From: Cloeon dipterum
Lineage: Eukaryota; Arthropoda; Insecta; Ephemeroptera; Baetidae
DNA: 64,000 bases
Reading direction: 5' to 3'
Assembly: GCF_949628265.1 (NCBI RefSeq)
Contig: NC_088787.1
Location: forward strand, 27,642,501 to 27,706,500
Below, piece by piece: positions 1 to 64,000 of the stretch; the first letter of the stretch is position 1, and each line of letters begins with the position of its first letter. Under the pieces are notes generated by a model. The model did no database searches, was not told where the DNA came from, and saw only the letters and a program-made list of their open reading frames with translations. The position numbers were made by a program, and so were the translations under genes.

Positions 1-565
1 GCGAACTACCAAACCTCAAATTTTATTGATTTAATATCTTGATATCATGACATAATGTTTTTTCAATCAAAATTTGGCACAGCAAAATTATTGCTGCAGC
101 AGAGAAATATTTGAAAAAGAGCTAAAATTGCCTTGCGGTATATTCTTTTGGCAATTAAAACCAGAGTGCAAGTAAGCAAATGCTGTGGAGAAACAGATGA
201 TCAAGAGTTATGTGGCGGAACATGAGGCAGACAGCGTCAGAGGCGCATCTCACAGCGCGCGCACAGACGCGACGAGAGAGCAGAACACGCACTCAATATA
301 ATGAATGCGCGTCTTTCTCGAGAACGTGAACAGCGGCCAAGTGACATCATTTATTTTGTCCTAAGACCACCAAGCTCTTTTCACGGATTATCACAGCCGT
401 GTAAACCCAATTATTATCAAATAGATTTTCAAGACTGTTTCTTGGCACACTGTCCAATCCGACTTTAGAACGAAATGTCTTGCTTTTTCACTCTGAAAGC
501 TCTCTGCTATGGGTGATGCTGTTCAACGAGCCATCTTTATTTTAAATTGAGAGAGAAAGAGAGAG

Positions 566-632
<67 letters not shown>

Positions 633-2231
633 GCTATACAGCTTTACACCGAGAAAACTGCATTAATTTTAGCAAAAAAATTATGACAAATTTGTGTGTT
701 TCTGCCTACATTGATATCTATATACATGAATATTTATTTTGAAAGTTTTAAAACTACAACATTATATTTAGAAGACTACGTACATTTTCTTGAATTTTTT
801 CCACTGCATGTATTATAAGATGAGACAATTCCCCTCAATACCAGGTGCATGAGTTTGGATTAGCACCATTTTTTGTAGGATTGGAACAAGCCGCGGTTAG
901 AATAAATGGTTAAATAGACAGGTGAGCCGTGGGGCGAGTGATGAATTCGAGAAAGAGTTCTTAACCACCGCGCAAAGCGTTTCGAAACGAAATCGTCACG
1001 GCGAAATATGAAAAAGCTGCTCTCAACTGACACACGCGGCCGAAAACATGACGAATGCAACAACTGTGCTCGCGGACGCGGAGGAAGAGTCAATTTGCCT
1101 TCCGCCTCATTAACGTATGTTATCGCTTGCCGCGGGCGTGAAGAATATTTTATTTTGCGGAAAATGTGAATTTTTATATTTTTCCACCGTCAATAGGAGA
1201 GTTGAAGTTTTAGCATACTGCTTTATTTGAATAAATTTAGTATCGAATCTGCTGATCGATTATGAAAAAGACTAAAAGGTTCAGCAGGTCAATAATGTGT
1301 AACACTAAAAAATAATTATTAATTTTGGTAAAAAGAAGAAAGAGCGACATGTAAGAAGCAACGCTAGATTTATTTATTGCGTACATTGTACACCGTTGGC
1401 GTTTGTTAATTAATCATATTCCGTTTTATAAAAAGAAAAAATCCTTCTTTTCTTTATAATTAAAAATCATGATTTAAAGTTCTCCCATTTGATTTGATTT
1501 TATCTAGTTGGCAAAAGGCTTTTATTGAGAGATTCGGAACATCTGGTTAACATACTGGTTTATTGCTGTGATATTTTATTTAAATGTAAATTTTCATAGT
1601 CGAAGTTGAGAGCAAAAAGGTTTCCGCTTCTTGCTTTACGTCAAAAGTTGTGTCAAGCACTTTGTCTATGTCATTCTCTGTGAGCGCGGCTTGGGAGCAA
1701 AAGCCATTTGTCTCGTTCAACTGTCGTGGCAGATGACCCTCCTAATTAGGACCCAACTATATTTTTTCAAGGTTCAAAAAGAAAATCTCAAAAGTTGTTG
1801 CAAATAACGAGCATCGAAGAACAATAATAGAAACAGTTTACCTGCTGCGTGAACGCTGCATGCGTCCTAGTCGTTGTTTGTCTAGGAACATCTCCTATAA
1901 ATGTACTTATTTTCAAAAGCTACCTTAACTATACTATTTTATATTTTTCTTGAAGTAAAATGTTGAGTCAGACGGGGACGGGGGAGGATAATCTGCTGAA
2001 CAAAGTACTTAATATAATTATCATTAAAATTATGAGGGTGTGATCCATTGTGTTTTCAACTTATTTTTAAATTGCATAATAGTTAAAATTAAATGAACCA
2101 GAGAAGAAAATAGGAAGCTGATATGTGTGCGTCTGTGCGACACCTTCATGACAAGGTTTTAAGACAAAAAGGTTTTAAGAAAACTGTTTTCTTTATAAAT
2201 TTTGATTTAAAAATATAAATAGTGTGGATCA
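1..2231. other. Upstream non-coding DNA of the prd-like gene
   Basis: I see no supported gene here. The stretch is AT-rich and holds one long GA-type microsatellite (separate entry). Short open frames are scattered on both strands without splice context or recognisable protein sequence. It is probably 5' intergenic or regulatory DNA of the Pax gene that starts at about 3.4 kb. Confidence 0.5.
549..628. repeat. (GA)n microsatellite
   Basis: About 80 bp of almost uninterrupted GA dinucleotides, with a few GAAA interruptions at the left end. GA tracts of this kind can bind GAGA-type factors in insects, but length polymorphism is the only safe inference. Confidence 0.95.
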
Positions 2232-2233
2232 TA

Positions 2234-3044
2234 AATGCGCTGCTTCCTCGATTTTTTTCTAGCTTTGTGATATAAAAATAGATTTCAGCTACAAAAAGTT
2301 GGTTAGGACCAGGATTCGAACCTGTGATTCCTTTTCAGGAACCGGCCATCTGACAATAAGGGTAGATGGAAATTTTCCTTGCAAGCCAGCAGGCAAGATT
2401 CCCTGCTGGCTTGAAAAAATAGAGAAAAATTTTCTTCCCTCACCCCCCCCCCCCTTAGCGTCAGGCAATTTTGATGAGGTTTAATCGACTCACAATCAGT
2501 TGGCTGGTTCCTGAAAATGAATTATTACAGGTTCGAATCCACCAGCCCGTTGGCTCGCATTGTTAAGGCACTCTCAGGAGTGTCAAAGCAATGAGAGGTA
2601 TTTGAGCAGTTGGGAGATCTAATACTGGCTACCCAATGTCAGAAATGGCAAAAAGTGGTTAGTTTAGTGACTCGAATTGCTCAAATTGCTCAACGGGCTG
2701 GAACTCGCTACTTGCTGGTTTGCACCTTTCCAGCATGCGTGATTTGGCTTCACGGGACAAATGTCTAGCGTTTCAATGCAGTCCTCGGTGCGGAGGCAAG
2801 TGGCCCTTGAGTGGGCTGGGTCCCTGTGCGGCCTGGTGCGCCCATGTTATCCGTTCGCGGTGTTATTGGGACCCGGGTTTCAGCATTCGTGCTAGTGCAG
2901 TGCGCGCCCTTCCCGGTCCTCCGGTCCTCGGACAGGGATAAAAAGAGCAAAAAAAAAAAAAAAAAAATCCTGGTCCTGATCAAATTTTTGTAGCAAAGAA
3001 ACAACTTTTTAAAAGCTAGAACAAAATCGAGGAAGCAGCGCATT
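2234..3044. mobile_element. TA-flanked foldback MITE carrying a nested SINE
   Basis: Positions 2234-2266 and 3012-3044 are inverted copies with a single mismatch (outer end AATGCGCTGCTTCCTCG). The element is bounded by TA on both sides (2232-2233 and 3045-3046), as in Tc1/mariner-type MITEs. Inverted similarity continues inward through a GGACCAGGATTCGAACCTG-like block (left about 2308-2325), so each arm is well over 100 bp. The centre holds a perfect 12-bp hairpin (2382-2393 against 2402-2413, 8-nt loop). The right arm is interrupted by a SINE at 2541-2967. Without the SINE the element would be about 380 bp. No coding capacity is seen. Confidence 0.85.
2541..2967 (+). mobile_element. SINE-like retroelement, copy A (full length, poly-A tail)
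   Basis: A 427-bp insertion that starts ACCAGCCCGTTGGCTCGC and ends in a 19-A tail at 2949-2967. It is flanked by AATCC at 2536-2540 and 2966-2970. It splits the right arm of the surrounding foldback element, and the intact left arm shows the empty-site sequence. Related copies occur at 16487-16800, 17376-17605, 45461-45845 and as a fragment at 37432-37500. The shared core reads like CTGGCTACCCAATGTCAG followed by a GC-rich 3' half. No protein is encoded. The short target duplication and A tail point to LINE-driven retroposition. Confidence 0.85.
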
Positions 3045-3380
3045 TAAGAGGTTATTATATCATATTTTTTAAATAATAAGAAATTCACTCTATTGTTATT
3101 TCAAATTCATATTACCAAAGATAAAATATTATATTTTCCCGCAAATTTTACTTTTGTTATAAATGCACCGCAGTGAAAATTCAATATTTGGAGACTACAA
3201 ATTTTAATCAAAAAATTGAAATTATATCAAATAAAGGTCTAAATAATTTCTATCCATACAATTCTAAAATATTACAGGTCCAGGAGTAATCCACAATTAG
3301 TAGTATAAAGATTTTCACTTGCGATTCCACAGGTGCTGTTACACAAGATCGAGATGAAAGGCTGCTTTGATATCCAACGA

Positions 3381-3389
3381 TATAAAAAG
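3381..3389 (+). promoter_or_regulatory. TATA box of the prd-like gene
   Basis: TATAAAAAG lies about 250 bp upstream of the first ATG (3631). Transcription would be expected to start near 3410-3415, where CTCACC could serve as an initiator. This gives a 5' leader of about 220 nt without introns. The position is inferred from sequence only. Confidence 0.6.
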
Positions 3390-3630
3390 GGGGATGGACA
3401 ATCGGACGCTCACCAATAGCAGCAATGCTGGGAGGTGGAGCTAAACGATTCAACGGCACAGCCATATGCCTCCTGAGGCAGCACGGGCGGCTGTGCGCTG
3501 ATCTCGGGCAGATTCCTCGAACAAGAGCAGAGTCGGTTGAGTGCTACCTGCAAGCGAGGACCTACTCGGAGTTACAGTCCCGAGTGCGGCGTTTCCAACA
3601 AACTTTTGCCTAGGGAACTGAGTGCGTGCG

Positions 3631-6600
3631 ATGACAGTGACCAACTTCAACATGATGCGTCCATGTTTTTCTGCCGGTGGATATCCTTTCCAAGGTGCGT
3701 AAATCTCTCGATTTTCCATTTTCATTTTCTACATTTTTTTATTTCACAAAATTTAATACAACCTGTAGCCTGTGACATGGTCAGTTTATTTAATACATGT
3801 TGGCTCAGCAGTATATTTGATCAAATTACTACTACCCTCTGATTCTCGGCTGCCCACCCAAACAGGCGCGTGTGGGAATAGTTAATTACAGCCTTCAACA
3901 CAAATTGCTACCTACCTGCGCCCGCTTAATTCAAGAAGCATTCATTAACCGACGCGGCCAAAGCACTCGCGGTCCAGAAGCGTTAAATTTACGTTCGGTA
4001 AATTATACACGCGCACAGTGTTCGATTGTTTGGTTTACGCGGGCTTTAGTTGGATTTTGGATTGTCCTACACAAATTAAATATTGCTACAACTGTATTTC
4101 AGAGTAGAAAAACTTGAAGAATTCGTACTGTTTGAAGTATATAATATTTATCACTTCATATATTATTACTTACTTGGTATGTCAGGCAAAGTTTTACTGA
4201 CTGTAAAGTTACGCTCTCCATAGAACTCAATTTTATTTGTGTAACATCCTATTTAGTGAGTTTTTAAGAACTGCGTGTGTCTATTAGGCAGTTAAAAATT
4301 TCAGGCTTTCTGCATATATACTATTATGCGCCCTGGAAAGTTGGTCTTAATTTAAATCTCTTACAGAATCCGCAGTCATTATTTACGACCGTAGAGTTCT
4401 GACAAACCTGTGAAAAAATTTGATTTAACTTATGAATAAGCCAGCCTTTAATTAAACATAGCATTTTTCTGTCTTCAATTACTGCTTTATTAGCTTTTTT
4501 ATCCAGATATACTATCTTATCTCGTATTATTATTGAAATATATATATTTTAAATTAAAAACATTGGTCAGTAACTATTTACCTCTAAATTTGGTGCGAAT
4601 AGGGTTCATCCCCTAATTTGGCCCGTGTCCTTCACGCCTAAATTTAGGTGATAATAGCAACACCCTTACAAAATTAAACCACGGAAAATTACCTTATAAG
4701 GATTATTCAAGAAAATTCTATTCAATAACAATATTCTTTTGTTTGCCAACAACAAAAAAGAGGTTTTTTCTAAGGTTAATCGTTTCCCACTAATTTTTCT
4801 CTAAATCTGATGATTATGAGCGTAACCATACATATATCGAAACTGTGTGGTCTTATTCTCAACTGTAAAATTCACAAAGTTTTTTTTAGCAAAACAGAAA
4901 TAATACTGTTACCCATTTTTCCCTCCGTAGATTCCAAAGCAATGAAATCTCTATATCAAACGCAAAATTACAACCAAATATGCTAAAATGTGCCTACTTT
5001 TTTTCTCTAAATGATAAAAAGTTTGAAAAGTTTGTATTTCACGGCACATATTTTGGAACAAATAGAAAAGTGTCACTTTACTTGTATTTATTCTTTTTTA
5101 AAAAATAATGTATGTTGATTAAATTTTCTTACCGCCCAGCAAAAGCTTAGGAAAGAATAATATTATTACTTCAATGCTTTGGAACCAAAATTTTCTGTGC
5201 TGCAGTGCGGTTCTTAACCAACAATGTTAAACGTGATTTTCACACATACCATCAGACATTTCAGAAAACAAATAATATACATATATATGTGCTGCTGGAA
5301 TAGTTACACTTGACTATAGAAAAGGACTAGAAGTCGGAAAGTTCATTGCACTGCAGTAAGGAATTTTGTGGACAAGAATTTCTAGCTGCTGCTTGGGAGT
5401 TAATGGTTCATTTTTGACAAAGGGAAAAGGGAGAAAACTTATGTGCATGCTGTGCATTCAGGTGACAGGTAAATATAATATTTTCTGCTATTAGTGCAAT
5501 ATAGATTGTTCCCTCCTATGCAAACTGTCAAACTTTGGAAGATGTCACAGTAGGATTCCAAAATATTTGTTCCATTTATTACAGGCCAGGGTCGTGTGAA
5601 CCAACTGGGTGGCGTGTTCATCAATGGTCGTCCGTTGCCGAACCACACTCGTCTCAGGATTGTCGAGATGGCTGCTGAAGGAGTGCGACCGTGTGTAATT
5701 TCGCGCCAACTCAGGGTGTCACATGGCTGCGTCTCCAAGATCCTCAACAGATATCAGGTGAGAAGCATTAGGCAGCGCGATAATTCTACGCAATTGCATG
5801 AAAGTAAACCGATTAAGATATATTTATGAACTCTTAAATGGCATGGCCTGTCATTGGGAAATAATAATTGCGTGGAATTTTGAATCATGATGTTTAAAAT
5901 TCAAATTTTACCGTAAAGGAAATTACAAATTATTAATAGTTATTAATGAGTTAAGTAGGCAAATAAATTTTTTAATCACATTTCACTGGGGCAGCGGCCA
6001 TAGCCCGTAGCTCCGTTCATTAACGCAAATTTTGGTGTTAGAAAATAAATTAAAATTCAACATTTTGTTGGAGGTCATGGGCAATCGCCACTTCCACAGC
6101 AATTTGTGATTACTCCAACAATAAAGTCGAGATTAAAAAATAAAAACACAGTGTGAAATGAGGTTTTCTTAATAAATATTGCAACTTAAAATCCACAATG
6201 GCTTCAATTTAAAAAGTTGTCATCGCAATAAATTACAATGACCATTCTTTGCTCTTCAGGAAACTGGCTCGATAAGACCTGGAGTGATTGGTGGCAGCAA
6301 GCCCCGAGTTGCCACGCCAGACGTCGAGAGAAGGGTTGAGGAATACAGACGAGATAACCCTGGAATGTTCAGCTGGGAAATAAGAGACAAGTTAGTAGAT
6401 TTCAATTATTTCAGTTGATTTTTAAAAGAGTGCTTATTACATTTTTTCATAAGACCACCGCTTAAATAATTAGACTAATCCAAAGTAGAGTTTAGCACTT
6501 ACGAACGGATCAAGCTTAATATCAAGAATTTAAATCCCGAAACTTGAATGCCATGCACATTAACTTATGGTTAGTTGACACTTTTGGTACTGGCTTATTA

Positions 6601-9600
6601 TTTTCCTTTGGAGACTTTATAAATCACAAAAATGTGCGTATCGCATCCGCACTATAGACATAATATGCTTTAATTGTGATTAGTTATGAATGCCGGCAGG
6701 TTTTACTGCAAATTGTATTGTTTCGTTACTTGCCTTTGTTTACTAGGGTAGCTCGTATTTTTGTCTTGTATTAAACATGTTTTTATTTTACAAAACGAAT
6801 TTATAACTATTTTATTATGCTGCAAATAAACGAATCCACGCATAAAACGCGATACCTCGGTAATTAACCTTTTGGGGAGCGCGCGGTGATTATCATAGAA
6901 ATAGCCTCAAAGTTACGAGACGAGTTTTTCGCGTCGCCAAATTGGCCGCAAAAGTTGTTGCTTGGTGTGCAGAGAAATGCTAATGTTTGACAGCGTATGC
7001 GCGTAATAATAACAATGTATAATAAAGAGAGCGTCGTCGTGTTGAGATAATGTTACAAATTTTTATTAAAACATCCGCGAGGCTTGATTAAATGTCGGAA
7101 ATGATAATATTATTATGATAATAGTGATCAGCGCGGCGAGTGAGCGAGCGGGCGCGCAATTACGCGAATAATCAAGCCCTGTGATCTTATCGGCCGCTCA
7201 TTATTCTATTTATATGGGAAAATCGACGCCGAGCCGCGTCTAATTTGAATTTCAAATTTATTGCTCTCTTTGTCAGCTTGCTGCGGCAAGCCTGCGCTTT
7301 CTTTTTTGCTCACAGCGTGAAAAGGTTTATCTCTCTTGGCAAATGGTCACGCGTTTCATCGCACTTTTGATCTTATCGAAATCATTTTTCACAGCTCGTT
7401 AGTGCATTGCACACAAAGCGACTTTTGTTTTCTCCGCACAGATTGAACACCTCGTTTAATGGTTTAATTTTATTGAGTGCGTCGCTCTAGCTCCCTTTGA
7501 TTGGGCTTGCCTCCAAACATAATAAACTCCAGCAATTTTTAATGTTGAGAATATTTTCCTCGTAAAATTGTTGTTTGGTTAGTAAGTCCTATATTTTAAG
7601 GCCTTGACTTCTCACAATGTTTGTTGATCCATAAATATGGCAGTCCATAAGACTCAAAATATTTTCATAGACATGATTTTTTACCAACAAAAGATTTAAA
7701 TACAAAGGCAGTAAAAAAGAGATAATTTATCAGTATGCCACTGGACAGCAATAACGATAATTTATTTTACCTTTTTTTGTTCATGCTGATACTTTTACTT
7801 TCGTTACGATGTGCAAAGAACACACGCTGTACACCCCTGGCGTGACACACATTTTTTTAGAATTTTTAATACAAATCCAATCGGCTGATGGCATGTTCTC
7901 TTACCACCCTTGTACTCGCGTGGGCTAAAGATTTATTGCCTGCTCTGACAAGCTAGACAAAAAGGGATGCTGCAGGGTAAAATATATCCTGCGCTAGAAT
8001 TTTCTCTTCCATGGGATATCCAGAGGGAGACTTCCTGTACATTGAACATCCATGAAAAGACACTGTCCAGGGGGTTTCTGTGCACCATTGTGGAGAAGAG
8101 ACTTTCTCAACAGATTTAGCCTTTTTTTTCTCGAAACTGTCAAAATAATTTGTTTGTTTTGTCAGCAAGCGCAGCTTTGAATCCACTTTCAATGCAACAA
8201 TGTAGCGCGCCATGATAATGACTCACTCACTTTTACTCCAAGATTGGGTTTTCACTCTTTGCTTAATTTAACGATTCCTGACATGTACTCGGCAGAAAGT
8301 ACTCTATCTTGACACCTTTCTAACTAAATCATAGCGTATTCCCATGACAAGTAGTGCATTTTGAAGGATTTGAAATTCGATATAGAATCATTATAATTAT
8401 TTATACTATCGGACGATTCCTAAAAACACGTATTTTTCAGTGACAATCAACCTCAGGTTCCCGTCTTCTCGGCATTGATTGATGCCGACGATAAGTAAGT
8501 AATTGTACAAAAAGACGTCTCCCAAAGACTCATAAAACAAAATGACGACAGTCGAGTAGAACCACAAAACATTTTTTTTACTTATTTAGAGAGGGTCTTC
8601 TCAAATTTGTCGGTTTTCGGCTAGGTGACTTAGCTAAAGAAAAAATGGGTGACGTTATGCCTTGCCGTTATATTTTCCAGATTGATCAAGGACGGAACAT
8701 GCGATCGCAGCAACGCACCGTCTGTGAGCGCGATTTCAAGATTGCTTCGCAGCAAAGACGGTGACAGCGACAGAAAACACGATGGTGAGTGCAACCGTTT
8801 GATATATAATCCCGCGTCTTCATTTTTTTCATGTTCTCGCGGTCTCTTCAAAAGGTGATAAAAAGAGTCATTGTTTCCAAAGTTTGACAAGCGGCAACCG
8901 TGCGTGCTGTGGAAGTAAAATATTTGCTGTAAAAGTGACACATGGGGTGTGTGTGCACTGATCCTTTTTTACTTCCCTCAAAGCGGCACGAATGAAATAT
9001 GTTTCTTCCGTTTCTCCTCACCAAGCGTAGTTTCCTCCCTTGGGTATTGTCATCTCGCTTTATAAAAATAGTTTGCTCAGCTCTTCTTCAAACGATGTTG
9101 CCGCCGCCACTAATTGAAAGGGCGCTGTCGCTTACCACCACAATTGTTAATATAATTAAGACAAATGATTTTGCAATTCGCATCCTACAACTGCCAACCA
9201 CTACAAAAGAGCGCTTAAGCGGTTTGAAGTTATTAATATCTCTTTTGGCACTTGATACTCGTCCTTCCGAGAGCTTGATTGATCTTTTAAGTGAGCGCAG
9301 ATCAAATACTCTAATTATAGAATGAGAATGGTTTATATTAGGCTTTAAATATTTACAAATTTGTTTGACATCATTTGGTAATTTACAATTAAAACTAATG
9401 TGCAATGAATTTTATACCTCATTTAAGGAGCGTCAATTGAATAGGATATTATATATTTATTTGCTCATTGTTTATTTTTTTATGTACGACTTCAGTTGTA
9501 AATCATGTGTACAAAAATGACAGGTCCTGAATCTGTGTTAAAAAATTAAGATATCTGAAAGATTTATTTTGATATTTAAGAACCCTCAAAGATATGGAAA

Positions 9601-12600
9601 ATTTATTTAAATTAGCGTCAGTAAAAAGCCTTTAAAATCGTGGGAATAAAATTGGAATCCGTGGCTACGAACATTTAAATTTTCTCCTCGTCTCATTAAA
9701 TCAACGCACACACACAGGCATTTTGCTCTATTTTTTCTCGCGCCTCTGTCGGCAGCACCGAAATTATCCCGCCCGCCGAAGATGCAAATTATAATAATCA
9801 TTGAACTCGCCGCCGCCACTCGGTATAATACGCGATGAAAAGTGCGCGAATTTTATTACCTGCGTTTAGTTGCTGCTCTCGATTGTAATTTGTCTTAATT
9901 CACCTAATAATTGAGCTTTCCTCCGATCTAATTAGCGAAAAATATGCCCAGATCACTTTATGGCCGAACGTGGCCGGAATAATTGCATAATGATCAGTGG
10001 AATTAAAATTCTCTAAAAATTTTCTCTGAACCTGAGAGAATTTTTGGCGCTTCGTAAAATTATATAGGACACCCTTTTGTTACAAATCATGTGCGTGCCT
10101 GAGTTTCGTGATGAACTAGCTCTGATTTACCTTTAAATTTATTACCAGCACGTTTATTTCCGAATAAATAATGTTTCAAATATTTCAGAATGTTTGTATC
10201 AAAATAGGCAGTAATTTTTAAAATTCGAAGCCATTGTCAAGTTTTCAAATGATTTATTGTCCTTTCTCATTTGTTATGTTGAGCCTTTGCAAAAGTTTCC
10301 CCATTGATGACTGGAAAGAATCAGTCGATGGCAGTTTCACTTCCTGCGATCGATTGTTGTTAAACTTTCGGGTCACGAAATGAGCACCACCCACGAAACA
10401 CAATGCCAATTATATCGGGTGCAGTTTTTCAATCGGCTATTTCGTTGTTTGATTGGCAAACGACAAATAAAGCAACAACGCGCCGCTCGGGATATAGAGT
10501 GACTGACTCCATTTTCTTTGTTGACAGGTGTTTTTCACGCTCCGTCGCGTTTACCCAACTATAACGTACAATATTGTGGGTTTTGTAACGACCGCAGCCG
10601 CACATTTTCTCCGTGACACACATTGTTGACGGCGAAATTTTTTATTGCGTTAAATAGACATTTTGCCCACTCGAAGGTTCTTAATAGGGTTAGCAGATTA
10701 TATTTCGGGAAAGCTATTCGGGCGTGTTTTTCAATCTGCAGGTGTGAGTAAGGAGGAAAAAAAGCAGTGATCTTCTCACCGCCAGACACCATCTCAGGCA
10801 AATAATAATTACTCTTTAGGCGCGATCGGTGTGGCCTGACAAGGAGGATCGTCTGAGGATGAATTTTTCTCGAGCCACAAATCGATCAGCTATTCAGTTG
10901 CCACGAGCGCTGCTTTTTGTTCAAATTACGTTCGAATTTTTTATCAGTCTCGAATCAATGCGTGATTGGATTCGTTTGAATTACATTAACAAAAAGTTAA
11001 TATTAGGCTTGTTAGACTCTCCTTGGGATTGGGCGCCGCGCCGTTGAGTAACTAAGCTGGAATTAACGATCAAACTGCCCCAGGGCGAAAGATTTTTTCT
11101 CGCGAGGACCACCGTGCTGCTACAGCAGCGCAAAACGTCGCTTATTGTGTCAACCTGCCCTGCAACAAATTGGCCGTGCGCCATTAATTAAAAAGCAGCC
11201 GCGTGCTTATTACATGTGAACGGAACTGATTTTTTGCTGCTGCGATTTTCACGCCCTCTTCATAAATTTTAAAGCTCATACTCTTGAGTTGACAGCTGAA
11301 AAAACTTCTGAAATTGCTTTTCGCAAATTTCAATCGTGCCACTTGAAAGTCGCGAAACTTTCTGCTCGCCTCGTTTGCACGTCACTCATTTTTTGACAGA
11401 TTTTTTGCAGCGCTTGATTTAATTTCCTAGTAACAGTACCGTCGCCAATTTTCCTCTAGCTGGGTTAATTTCTTCACTTCTCACGTTCCAAATTGGCTTT
11501 GGCGGGCTTAATTTTCCAGCGGCGTGAGAAACTGTCCCGATAGACAGTCAATCGAAGCGAAAACCAAACAGAGACTCTCTCGCGCGAATTACAAGCTGCG
11601 CGGTGCAAACAAAGTGCGTTCAACGAGCGTGAAATTACCGTGCGCGAAAATTACTCCGCTTGCAGTGCATCTTCGGTAATAACTCAATTAATTGACTCGA
11701 TTCTAATAAACACAGCCGCTCGGGTGAATTGCATTACGCGCGCTGCAATTGCGCGATTTTCCACAGCAAGGAATAAAAAAGTCGCCATCCTTTTGCTTGC
11801 AGGCAAAACGTCTGATGATGCCTCCGACTGCGACTCGGAGCCAGGAATCACACTAAAGCGCAAGCAGAGGCGCAGCAGGACCACATTCACAGCGCCCCAA
11901 CTCGATGAGCTCGAGAACGCCTTCAGCAGAACCCAGTACCCTGACATTTACACCAGAGAGGAGCTGGCGCAGAGAACCAAACTCACTGAGGCTAGAATAC
12001 AGGTTAATGAGATGGATTATTCTATAATTATTTTTCGCAGGTAGCATTTTTAAATTAACGGCGAAATTAAACTACTTTAATAGTACATTTAAAGCGTGGT
12101 CGTTCCATCTAAATATTCTCGTGATAAAATAAAGTGCAGGTCTTGATTAAATGGATCAAAAAATGCTCCCAAAATAATTTGAAGTGTTTTAATAATCTAA
12201 TTTTAAAATTATTTAACCAGAAGAAACTTACCAATTTCTTCGGGAATTCTCCCCTTGTTTTGAACCATAACTACAACGTAATCAAGAAATCCATTTAGAT
12301 AAAGTTCGTAAATTTGGAATTACCTAATAAATTCTAACATGAAATATGTTACAATATATTTATAACTCATTCTGGTATCTTAAAAATATCGGCGAGCGCC
12401 GGTTAACATCTTTATATTTTTACTGAAACTTATTTACCATCACGTACAACTCCCCTTAAACCTTCAAAAAAAGATTTATCATTTTAAGCATCCCTTTAAT
12501 GTTGTGAGCTACATAACCAACACGTCCACACAATGTTCCCATGTGTGTTGTTCAGAAGGAAATTGAATTTCTCTTTTGTTGCGCAGGTTTGGTTTAGCAA

Positions 12601-15600
12601 TCGTCGTGCTCGTCTCCGGAAACATGTGGCCAGCAACGCCAGCTCATACCCTTCCATGGGTCTTCCGATGGCTTCTTACTCGGCCTCCGGCGCTGGGACT
12701 TACATGCTCCCACAGGCGCTGCAGACCGACGCATCATTCTCTGTTCCAACCCCTCCAGGTAGGACTTTTTTATTTACACGAAGAATTTATTCGATTGGAA
12801 ATTCTGAAAATTGCATAATTATGTTGCTTTTTGAAACAATATTAATCGAAGCAAATTTACTACGTTAAATTTATAGGCGGAAATTTTATTTATTTATTTT
12901 ATTTATTTCTTATTTTACAAGCCAATTTATCTGTTTTTAATTACACTTTAAAATTTGTTTGTGCAACCTCTTCTCTAAGTTTTGTATCGTTTTCCACGGC
13001 TGATTGACTTACTTTTTACAATACTGCCCCTTCGAGCTGTTCAGAACCTTGATGTGGCGATTAATAACAATGCATAGAGCTATGTGAAACACGCGTATGA
13101 GTTGCAACAGGTGCTTCAAGGTGTCGGGGAAAATATTGAAGAATTTATTTCCTACACACGAGATATTGTGGTGTTACACAAAAGAAAGGTGACGCGCGTA
13201 GTGGGAGGTGTCTCGGTTCTTGGCACCTGAATTACGCTGACCTTGAGTCTGATAATTTTTTCTCGCGCGGCTCCAATGGACGCGGAAAGAAGTTCACCCT
13301 TCCACTTTGAAAAAATAGAATATTCTGATAATTCCCAAAATTCTCAACGTTTGTCGTATTATTCGTAAGGAATGTCAACTTTTTTTAATCAGCCGCCCGT
13401 CTACTGGCAAATTCCATTAAGCCTCCTGTTAAAAAACTGATGCTGAGATTGCCTGAAGGCAGCTAGTCAGCTCTGCCATTGTTCTCTTGTGGCATGATAT
13501 TCGGTTTGAATAATATAACCTGGCAGCCGCCTGGTGAAAAATATTGTGGAGACGTTGGAGGAGGCAGTGCATCTCACACCAACTCTGCTACCACTAGAAG
13601 CTATTACCCGAACGAATCGCCATTTGTTCCAGTCATTTGACAGTTTGCCGCTTTGTTTTCGAAAGCATATATGCGATGGGTGGTCTAAACACAAGCATTC
13701 TTTACCGCTTTTACAACCACTCACCACACAGGAGACCAACCAGCTCCTTACTCTATTCTCTTCTCACGTTTTCTAAGTTTCAATGGCATTCCTTTGCATC
13801 ATTAAGCGCAGGCAAAATCTTGACTTTTGGTTGCCTGTCAGGAATATTTTAATAGAAAATTCCTTCAGTGCTTGTTTTGAACCGTGATTTCTGTCCTGTC
13901 CCAGTGACTGAGAGCCTGTATCCGTCGAGCCAGAGCACAACCATGACCAGCATGACAGGCCTGGGAAGCCCTGTGGAGTCGAAACCGGCGCCGACCACCT
14001 CGTCTGCGATCACTTCGTCCTCGTACTCATCGGGCCTGCCCACCAGCTCCATCATGCCGAGCTCGTACGCGCCGCCGTCGTTCATCTCATCTCAGGTAAA
14101 TATTGAAATCGCTTCTTCTGGTTTTTGACGGAAACCGCAGCCAAATCGTGACTCTTTACAATTTCCAAAGTCGACGCCATCATTTTTTCCACTCGACTAT
14201 CATCATCGAGCGCACAATACATAACTCTGTCCGACAAAACGCGCCGCTACGTGTGCTTGGGTCGTTTGATTTGTTCCCCGTGCAGCAGTTGTGCGTCCTC
14301 CACGCCGAATACAAATGGAGTTTTCCCTGAAAGGCGTCACGCATCGTGAGAGTCAACTGCACATGATGTATATTCATTCTCTGGCCGCGCCGCCAGACGC
14401 AGCCATGCAAAACGGCGCCGCTCTTTCTCCTCTCTAACTCACTTGCTCGCGCTGCTCCGACGGTCATTATTATTTTCCTATTAATAATGCGTTTTTTCCA
14501 ACACGCAAGTTTACACAGGAAATGGCCGTTGCGGAAGTGCTTTCGGCGTGAACACAGCGTGTGGAACGGATTATCCATCTCTCTCGCTATTGATTCCCCT
14601 TTGTTCTTTGTATCTTGCGGCCATAAAGGATGTCGATCGAAAATGCAATAGGTTCGCTCGGGGCGTTGTAAGCTTGCTTTTCCACCACAGCTGCAGCCCG
14701 AATGTTCCTAGTTGTTGCATGTTGCAGGTTTAGCGGGCCATTGTCATGGAATTTACACTGCCGTATGCAAGCCCGCGTGACACAAATGTCAAGCATGTTG
14801 CATACTGCCCTTCAAAATCGAGTGCAGAATAGCGAAACATTAAAATTATTTTGGGATGCCTCAACTAAAAGGCTACAGAATCTGACTAATTTTGCTAATT
14901 CAGTACAGATATTGTTAAAATCAGTCTGTGTGGAATCGCTCATTCATATTTTCGGAACTGTATTAAATAATAAGATAATTCAAAATGGCCACTTGTAAAA
15001 TTAGGGTCAGTAAACTTTTTACCTTTCGGTAACCGATGTTTAAATTTTTTAAATCGACTCAGGAAAGTTAATCTGCTGAAATTAAAATATAATTTAACAA
15101 CGGTAATGGTGATTCTATTTACGCCTAGTTCAAAAATTGTATTCTAGTAGCTGCCTCGGGTCATGATTAAATTGCAACTAATTCGTGTTTATATTCTAAA
15201 GTTTTTAATTTAAAACTTGCCATTCTGGTTAGCAAATAAATAAATTGTATTTTATAAGAAGCGAGCAAACACTCTCTTTCCACCTGTTGCTCGGCACAAC
15301 TCTACTTTTCGTCTTGGCGAGTCAGCAAAGCGATTCTTTTTGCTCGCAACTTTCACTTTGCAGGAGCGGCAAAAAGACAGAAACTCCCACGCTGCAGCCC
15401 GGTTGCACAACCGTACCGCTGTAGTGGCGAACACGTGCAGTTGCAAAACGCTGCAGCCGGACAAAAACGAAGAGGGCCTTCGGTCCGCGCGAAATAAGAG
15501 AACAATGTGCTTTAGAAAGCGATTTGCTCGCGCTTTTTGTCTCCACCAATACAAATGACCTCTGGCTATGAAAATTCGATCCGTCATGTCATCAGAAAAT

Positions 15601-16352
15601 CGGCCGAGATGTCACTCAAAATTGAATAGACCATTGTTTTGCAACTCTGCCGCGTTCTCCCACACAGACATCTTTTTTTGGGAAGGGAATCAATTTCGTG
15701 TTTTCGCGGAATGTTGGCTAATTCAGAGATGGAATTACCGTAATTTTTTATGAAATTAATTTAAAATGAACTGGATTTTAATAGTAAGGACCTTTCAGGC
15801 TCTTACAAAAAATTTAAATTTTGTGTAAAGAAATTTATGCAATCTACCTTTTTGTAAAATTAAATAATACTCATTATTGAAATTATTTCAGTCAAAAAAT
15901 ACTATCATTGAAAATCACATGAACAAAGAGCAAAAAACGACTTTTTTGTATTTTCATAAATGTCATGTGTTTTGAATATCTATATTTTTTTGCATTTTTT
16001 CAATCACTCGACTAATGTAAAATTAGCTATACGATGCTAATAATGACTAACAATGTTTCAGATGGCTCCAAGCCCGCACCAGCACTCAAACATGGCAAGC
16101 ATGATGGGCAGCAACGCCAGTCTGGCCAGCAGTGGCGGCGCCTACGGCAGCCACGGAATGTCGCCGACCTCTGCCGGCGTTGCCGCCGTGGCTGAAGACA
16201 ATGCCAACTGCTGGCCGCGCAACCACCTGCTCTCTCCTCCGTCTAGCTTGACCGGCGCCGCGTCCACGCCGTCCGCCTTTATGCCGTCCACGCCATCCAC
16301 AACTAGCCGCACCAATCAGTTCACTTCCCTTTACCAAACGACATGGTACTGA
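3631..16352 (+). CDS. prd: Pax3/7-class transcription factor, paired-like (8 exons, 441 aa)
   Basis: Exons: 3631-3694, 5585-5757, 6260-6390, 8681-8784, 11803-12002, 12587-12758, 13905-14095, 16062-16352; all joins keep frame. The protein starts [13 protein letters not shown], like Drosophila Prd/Gsb. A complete paired domain (about aa 22-150) includes [28 protein letters not shown] and [15 protein letters not shown] paired-class homeodomain follows (aa 179-238) with Ser at position 50 in [11 protein letters not shown], interrupted by an intron between homeodomain residues 46 and 47. No octapeptide is visible between the domains; the linker SDCDSEPGI matches Prd, which also lacks it. The Ser/Thr/Pro-rich tail contains QMAPSP and ends TTWY. 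It is a nuclear DNA-binding regulator of segmentation and neurogenesis in the family. Exon 7 has an alternative in-frame acceptor (exon from 13869, +12 aa). Gooseberry is the main alternative identity. Confidence 0.92.
3695..16061 (+). other. Introns of the prd-like gene
   Basis: The seven introns measure 1890, 502, 2290, 3018, 584, 1146 and 1966 bp. No other gene is supported inside them. Blocks of conserved look (GC-richer, low ORF content) occur at 6840-7480 and 9640-9990 in introns 3 and 4, and at 14330-14700 in intron 7. They could hold enhancers, but this is not demonstrable from one sequence. Confidence 0.5.
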
Positions 16353-16486
16353 CCAGCTGCAAAGTTTCCTTTTGAATTACTTACTACTTTTAAAATCTTA
16401 CCCATCAACTGATAGTATTTTGGCAGTAATATTCATTTTGTCTCATTTTATTATGAAGCAAAAGGAAAAAAAATATTAAAGCAGTA

Positions 16487-16800
16487 GGAGCATTTTGAGG
16501 ATCTTCTACTGGCTACCCAATATCAGAGATGGCAAAAGGAGATCAATAATATGAATCGAAATGCTCATTAAGCTCAACAAGCTGGGAGGGGCCGATTCGC
16601 CTTTTGTTGGTTTTCGCATGAGGAACGAATGACTATCGTTTCAATAAAAAGACCTTAGTGCGGGGAGGCGAAAAGATGGCCATGATTGGGCCCAAGCTCC
16701 TCTGCGGCCAGTGGGGCCCCATGCTATCCGCTCAACGGTGTTCTCGGAACCAAGTGAGCTTATAGCCTAGGGGATGGCTGATCGGAGGTGAAAAAGACCC
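16487..16800 (+). repeat. SINE copy B, head-truncated
   Basis: It shares CTACTGGCTACCCAATATCAG and the downstream GC-rich half with the other copies, but the first ~100 bp of the family are missing. It begins only about 135 bp after the prd stop codon. It contains AATAAA at 16643-16648 where other copies read AACAAA or AATGCA, so it may supply the polyadenylation signal of the prd transcript. Confidence 0.75.
16643..16648 (+). terminator. Candidate poly(A) signal of prd inside SINE B
   Basis: This is the first canonical AATAAA that I find downstream of the prd stop at 16352. It lies within SINE copy B, which would make a 3' UTR of roughly 310 nt. A non-canonical signal further upstream is possible. 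Confidence 0.35.
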
Positions 16801-17375
16801 TCCTAACTAGCATGAAATTGGGGCACAGCAGATCTTTCCTGCAAAATGAAATGACTTTAAATGCGAACTTTAAAGAATCAAAAATGACTTGTAGGTTCAA
16901 AAATAAGCACAAAATTGGTTCGTGAAAATTATAACCTAGCAGCTTTGTGCCTTAGAGCGTGCCCTCTTGGAAAAACTTTTATAAAGATGTAAAATTATGT
17001 GAAATTGTGTAAAATCCCCCTTTTTGGGGAACTTTCTGGTTTTGCTACAGATAGCAAAATTTTGTATAAATATTCTTAAATATATTTACATATTGTCCCA
17101 GTCATTTTGGATTTGTTTAATAGAATTGTAAATCTTGTATATTTATATATCGCAACAATCAACTGTCTTCACATGCAGAGACAAAAATTATGTAGATAAC
17201 TTAAACATGCCACCCAGTTCAAAACTGATATTTAATGTATTTAATGTACCATACGTACCGTATTACTTGACGTGAAGAACGAATTTCCCTGGAAAACCTT
17301 ACATGGTTTAAACTGGAATTCTAAGGCGTTGAAGATATGCAAATGTACCCATATTTCGCGGCAATCACAGTTTTG

Positions 17376-17605
17376 ACCAGCCCGTTGTCTCGCATTTTTA
17401 GGACATCCTCAGGAGTGTCAAGGCAATGGTAGATATTTGGGCATTTCGGGGATCTAATGCTGGCTACCCAATGTCAGAGATGGCAAAAGTGGTTACTTTA
17501 GTGACTCAAAATGCTCAAATAGCTCAACGAGCTGAGAGGCGCACCGGCGCCGACTCGCCACTTGCTGGTTTTCGCACTGTTCCAGCGGCTCTAGGGAAGT
17601 TGAAC
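17376..17605 (+). repeat. SINE copy C, 3'-truncated
   Basis: It starts ACCAGCCCGTTGTCTCGC and follows copy A closely through the GGCTACCCAATGTCAGAG core and the CTTGCTGGTTTTCGCAC block, then stops matching near 17605. No poly-A tail is seen. It lies about 570 bp downstream of copy B in the same orientation. Confidence 0.8.
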
Positions 17606-19738
17606 TGATGATATAGCCCAATCAAGAGGATTTGAAGGGCAAAGTGCCTTGAACTTAATTTTCTCTCATTGATAGATAATCTTTGACTTTGGAAAAAATC
17701 CATTATGGGGTAAATTTAATTATTAATTGATTTTAATTATTTGTAAATTTATATGAAACTGTACTAGACAATCCTCGTCGCGAAAAAATGAAATAGGGCT
17801 GCAGTTGATAGGCGAAACTAGTAGGCATAAATGAAACGACGACTTTTTTGCAACGAGGAATGTCCGAAATTTTCTTCTATTTATGAATCCTCGAGTGTCA
17901 CGTTCAATCAAATGTGTATAGATACTATTAATTTTTTTCGTTGAAATAAGTAGTAGCAGCTACTTTGTAATTTATCAAAAAAGCCGAATTGCATTCATAA
18001 TTCATTTGATTCAATCTTACTCAATTTTTTGCCAAGCAGCTAGGTGCTTAGTTAAAACGTGAATAATCTAGGGTGATTTTCCCATTTTGTAATAAAAACT
18101 GACTTTGTCTTTGTTACTTTGCAAAACTCAAATAGCAATTTTAACTTGGATGCCATGTTGGCCAATTTTGTGGCTGGAAAACTCTGAAATTTGTGGCGAC
18201 CAAAAGCGTCAAAAGTGAATGCTCTTTCGGAGGGTTGAAGAACTCTCTTGATAACCGCTTGTAGAGCGTTTTTACCGAACGAGCTAGCGCTCGCTGCTTG
18301 ATCAGTTTTGTGAGGGTAAGGGGTGTCGGGGCGAGACTCGCACCGATTAAAACACTCAGAGTTCTGTGAACGCCGTGAGAATATGAAAATGTATTTTATT
18401 TACTGCGCCGTCTAATGCCTTACAGCTATTGCACCCCTCCAGGGGGCGTTACTTGGAAAGTAATTTTGCTTTTCAAATAATTTATCTATATTTTATTAGG
18501 TCAGTAATTCTGAAAAGTAGATGTAATAAAGCTGCTGCCAGCTGGACATATTTGGTTCTTGTGGTCAGCCATAATTACCATGGCTTACTACGCCAAACGC
18601 TCTGGTTTAAGAGCGGAAAAAGTGCTAGAGAATAAATTTGCCTAAGCTCTTTTAAACTCAACTAAAAAAACACCAGTTAGCAAGCTGTCGGGTCCAAATC
18701 TTGCGGCTGCTGATTGTGAGGTGAGAAAAGTTGATACAAATTTTAAATGGTGCAAGTAGGCGATTAGCGAGTCGTCATGCACTTTGTACGTAACACTTGT
18801 TCCCTAGCATAGAAAAATCTTTTGTAAAATATGACAAATTATCCTTTATGTAAAAACAAATTTTTCCTAATCTCTCCTAATTCACGTTGTGTATTTTTGT
18901 AAATAAACTCTGCTGCCAGTATTCTATATGGTCTTGAATCTTCATTATAATTAGCTTGAATATTATTAGATTCACTGTGTAATATTGAAACAAATAAAAT
19001 TTATAAATTAATTTTCCAATGCTTTTGTTCTTAATCACTTACTTGAAAATTTCAATATTTTCCCCCAAAAACTCTATTTTGGCAAAGCTATTTTGATATT
19101 CAAAAATGGGTATATAAGTTGTAAAAAGAGCAAGTTTTAAAAATGGCGACATTGTGTTTTTATTGACGCACGGCTCATTTCAGCGCACATTTCTCCGCAT
19201 GAAACACTAGGTTTGATTTCACTCGAGTAACACTTTCACAATCATATCAGGTAGGAAGGACTTCATTCGAATTGTCCATCTTCTTCGTCAAAAAGTGAAA
19301 CAATGGAGAACAACGAATTGGCACAAGAATCAACAGCTTGGGAGTCGAGATGCAGGATGCTCTCTCAAGTTTGATAAATAGTGGGCTGTGTGCTCATTAC
19401 GTTCAGCTACACATTTAATCATTTAACTCCTCGATCTAAGCTCGTTTTACTTCTTACTTGTATTAGTATATATTTTTTTGATAAACTCTTATTCTGTTCT
19501 CAGCAACACAAGTTCATTCGTATCTCGGAACTAATAAAATGTATTGCCCCCGTCTATTGACATAAGTAGATTTTACATTTACTATAGGTATGATATATAT
19601 CATATTCAAACAACTTACTGCCTCAATGGTTAGCTTTCCACAACTGAAGATAACAACGATAATCATCATATCACCAAAATGGATAATTATACAACACTCA
19701 TCAAGAGGGGGAAAACATCCTGAACTTTAGGTAAAAGG

Positions 19739-19912
19739 ATGAAACTCGTCGATGCAAAAATTGGAAAAATAAGAAAGCGCCCAAATTTACAAGAGATCTG
19801 GAGGCAGATAATTAGAGAATACAATAAAAATGTGTCAGAAGTTCAGCACAAAAATGGTTTGCTTTCCGGGATGTATAAAACTTGCAATTTGGAGCTAAGG
19901 AAAGTGGTGTAA
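19739..19912 (+). CDS. Candidate small ORF, 57 aa, Lys/Arg-rich, unrecognised
   Basis: An ATG-to-TAA frame of 58 codons. It has a protein-like composition (starts MKLVDAKIGKIRKRPNLQEI and ends LELRKVV) in otherwise ORF-poor AT-rich DNA. An AG at 19729-19730 just upstream could be a splice acceptor, so it might be an exon. A second + frame overlaps the end and continues from 19914 to 20147, so one frameshift would join the two into a longer coding remnant. It is antisense to the expected 3' UTR of the THAP gene. I do not recognise the family. It may be a decayed element or chance. Confidence 0.2.
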   Translation: MKLVDAKIGKIRKRPNLQEIWRQIIREYNKNVSEVQHKNGLLSGMYKTCNLELRKVV

Positions 19913-20058
19913 CATGACCGCTATGAAAATTCTTATAACAAACGATCCTCTCTTTGAGAAAGAGAAGCGAAAATATTCGATTGGTCAACTGCGTTTGCAA
20001 AATGAGCCAGGCGAGGGAATTGGAAATCCTGAGGACTTGGGTGCGATCACAATGGCGC

Positions 20059-23000
20059 TTACTTGGCAAGGCACACATTTCTGCCTTCTTCCTCCAGCTT
20101 TATTCTTTTCCGAGCGACCTCCACGTCTTCGTCACTTGCGCTTGTAGAACCAAAGTCGACTTTGTCCTGGCTTGTCCGGTGCGCTTGCGCCGCAGCATAT
20201 TTTAACATCGCCTGCAACAATTTATTTACTAGACTAACAAACAGGGATAGTATTGGTCAGTACATTGTCTTGTTGATATAATGGTATGTTGACATAGAAT
20301 TGTTTTTAAGTCTCATAATTCTTTCGCAAAATTAAACAAATTGGGCTTAAAAACGGGGGAAAAATGAAAATAAGTAATTGCTTTTAAATGGAGAACATTT
20401 TAAAATTTTTCAGTCTGACCAAGAGAAAATATCCAATATCTTATAATTTTGACCATAAAACTCAATAATTTCGTTTAGTAATTAAAATTGTTAGGCAAAA
20501 TTAAATTTCAATAAATAATCCTAAGTTGAATGGCAAACCTTGTGTTTCTTTGGAAGATAGGTTTTTGGGTTGAACTCTCTGGCAGGTTCCTGCTCGGCGG
20601 CCATTTCCATGAGGGTCGGCTCGACAATGCTGGCGACGGCGGCCACCGTCTCGACTGTGTCGGCCGCCTGTTGCTGCATGGCCTGTGGCCGGCTCAGGTG
20701 TTGCAGCTTGTCAGCGGCCACCGGCGTCAGTCCTGGCGCGTTGGCACTCATATACCCGTTTGTAAGGTACATCTCCGCCATGCTGTTGACCACGGGCTGG
20801 AGGATAGGCGCCGGAGCAACCATTACCGGCTCATACTTGCGGTTCTCGCCATCGATGATTTGTGCGATGCGCTCGAATTTGTCGTCCAACATCATGCAGT
20901 TCTGTTTCAGTTCGTCCCGCAAACATTTTATCTAGAAAAATTTGAGGTATGAACTATACTAAAAAGAGAAAACAAAGCGAGAGATCATTCAAAAACTGGT
21001 TCAAATTCAGCTAACGTCTATTTAATTTTAAAATTAGTCGGTTAAAGTTTAAATTATATTCGTGTCTGACTTTAAAAATTTTTCACCAACATCACTGAGT
21101 AAGACTCTTTATTGGCAGCATGGCAGAAAGTCACAGACTTTATAGTGAAACAATTTTTTGAGCTTAAAACTACTTTTAAATTCATGGGATCAACGATATA
21201 CAAAAAGATTTGCTTTAAAATAATGGTTTGTTGTCTCTAAGAAGAGATAGGTTTTTTAGGGGGATTATTTTAACTACCACTTATTCTGTGATGCTTTGGC
21301 ATAGGTGATGACGATTATAAAAAGGGAAAGGATTGTTTAATTTCAACAAATTTTCAACTGATTTTATCTTCTTATTGTTAAAATGCAGATAATGCGTTGC
21401 TTTGTTGTTTTGTAAAGACGCTTTCCTGTGCCTCTTTTTTGGTAGTTAAACCATTTATTACCATTTCCGTAATTGTTTCTTAAAGGGACACTGATCTACC
21501 AATAAAAACATACAAAAAACGATTTTTTAATCATCTAATTACATGGGTGACCAGTTAACAGAATCTCCAAAGGGTCAGGAGATTCACCCCATAAGTGTTT
21601 TACTTTTTTAAATGTTTAAAAATCATAATTTACATGTAGTTTTTTTTTAGTTTAGTTTGGTGAATTGAAAAATTACCTTTCTTGCAGCTAGTTCAAGGTC
21701 CAACTTGAAAAAGTTTTCAAAAGTGTTCTGCGTTTGCTGGAAGATATATTTTGACGTCGCAGTTAGCGCCTTGATTTCCTGCATGATCATTTCCTGCCTA
21801 AGCTCTCTCTCGCGTTCTTCGCTCATCTGCCTTTCTTTCTCGCAATTCAGGTTGTTCTTCAGAGCTTCATAGAAATTGACGTCCTTAAGCGTTTTCGATA
21901 TGATGCCGCGCAGAATGGACGGGTCTTTTTCCCCGCTCACCAGCTCCTGAAAAATGGAAAATATTAGCATCAGCAAAAAAATAAAACTTAGCAGGGTCAT
22001 TGTATTCTCAGTAGATAATCATAAAGAGTAACTTTTTTTGGGATTATCTATTTTGTTTAATATTTAGTTTTTGACAAACTCAAAATTAAAAAAGGGGAAA
22101 TTAATATATTTTAATAAGTAGTTTATCTATAGTGAATTCTAAATGCAATCATGTCTGCAAAAAATTAAAATCGCAAACATTTTCTATCAGAGTTTCTCTC
22201 AAATAATAAAAACATAATTTTGGAAGGCCGTTTCTATCTGGAACAAAAATTTTAAATACAAGAAAATTAACTATCACGGTTTTTTTTGATAACTTTTTCC
22301 CCTATTTGAAGTAATTTTACTAATAACAAAAATACTAAAACACCTTAAAAAATTCAGCAAGAGAGGAATATGCAAGCTTTTGCATTTCCCTAAAAAAATG
22401 TTAGTTTTGCACCCTGATTGTAAGAGTGTACCTGAAACTTTTTTGAGCGGCGTATACATTTCTCGACCAGGGTTGAGGTGACCGCCGGCGAGTTGAGCAT
22501 CTGCTCCCTCTTGGTGAGCGGGGTGCCCCGCATGATGGACCCGAGGATGGGTGACGAGATGGGCTCCAGCGTGGCCTTGGTGGTCAGCGTGTGCATGGAG
22601 CGCGAGGGCGCCTGCTTCGGGGCAGTAGTGGCGGGGGCTGGCGTCGGCGGCGTGATGGACACCTCCTTACTGACCATGGGCAGCGCGCTCTCCATCACGA
22701 TCTTTACGGCGACGGAGGCCGCGTCGGGGGCCTGCTGGGGAGGCGGCAGTGGGGTGGCCGGGGGCGTGACCAGCACCTGCACGAGCGGTGCCGGGGGACT
22801 GGCCGCTGCGACGGCGATGGACTGCTGCTGCTGCGGCTGCTCGCCCTTGATCGGAATCAGGGTCGGAGGGCTCGGTTGCTGCTGCGGAAGGACGCGTACC
22901 GCGTCCGCTGGCTGCTCCTCGGACGGACGCTTGCGCGACTTGCGCTTCAGCGCACTGAAGTAGACGGGCACAGCGTAGGCCTTGATGCGGACGCACTGGC

Positions 23001-23223
23001 CCGTCCGGTCGATGTCCGACTCGTCGAAATGCATCGAGCAGATCTTGGCGTTGGCGTTCGGCTCCCAGGTCGCACTGCGGCCGCCGCGTTCGCGCAGGAT
23101 CTTGATCCACTCAGCACGCGTCACCTTCGTTGGGAACTGATGCAATGTGACCTTACGGCCCGAATCGTCGTAGTCGGGGTTGGTCGAATTGCTGCTGCAC
23201 CCCTTCACCACGCAGTTGGGCAT
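20059..23223 (-). CDS. THAP-type zinc-finger protein (4 exons, 535 aa)
   Basis: Exons in transcript order: 23223-22433 plus 22432 as last base, 21946-21677, 20931-20539, 20211-20059; all phase 0. The N-terminal THAP domain (about aa 1-90) has the C2CH set C4, C9, C62, H65, a Trp at 39, HQFP, and the closing AVPVYF at 84-89. This is a zinc-dependent DNA-binding fold also found in P-element transposase. The middle (aa 100-240) is Pro/Ala/Gln-rich and disordered-looking. Exon 2 and early exon 3 (aa about 285-380) are Glu/Lys/Gln-rich and likely coiled coil, suggesting dimerisation. The last exon is acidic then basic and ends CLAK. If the exon 3 donor is not used, translation ends at 20521 after five other residues. 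It is probably a nuclear regulator; I cannot assign a named THAP orthologue. Confidence 0.85.
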
Positions 23224-23775
23224 CGCGGCAACACTTCCGACACGATTTCCGCCTGCACGTGTCCGCTCCGGCTCTGCCCTTTTCGCTCTCTCGGCCTCTT
23301 CGTTCGCTTATTTTTCCTTAAAAGTCCAAGACGTCATCACAACATGGCGCACCTCGCACGGCTCGTAATCCAAGACCGAAGGACGGAAATTATACTCGAT
23401 CGCTTCGCAGCTTCTCCGCGAGAGGCGCTCTTTCTTAGCCTGATTCACAACACGTGGTATCTTCCCAATCCTCCATGCTTCATGCGATGCGACGCCTGGT
23501 GTGCATCGATCAGCTTTGTGCATCGTAAACCAGCATTGACCAGCATGTCGTTGTTGTGATTTCTGACAAAATTGTGTCTTGAAAACGCGACTCGTGCTTC
23601 TGTTCTTCGAATATATCTGATAAGTAAGTTAAGGTTCTTAATGCTTTCAGAGAAAGCGTAATACAATTATGTTTATTTACATAATTATTGATCAAAACGA
23701 AAAATACGATGCGCCGCATGCCTTCAAAATTAAGGTGGATTATTCTTGTTTTTAATTTTTTTAGGTTGTGCTACG
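23224..23775. promoter_or_regulatory. Shared divergent promoter region, THAP gene / RRP5
   Basis: The 552 bp between the two start codons must hold both promoters. There is no TATA box. A pyrimidine-rich stretch (23280-23325), a CRE-like GACGTCAT (23330-23337) and AACATGGCG (23341-23349, YY1/Pho-like) cluster at the THAP side. TTTTTTTAG at 23756-23764, just before the RRP5 ATG, could be the acceptor of a 5'-UTR intron. Confidence 0.5.
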
Positions 23776-26700
23776 ATGGAGCCGTCATTTCCTCGAGGAG
23801 GAAAAGAAAAGTTGTTAGCAGCAGCTGAATCTGAAAAGTCTCAAAAACGGAAACAAAACGATGATGTAAGGAAAGCTATATTTATCTTGAAAAAAACGAT
23901 AAAACCAAAGCCGAAATCACTATAAATAATGTATTATGTATTTGGTTACCTTTTGTGAACATAAATTTTATCTTTTAGTTGTTTGGGAAAGCTGCTGAGA
24001 AGAAAGGCAAGAAAAAGTCGAAATCTGAACAGTCTGGAAAGAAAAAGGCAAAGGGAAGCGAAATTGATTTGAGCGCTAAACTGAACACCGTTGACTGCCT
24101 CACATACAAAGTATGTATCAAAAACATATATTTGCATATATTTAACCGCATTTACACACAAACCTAAATTCTCAGGTTTTAAGCGAGGGTATGCTTGTAC
24201 TAGGATGCGTTCGAGAAGTCCACAGTTATTACTTGAATATCAGTCTCCCTGGACAAACATTAGGCCGTGTTCCAATTTCTGCGATTTCAAGACAGTACAC
24301 GGAAGCTCTCAACGAATCAGACGATGTAGCTTATAATTCAATTTGCTCTGGTTCCTTTCACTAATTAATGAACTCCAGGTACCATCCCTGGAGGCGTTGT
24401 TTTATGTTGGTCAACACGTCGTGACCAAAGTGACCGCTATTGCGATGGAAGGAAACTACTACCAAGTCACTCTGTCTCTCTGCCCAGATGATGTCAATTC
24501 AGAAGTTACCCAGTCTGCTGTTAAAGAGGGAATGGTAGGAACAGCTGATGATACAAGTTTTACTGTTCAACTAACTCCATTTTAAGGTCCTCACTGGAGC
24601 CCTTAGCAGCATTGAAGACCACGGTTACCTGATCGATTTTGGAGTTGCCAATGTGCGCGCTTTCATGAAAAATAACCAGGCTGAGGCGTACAAAGTAGCA
24701 CACAAGTTTAATAAACTAGGTAAAAATAATTTTTCCTTCTTCAAGATTGATTTTTAACTTAAATTTTAAATTTAGCTGTTGGTCAACTGATTCGCTGTCT
24801 CATAACAAAGGCAACCAGTTCAACTGTCCAGGTTACTGCTGACCCAGCTAAGGTGAATGCAGCTTTGATTCCACCATCAGCTGGAATCAATCCTCACCTT
24901 GTTATCCCTGGAATGAAATTTGAAGTGACTTCTGTGGAGGTATATACACATTTTTCCTTTTTGTTTAGAAGACTTGAATTAACTTTGCGGCTTCAGAAAT
25001 TTGATATCTATGAAATATAATAATTTACTATCCAACTACTCACAATCAGATGCTAACGAATTTACAAATATTTTTTTTTCTAAAACCAAGCAACCAGAAC
25101 AGTCAATTTTCGCATTGTTGAGAAAATGTAACTTATTCAATTTGTAGCAAATAGCAAATGGTGCGCTCATCAAGTGGCTGAAGTATGATGGTTACGTTCG
25201 ACAAGAGCACTTTCCCAACCCGAGCAAAACATTTGAAAGCCAATTCGCCAAAATGAAGATAATCACAGCCACTGTTTTGTATTCTGTGCCGTTGGTGAGG
25301 ACAGTCTACCTGACAATGCAGGAACCGACGCCATTCGCTCTGGAGAACAGGGACGCCAATTTAGGTGTCAATGGGGTTCCCTCAAATTGTAACATAGCTT
25401 TGGGAGAAGTGATTGACAATGCAGAAGTTGTGGCCTGCTCATTCCGAGGTCTCTTGCTAAAGCTGAAGAAGAGCGAATTCAGAGGAATGGTCAGTTTGAG
25501 CCAAATGCCTTCTCTGCAGGAAGAGGAAACTCTGAAAAAAATGTACCCTCCCAAATCACATGTGCAGTGTAGAGTGCTCAAATACGATGTGATGGAGAAA
25601 TTGTTCATTTGCACCATGAAAAAGTAGAACATTTCCTGAATGTTAACGTTTCACTTGTCTAACTAACTCAATTTTAGGGATAAAATCAACGAAAAAATTC
25701 TCTCGTTGAGTGACGTGAAACCAGGTTCCATCATCCAATGCCTGATTGTGGACGTGCGTAAGAAGGAACTGTTCCTGGAAGATAACAAGCACCCTGACTT
25801 GAAGGCTAGGGCTCCTTCAATCCACCTCTCCGATTCTCAAATCTCTGATATCTCCAAACGGTTTGCCACTGGGCAGCGTGTTAAAGGAAGGGTAAGCTGT
25901 TGGAAGTCGCAAAATTTTTAGTTTTTTAAATTTTTTTCTCGTGCAGGCCCTGGGTGTTGACACAGCAAAAAATGTGCTTCTTGTCACCTTGAAACCTTCC
26001 CTCGTAAACTCAACAAAGCCAATTCTGAGCTCCTACACCAACATCCCTATGGATACTTTCTTTGAAGGAGTTGTTTACTTCATCAGTAGCAAATTCTATT
26101 TGGTGTCCTTTTATAATGGAGTTACAGTAAGTAAAAAATATCATTTCAAGCTTTTTCCTTATTTAACAAGTTCCTAACCAAGATACTTAAAAGAACAAAA
26201 ATTATTCCACACGTTTTATTTTGCTAATAGGGAAAACTGAGCGTTGATGACATCCCATCTGACCTCAATAGGAAGTTTACTCTTGGACAGACAGTCAATG
26301 TTCGAGTGGATAAAGTGTTTCCAGACGAGAAACTGAAGCTAAGCATGGAAAGCTACAAAGAACACACTTCTATGACATTTGAAGTGGGACGAGAATACAG
26401 TGCCACAGTTGACACTGTCCTTGGCACAGATATCAAGCTGAGGATTGCCGGAAATGACACAGAAGGCTTTGGAATCGTGCCAAAAATTTTGGTTTCCACC
26501 CACGCCTCTGTTGCTGATTTTCTGATGAAGTCTCTCTCACCTGGAGACAAGGTCAAGGCCACTTGCTTGTTCAACTCGCAAGCAAAGAATATCTTTTCCA
26601 TTGACCAAGAGTTGAGTAGAACGCTCAAATCGTGTCTGGATGAGGAGCTAAAAGTGCACTCTTTAGTGCCAGGTCTAGTGAAGTCCGTTGGTAAGTCTGG

Positions 26701-29633
26701 CGTGGTCATCAGGACGCTGTCCAAAACCAACGAGGGCAAAGTTGTGTTCGCCTTTCAAAGAGTAAGCTGTGCCAGATGGGTTGTACAGTGGCTAATTTTG
26801 TAACAATCCGCAGGCATTGGCTGACGACCCAATTGAAAACAAGAAAGAAGTTTTCACAGAAGGGCAAGCCATCTTGGTCAGGGTGGAAAACGTAGCATCT
26901 GAAATCAGAGAGCATAAGTTAGCTGCCCAAGCCACAGGAAGTACGAAACTGATGGATGTCTGCCCATATGGAGTTGACATGGTTTGTTCACAAAAATATA
27001 TTTTGAATTGAAAACTTGTACATTCGAAGGCAACTTTGAAGTACTTTACAAGTAATTCTTTGTAGTGCGATTTCCTTTTTACTGCTCAAGTATTGGTTTC
27101 CTGCTAATTAAAAACTTACCGGACAAAACCACTCCTCATTTCTAACAATTTATTCATGCAGGGTGGCCTAAGTTTTGCTGATAACTACGTTCAAATATGC
27201 GGCCAAATCCACCAGAAACTGAAGAAGAATAAGCACCCTCTTGCGTCCTATGAACCTGGCCAGATGGTAAACGCCAAGATCAAATCAATCAATGCTGGTT
27301 GTGCTGAAGTGAAACTGGATGGTGGCGTCATAGGCTTCATCAGCAACTATCACTCACATGGTAAGTGTTAATTTAAACCATCGTTGCTGTTTGTTCTCTA
27401 ATATTTGAAACAGAAAATAAGAAATCAAAGAAAGGTTTACTTAGACTAATACTCAAGCTAAATTATTTTTGAAATTTTAGGCACTGCGTTAGAAGTGAAT
27501 CAGGACGTACATGCTATTGTGATATGGGTTGACCTAGGCTCTCAGCGTGTACATTTGTCCATTCGACCAGACATCTTGAAGCAAATTCACAAGGATCAAG
27601 GTAAATATAATGAGGCGAATGTCACTTTGTTAATCTTCAGATTAAATCTGTGAACACAACATTATTTTTTCTGCCTTTTTTAACATAAATGGGTGGCTAT
27701 AAATTGCACATAAGTCCAAATGTATTTTTTAAATGATGTTTTGTTTAACTTGTCTTTGTTAACAATATATACAGCCTTAGAGCATTTTTCACAATTATTG
27801 ATGATTTGACAGCATCCTGTCCGAAGCCAAAACTGGAGTCTACTCAACGCGGCGAAGTTATTTTCAGCACCAATGAGGTCGCTGTGGTTGTCCTCAAGGG
27901 ACAGTGCAAAGGACTGATTGCTTGCGCTCCTGTCAAGAAGCACATAAACGACCTGACTCCTATCCACAACTATGTCCTGGGCACTACATGCAAATTTGTT
28001 TTTAAGAGGTTTTGATTGCTATTATGCTGACAAATTTCGTGCAACTTCAATTTAAACTTCCAGCTTGGACCGTATGATACCTGTTTGCGTGAACAAGCGT
28101 GATCTGCCCAACAAGGGCAAAAAGCAAAAAGCTGTACCTGGAAGCCTTGAGTGGAAGGTGCAAAAGATGGAAGCTAAGAAACGAGCCCAGATTGAAATCA
28201 AGAAGGAGGTTGACAGTGATATGGAGGTTGAGGTAAAACGGCTTAAGGTGGACACTGATGTCAAGCTGGAGGAAGACGTCAAAGAGGAGCGGCTGATTTT
28301 AGACGCCCCTGACGAAGATGAAATCACCGAGGTGCCCAAGGAGGAAATCCAAGTTGAGAAGAAAAAAACCAAAAAGAAGGGAGAACCCCAAACTTTGCAG
28401 GTTGAAGGTTTCGTGTGGGACCCAGTCGCGGCCAAACCAGAAGAAGAAGAAGAATCTTCAAGTGACGAGAGCGACCAGGAAGAGGTACGTCTGATTGGAA
28501 CTTTTTGGTTTGGCTAACCAGGTCGTGTTGTAGGTCCCCAAAAAGAAGCTGACTTTGGCTGAGAGAAGAGCACAAGCTAGGAAAGAGGAGGAGAAATTGG
28601 TCATAGCTGAGCAGAAACTGATGGACGAAGACCAGTCTCCTCAGAGCGTGGACGAGTTTGATCGTTTGCTCATGGCGTCCCCAGACAGCTCAATTGTGTG
28701 GGTGCAGTACATGGCTTTCCATCTACAGGTATTTATTCTTATCAAATTTGTTCCCTCCTTTACTTATCTACTCTTAAATAAGGCGACCGAGATAGAGAAG
28801 GCACGAGCTGTGGCGCGGAAAGCTATCAATACCATTTCGTTCCGTGAGGAGCAAGAGAAGCTCAATGTGTGGGTTGCTCTGCTCAACTTGGAGAACATGT
28901 ACGGCACACCAGAGACCTTGGAGAAAACTCTTCAAGAGGCAGTACAGCTGAATGACGCCCAAAAGGTGTACACGCAAATGCTGAAAATATTTTCAGACAC
29001 AAACAAAATTGAGGTGTGTTTCTTATACTTCTAAAATATTCATTTTTGATTATTTGATGTAATTTATTAAAGGAGGGAAATTCTCTCTTTGACACTATGC
29101 TGCGCAAGTTCCGTGCTGACAAAGACACCTGGATTCAGGGTGGCACCTTTTACTACAAAACCAATCAGTTCGAGAAGGGGAGACACCTTTTGCAGAGAGC
29201 GCTTCGTAGTCTGGAAAATCGAGACCGTAAGACTAAATTTATCCTCACCTCCCATTATCTTTCATAAATTTTATTTGCAGATGTGGATGTTATATGCAGA
29301 TTTGCTCATCTCGAAAACAAGCATGGCTCTCCAGAGAGATGTCAGACTTTGTTTGAACATATTCTAACCACTTTCCCTAAACGGACTGACGTTTGGAGCT
29401 CTTATGTGGATCTTATGGTTAAATCTGGAAATACAGACGCTGCCCGGAGCATAATGGAAAGGGCTATAACGCAGAAGCTACCTGTCAGGAAAATGAAGGT
29501 TATATTCAAGAAGTACCTAGAATTTGCCCAGCAGCATGGCAGCGAAGAGGAAGTTGCAGCAGTAAAAGAAAAAGCTCAGCAGTTTGTGCTGTCTGTCGCT
29601 TCTAGTTTGCCTTTAGGAGAAGATTCTGATTGA
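23776..29633 (+). CDS. PDCD11: RRP5/PDCD11 ribosome-biogenesis protein (19 exons, 1420 aa)
   Basis: Exons: 23776-23865, 23979-24110, 24176-24325, 24379-24534, 24587-24719, 24776-24939, 25148-25623, 25678-25891, 25947-26126, 26231-26761, 26814-26981, 27162-27360, 27481-27600, 27813-28008, 28064-28484, 28534-28728, 28783-29013, 29073-29226, 29281-29633. A Lys-rich nucleolar-type N-terminus precedes a long array of S1 RNA-binding repeats (aa about 75-1000; first one begins VLSEGMLVLGCVREVHSYYL). A charged linker (aa 970-1110) follows, then HAT/TPR-like helical repeats (aa about 1150-1410; e.g. NVWVALLNLENMYG and AHLENKHGSPERCQTLFEH). In the family this nucleolar protein binds pre-rRNA and is needed for both 18S and 5.8S/5S-containing subunit assembly. 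Length fits insect homologues. The gene is compact, with mostly 50-150 bp introns. Paralogues are not expected. Confidence 0.95.
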
Positions 29634-29641
29634 ATCGTCAT

Positions 29642-29647
29642 AATAAA
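29642..29647 (+). terminator. Poly(A) signal of RRP5
   Basis: AATAAA sits 8 nt after the TGA stop codon (29631-29633), implying an extremely short 3' UTR of about 30 nt. Confidence 0.7.
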
Positions 29648-30669
29648 ACTAACTTCTTAAATTAACATTACAACCTCTGTCATTAATGAAAGCATATTGA
29701 TGACACAATTAATTTTTGGATAAAGGAAAAACAGATTAAAAAAATTCATGTTAACTTAAAACCAAGCAAACAAAAATGAATGAAAGCTTTACTTTAAACA
29801 TGAAAGTGTAAAATGGACAAGAAAATTACTATATTTTATAAGGATATCACCGTTCACTGCTTTTTCCTTTGACAGCTTGAGAAAGGGTAAAACAAGCAAA
29901 CAAAAATTATATGTAGTACACACATAAAATATCAAAATCAGAATTTATGTGTTGAATGGACACACACATTAAGGTGGTCACACAGTTTAGAGACACGTAG
30001 TTTGCGGGCAGCTGTTTTCTGGGTGATAGTGCGATATACTGGCTCTCTGATTGGCTTAAATTGCTGCCACATGCGGTCAATGCAATCCCCTTTAGCTGAG
30101 GATTGCATTGAGATGTATTTTTTAAAATTTGAATGGGGAGAACAATGAGAAAGGGAGAATAATCGATTAAACATATTTCGAGACAGCTTATTCGGGTTAG
30201 GAGACAATCGTAAAATTGCGACTTCCTTATCAATCTGATAGCTTTTCCTTTCTCTTGAAGTGTAATTTGCAATATTTTTGATAAAATAAACCAGATTCAA
30301 AGTACCTTTTCTGATATTGAAGTGTTCTCGTCCTAGCATAAGGGGATTCGTTTCTCATTCAACATCAAGGAAAATTTAAGTTTTGATTTCAATATGCATT
30401 ATATGGTTGAAGTTTTCATCACTCAAAGGAAAAGAGATGGAGAGAGCAATTAAATGTTTTTTCATACTCAATAAAATTGCAAAAATACTTGTTTAAACAA
30501 ATTCATATTTTTGATTATTTTCACTTACTAACTTTACTAACTTAATATTGTTAAACGTAAATAAGCTACTTCCAAATTTCCTGATAATTGTTTTATAATC
30601 ATATCTATTTAACTGTTACCATGGTTGCCGATAAAATATCAAATTTTCAAATAATAATAATAATGTCAG

Positions 30670-30675
30670 TTTATT
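30670..30675 (-). terminator. Poly(A) signal of the transposon gene
   Basis: TTTATT on the + strand (AATAAA on -) about 50 nt past the TAA stop of the transposon-encoded gene. It is consistent with an expressed, short 3' UTR. Confidence 0.5.
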
Positions 30676-30723
30676 TCGTATAAAAATACTGTAGCAATAT
30701 TGTCAGTCAAATCGACTAGCCTG

Positions 30724-32394
30724 TTATTTGCAACAGGTTTTCAGTCCATTCTTTTTGCAACATTCTTCACAGCAATATTCAAAGTCCTCAAAATTTTTAG
30801 AGTTACATACTAACTTCCATTGTTTTGAGTGAACTTTTTCCACACACTTAATATGGAACTTTGCTGGGCACATGTCACAGGACACCCAAGGGAATTTCTT
30901 CTTTTTTTTCTGTTCTTCTGAAAAGAAAAAGTGGCAGCCATTGCACTCCCAGTCGTCTTCCGAGCGTCCAGCTTGAGCATCAAGGTTTTCTAAGTTTCCT
31001 GAGCGGGTAACGTGATACTCCAGGCGACGGTGGGTTCTTCTTGGTTTCTTAGGAGCAGCAGACGCCTTTTTCTTTTCCATTTTGTTCCTAAAAAATTCCT
31101 CAGATGCGCTGGCCCTGCTGCTTCTGATGTTTGCTACATCAGACATAAGCTCTTTCTGTAAATTGTTAGTATTTAGCTTAAATAATTTTCTAATCAATTT
31201 TACATACCCGAAACTCTTGTCGCACCAACTCATCCACTGTCACCTCTGAGCGACCTTTGGAGTGGTGCTCAGAGTGTTTCCACCGAAGAATTGGGTGCCT
31301 CCTAATAAACCTTTGGGTCCACGACAAGCTGGGCATATTGTCTTTAAAAGTGGTTTGCACCCCTGCGTAATCGAGCACGTCTTTAGTGAGTGTGCACAGT
31401 TCCAGGTGGGTCAGGCCATAACCAATGCGTGCAACATTAACGGCGAATTTGACAATTTCCTGCTCAACTTCAGCAGGCACATTAGTAGGCGGACCACGCC
31501 TTTTATCTCCAAGGGGTGAGTGGCTCTTTACTCTTCGAAATAGAGTTTGGTGAGGAACTCCATACTTTTGCGAGGCAGCCCTCAAACTCATTCCCTTGTG
31601 TATAATGCTTACAATAGCCCTATTCAAATCCGTGGCAGTGTAAGAACGAAGAACGATTTTCTTTGCCTTCTTCTTGGCCGCTTTTTGCACTGCAACAAGC
31701 AAATCATCCTCAGCATTGTGCTCCTCCTCCTCCTCCTTGCAATCCTCGGGCTCGGGCTCCTCCTCCTCTTCCTCCATCCCGCCACAATTTGATTCACAGA
31801 TGCCTATTTTGGGACGCTGAAAAAGGGTTCAATTGAGTGAAACAGTGGTTCATCTATAACTAGACTTTACCTTTTTTGGTGCAGTATTGGTGGACATCTT
31901 CAGTTTTCTTTTGTAGCTAAGTGGCACAGGCCAGCTTGCTACTCTTTCTTTGTCACTGCTATCAGTAGTCTCAACGGTTCTTGACTCGGTGCCAATGCTT
32001 TCAGTAGAAGAACTTGGGCGCTGAAAAAGGGTAAAATTAACTAAAAGAGTGGTTAATCCAACTAGAATTTACCTTTGTTGCTACATTCTTGAAGGGGCTC
32101 TTCACTTTTTCATTCACATTGGTATTACATAGCAAAACAGCACACCCTTCCTCCTGCCCCTTGCCAAGCTCACTATTTTTTAAATTGTTTGGAGAATTGT
32201 GATGTACTGGTTCTGTATCAAACGTGAGCTGAGGATAATATATTATATAAGTAATTTGTATGAATGTAATACAACATATAACAATATTATAGAAGTATTT
32301 TTATACATAATCTACAAACCTTCTTGCAGCCCTTCTTTGTCGATCTTTTTTTGGCTCTTCTCCCAATCCTCTTCCTTTTTGCGACTTTAGCCAT
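30724..32394 (-). CDS. Transposon-encoded HTH-psq/CENP-B plus PHD-like protein, 473 aa
   Basis: Exons in transcript order: 32394-32320, 32228-32073, 32020-31871, 31816-31208, 31155-30724; all joins phase 0, introns 52-91 bp. A basic NLS-like start (MAKVAKRKRIGRRAKKR) is followed by acidic linkers. A pipsqueak-type helix-turn-helix (SLRAASQKYGVPHQTLFRR) comes next, then a second CENP-B/Tc5-type helical region closing with LSWTQRFIRRHPILRW. In pogo/Tigger/Jerky transposases a DDE-type nuclease follows here. In this gene a 52-bp intron leads straight to a Lys/Arg-rich linker and a Cys/His cluster (CNGCHFF..., CDMCPAKFHIKCVEK..., CCEECC) resembling a PHD/RING-like finger. It should bind DNA but cannot catalyse transposition. 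The reading frame has no lesions. It may be a repressor, a non-autonomous derivative or a domesticated gene. Confidence 0.8.
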
Positions 32395-33272
32395 TTTAAT
32401 CTTCTCTTAAGTTCTCTGCTAAAATCCATAGGTTCACTTTAATTTTTACATTTTAGCATTTTATCAACAAAAAATTAATTTTTAGTTTATTACATTGACA
32501 AATTTTGTAAATTTACATTATTTTTATTTGCCCTTTGAATTGTTTGAAATCAAACCAGAGAGAAAGAGGGGCCCAGGTCTCAATTTGTGTGACCTCTTTT
32601 AATGAGGGTTAATTTCCCCAAATTAATCAACCCTTGTCGTTCATAACCGAGGCTTCGATAAACCCGTAATCAAACTCGAGTGGGAATCGTATAGTGAAAT
32701 GAGGCTTAATTTTCAGAATGGGGAAGTTTTCACGAATTACATAAAGAAATGATGATCCGTGAGTTTCAATTTTGAAATTTTCGACCTGGCAACTTAAAGT
32801 TTTGAGTAGAAATACAAAGGCGCACAAGCTGGTGTAACCTTATTAGGCCTCGCGCCGGCACACGTTCACGTCCGAATCAAGGAGTTTGCAGCTTACGGCC
32901 CGGATTTCACTGGGTTATTTAAGGAATATTTTAAATTTAAGCCTGTCAATGCAATCTCCAGAACATGCTGGTGTTAAAGATAATATAATATAAATATCAT
33001 TAATTACCGTTTATATCCTACTTAACAAGACCATGAAACATGGCGAGCCTACAGAGAGCGCGCGTTTTCACATTTTTTTCAGCTGATGAATCACTTTTAC
33101 AGTCGCCACCTCTTAACCAACACTTAAACTTCTATTCAAAACACTCCTTAATACTCAAGGAAAGTAGTGAGGCAAAAAAAATTAATATCATTGCCATCTG
33201 TTGAGTATATGTCGCACGAACCACTATTTTGTCTACAAATACGACTTGTCTCTAAACTGTGTGACCACCATA

Positions 33273-33598
33273 TTTTATAATTATAGGGCAACTGAAAAAT
33301 AACCAGTACATATTATGGAAAAATTAGTTTTCGCCACCCCTACTTTAATAATAATAGGGATATTCTCTTAAGAACTGGCGAGATAATATGCAACCCGGCA
33401 GAAACTGTAACTTAACTATGATTAAGACATCTATCTGTCAGCATTGTCTCATAATATCCCACCCTGTATCCTTTTACTAAGACGACTGATCCAGATTTCA
33501 GACCAGTAGACAGTGCGACAGTAGATAGATCAGTAAGATCAGATTCAGACTGCCACCCGCCAAAACACGCACCACGCCCACCTGCTAATATAAACAAC
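33273..33598 (+). promoter_or_regulatory. CDC16 promoter region
   Basis: Only 326 bp separate the transposon end from the CDC16 start codon, and about 100 bp of that is a small MITE (33316-33416). No TATA box is evident. The clean proximal promoter and 5' UTR of CDC16 are therefore confined to roughly 33419-33598 unless element sequence contributes. Confidence 0.5.
33316..33416 (+). mobile_element. Small TA-flanked MITE, copy 1
   Basis: It shares the interior TTCGCCACCCCTACTTTAA ... AGAACTGGCGAGAT ... ACCCGGCAGAAACTGT with copy 2 in CDC16 intron 4, in the opposite orientation. Ends TGGAAAAATTAGTTTT and AGAAACTGTAACTTAAC are degenerate inverted repeats; TA occurs at both boundaries (33314-33315, 33417-33418). 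It is non-coding. Confidence 0.75.
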
Positions 33599-36500
33599 AT
33601 GTCAGATGGTAAATACGAAAAAATGAAAACGCCGGCTGAGTTTGAAGATTCTATTAGTAAAGAACTCATCCAATCTTACCGAAATATTGTCCGATCGTAT
33701 TATGAAAAGGTTTGGAACTATTAAATATTAAAAACTGTCTGTAAACACGCGTTTCGTCTTTTGCACAGCACCTGTACAAATCTGCTGCATTTTGGGCTGA
33801 CAAAATAATGTGTATTACCAACGATCCGCACGATATTTACTGGAATGCACAGTGTCTTTATCACTTGAGGGAGTTCCAGAGAGCCGCCAATATAATCACA
33901 AGTCGAAATTTGCACAAGGTTTGTTTGAAATAATTTCAAGAGGTTGGACCATTAGAGACGCATACAAAATCATGTATGATAATAAACAATTTATTATGTA
34001 ATATTTTTTATTCTTTTAGACCATTCCTCAATGCCAGTACGTTGCTTCTAAAAGTCTTTTTGAAGCTAAAGAATACCATGATTCGCTGACAATTTTGGAG
34101 AGTCTCGAGTTTGATTATACCTTGGCGGGGAAATCTTTTTTGAGTGACACAACAAGGACAGAAAATACAGGCATGGAATGTGTTGAGGTATCAGGTTTTG
34201 CTCTGACCTAAAATAAAATCATTTAATTCTCCAATTTGTAGTTGCACAGCGCAATTTTGCTGCTTAAAGCTCAAGTTCTGCAAGCGAATGGGAACCGAGT
34301 AAGAGCCTCTGAATGCTATCGTGAGGCATTGCTCACTGACATCAGGTGTCATGAAGCCTTTGATTCGCTGGTTCGCTTACAGATGCTTACTTCTGTTGAG
34401 GGTATGTAAAGCTTATTTTAACTTGTATTATTCTGGCAATGAAATTTGTTATGTAATTGGTTACTATCAAGCAAAGTAAAAAAAAGAATAGGCAAGGTCC
34501 AATTTTTTTACCTACAGCAAAGAAATTCAATAATTAATTCTTCGCTTTATTTTTGTGATAATCACTATGTCATCTATATCATCTATATACTGCTGTAAAA
34601 TATGGTAAAGTAACAGTTTCTGCCGGGTTACACATCTCGCCAGTTCTTATGAGAATCCCATGTTAAAGTAGGGGTGGCGAAAACTGTAACTCTGCGGCGA
34701 AAACTGTAACTTTTCCATATGTTGGTATTTATGATTTTTTTCACCTTGCATATTATGTAGATGGCTAACCTAGCGACCATGAATGGATTATTTTACAGAA
34801 CAAGAGCTAATGGATAGACTGGAGAGTCAAATGTCTTCCCAATGCTCAGCAGAAGAGGCGAACATGTTGAGGCTACTGTACCGAGGGCAACTGAAGAAGT
34901 ATGACAAGCCGAGAAAAGTGCCTGATGCCAGTCCAGATCAGAGCATTGACCACAACAGTACAGCAGACGTCCGATACCTGGAGAGCAATGATTCGCGTTT
35001 CCAGTTGTCGAAGAGCCTTGATTGCAAGGCGTGGCATTCTGAAAGACTCTACTACAACTGCGACTATCATCGATGCCTGGAAGTCACTAATGAGTAAGAA
35101 ATTAAGCAACAAATAATGATGTTTATTGCGTTTTTGAAGAGTAAAAGAAGGAATTTTATGTCTATGAATTGATAGCTCTGGAATCTGTAGGATAAAATTC
35201 AATTTTTGCACAATACTGTAATAATGCATTTTAACATAATCTTTTTAAAATTCCTTGCCAGAATATTGAAGTTGGACCCATACCACTTGGGATGTCTACC
35301 GGTTCACATTGGATGCTTAGTTCAGTTCAACAAGGCAAATGGTAAGCGCAGCTTTGTTTATTTCCCTTCTTAACATTCATGGTGCTTCAGATTTGTTCCA
35401 ACTTGCTCACCGGCTCGTCAAATTGTACCCCGAGGAGGCAATATCATGGTATGCTGTTGGCTGCTACTATTTTGTGATTGGTCCGTGAAATAACATAGAT
35501 TTGCTTGAATTTCATTACACGATTGTCTTAAAAATTATAATAGGTAAAAGCGACCCAGCACGAAGATATCTGAGCAAAGCGACCATGATCGACCAGCTGT
35601 TTGGACCTGCTTGGCTCGCATATGGACACTCTTTTGCTTCTGAGAACGAACACGATCAAGCCATGGCTGCTTATTTCAGGGCTTCTCAGCTTATGAAAGG
35701 GTATGGTGGACATCATAACAATTCTCAAACTAGAATAAAATTCAAGATATAACAGAACATTTATATTACTGTCAAATGTGCGTTAGTCGCGATTTTCAAA
35801 ACTGAAAATTCAATTATTTCATGGTTCAAAATTGCGATTTCAGGTGTCACTTGCCATTGCTATATGTCGGCTTGGAAAGTGGTTTGACAAACAACACCGA
35901 GTTAGCTGACAAGTTTTTCACTCAAGCGAGAGAAATAGCGCCTTGCGACCCCTACGTTTTACACGAAATGGGCGTTACTTCATTTCTTGATGATGAGTAA
36001 GCAAAGTGACTGAAATGCTCCTATCACTCTTCTTATTGAAAAATAGTTTCCAGAATGCGAAAAAGTGCTTTGAGAGTGCTCTTGCGCAAATCCAGGAGAG
36101 TGACTCTCGGCGGTTGGAAGAGAACTGGGAACCGCTCTTCAACAATTTGGCTCATGTGTACAGAAAATTGGGTAAACTCCCTGAGGCGCTGCAGCTGCAT
36201 CAGCAGGCGTTGTCGCTGCAGCCACTGAATGGGTCCACGTATGCGGCAATTGGCCTCGTGCAGATGCTGATGGGCCGATTGCTTGAAGCTGTTGAGTCAT
36301 TCCACGAGGCGTTGGGACTCAAGCCCGAGGACTCGTTTAGCACTACTATGCTTGGTTACGCCATGGACGCTCTCACCATCGACCCAGTGGATGGTGCTGG
36401 TCAACCATTTGAAGGTACGTTCAAACAAGGTTTTGTTATTTAAATTTGCACATAGGAAAAACTAAGCAGCAATGCATTAACTATGTTTGTACTTCGAAGT

Positions 36501-36917
36501 TGAACTAATAAAAGCCAATTTATCAATATCAGCTTCGGAAACTTTGTAAATAATGATTCATGGCGTTACTATGAAGAGAGTCAAGCTTGAAAGGCTCGCT
36601 TGATTTTAATTACATGTATTTAAAAAAACATTTTTTTGTATTAAATTTCGTATATATGCTTAAAACTTTGATCCATGAGAGGTGAGAGTAATAACAATTT
36701 TTTACCCATTCTACATTTTCATGAAAACTAGAAATCAAGTTTCATCTCTGGCAAAAAATACTTTGTTTTAGGAGAACCTGCTGAGCTGCCGGCTACTCTG
36801 AGGTGTTCTCATCAAATGGGCAGTCCATCTGAACCAATTATGATTCCGCAGCAACCTACTGAAGATCTTTCTGAGTTGAGCATCGAGTATGAGATGCAAG
36901 ATGCTTCCTCGCCTTAA
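33599..36917 (+). CDS. CDC16: CDC16/APC6 anaphase-promoting complex subunit (11 exons, 625 aa)
   Basis: Exons: 33599-33709, 33769-33918, 34020-34187, 34242-34401, 34799-35093, 35262-35341, 35391-35480, 35544-35700, 35844-35996, 36047-36414, 36772-36917. The protein is an array of tetratricopeptide repeats. Diagnostic CDC16 stretches include SWYAVGCYYFVIGKSDPARR, YLSKATMIDQLFGPAW, YGHSFASENEHDQAMAAYF and WEPLFNNLAHVYRKLGKLPE. The last is followed by TPR helices ending in SFSTTMLGYAMD. Length matches the human protein (about 620 aa). In the family this subunit homodimerises in the TPR lobe of the APC/C ubiquitin ligase, which drives mitotic cyclin and securin destruction. Intron 4 is enlarged by a MITE. 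The C-terminal 45 aa are acidic and poorly conserved, as usual. Confidence 0.95.
34603..34717 (-). mobile_element. Small TA-flanked MITE, copy 2, in CDC16 intron 4
   Basis: A 115-bp element in inverted orientation relative to copy 1. Terminal inverted repeats of about 25 bp (outer part TGGTAAAGTAACAGTTT against TGGAAAAGTTACAGTTT) are bounded by TA (34601-34602, 34718-34719). The inner end of one repeat, GGCGAAAACTGTAACT, is present twice in tandem. Confidence 0.8.
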
Positions 36918-38560
36918 TTTGCCTTTAAAATTCACAATTATGTCAAGTCTGGATTGTACCATTAATAATAAAAAAATATTTAATTTGAATAATAATGTCA
37001 AGATCACGTTTCAAGATCATCCCCTTCCCTTGGAGAAATCCAACCAGATGTAGATTATTGCCAAAGTTTGCTTCTTTTTCCATTAAAATCTCTCGAGTAA
37101 CAGTAGGAATACATCTGCTGAAAACTTTAAGCATTATTAAAGGCAGTCATGCGCAGCTAAAAGCCATAATTCAGAAAGTTCAAAATGAAAAGATGATAAT
37201 TAGGTGGTTATTTTATTCTATTAGATTTCATACATTTTAGCATTGTCTTAGATAACTACATTTAACCAAGTCATGGCTCTCATTATAGAGCGCATGCTTT
37301 GCGTGCACCTGCAATGTGAGAATCTGAGCGATGTTTGGGGTCGAATGCGGGCTGTTTTGCGTCTGCATTTGACTCTCTGTCTCTTGCAATGATGAGTCCA
37401 TTCGGAATTGGGAGGATTGCGAAAGCTTCTGACTTGCTTCTTGTTGGTTTGCACCTTTCCAGCATGTGGGAATGAATTTCACGGGATGAAATTCTCTGCA
37501 GCTTACATAATGTGGCCATGAATTTTGTTTTGGCAGGTACAAAGAACTGCTGATGATGAGGCCTGCGGGGCCGCAACAGCTGCTGTTTGGTACAAAGTAC
37601 AAGTGCGTGTGATAGAAATTTTATTTTACGATTTTTCGCCTTGTTAACCCTTCCATGCCTGATTTTTTTTTATGTGGGAGTAGCCATTGTAAAATCAATA
37701 GAATCGAATTCAGACCACACGCGTGTTATTTTTTTAGTTTAGATGGACAAAATAAAACAACTTCGAGTGGTCAACCTATTTCAAAATTTGGACATTATAA
37801 AGTTTACCCTTTTTAATTTGAAATTAATTTTGAAGAAACTTGGGGGCGGCTATCCTTTTCTCATGCAAATTGCTTTATTGTGCGTAATTGGCAAAATTAC
37901 GCAAATTAGATTACTTTCTATACAATAATGATAGCACTATTAATTTTTATTCAATTTGTTATGGAGATGATGATGATGAGTGTGCCATATGTGGAAAGTA
38001 AATAAATTTGACATTATTGCTCGCTTTTGAAAAAAAAAATAATTGTAGACGACAGTCACAAAAAGGTGGAAAATATCAATTAAGAAAAACGGAAATAAGG
38101 GCAATTAAATAATGTCCCTTCAAGTATTACGCTGTGCTTACTATTATTTCTGCCTGACAGCGGATAGCGCCGCGCTACAGTGATCTGCATTACATGACTA
38201 TGTAAAGAGTGATTTCATTTTTTATTGTTCATGACAAAAAATTTAACTTAATGAAAATTTGCAATGATAGTTTGTTTTGATTTAACTTGATTTTCCTCCT
38301 TGATATTTGCAGAGAATCAGAGTTTCAAATTCAAGATTATTTATGTTATTTATTATTTGGATCCTTTAAGTCAACATTGTGTAATTTAAAAACTAATTGA
38401 AATTTTTGTAGCATAAAAATATCTGAAAACTTCAGCAAAAGTGGTGTTTATTTTATGCCAACGTCAACACAATCATGTGGAATAATTGGTATTTTTTATT
38501 TGTCATCGGGAAATTCAGGAAATTCCGCTGCCGCGGCATCAGAACAATGCGAATGCTCGG
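36918..38560. other. Spacer downstream of CDC16
   Basis: AATAAA at 36967-36972 is the likely CDC16 poly(A) signal, 50 nt after the stop. Beyond it a + frame at 36995-37240 and a - frame over the same DNA are open, but neither has splice context or recognisable sequence. A SINE fragment lies at 37432-37500. The rest is AT-rich DNA with nothing that I can support. Confidence 0.5.
37432..37500 (+). repeat. SINE fragment (copy E)
   Basis: GTTGGTTTGCACCTTTCCAG, followed by TTTCACGGGATGAAAT, matches the middle of SINE copy A (2713-2765). Only about 65 bp are recognisable. Confidence 0.6.
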
Positions 38561-38569
38561 TTGCCATTG

Positions 38570-38890
38570 GAAACTGGCATAGGCTGGAGAGGCGGCGGCG
38601 TGGCGGCGGCGGCGGCAGAGGAGGGACGACGAGGGGTGCAGGCTGGCAAGGCAAGACACATGCCGGCTCACGGGGAGCAAGCAGAAGCAAGCACACTCTT
38701 CTCTCTTTCGACCGCAGTCTAGCAAGCCGATCAGATAGAACTTGCTCGCTCATTCCGACGCGGCCGAGAAGAAAAGCGAGCGAAAGTCCACTTCCTACTG
38801 AAAAGGAGAACCTAATAAGAAAATCGGCGCCGTCTATGCTGATTTGCTAGCTCTCAACCTGCACAGTGTGTCATGCCTGCACAGCAAAAG
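38570..38890 (+). promoter_or_regulatory. GC-rich promoter-like island and candidate first exon
   Basis: A GC- and CpG-rich block with GGC repeats (38588-38635) in AT-rich surroundings. It ends in ATGCCTGCACAGCAAAAG followed by the donor GTACG (ATG 38873, exon end 38890, phase 0). The predicted N-terminus would be MPAQQK. The next phase-0 acceptor on this strand that opens a convincing reading frame is at 63180, giving MPAQQK-DLEPTMAQ. The link would need a 24-kb intron, so it is tentative. Confidence 0.3.
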
Positions 38891-39234
38891 GTACGTTTTC
38901 CGATTTTTTAAATTATCAACTTATGTATTACTATTCAACTGTACTTATATTTTGAAAATACTTTAATAGTATCTACATAGATATTTAATTTCGTTAATCT
39001 ATGCATAGGATTAAATTTTTGCCGAATACATTGCGGTGCTGAGGTTTATGTAAGTTTGTTGTTGTTATATTACTATGTGTGTGTATGTATGTATATGTGG
39101 GTCGAGGGCGGTTAGACGGTAACGCGAATGTGCAAGCAAAGTCAGTGTCATTGCTTGTACATAATAGCGATATCCTAGAAATAGCGCTACCCTCGCCGAA
39201 TTTCACGTAAACATTGGTTACTCGAAGCTCAAAC

Positions 39235-39363
39235 ATGAGCGGCTTCCAGAAATTGGTCGTCGTTTTCGCTGAAAGCAGCTTCCCCACTTCTGTCGGGTCC
39301 GTGACCCGCATTCCAGGAATTCCCGGCTTCAAGGACGGTGACCCCGTCGTCCTCTGGCCCTAG
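39235..39363 (+). CDS. Candidate small ORF, 42 aa, unrecognised
   Basis: ATG to TAG with a strong bias to C or G in third positions (TTC, GTC, AGC, CCC, GGC) unlike the surrounding AT-rich DNA. It starts MSGFQKLVVVFAESSF and ends DGDPVVLWP. A 63-codon frame is also open on the opposite strand (39229-39420) and looks equally plausible, so strand is uncertain. It could be an exon fragment or part of an old element. No family is recognised. Confidence 0.2.
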   Translation: MSGFQKLVVVFAESSFPTSVGSVTRIPGIPGFKDGDPVVLWP

Positions 39364-42300
39364 GCCAGGAAACCGCCTACCCGGACACGTGTGACCTTGC
39401 TCTTTCTCAATCCCTTCCACTCCCCTCGACTATTACGCACTTGAGCGAAAATGGCAAAATAGAGAATGAGAAGTGGAACGCCTTGCCCCTTATGCAACGC
39501 GCTGCGCATCTGGATTTTCCTGCTTCTAGTGCCGCAGCAGGAATTTCAAGAGCATGCTTGTCTCAATTATGCGGCTTTGAAATAATAATTTTCTCTGCTA
39601 CCCGTCGGCATCGTTTATTTATGCCCATTTAAACTATAGCTATCTGATTGCATTTTTATTGCAATATTCTGTTTCAAGCTGGCAGGCAGACCCAAGGCTC
39701 AATAAGCGAATAAAATCTTCAAAAATTCAAATAAAATTATTTTCGATTTTATGTATCCATGGGATTTGGAGATTTGGACTCATGGTGCGGTATAATTGAT
39801 AGGTTAGTTACCTACCTGAATTTTCAACATTCTGCCTTCTGCTGATCAAATTATTTAAGCATAGTCAGTTCAGTTCTTAATGAACGAATCCTCATTTAAA
39901 TGTGTTTTTGGCTCCATGTGTCAAACGTTATCTGAAAAATCTAAAATAGCTCTCATCAAACATATCACTCCCGGAAATTGTTTTGGTGCAAAGTTTGTCA
40001 ACCCGTTAACTCCATTATGCTCCCTGGTCCTCGATTCTCTTTTCTGATACGAGACAAATCTTTAACGAACGCTTAGGCTCTCTCTGAGATGCCTATGGCC
40101 GCCGAGTTTAGTCTTTGACGACATCCCGGATTTTCTGGCATACTTGGCCGGATTTGTGAGATTTTCCTTTTTTTATGTTCCCTTTTATGCATGTGAGAGC
40201 AATCAACAATACGACTTCAAATGTGATTAAATTAAATAACATATTATATAATTTTCCTTGGAAACCCATACTAGTTAGATTTTAAATATTTTCGATGGAA
40301 ATATACCTAACAAATTTTGGTGTCATTCGTTATCTTTTTATCTTAATACAGAATCAGCTGGTTTTACCAATTAGCATCTTTTACCAGACTTGAACTCTGA
40401 TCACACTTTCCCACCAACCCTCCATCCTCTTCTTCTTTGCCCCAAATATTTGAACTATTAAACTCCTTCAAACAACCTACTCTAAAAACGAAAATTTGTC
40501 AACATTGTTAGTGAGCAGAAAAGAGCAAGGGAGAAGCTTATAGTATGCAAATTGCGTGGCGAAGGCTGGACGAAGTTTACCTTTCACCTCTAAACTATCG
40601 ACCGATTCTCTGATTACACTTTTCTTGCCTTTTCCTTGCTCATCCCTTTGCTAGAAGAAATACATTTTGAAGTTAATCGTTTCAACGGTCTCTTTACTAT
40701 CATATTTTTCCCGGTCAATTTCAAAAAGCAAAAAAATAATCATTCCTTTGCAAGTATTATTTGTAATTTTTCAGCTCCGTATTTCGCGATGAAATATTTG
40801 AGAGTCTAAAGTAGAAGCATTTTGTTATAATAAAAAATGCGAACGATCCAAGTCGTCTGGGAATTTGCTTTTCTTGCTGTGCCGCCTCTTGACAAATCTG
40901 GCTGCAATGCTGGAGCCTGGTGAGTCGGCCAATCGAAATATGCCAAAAATTGTTGCCACGCGAGGAGCAATTTGGTCGCCGCCGCCGCCATCGAGAGGAG
41001 GAATTTGGCAGCCGCCAAGCCAGGCGAGCCACTTGGCCGCCGCCGCTTCCACTGGTGATTGGTGCGGCTGGCCGCTCGCCTTGCATAAACAACGCAGAAA
41101 AAAGACACACAACACCCACTTTGCGAATAAGCCATATTATCGTGAATCACATGGGACGGTATTAATGGCCGCCTGCTATTTATTGCAATCTTGCCCTCCA
41201 TTATTGCCAGCAGTCGAGACAAACTTATTATGTTTAAATTGTCCTCAACTTTTCATTCTTGCTTTATTGCTACTCTCACTGCAAGCTGTAATCTCATTTG
41301 AACTGCTATTCGTTTTTTATTTGTTTATAGTGAGCCTAGGTTGTTAAATTTAAATTAATTTAAATTTAATTTCCTAACAAATGCTATCTTAAGAATATCT
41401 CCGCACTCTTACTCTTTATCTGATCTCTTAACAAAGCCCTTTCACTGAAAGCCAAGTACTATATATTCCCCTTTGAACTGAGGTATGGAAGCTGAAGCAA
41501 TTCCGCTGCCTTTTGGATGGTGCACCGTGCACACTGCAAAGTGTATTTGCTATTTCACGCGAATTGCACCCCTGGTTAGCAACTACTGGCAGGCCAAAGC
41601 CGCCCTCTGTCGCGCTGTCGCAGAAAATTTAGCGGCTCGTTGTCGCTTGTATACATTCGCAAACACGGCCGATTACTGGTCTAGTAGCGCTGAACAACCC
41701 TGGCTTCAACGAGCAGCTTGTCGATTATTTTACAAGCGTGCGTTACATTTACATATGCATGCCGTTTTGGAATCCTTAATTCAGAGCTCAAAAATCCCAA
41801 TGTGGTATTTTTAATAATTGCCTGCGAATGAAAGTTATTGTGGCCTAATGTTATCTTTACAGTGAAGGGAATTTAAATTTTACTAATTATTCAGATTTTG
41901 AAAGGTACTCTGCAGTGCACGATTATCACAATTTTTAACTAACAATTGAATAATTGTTTAAAAAATATATTTGACCAGTCAGTAACTGGGTTGCAACAAT
42001 AACGCATTTTTTGTAATAAAATGCAGTGCAGTAGTAAAAACGTTTTTTTTTTTCAATTTTTGCCAGTTTCTTGCAGGCCATGTTTGCACGTCATATTAAA
42101 TAATTTACGTATTATTTGCTCATGACCTCGAGTTGAAAATTTGTCAGAGAAGAAATGTATTGAGAAATTCAGACAGAAAAGAAAAAAAAGCCGCACATAT
42201 GAGGAAATACCGCGAATTTAAGATTTTTCCAGGCGAAAATTTCTTGCGCAAGAAATTAGTGTAACCCGTTAAAAACCAGTGATGAAGAAACCGGGTGGTA

Positions 42301-43100
42301 AGCAAAAAATGCAACCCTGGTCAGTACAAAGGACGTTCCTGACAGTTAAACTCCAATATTATTTGGTAATTGAACCATGTGATAATCTTGAACTTCAGGG
42401 GTCCTGACGAAGATAAAAGAATGTCCTATCTTTTCTTAACAACTAAGACCTTTGCCACCCTTAGTTATGAGTTATGAATTACGTGTATCTCGCTAAAACG
42501 TGAACGCAACCTGCTTAGCATTTGTGTCACGCAGGTTGCATACGCTTGTCATGTTCGCTTCTACACCAAACACAACCAATACCTTCCTTTATTTGTTGAT
42601 AATTCTTGGTAAATCCAACCCTCTTCACACTCCTCAGGCATAAACTTAACTGCCACTAGTTTAATGGAGATTGCACTTAAGTTGTTTTTTAAGTGCAGCA
42701 GCTACTTCCTCCCCACCTCCCCAACTATTTCAAGGTATTAGGTACCACGTTTTTGACCGTGGTCATTGGAGACAAGTATCCAACCCCATCGAGTCTTTTC
42801 GTCTTTTGACTAAAAACGCACCTCTTTGACTATATTGGACGTAGCATGCTGGCGATGATGCAGCCCGGGATGCAGTTGGCGCGTTGCAGTAAGTTTATAG
42901 CAAATAATTTCGTTATTGCTATGGGGGAGGGCGCATCCGGGCGGGAAGATGCTGCTGGCGGCGTCGGCGGCGGCAAGGGCGTGGAGGCGGCCGGGGTGGG
43001 GGTGGCGGTGCAGTGCTGGAAGTGCGGTCGGGTGCATTTTGGGGCGCGGCGGGGGCGGCGCATTTGGTGCATGGCCCTAATGGCACTGACCTTTACCACT

Positions 43101-43116
43101 GTCTAGACGTCTAGAC
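43101..43116. promoter_or_regulatory. Two abutting Smad-type palindromes
   Basis: The 16-bp sequence GTCTAGACGTCTAGAC is two head-to-tail copies of GTCTAGAC, the palindromic Smad-binding element defined for Smad3/4. It sits at the right edge of a GC-rich island (42930-43090) containing GGGGGCGG and GGGGTGGG boxes. A Mad/Medea-type site for TGF-beta/BMP signalling is inferred. Confidence 0.4.
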
Positions 43117-44788
43117 TCCGGCACATAGTCAAAGCGGCAGCCAGACAACAGGTACTCGCCCTAGCTGGCTCGTTTTCGCCTGCTCACCACCGCACCGTCG
43201 TCGCTAGCAGCAGCAGCAGCAGCTCGCATCCCCTGCAATTTTGTGCAAATAGCAGACGGCGGGCGAAACGAATCAGCCGAGCCCGAGCAGTTTCCATGCG
43301 CCGGCCCGTTTTTCCACCTCTCGCTCCACGCGTATTTGCCATGCAAATTTATTCCACTTAATAATGCACGCGCAAATCCTGCTTATTTGCTGCCGTGTGT
43401 TTTTGCGCTCGCAATCGCTCGCAAAAACGTCCGCCCGTTTTTCGTTGGCCGCTCTCAAAGTTCCGCCGCCGCCGCTCTGATGCATTATTGCATATTTAAT
43501 CTCGCGCTCATTCTTTCTACCGCTTCGAAATTGTGATTAGAATAAGCCTTTAATGCGTATCACAGATTTTAATTAATTGCGATGCCACTATCACGTGCAT
43601 TAATACCAACGCTGAGAAGGTCTGCTCGTGGAAAGTGGTTGAGGGCTGAGGGCTTGAATTATTTTATGAGGGCTTAACGACTCACCCCGGGATACGGAAT
43701 TAATTTTGATTGTCCTCTTCGCCAAGCAAATTACTTTTTTACTAAGTGCCTCAACAAGCGAAAGTTAAGCTCCCAACAGTGGCCTAAATGATGATGGTAA
43801 AAATTAGTTACCTTGTATTTTGTCCTAAATTTTCTTTATAGCTTTCAGAGCGAATATAATATAAAAATTGTCAACATTGCTAAAAATGGTGTGATTGGCT
43901 AAACAATTGTTGATTGCGTATACTTTCTGACGTCGATAGTTATTTCCTAAACTTGTTTATCTGCCATCAATCCATCCATAAAATACGTTTAAAAATAGAG
44001 GTTTGATTTGATAAGGAAAGTTTTCTCTCTCATTTCGTTGAAACCAATCTGCTGTTTTTTTCTGACATTAGACATATGAGCTTTGTTATTGGTAGAGCTA
44101 GAAAAGTTCTGGTCTAGCAAAAGTTTCAGATTGTGCAAACTTCGAGACGGAAAATCTCGCTACACTTCTAATGAACATTATTTGAGGCTTATTTTCCCAC
44201 TCCGATCTGCCAGACCCAACGCAACTGTGCGCCGTTTCTATTCCATGGGCGCCTTTTGCTTTTCCAAGCAAACTAAAGCAGATTAACGAGTGGCAACACT
44301 AGACAAATAAACAGTTTCAGAGTGCATTATCAACGCAGCCAGGCAAACCTGTACTTTTCCGCCGACGCTGCAAATAATAGCAAAAAACAGTTTGCATACA
44401 TACGTGCTCTACCTTTTTCTGACCGCTTAAAGTTTCCCTTTAACCAATCACGCCGACGTGTAAAAATTTAGCCGTGCGTCTGTTCCGTTTCGAAGCGAGT
44501 GTGCATCCCGCATAACCACTGTGTTGGTTTGAAACAAGCGGCTTTCTCATTACGGCCAAAAAGGGAAATTTCGCATTTTGTTGTCAACTCGTCACTCAAG
44601 CGCGCTTTGAAAGCGTTTCGCCTCCCTTGTATTTGTACGCCCGTCGACTGAGTGAGGGAAGTCTTTTTTTTTCAAAGTGCCGCTTCCCAGGCCGCTATCC
44701 ATATTTAATGAACTCGCAACGGCGGCACAGGCAGTTATGCAACCTGCTCGCCACGGCCGACATCCAACACTTCAGCATTCAGTGCGCG

Positions 44789-44812
44789 CACACACACACA
44801 CACACACACACC
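44789..44812. repeat. (CA)n microsatellite
   Basis: About 24 bp of uninterrupted CA repeats in non-coding DNA. Confidence 0.9.
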
Positions 44813-45460
44813 GGCTAAATTAATAATTTAATAACGCGATAATTACGTATGACGAGGCTCTGTAAAACGCAGCGTTTGCAGCGGACGCACGTCCGCCATG
44901 TATTTCCGCCGGCCGCAAACTGCTGCAGATTTGGAAAAGAAAGGGGTCTCTCTTGTAGAAAGCGTCGTCGCACAAAAGACACCTTTTTGTTTGTTGCCAA
45001 CAGTTGCAATTTTTGTCGCTAGCAGCTTGAGTAATTTCTGTTGAGAGCAACATAAAGGATTCTGAGGCGACTTTTCTACTCTGCTTCACAAGTCTTCTTA
45101 ACAATGGACTTTTGTGTGGAATCATTTTTGAGGTCGGCGTGACTAGAAGTATTTTCTTTGAAATGAATTCAAATGGAGTAGGTGCTTGCTTGGCTCGAAA
45201 GTTATCGCTGCCTCGAAAGATTTCATTCTCAAGGAATCATCGGCTTTCGCTCTGCCTGGCTGTGCCATATAATTATTCTGTAGCAGACTCTAGCAAAAAT
45301 CGTTTTCAACATTGCTTATGTAGCCATTCTTGTTTAAAAGATTAGGCGACTAAAGTTACACGTTCATGCATTGTTGGAGAAAATCCAACGAAAAAAACGT
45401 TACTCGATCATCTGCATAAGTAATAAAATTATCCGTGACAGTTAATATTTTTTATCAGTA

Positions 45461-45845
45461 AACCTGTTGGTTCGAATTGTTATGGCATTCTTAGGAGTGT
45501 CGAGGCAATGGGAGATATTTGAGCATTTCTGGGATCTGTTACTGGCTGCCTAATGTCAGAAATGGCAAAAGGTGGTTAATTTAGTAACTCGCAATGGTCA
45601 AATAATAGCTCAACGGGCTAGAAGGCGCACTGGCACCGACTCGCCACTTACTGGTTTTTGCACCTTTCCAGCGGCTTTAGGGACGTGTGGCGTTTCAACA
45701 AAAGACCTCTGTGCGGGGAGGCGAAAAGATGGCCACATTGGACCCAAGGTCCTCTGCGGCCACGGCTACTCTAATCTTGTGCTATCTGCTCTGCGGTGCT
45801 ATTGGGACCCGGTGAGCTCACGGGATTGTGCAGAGGTTAAAAAAT
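45461..45845 (+). repeat. SINE copy D, near full length
   Basis: It follows the family from AACCTGTTGGTTCGAATTG through the ACTGGCTGCCTAATGTCAG core to TATTGGGACCCGGTGAGCTC, and ends near GGTTAAAAAATAG. The A tail is eroded. Its 3' half is the best match to copy B. Together with A and C it defines the 5' end of the family. Confidence 0.8.
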
Positions 45846-48800
45846 AGCTCAAGAACCAGCCTGAAATTGTTTTACAATTAACTGCTGCCTAAAATAGTAA
45901 AGTCTTGTCATATAATCAAGTTTTACTAAAAAAATGGCAGGCAAAAACTTCTTCGTTTTATTCATAACCCATGTTACTGATATAAAAGACGGTTTGAATA
46001 TTAATCTCATCTGATAGATTTTGGTTTCTTCACTTACTAACTTATGGATGAAATTAGCAAGTTTTATCAGGGTTCAGGACCGACATTTGCTCCTCTACGG
46101 AGCACGTCATATTAAGAGGCGAAACCATACCAGGCATATTAGGGTATGGCTCCTTCCGCTAATTATTTTAATAGAGCGAGCTGAGCGAGTGAGCATGAGA
46201 GCCGGCGACTCCATCAAGCCACTTTATATTTGCCTTTAATTAGGCGAGTGGGTTTGCTCATTACGCCGAAACGGCAACCTTGGCAAACAAATCGCGTTTC
46301 AGCACATTGAACACCGGTGAACATTTGCGCACGCAGTTTTTCCACAAGCCGACGCCTCTTGTTTTCGTATCACCATGAATGGGCATTAATGAAAATTGAT
46401 CGGGAGTCGCGTTGTTTTTTTGTCTGAAGCGGTTCATTCATAAAGATGAGTATGCGTCGGTCTGTCTCTTTCGTGTTTTATCTCGCATCGCACTCACTCG
46501 CTCGCTCCCTTCTTTGCGCTCTCGACTTTTCCACCCGTTTGAACATCGCACGTGTGTGTTGCTGGCTTTGCCTTTTTCCAACCACCGGCGGAGGATATTA
46601 TGTAACATGGCCCATTAACACGAGCCACCAGGGTCGTCGTCGAGTTCATTCATTCGCCGTCAACGAGAAATACACAAACAACAAAGAGAAAGCATGTGTG
46701 GGCCGAACGTGCCCACACATGTTTAAGAATAGAGTCACGTCAGAAAATGACATTAATGCAATAACCAAAGTTGCAATGGGTGCTTTTAATTTTTTCCCTT
46801 TCGTCGCTCGAGTTAGAAAAATGAATATGAGTTGACGCGCTTGCTGTTAACAAAACAAATTTGGTTGAATTTACAAATGAAATAAGATGCTGGTTAAAAA
46901 AAATGCATTCAGAGAATCAATCTTCCTCAAATTTGAGCAGCGGGGAAAACACTTTTACGGCGTTCACTGTTGATAACCTTATAAACCTCGTCAAAAGCAT
47001 GTGCATAAAATGTGAGGCGAACTGTGAAAAGCCTATTTAACTTCATTTCATTACTCTCGCCTCAATTGTTTTGAATTAAATTGGCCAGAGCTTAAACAAT
47101 TGATAAAATACCAAATCGTATGAGTCCCAGATATTCTGAACTTTGCATTAATTGAACACTAATTTACTTAAAATATAAACGTTATGTTTATTCACAAATT
47201 AGTAAAAACTTCTGAACGTCTAAAATTTTAAATTTTAATCAATTTAAAATATATTTTCTCTCTTTTGATACGGTTAAATGGTAGGCGCAACTTTCGATTT
47301 CCAGAGGCTCTTTTCTCTTCTCACGTCTCGAGCGGAACTGGCCGTGTATCGACCCGCTCGCATCTACATTGTCTCTGGCAAACAATTTCATCCAAATCGT
47401 CCGACCAGCAGATATATTCTTCGCGCCCGGAGCAAATAAATCCAATTCCGGCGTGACACTTGCCAAATTTATGCAGGCGAACGTATTTGTCGGCGGTGGC
47501 GGACGGACGGGGACGAACCGGACGCACAGATAGACGGAGTAGCTGGCGGGCGAGTGGCATGGCAAGCGGGCACTCTAAGAATCTTTCTTTTGCTCACCAA
47601 CGGACCGACCTACCCACTGGCGGCACAGAAATCAAAGAACGTGTGTGCACACGCGTACGAGTAGGGTGAAAAAGCGAAGCAAAAAAGAAGTAAGAGTGGT
47701 CCTTTTAGTCCATATAGAATTAGTTCCCCTCAGACGGCCGTATTTGCAATTTAAGTTTGGCAAACACACACGGTGAAAAAGAGCTGCGGCGGAGAGAAGA
47801 GAGCAAATTGACTCTGGCCCTGGAAAATCGGCGGGGGCGGACAGGCGCTATATTTAGCTGAATCGGCGGGCTAGTGACGTAGGAGCCAGCCTGCGAAGGG
47901 CTCTCTCTTTGCTATATAGGTTGAGTCGCACGTTGCACTGAGAACCGCGGAGTTAAACTTGTTTGCGCAGTTCGAAAAATTGACAATCATGCATCAGTCG
48001 ATAGATATTAATTTTTATTATAAAATCGTGTGATTCAGAAAAATAAATGTATTTTACGCAAAATTATGTGATTTTATCATGACTCATGACTAACTAAGAT
48101 ATTTGTGTAAGGAATCGATTGCTTTCCCCTAGTCAGAAAGGAATTTGAGAAATAAAAATTTTGACTGTTTGATGCTTTGCGCCAGATTACCAATCTCAAG
48201 TTTTGAGGTTTTATTTTCTTAATAAACAACAGGCTTATTACGAAATGTCCAATTCACATCTATTCTTCATGGACATATAACGTACTTTACGTTGGAAAAT
48301 GCGTGGTATGGCGCATTGAGATGACGAGACCGCAAACCTCCCTTCACCATGTCTAGGTTGAATAGAGACGCGTTTTTCCAGCAGCTCGTATCTCGGCAGC
48401 CCATGTTATTAAATTTACCAGGCAAGGGCATTGTTATCGCGGCGGCGAGCAAACTTCCTATCATCTTCAGCCGGTTGCCGGCAAAAAATTAATTTTCCGC
48501 GGAGCTGGCTCGTCTCGCGCAGAATCTCCTTTTCTGTCTGGCTGAGATGGCGCCGGGGACTACTTTTCTCTCGCCAGCACACACGCATTGCTGTGCGTTT
48601 AAATTTATTTCAAGATTCCTAAGCGCATCGTCATCGCCTGCTTGGGTGCGACACGGAGTTATATTTGATGAATGGAGAACCATTCCTGCTCGGGCTTGTT
48701 TCAACGTCGAAAGTAAATAGTGCTTGCAGCAAATCTCAGGGCGCTGGCGTGTGATCTGCCTTCAAGGACCGCGCCAGCTAAATTGACCGATTAATCGGGT

Positions 48801-51800
48801 TTATCTTGCTTTCGCAGTTGCGTTTCACACGGGATATCCTGACGCCCTACACCTATCTTGTTATTGGATGTAATGCAGCAAGTCCTGACATCCATCCCTG
48901 TCGCATGAGGAGTTTAAAGTAACTGAGTCTCGTATGCTTTTTTACTTGTTGTTAGTCCTTGCTTTGAAAAGTCATGCTTTATATAATCAATGTTGCCTAC
49001 AAAACTTAGCTGAAAGTTTAACCAATCTGGTATGCTCCGCCAATTCTTTCTTAACTTCCGCTCGAAAATCTTTAAAGAAGGCCAATTGAGCCTGAATGCG
49101 AACGGCTTAGAATGGCACAACCGGCAATGCAGGGATACAATAGGAGAATTTCTGGTATTGAAACTGAAGATCCGGTTGGGCTGATCCCTGTATGTGCGAT
49201 TCGTTGGCAATCGAACTGCGCCCTCACGCTCCAACGACGGTAGCAAAGCCTTACGAAACTTGTTCTTTTGCCGAGCACGTAGACAAATTCTGTTGGTAAG
49301 TCCAGGGCAAAAGACGGCCGAAAGACATGCACGTAGTTCGCGAGAAGTGCTCATTTTAATAGGAGTCGATCGCTTCTCGCAACTTTTGTCACTCGCACTC
49401 GCGCATCGAAGCAGTTTTCTGTGCTTGGCAAGCAAGCGTGCCGACGAAGGGTTGCCGAGTTAAATCTGGAGGACGTTAGAAGAGCCGCAAAATCGATGGC
49501 ATTGTCGCCCGGCAGCCGCCTTAATATACTCGCTCGAACCCGGGCTGGCTCCAAACGTGACTTGGGAAATGTATTTTCCGCGAAATCCCCACAATGGGAA
49601 TGACGTATACACACTCTGTACCACTTGTCTCGCTCGATCTGCATGGGTACGTACAGACGGAACACTCTCGGCGCGCAAGCGAGCGGGAAAGCGTATTATC
49701 CTAAAGTCAACCGGCACGCAAATTGCAATTATTAATGCTCGGGCAGCCAAGTCGAGGGCCCTTTTTCGCCACTTTTTCCTCGTCTGTGCTCGAGGTGCTG
49801 CGTCGCCGCCGCGCCCATTATCTGATTGAAAAGGGACGACTTGTTGAGCCTGCGAGAGGCCGTGAGAATTTTCACCACCCGCCTCTGCTCGCGCCCTTTT
49901 TTCTCTTGCTCGCTGCTCGCTCGCCCGCTGGAGCCTGCATTTTATTGCAGAGATGAGCTGGTGCTATTGGAAAGTACGTATACGAAATGGGTAGGTTGCT
50001 GCGTTCTACGCTACTTCAGCTCGTTCTGATGCCCTTGGTAAATCGTCGCATTACGTGAGGATATCCTTTATCTATCGCTTAAATAAATTCATCTTAAACC
50101 TTGTATTGAAACCTGGTTTACGACCTGTTTGAAATTTTCTAGACATGGAAAATTTAGTCGATCAACTATTTTTTTCTAAACCCTGTAGAAAGCAACAGAA
50201 TTAGTTTTTTCTCTAATGCATTTTAAATATTGTCTCTCATGCAAAATATTCACACCCCTTTTATTAAAAAAAATCCGATCGCATCAACCACCTTCTACCC
50301 TCCAAAGGGCTTGAAAATTTAAATTTATACCAAGACAAGCCAATGTATCAATAAGAAATTGTAAACAAATGCATATTCTGCATACATTTTGGCTTCCAAT
50401 AAGAAAAGACAAAATTTTTAAACGAAAATTAATGGAATCTGAACTTTTAATCATTTGAATAATTACATGTTGTATTTTTTTGGTCTTGAATTCTACCTAA
50501 ACTATTACAAATTCTAAATGTAAAATGTAGCGCTGAAGGTTCTTACATTTAATTTTAGTCAGTTATCTTAATTTTTTTAGTCGCCAAAATGATATTAGTA
50601 AACGAATCTATCAAGTGCTGATTACAAATCATTAAATATTTTTACACTTCATAATGCTATAATGCAAAATTTCAGCTTTTAGTGGGTTTCAGCCAGTATT
50701 TGTCTTTGTCAATGAAAAGTGGAGCAATTCTGGAAAAATGTGAACATAGTCATGATTTGTTCAATTTAGATTCAGAAACATCTATATCCTACCCGAAAAG
50801 GTATTGGTTACATGCTTAGCGGGTTAGGATATTTATTCCTATTGTTTTTTTTATCACAATCCTTAACTTAATTTATTTCGTGCATTACAATCTTTAAAAC
50901 TCTAGGGTTGAGGAAAAAATCAGGGATGAATAATTAATGGGACCCTTCATCAGAATAACTAATTAAAAGAGGATCAACCTTCTATCGCTAACGTCATCAT
51001 TCCATCAACACACTTGACTGGAGTGAAAACTTTCCTGATTGCGTTTCTAAATCACCAATTAAAGACGACTCAAGCCTTAAAGCTAAAGCTGCTAAGCTTA
51101 ATTTTCCACTGTTTTCCCATTGCTAAATCTCAAGCTGCGATCTTTTGATGTCCTACGCGCTCGCAAACTTGCAACTTGCGTCCGTGCAGACACGAAGCGA
51201 AGATTTGATTTAATTTTACGACGGCACGGTGCTTGGCCGTTTGTCGCCTTGAAGCTCGACTCGTCTGTATTTTAAAAGCGACGGTGGGCACTTCTCGAGC
51301 GCCGTCATCTATCAAGATAAATAATGAGACCGTTGCACTCTGCTGACGTGGTGTGTGTAGTGTGTACGCTTGAAGCTACCCTGCGAAAAATCTTCATTAG
51401 CCAATAATACCAATGATAATTTAATCATAAGCATTATTGGAATAATGTTAATAAATGATGAATAAAAAATGATTGCAACACAATGTTGTGGTAATATTAA
51501 AAAAATAATGAAAAACAAATGTAAATAAGTTATTATATTAATCTTGTTTTAATATTACACCAATGTTAATTCAATGATATCAGTGCGCATGCGTGAATGC
51601 GTGCGCATCCACGAGTCGCAGACTCTGCTACTTCTTCCGCCATCACCGCATCAAGAAACAAACACACTGAACGGCTAACGGCTACGCTACGCGCAATTTT
51701 CGTTTTGTTCTTCGTTCTGCGAGTCGTTCGTCTGCTCTTAAGAGTTTAAAATACACCCATGTAAGGATCCTTGATGTTATCAACACACGCACCGTTCAGC

Positions 51801-52007
51801 AAATATTACAGGTAATGAGAATTATTCGTTTTTTACTTTGTTTTCATTCCAATTCGCGGTTACAAATTTTTAATGCTGCAAGCAGTGAGAAAACGAGTTC
51901 ATGGCTTTGATAGAACATGAATTTTAATGCAATTTTTCGTTGACAGGCCGGGCGAGGTTGGCTTTGACCCTGTGGAGCAGACGAGCAGACGATGAACGAG
52001 CTGGAAG

Positions 52008-52163
52008 ATGGACAAGGACAATGCGCGGCCTGACAAGAAGATGGCGAAGTTCGTCGGCTTTGAGCCGGGCCGCTTTTCACATCGCCGCCCAATGCCCAAG
52101 GACATCCACGACCCGCACCCGGTTTACCTTGTGGACTTTCTCTTTATGTTTGCTGCCCTATAA
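52008..52163 (+). CDS. Candidate small ORF inside the TIR element, 51 aa
   Basis: ATG to TAA with coding-like composition (starts MDKDNARPDKKMAKF and contains FEPGRFSHRRPMPKD and HPVYLVDF). It follows a plausible acceptor (TTGACAG at 51940-51946). An upstream GC-rich block ends in ATTACAG with a GTAATGAG donor (51811-51818), so a spliced transcript within the element is conceivable. I do not recognise the protein. It may be captured host sequence or the decayed start of a transposase. Confidence 0.25.
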   Translation: MDKDNARPDKKMAKFVGFEPGRFSHRRPMPKDIHDPHPVYLVDFLFMFAAL

Positions 52164-52712
52164 TCGTCTTTTCTGATCGAGAACTACCCTGGCTCATCCA
52201 TGAACATCCACCTTCCACGAAAATTGCCCCGCGTACCGCCACACCAAACTACTTTGGAACTCATAATAATTAATTTTATGTCCTTGTCATGCGTCTGTGC
52301 AGAATTTCATTTGTATTCACCCGGTATTTTTCTCCACTGGTTTTTTAACTGCTGTTTTAGCAACTCAATTTTTACCAATTTCTTGCGCATTAAATGAACT
52401 TTTGTCATTTCCTCCTTGGTATTAATATTATATAAAATTAGAGGTCGGAGTGGTTAAAATTTACATGTAGATATTTCCTTTTAAATTTTCATTTGCCTCA
52501 ATTTCTCAATAAATTTATCTCAGACAATTTTTCTAGTCGCGTGAGCAATTTAATTAGAAAAATATTGAAAACTTAAGTGAAAACATGGCCTGCATGAAAC
52601 TGGTGAAAATTGATTAAAAAAACCTTATTGCTACCACTTCACTGCATTTTTTTTTAATTTGGGCGTTTTGGAACCTTTGGTCCTTGACTTAAAAAATATT
52701 AATGACTTGTAT

Positions 52713-53134
52713 GAGCACTGGCACCAAAAAGGGCGGTCAGAAATTGATTAGTCATGTGTGCTAATGGCCTGAACTTTACATTATACAGAGCCGCCATTAT
52801 TGTTTCCAATTTTTATCACTGTCAATGCGGCCCGTCGGGCCGAACGATTTGACAAAATCAAACGTGACACTAATTAAAATTAATTTTGCATTTAAATTTT
52901 TCAAAATTCGTTAATAACAAAGCTAGAACTGACAGTTATTATTAAATGCCAAAATAATTTAAATTAGTGTGTCACTTTTGATTTTGTCGAATCGTTCGGC
53001 CCGACGGGCCGCATCGACAGTGACAAAAATGAGAAACAATAATGGCGGCTCTGTATAATATAAAGTTCAGGCCATCAGCACACATGACAAAAGTCCCTCA
53101 TCAATTTCTGACCACCCTTATTCATGCCAGTGTC
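52713..53134. mobile_element. 420-bp long palindrome (foldback MITE)
   Basis: The arms 52713-52880 and about 52965-53134 are inverted copies at high identity (for example GGCCTGAACTTTA and AGAGCCGCCATTATTGTTTC), with a short AT-rich centre. Each arm also contains the smaller palindrome CGGCCCGTCGGGCCG (52828-52842 and its partner). There is no coding capacity. A transcript would fold into a hairpin with a stem of well over 100 bp. It is nested in the 2.3-kb TIR element. Confidence 0.85.
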
Positions 53135-53674
53135 GACGTCGCTCTGTGTCCCAACAGGACGACGATTCGACTAAGTGGCCAACATGTATTATGTAGTGCT
53201 GATTTTAATTATTTCCCTACTTAAGCCCAACGACTTTGTCTCAATCCTGGCTGTGCACTTAAATGTATATTGTAAAACTAGAATGCTGTGACTAGAGAGA
53301 AACCCAACTGTTTTATGTGAAATGATGTGTAAATAATTTTTTATAAGTTATATAACTCTTGTGTGACTTAAAAGTGTTACAATAATATGTCTAGATATAA
53401 TAAAAAAATAAAATAATTAAATAAAACTATGTATCTCATTCAGAAAACCCCTAATTACCAACATTCTACGGAAATTAGGACATCATTTAATTTTCATTTG
53501 AAATTAATAATAACGCAATGATAGTGGCCAATATTGGTGCCAATATTAGAACAATATTGAAAAAAGTCACATTTTCACATTGATATAACATTAGACGCCA
53601 ATATTAAAACAATAATGGTTATTGGGAAATAATGTTACCCCAATATTAAAACAATGAAGATTTTTCGCAGGGTA

Positions 53675-56600
53675 CTCTTCCGGACGCGTCCACCCATGCA
53701 CCAGAATCGAGAGAATTGCCTTGCCGCCTTAAAACTGGAATGCACCAACCGAGAAATCCCAGACATAGATAGCTGCCACGAATAGTTCGGTCTGTGCCAA
53801 AGAATGCCGACTTTGCGTTCCTTGGGAGACTGATTATCAGTACGATCTTCATTTAACCTTGATCGCATAAACTTACTATATAAATGGCACAACTATTCGA
53901 TTACATAAGATATTTGATGTATTTTATTTAAAGTCAGTTAATTAATAGCTTTGTGTAATTCATCTTACATAATTACTAGTTCTATACCCGATTGTTCTGT
54001 GGAAGTCAATATCAAGTGTTGATTTCACGACTGCTCCGTTCTAAATTTTTAGATGAGTAGTTAGAAATATACTTACCAACATGAGTGATAAAATACCTCT
54101 CAGTAATCAACGTTTTCAATTTTTATAGGCTTGGATTATTTTTCATATAAACAATTATTACTAAATAAATCTCAGGTGCTTGTCATTTCAAGTACTTCTG
54201 GCATTTCTGTGGCGGATATTTGCTTATTGCTGTTGGCCTCGTTATTATGTGAAGTATTACATTACAACAGTCATCTAGTCTCATCTTGCCCGGAGTCAGC
54301 GGAAACTCCGTCTCTGTTGAGAAAATAAAAAAGGCCACGTTTTGCCTCGACCTTTTCCTATGATGTGTCTGTCATGGGGGAAAATCAATATAGAGTCGCA
54401 TGCTGGTTGCTGCGAAACACATTCTGCCACTTAGCAGCTGTGTTAGATAAGGAATGAGTTGTCGCATTTTGCTGCCAGCTTTTTCGCCAGATCGAATGGT
54501 CGGTCGCGGGCAATTAAGACGAGATCTGCGCGAATTTACGAGCCGTTTTCGCCGCTCGCCATTTTCATACCAAATGAAGTCGTAAATCAAGCTCAAAACA
54601 TCAGCGTGCGATTTATTTCCCAGCGTCACGTCCCGGAAAACCGAGCGAGCCGAAAAGTTGCTTGGGAAATCCACGCGCGACGTACGTTCATATTTTCGTG
54701 GACCGCCTGCAGTGCAGGCCGTAGGGATGAAAGCGCGAAACACCTGTTTCTAAGCTTTCTACACGTGAATACAAAAAAGACTCTTTGGCACAAAGCTGCA
54801 TACAAATCGGAATTTTGCGTTCCCTGCCGTTTTAAACGATCTATTCATCATACATGTTTGGTTCTATAAGAAATATATACTATAAGAAACTATAAGAAAT
54901 ATTTTTGTATCAAGTTTCAATTTATTAAGTTGCATAATCATTAGCAACTTTCACTCATCGAATAAAAAGTTATGTACCGCGACCAATGACTTAAAACAAT
55001 AACTAAAAGGAATGAATTGCTATAATTGTAACGCCGTCTTAGCTATCAATAAAAAACTTTTGGATCAAACTAAAATCCATTACTTTTTAACTTGGGCAGT
55101 GAGATTAAGACTCTACGTCCTAGCAGGAGGACTTCGGCCCGCACACTTAAGGTGGATCCGCTGATGCTATTGCGCACACATAACTAGAAATGCGGTATCC
55201 GTCGCGGCTGCCACCACCGCATGCAAAACTGCAGACAAAAGATTACGTTTCTGACAAAGTCTGTGCTCTCGCGCCGCCAGACAATAAGTGCAGAAAAAGC
55301 GGCGGAGATGAGTGATAAATTGCTGTGGGCGCGCGCGAATACATCGGTCGGTTCTGCTGCTTGGTAAGTACTGTGCCCCACGAATAGCACACGCCGGAGA
55401 TAATAAAAAGCGGTCTGCGAAGTTACTTGCTCTTTGGCTGCCGGGAAAGCAAAACGAAAAGCAAGCCAGCCGCCTGCCGCTTGCATGAATATGCCATTCG
55501 CTACGGTAAAGACTGCCGCCACTGCGCTTTAACTCTCGGATTTGCACTCAAAAGGTCGCCTCCCTTTCCCTGAAGCGTGGACGAAGTTTTCGTTTTTCTA
55601 ATTCGTCTAATCATTCCAGCTGAAAAAGTGATAATTTACTCCGCTCTACTCTGCTATAAAATCTTATTTGTTTCTTGCTAAACAATGTCGTTTTTGGGTT
55701 GAATGCTGCTTGTTTATGAATTAATTTATCCAGTTAATAGCTGACCAGCCATGGCCAATTATTTATTAAGTTTTGCTCCTTGCATGCAAGAAAAATTTAA
55801 ACTATTCGTGATGAAGGAGTTTAGTACAAAATGTTGTGCTGTGTTGTGGGAAAATTTGCTCCATCCTAAAAAGTTTCATTTCCTTAACGTTTAACATTGA
55901 AGACGGTTCATTGATTTTTGCTGTTCCGGTCGGAGTTTCCACGACAGATCTTTTCAATCCACTCACGGACGCAACGGTCCTTTTTATTGGTTTTGTATGT
56001 ATTCAGCTTTTTTGACTGATAGAGATAACGAGGGTGTCCCTCAGTGTGTGCCAACGCAAAATCTCTCTCTTTGTGCAAAGCGTCAACCTGGTCGTGATCG
56101 TGCAGGCCGCGTCAAATTCCCACCGGAGCCTTGGTGGCAAACCGAAACCAGACGGCCAGCAGGAGTCTTTGCCTGGCCCATTGGGGACCGCCTTTGGTTA
56201 ACAAGAGTGACCGGAAAGGTCGAATGGCGTCTATTAGATTTTATGCTGCTGGCGCGACCGCCAATATTAATCATCGACCTTCGTTCGTCCGTCCTCTACC
56301 GTCTGACGTGAATTCTTTATGCTCTCGTTCGATTTCCGTTGCGGCCTCTTTCAAAGAAATCATGAAAATTGTTGGCAATATTATTGATTTTTATTCAGAT
56401 ATAGCTTTTGTTTCTCTTTCTTCAGGCAAGTTTGTTGTGTAAACAATAAACTAGCTGGCAAAATCGAGCATGAATATTCAGCTGAGCAAGCGCGAACGCT
56501 GCACAAATATGGCACACATTAATTACGCGAGCAAGTATCAATAGAGGGCAAAATCCAAGCCACCACTTTTCCATATTTTATGCGGATCGTCGGCAACCCC

Positions 56601-58305
56601 TGGCGGCGGTGGCCGCCCCCACCCGGTTGCATGCACTGGCGCGAGTGTGCAGTGCATCGGGCGGCGCCGTCTCGCCACATTTGCAAAAAGCGGCACCACG
56701 TGGTTCTGGGGTGCTAGACTGTCGGTTCGTTCGTTCGTATTGATCGGCTCGAGTGGCGACTTTTATGTGTGTTGTGATGATGAGAGCGCCTCTCGCCGCT
56801 ATTTTCCAAGCAGCCGACGCGCAAGGTTAAGATCAATCGGCGCCAATTTCCATTAGCCGCATGGCCGAACGTGCGAATTCGGTTGACAATGAGCCTTCTC
56901 AGGCGTTGTGTGTGCGCGTCGATTGATTGGTTATAATGCTGATGGTTCGTTCCGTCGGTCAGTTCGTTCGTCGGGGCCGACCGCCAGACGTGACCTTTCG
57001 CCACCGGGAGCAGCAGAACACCCCCACCCCACCCACCGGTGCCCCTGACTTTTGATCTCTGCAACCGCGCGCGCGACTGGAGAACAACAATTCATCCCGT
57101 TCCGTTTCTCTGACTCTGTGTATATGCCAAAGCATGTGTGCGTGCCACGACACGGCCTGCCAGGGGATGTGAAAAACAGCAACTCTCAGCCTTTTTTTAT
57201 TGATAATGTTGGCATATTAAATTTAAAGTAACCAGTGCAGGTATTATTATAGTAGTCATATTTATGTAATGGCACCAATAATAAAGTATAACGAGATAGA
57301 AAGCGTATTCAATGTTGCTAATATCTTTGAAAGTTTTTCATGCCTTTTATTGTAAGCACCCATTATTACTCTTCCGTCAGCGATATTCACTCACGACCCT
57401 TCAGAATTTGCGTTTTTTATTCGCTCTGCGTTAAATAAAAAGCTCGTTATATGGTAATACGCCCTTTGTTGTCCAGCGTAGTTACAAAAAATTGCTACGA
57501 GCGGAGCTTTCGTTGGCTTGACTCGGGTTTGCATGCACCACACGAGGCATATTTTCCGATAATGACCAATTTCTACCGTCGCGGTTGATCTTTTTATGGC
57601 TTGTTAAGAGCCCTTTTGTCGTGGCCAACGACTCTTCCTCTTCTTCATACGCATGAACAAGAGCGTGTTCTGCAAATTGATTTCGGGGGGCGTACGCAAG
57701 AAGTCATTATTGCGATACACAAGTACCGTTTGTAGATGTTCGATTTCGCCAGTCGTAAAATGTTTCTATGGAGACGCACGAAGCGAAATCGGACAAAGGA
57801 AAAGCAATAAAATTAATACCTCTCATGCCGTTTCAAGCGCACTGGTCATTCCAGTTCGTGTTCAACTTAACCCCAGAATTGTTATTGTTTGTGGTTTGGC
57901 ATTTCAAACTGCAAAGCAGAAATAACTTATATGCGCAATGACAGAAAAATAAAATGATAAACTTTCTCACTCTCATAATGATATAAAAATAATGTAGGTG
58001 TGTCAAATTTATATACGTCTCTGGTTATAATTAAAAAAAATGCAAAAAAACGAAGTACTAATATTCAAACTAATATGACATCTAACAATATTTTGACTCT
58101 AAAAGTGTCTTTTTTAATATGTTGAATGGGAAAAATTATATTTCCTGCCTAAGCTTTTATTTCAAAATTCCCTTGAAGTTGAAATTTTTACATCGGTTGT
58201 CATTTTTTGCACACTTTTCGTCATCCAAACTCATTAGTTTTAATTCTTGTCTTTGATAGTGCTATAACAAAACCTTCAAGATGCATTATTTTGGTGTTTT
58301 AAAAA
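53675..58305. other. Gene desert, middle part
   Basis: Nothing coding is supported. GC-richer blocks at about 54450-54750, 55170-55520 and 56580-57180 alternate with AT-rich DNA. Overlapping open frames on both strands in these blocks reflect base composition. They are candidate regulatory islands. Confidence 0.4.
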
Positions 58306-58313
58306 TTGTCAGG

Positions 58314-58664
58314 CAGTGTTCGCAATTTTGACCAGCCGGTTTTTGCCGGGGCGGTTAAAACCGGATGAAACCGAGCTATTTTTGCCAGGCTAAAATTGGC
58401 ATTTTTTAAAATTGGTTTAATTTTTAGGCATAAAACGAGCTCAATTAATAATTACGGGAATAGAAAAAATTTTCATGAAATATTTTTTAATAAAAAGATT
58501 CAAAATCATGATTTTTCAGGTGAAACCATTTTCTTCTTACTTTACATACTTCAGCTCAAGGAAACCTAATTTCAGCCAATTTTAGCCAATTCAGCCGGCT
58601 AAAAACCGGTTATAACCGGCTTGGTCGAAATTGTTTTAAAAATGCCGGCTTTTTCCGAACACTG
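58314..58664. mobile_element. hAT-type MITE, 351 bp
   Basis: The ends are CAGTGTTCG and CGAACACTG, in perfect inverted orientation, and the element is flanked by the perfect 8-bp duplication TTGTCAGG (58306-58313 and 58665-58672). An 8-bp duplication and a CAGTG terminus are hallmarks of hAT transposons. Subterminal GC-rich motifs (CCGGTTTT, AAACCGG, GCCGG) repeat in both orientations. The AT-rich interior has no ORF, so it is non-autonomous. Intact target duplication and ends suggest a fairly recent insertion. Confidence 0.92.
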
Positions 58665-58672
58665 TTGTCAGG

Positions 58673-61090
58673 AAAGGGGCAATCTATTACGTAACAAAAA
58701 TATAATTTAAGTATTTTGCATTACAAATTACATTCACGTATACGTTCTTGACTAATTTTTTGTTTAGGATTAGGATAAACCCTAACTCCGCTCAGACCAC
58801 TCTCAAATGTAGACTAAGCAACAAGCATTTAAAGGTATTCCATCAGTGATGTAATTTGATTTGTCCTTTAAACTAATCCCACTCACACTGTAGTGACATT
58901 CACGTCACTTACTGCCTTATTTTTTCAAAACAAACGCGCTGCCGTCGTCCGTCGGGACAACATGTAATTGACGGCTGAAAACAATCGAAAAATCTAGATT
59001 GAAACCAGTATCAGGTGCACATCCTGCGCCACTAGTGTTACGTTCGTATTTTAGTTGGCAAAACAAGAAAAATTAGTGCTGCATAAAACCGCGTGAATGC
59101 GACAAAGTCTGCTGAGTCTGCTCGACGCCGGTTTCGTGCAACGCACACGGAGCAAAAAAGGCCGGTGTCTGCTTTCAATGGAGCTGTATCGAGATGACTG
59201 GTTCTCGCTCGCTGGTCGGGTGACAACTTGCTCTATTCTCCATAGACGACGATAAATTACTTGCACAATGTGTGTCTGCCTCAGGCCAGCAATCCTGTTG
59301 GAAAGTTCATGAATGAAATGCAAGATGCTGCTTCGCTAATTAAGCAGGAGAAGCGAAAGAAAGCGGAGACGACGACACCAGCCTGTGCGCCTATTACTCG
59401 TTGTCACGTACATGCAGTGCTCCGCACTGGCCTCTGACTTAATTTGCTGCTGCGCGAGACTAGCCCCAGAAAAGGGTCGAAAAAGGATTTGTCGAAAAAC
59501 GCTCGAGTTTCAATTGCTGCGGGTATGTGCTTGTTTTGCAAAGGAACAAGAGAAATTCAATTATGGAATATGTGTTAAAGGTTTAGTCCCTGATGAAAAT
59601 TTAAAGCTCAAACCTTTGTTTCGAATTTTAAAACTTAAGGGCATTTTTAAAGGTTGCTTTGCCCATTTTTATTGCCGATTGTTGCGTTGTTCAACATTTT
59701 ATATCCCTCATTTAGAAAAATTGTACGACCTTGTAACGTTAACAACCCTAATATATATCGCCCTAAGAGAACAACGTTTTATTTTGAGCGTTAAAAATGG
59801 GATGAAAGCGTGGGTGAGTTTCTGCCGTTAAAGTTAAGTTTTCGTTCTCTGAAAATTTTACCTCCAGAGCTAACCTATCACAATTTTTGGTCCCCAACTC
59901 TCTCGACCCACCATTCTGCATTCTGTGGACCAATCCCTACAATTTCACTGTTCAGTTGTTTACAACTCTGAATAGCCTTCTCGAAAAACCTCACACTTTT
60001 TCAAGTAGCGCACTCTCATTTGTACGAAAAATTAACTCGTGGCGTGAAGTCTGGTATAATTGCTGGCCACCCGTCCACCCACTCACCATTTAATAACACG
60101 TTCACGCGTCTCATATTTCGCAGACTGCGGAAACCGTGCACCTTTTTCGTCCTGCCAGACACCTCCCGAATGCAATTTACGCTAAATGAAACTTTCCGCT
60201 ATTAAATACGCGCAGACGGCTTTATTAAATCCGCTGACGTGGACAGACGGAAAAACTGCGACAAAAAAGAGAAGAATTGGAGGGAGAGGGTTGAGTAGCG
60301 AAAAAAGGACGCAAAAACACGAAAATGAAATAATGCGACTCTCTAGAGAACCCCGTCGTCGTCGTGTGCAGAAAAGAATCGGAGCCGGGCTGTAGGGGCG
60401 TGAAAAATTGTCTCATTCGTAAAGGTTGGCTTCGTTGAAGCTTTAATTTGTTGGCGCCGGCGGTTTGCACTGGAAATTGCTCTTTTGAGTTATTGTTGGT
60501 CTCAGGAAAGCTTTCTTAGCTTAACTCAATGAATCGCTATAATTTTCTTGAATAATCAAGTGTAAAATGATTTTGGTCATGTTTAAAGTTTGAATTTACC
60601 TTAAGTATGAATTTTCAAATTATAAGTAAAACTAAACCTAGAAAGCCATTACTTTTTGAATTTATTTAACTCATTGATATTTAAATAAATAAAAATATTA
60701 TTTTTAGTCTTTTTTATTATTTAATCTCTAATCAAATGCTTCAGAAACTGGTTTCAATTCGATCGGAACGATCATAGTAACTTTCAATCTATGTAAAATA
60801 TTGGAATTAAATTAGCACGGTGAACTCCTCTAATATAATGTAAATTATTTTACATCTCTTAGTTACAATTTTGGTAAATATAATTGATGCTTTTTAGGGA
60901 ACCAGTATTACATTTAATCTGCTTAAAAATGATCCATGGTTCTGCAGGAATTTTTAAATATTTTATTTTAGGAAGTAGATCCATTATTACAGGAAAAATT
61001 TAGTTTCAATAACATTGTTATAATATTGCGCAGTAATTAATTTTCGGGAGAATTTTACTTCACGCACTCGACCATTAACATCTGAACGTA
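58673..61090. other. Gene desert, right part
   Basis: The longest open frame (59385-59831, + strand, 148 codons) has no recognisable sequence or splice context, and I do not count it as a gene. The remainder is AT-rich and featureless to inspection. Confidence 0.4.
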
Positions 61091-61139
61091 TTCAAGCTCG
61101 CGAAACGGAACAAAATTTTCGATAGGGTGAAATTTGTTC

Positions 61140-61500
61140 ACGTCCCTGGCAGCGTGAGTGAGTGAGTGTGTATCGATTAAAGCCGGCGCGCGTCCTCGGT
61201 TGCACAAGGGCGAACGCCGCGTGGCGTGTCTGCAAAAAGGGCGCATGCGATCCCTGCTGCTTTTGCGGCGGAGGGAGTCGACCGGTCGGTTGTTCGTTCG
61301 TTGGCCGGTCGGGTCGCCCGCCCGCCCAGCCAGCCAGCAGCGTTGTACTCGCAGCCGTGTACGCCGCCGGTCCTGACCTTTCTAAATAGAACGTAGACGG
61401 CGGCGGCGGGGGATACCTGTTGCGTTCCGCCGTCTGCTCCCGCAGCAGCCAGACTGCACCGAGCCAGCCCTCGCTCATTATTGCACTGCACCCGCCGCCG
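61140..61500 (+). promoter_or_regulatory. GC-rich island with candidate 5'-UTR exon
   Basis: A strongly GC/CpG-rich block rich in CGCCCGCCCGCCC and GCCGCC motifs. It ends in GCCGCCG followed by a consensus donor GTGAGT (61501-61506). A non-coding first exon ending at 61500 and spliced to the acceptor at 63180 would place the ATG at 63195 as the start codon. This would be an alternative promoter to the one at about 38.8 kb. Confidence 0.35.
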
Positions 61501-63179
61501 GTGAGTGACTCTCCTGCCTGCCTCTCTCTCTCGCTCACTCTGTTTAGTCTGACTCTGTCTTGAGATCACAGTCTGCCGCCCAACCTTAGAGTCTGCCCGC
61601 TTTTTATCCTTTGTACCCCGAGAATTTCCAGATTTCCCCCAACCTTTCTGCAATTTTCGTTAGTCGAAGTAATTTTCGTCGGAAAATGTTCAATTTTAAT
61701 TCATCTTGAGACGCTTAAGTTGATCACGCTCCAAAGGTTTTCTTTGCTTTCTTTCTTCTTATTACTACACTATTTTTCACACTCTTAAGACTAATGTTTG
61801 GGTTTGTGAGTTTGCAAAAATTGGCTCTTGTTTGCTAAGAATTCGACACAGAATGACGGAAAAAATGAAAGTGGAATCAATAATCTATTCTGAGTATACT
61901 TTTCCGTCATTCAGTTACCTCCTTTATATGCGTGGGATATAAAAATAGGCATTTCCTCGTTTCGTCTGTTCAGGCAACTAATGAAATTGCGCGCCAACAA
62001 CGGGGTTCGCACAATGTTTTATTTGCGTTTGGTTGCTAAATTAATATGTTAAAATAATGATTTTAGCATCCTTTTCAATGCAGTTATTTATTGGAAATTA
62101 ATTAATGACCGAAATATTGATGCAGCCGGGATTATATTCATTCTAATCACGATCGAACAATAGCGATTACTTCGACATTGCTGTATGAAATCGAACAAAT
62201 CGTTAGGAGTGAAATACAAATTATTCACAGATAACTGAAAAGAAAAAATTTGGGACGGGCATGAGTCTGTAAAAAAATACGGTTAGTTCCTATTATTGAA
62301 TCGGAAACAGTGGAAATGAAAATCCAAATCAAACTCCGATCCCTATGTCATTAAAATACATTTTTTATTTACCAAGTCACAGATTTGTTGCTGGGCACTT
62401 TAATTGATAAATGAATGTCTGATTATTGAAACATCTAAATTAGCTGTGAAAATCAGACAGTCATGTTAGGGTGTGACAAATTTTTTATTTTCCTTACTTC
62501 CAATCTCGCTTTATTTGCTAAAAAACGGATGATAATATGTTCTCTTCAGCCGTTAATTAGATTTTGACTCTATCAATTATTAATTATTTTCTCTCGCGTG
62601 TTAATAATTTATGACAGCATACTGATATCAATAATTAAGTTTGAATGTTGGTTTTCCCCCAGCGGATTGTTAAGATGCAGCCAATCAAAATGATTTCTTT
62701 TTTTCAATTGTTAAAAATTGTATAACTTTCTAAAAATCATTTCACTTAATTTTAATAGAAACTACGCTCATTTATTTAATTAAAATCATTCGTATAAAAT
62801 GTTTTTGTAAAATCAATGTTAATTAATCTTTATATTTTAATACAAATGTATATAAAGTCTAGGATGAATCATTTAACTACAAGATAAAACCGTTTCATAT
62901 GCTACCCATAGTCACTGTATTGATGATAATTCCTAATTTTCTTTCAAAGATAAATCAATCTAACTGTCCGTTGCTATTGATATCAGGGTTGCTCAAGCTG
63001 ATCGAGTGCGCGTGAGGTAGGCCAGTCGGTTCGCGCAAATAACTTAAGGCCGCAATTACTTAAAATCGCCTTCCGATTGCGTTGGGTTGGCCCAATGCAA
63101 ATCCATTCACGGTGGCCGAGCCGCCCAACAAACCGCACAATCAGACCAATCTAGCACGTTTCCGTTTGTGTGTTCGCAG
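61501..63179. other. AT-rich stretch upstream of the right-edge exon
   Basis: Probably an intron if the donor at 61501 is used. I see no other gene or repeat in it. Confidence 0.4.
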
Positions 63180-63438
63180 GACTTGGAGCCGACCATGGCC
63201 CAGGCGTGCTCTCCGCCGATTTTCGGCCTTCACCACCAGCCGACGGAGTTGAGCCTGGGAGGTTCGTCGTTGCACCCGAGCAGCGGCCACGAATCGTCGT
63301 CGTCAGCGCCCAGCTCGAGCTCCACCTCCCCCGTGACCTCTGACCTTGAGCACCAGCAGGGCGAGATTTTCCAGCGTATCAATGAGTTACTACAAGATCC
63401 ATGCGCCGAGGATAGTCTATCCTCCCCAGACTACCATG
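63180..63438 (+). CDS. Coding exon of an unrecognised Ser-rich protein, gene leaves the window
   Basis: The exon is bounded by the acceptor TTCGCAG (ends 63179) and the donor GTGAGT (63439), phase 0 in and phase 1 out. An ATG at 63195 has a strong start context (ACCATGG) and opens MAQACSPPIFGLHH. If an upstream coding exon is joined, DLEPT precedes it. A Ser/His/Pro-rich low-complexity segment follows, then an acidic amphipathic stretch GEIFQRINELLQD and SSPDYHG at the exon end. No named domain is present in this part. The style (disordered Ser-rich N-terminus, long upstream introns, GC islands) suggests a developmental transcription regulator, but I do not recognise the gene. Confidence 0.65.
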
Positions 63439-64000
63439 GTGAGTTCCCCACCCCCCGACCAGCCACCCGCCCGCCCCCCTAGCACGAAGCACGGGGTTAT
63501 TCACTCACGCTAGCGGGCGGGCTGGCGTGCCGATAGTTAGTCCGATTGATTATTGCCTTTCGCCGACGTCGAGCCGACTTTTACCACTTTTTACCCGTCC
63601 CCGAGAGGGATGAATGGCGGGCTGATTACTTTTTTCGCCAAGATTTTTTGCGCCTCTAGCAGCGAAGCCCCGCCGTCGCGCGCTGCCTGCCGGCTTTAAG
63701 CGATCAGCCCTTTTCATCTAATTTGCATTCGCTTTTCTGTCTGAAAGCAGCCCCGTCGCTTTTTCCTTCTTTTCCCTCTGCTTTTTCTTCTTGCAAAGTG
63801 CTCAAATCCTTCTTTCCCTGCCTACCCGCTTGCCTCCCTGCGACGCAGTCGAAATAACGAATGTCGTTGCCGAATAAAGACGCTATTTTGAAATACACCT
63901 GCGTGTGCAAACAAATCTGGCTACGCCCGGACAAATGATGAGGTGACTCCTTGGAAAGTGAAGGATTACGCAGACCACTATCATTAAAAAGATGAAAGAG
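63439..64000. other. Start of the next intron
   Basis: The sequence after the GTGAGT donor is C-rich then mixed. No further exon is visible before the window ends. Confidence 0.5.

Follow-up and report, generated by a model that had tools for sequence, protein, structure and literature searches.

What becomes of a transposon gene that keeps its DNA-binding part and carries no nuclease is the question raised by an element in the stretch of DNA analysed here (C2:27642501-27706500, 64,000 nucleotides; hereafter the window). As far as can be read from the sequence, the protein of this element would join a part that grips DNA to a tail resembling a zinc-binding module, and it could be a remnant, something that holds related elements in check, or a gene gaining a new job. 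The assembly searched comprises 190 Mb in 10 contigs; the genome searches score only the best candidates, and all copy counts given below are lower bounds.

Ends, flanks and gene structure

The element is 3,299 bp long, lies at 29972-33270 of the window, and is bounded by terminal inverted repeats (TIRs) with TA on either side. It carries one recognisable minus-strand gene, and its features are as follows.

29970..29971: TA of the left flank, a putative target-site duplication; its offset is also that of the TA at the right end and in the C2:32680019 fragment
29972..29995, plus strand: left TIR, an outermost A and then 23 bases matching the right end
33247..33270, minus strand: right TIR, 23 matching bases with an outermost T (read inward)
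33271..33272: TA of the right flank, a putative target-site duplication, at the same offset as at the C2:32680019 fragment
32320..32394, minus strand: exon 1, 25 aa, basic, start codon beginning at 32394; resembles exon 1 of the C4 paralogue by alignment
32073..32228, minus strand: exon 2, 52 aa, from the joined-exon translation
31871..32020, minus strand: exon 3, 50 aa, from the joined-exon translation
31208..31816, minus strand: exon 4, 203 aa, an acidic stretch, HTH_psq and a second, CENP-B/Tc5-like helical domain
31156..31207, minus strand: 52-bp GT-AG intron at the expected start of the DDE domain, as placed by alignment to L016
30724..31155, minus strand: exon 5, 143 aa, a basic linker and then a C4HC3 PHD-like Cys/His cluster; the stop ends at 30724
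30670..30675, minus strand: AATAAA polyadenylation-type signal, beginning 49 bases past the last stop base

The left end carries the 23-mer GGTGGTCACACAGTTTAGAGACA at 29973-29995 (plus strand), whose exact complement lies at 33247-33269 (23 of 23 bases matching), and the 24th, outermost base is mismatched, being A on the left and T on the right when both are read inward. The earlier note had described 24-bp inverted ends with TA on both sides; the TA stands, whereas the length becomes 23 identical bases plus one mismatch. This pairing is not due to chance, as a genome-wide search for the 23-mer at up to 3 mismatches returned 4 sites against 0 for the reversed control pattern. Two of these sites are the element's own ends, one is the end of a related fragment with TA at the same offset, and one has no TA. 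In agreement with the pogo superfamily, a putative TA duplication is therefore found at both ends and at the lone related fragment end, and the TIR, with 23 identical bases, is short, as in most pogo families (≤40 bp; PMC7386202).

The TIR-like site lacking an adjoining TA (C2:17622395, 3 mismatches) was set aside, the 14-base complement of the core being absent from the 9 kb around it; it is treated as either a chance match or an end beyond recognition. The two subterminal regions share the 12-mer GTCAATGCAATC, the 10-base core of which occurs three times in the window, always inside the element; its reading as a binding site was dropped because 68 of 300 shuffles of both regions also share a word of at least 12 bases.

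The five exons (75/156/150/609/432 bp, all divisible by 3 and in phase 0) are separated by four GT-AG introns (91/52/54/52 bp) and give a product of 473 aa with a sole, terminal stop, so that the joined translation bears out the original description of five exons in phase 0 with neither stops nor frameshifts. The joined exons are richer in GC (45%) than the introns (24%) or the non-coding flanks of the element (31-35%). The two introns on either side of exon 3, taken with the exon sequence next to them, show 76-81% similarity to each other at a spacing of 202-204 bp, which suggests an old exon duplication around exon 3. On the genomic side, the element has as neighbours a HAT-repeat gene ending near 29632 and another gene starting near 33600, which is presumably CDC16. 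The earlier note had used this name, and it fits sub-cut-off TPR/ANAPC3 matches, but the first exon of the gene matched nothing.

An intact frame devoid of catalytic sequence had been taken to suggest function. In simulations of a 1,422-bp frame under random substitutions, half of them transitions, with indels at 0.1 of substitutions and 80% of these frame-shifting (2,000 runs each), the frame remained intact, counting both stops and frameshifts, in 43%, 18%, 3.2%, and 0.35% of runs at 0.5, 1, 2, and 3% divergence, respectively, and it remained stop-free, ignoring indels, in 73%, 56%, 32%, and 18%. Because simulated frames often survive below about 1-2% neutral divergence, with 18% still intact at 1% and 3% at 2%, the open frame alone is no proof of selection, and the argument from intactness to function is not supported. 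The identical TIRs are compatible with an age below about 1-2% divergence, this bound being a loose one.

Domains and the missing nuclease

The pogo-type character of the protein comes from exon 4, which contains HTH_psq above the Pfam cut-off (E 6.5e-10) and matches HTH_Tnp_Tc5 (E 0.13) and CENP-B_N (E 0.17) below theirs; in a sequence comparison with solved structures, its best match was the HTH of LCoR (E 0.014). The pipsqueak/CENP-B-type helices proposed earlier are thus confirmed by HTH_psq together with a second CENP-B-like helical domain in the same exon. The PHD-like Cys/His cluster proposed for exon 5 fared less evenly: the C4HC3 spacing can be recognised by eye, but the Pfam PHD profile stays below its cut-off (E 0.47; 11 bits against 24), as does C1_1 (E 2.6e-4). 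The best solved structure found by sequence is a PHD finger at E 1.8, and the single-sequence model of the exon (mean pLDDT 52) is too poor for its fold to be judged or used in a search.

No DDE domain was found by Pfam in the 473-aa protein (E 0.1) or in the 24 ORFs of at least 50 aa that overlap the element (E 1; the two large exon ORFs plus 9, 10, and 3 others), which, apart from the hits to the HTH and the tail, gave nothing but sub-cut-off matches to unrelated families. A hidden DDE exon inside the element, a finding that would have undone the earlier proposal, is thus not seen in these 24 ORFs, and a genome-wide DDE_1 search gave no match at the element. When exon 4 is aligned to L016, a pogo-type gene at C2:36558185, the alignment spans the second helical domain and ends shortly before 'NMDETA', which we take to be the region of the first catalytic Asp. 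The claim that the DDE domain has been lost and that a 52-bp intron occupies its place therefore agrees both with the Pfam searches and with the position of the intron at 31156-31207 in this alignment. With no DDE domain found, the element is filed as a derivative rather than as an autonomous pogo member, and having no cutting enzyme, it cannot move by itself.

The element shares with the pogo superfamily (IS630-Tc1-mariner, HTH_psq/HTH_Tnp_Tc5 branch) its TA flanks, its short TIRs, and the succession of HTH_psq and a CENP-B/Tc5-like domain, but differs from it in the spliced five-exon gene, in the PHD-like tail, and in that no DDE domain was found. PHD-like tails are known in annotated insect and cnidarian pogo-type proteins. 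The term PHD does not occur in the main text of PMC7386202 or PMC7325037, and among the papers listed by the literature searches none described this element, or a pogo-type gene between TIRs that combines DNA-binding and PHD-like parts and lacks DDE. Capture of a Tc1/mariner HTH by F-box genes is described in PMC12062965.

Relatives in the assembly

Apart from the element, a search of the assembly with its whole DNA sequence hit a single 79-bp place, C2:32680019-32680097, which matches the last 75 bases of the element at 92%, ends at its right boundary, and, with its flanks, includes TA. Since the homology halts at the proposed right boundary, TA included, this fragment provides an independent check of the right end, and it shows that the element family inserted at least twice. 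The second insertion remains only as a fragment, within reach of these lower-bound searches, and the copies found thus amount to at least one complete element and at least one 79-bp end fragment.

At the protein level, five of the seven candidates scored with exon 4 match at E 0.01, namely exon 4 itself, a paralogue at C4:1491567 (44% identity, E 1.9e-28), and three distant sequences (E 1.7e-4 to 0.009), whereas exon 5 matched only itself among the 3 best candidates scored. The DDE_1 search gave matches for two of six candidates, L038, a Tc5-type transposase that has a C-terminal domain of its own, and L039, which resembles L038 by eye. HTH_psq matched 16 of 22 candidates and HTH_Tnp_Tc5 (at E 1) 8 of 10, and genes with tandem psq domains are present elsewhere in the genome, as would suit an arthropod. 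Among the best candidates scored in the assembly, there was no close DDE-bearing relative. The earlier note had proposed looking for full-length relatives with DDE and for DDE-less copies sharing the same deletion point; the assembly search found neither. Outside this genome, a scan of viral_contigs with exon 4 gave 35 pattern matches and 0 relatives.

Several observations were made on the more distant loci. The region C2:36461138-37111412, in the last 1 Mb of C2, holds 5 of the 8 HTH_Tnp_Tc5 matches, both DDE_1 matches, and 1 of the 16 HTH_psq matches, which suggests a transposon-rich chromosome end. L017 (4412-6304) carries a pogo-like gene with HTH_psq and long open frames, whose DDE-like region, inspected by eye, seems to be without some of the acidic residues; it may be a pogo-type gene that has been domesticated. 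In L016, open frames next to the pogo-type gene (5206-6033) resemble, by eye only, the viral-type cysteine protease of Maverick/Polinton elements. Near the broken Tc5-type transposase of L039 lies a tandem repeat (1-1433) with a 183-bp period and at least 6 copies, 89-93% identical to the first.

Another repeat family adjoins the element. It is represented by two solo ends, at window positions 33326-33419 (78% identity to the ends of L055) and 34601-34719 (94%), which point away from one another on the two sides of the first exons of the TPR-type gene downstream. In the genome, a 29-base word from the L055-type end is found 190 times at up to 3 mismatches, and these sites include pairs spaced at about 7.9 kb and at about 340 bp, which points to a large element and a miniature form. 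Each of the two insertions of the element family (window 33270-33326; L014 4900-5021) is no more than about 70 bp from the inner side of an L055-type end, in the same orientation, which reflects either an insertion preference or coincidence; beyond the L055-type repeat, the flanks of the two insertions gave no convincing alignment.

The closest relative of the protein is the C4 paralogue, the exons of which were placed by eye and then checked.

L013 4003-4092, 4471-4560, 4618-4704 and 4759-5349: four phase-0 exons of the C4:1491567 paralogue, the third donor being GC

This paralogue (L013 4003-5349) has in common with the element the small-exon layout, a basic exon 1 (beginning MARKGRRKFFGRRKKKRS, as compared with MAKVAKRKRIGRRAKKRS in the element), an HTH exon 4 at 44% identity, and the lack of a DDE domain, none being found by Pfam in its exon 4 frame. 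It differs from the element in its C-terminus and in that neither a PHD-like pattern nor inverted ends were found in the 9.9 kb around it, where the only exact 12-base inverted repeat spanning the gene is a single, chance-like pair 5.3 kb apart. An alignment of 119 codons from the DNA-binding part has 56 identical residues, a dN of 0.51 and a dS of 2.85 (saturated; NG86), and 5 of 23 fourfold sites agree. The contrast between this dN and a saturated dS argues that the DNA-binding part was constrained through most of the divergence; selection would thus have acted on it for most of the time since the split, including any time spent inside active transposons. The C4 paralogue is either a host gene or the 5' piece of an old element.

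Probable origin and possible role of the element

We consider it probable, at roughly 0.6, that the element is an internally deleted, non-autonomous pogo/Tc5-type derivative coding for a DNA-binding-only protein, similar to KP and with little left to repress. Its full-length ancestor would have belonged to the IS630-Tc1-mariner group and had a DDE nuclease in addition to the DNA-binding helices and the PHD-like tail; a deletion would have taken out the DDE domain between two phase-0 splice sites, and the remaining gene would still splice in frame, with the DNA-binding exon joined to the tail. The ends would have been complete enough for movement in trans while a full-length relative existed, and the 473-aa protein, if made, would enter the nucleus and bind the element's own ends without cutting them, occupying transposase sites as KP does for the P element. 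In its present state, the element is most likely a survivor that is fairly young or under low constraint, and it would have little to repress. Like it, KP and the other P elements of Drosophila with internal deletions, whose proteins are described as occupying transposase sites (PMC12393704; PMC7776569), kept their ends and DNA-binding frame and lost the catalytic part, and the state described for KP-type elements in PMC12393704, an interrupted transposase translation with the DNA-binding domain kept, is also that of the element. On the other hand, P elements belong to an unrelated superfamily, and full-length P elements exist alongside KP, whereas no related full-length element to block was found in this assembly. 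The earlier proposal of a titrating repressor suffers from the same scarcity, there being hardly any targets in the assembly (4 sites, 2 of them the element's own), and this near absence of target ends disfavours repression at the present day. A deletion derivative whose repressor activity is vestigial at most is ranked above a young functionless copy and above domestication, and these in turn above a DDE-less accessory lineage.

The reading as a young deletion copy, intact merely through recency, overlaps with the preferred one and denies the repressor activity, so that their odds are not exclusive; it is tentative. The 23 of 23 identical TIR bases, the frequent survival of so long a frame when neutral divergence is under about 1-2%, and the failure to find another complete copy, as after a recent arrival or the near-loss of a family, all agree with it, but the sole other piece is truncated and only 92% identical, and therefore the element family is not brand-new in the genome. 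Domestication, by which the DNA-binding and PHD-like protein would be retained by the host as a factor acting in chromatin or transcription, with the ends as yet uneroded and the C4 gene as an earlier or parallel case, appears unlikely. The intact frame, the constraint on the DNA-binding region through most of the divergence from C4, and the repeated co-option of HTH-psq and CENPB domains in animals (PMC10027918) speak for it, and it gains a little from a DDE-less paralogue that has the same small-exon start and no convincing inverted ends in 9.9 kb. The domesticated CENPB, POGK, POGZ, and HTH-psq factors also resemble the element in having a pogo-type DNA-binding domain in an open gene (PMC7386202; PMC10027918). 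However, domesticated pogo genes are defined in PMC7386202 by the absence of inverted ends and of the duplication, and the element, which keeps both ends intact, counts as a transposon by this rule; the measured constraint may all predate the insertion, and the C4 gene is without the PHD-like exon and therefore gives no support for conservation of the whole protein.

That the family is DDE-less by nature, supplying the accessory DNA-binding protein of a two-part system whose transposase comes from another element, seems quite improbable. Such a system exists in PIF/Harbinger, where the DNA-binding ORF1 protein and the transposase are separate proteins and ORF1 is required (PMC2836001). Both family members found lack the DDE domain and have a common layout of the first four exons, and a single loss is therefore simpler than two; yet the genes of the element and of C4 diverge after the second helical domain, and these differing ends suggest separate truncations. 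In addition, L038 combines the DNA-binding domain and DDE in one frame, the catalytic start of L016 comes after the helices, and no partner element with matching ends was found in the assembly. A further long shot is that the DDE loss was ancestral to a DNA-binding-only lineage spread within TIRs by a foreign transposase, of which the C4 gene would already have shed its ends and turned into a host gene, while the element would remain between working ends with a PHD-like, chromatin-reading tail; if so, one domestication would be represented in the genome at two of its stages.

Should the element be merely a recent deletion copy, it would be ordinary. From an evolutionary point of view, however, non-autonomous elements that code for a protein may connect selfish transposases with host regulators, and the present case, with intact ends, an intact spliced DNA-binding frame, no close DDE relative in the assembly, and a DDE-less paralogue without ends, would allow one to ask whether catalysis is lost before mobility in the course of domestication.
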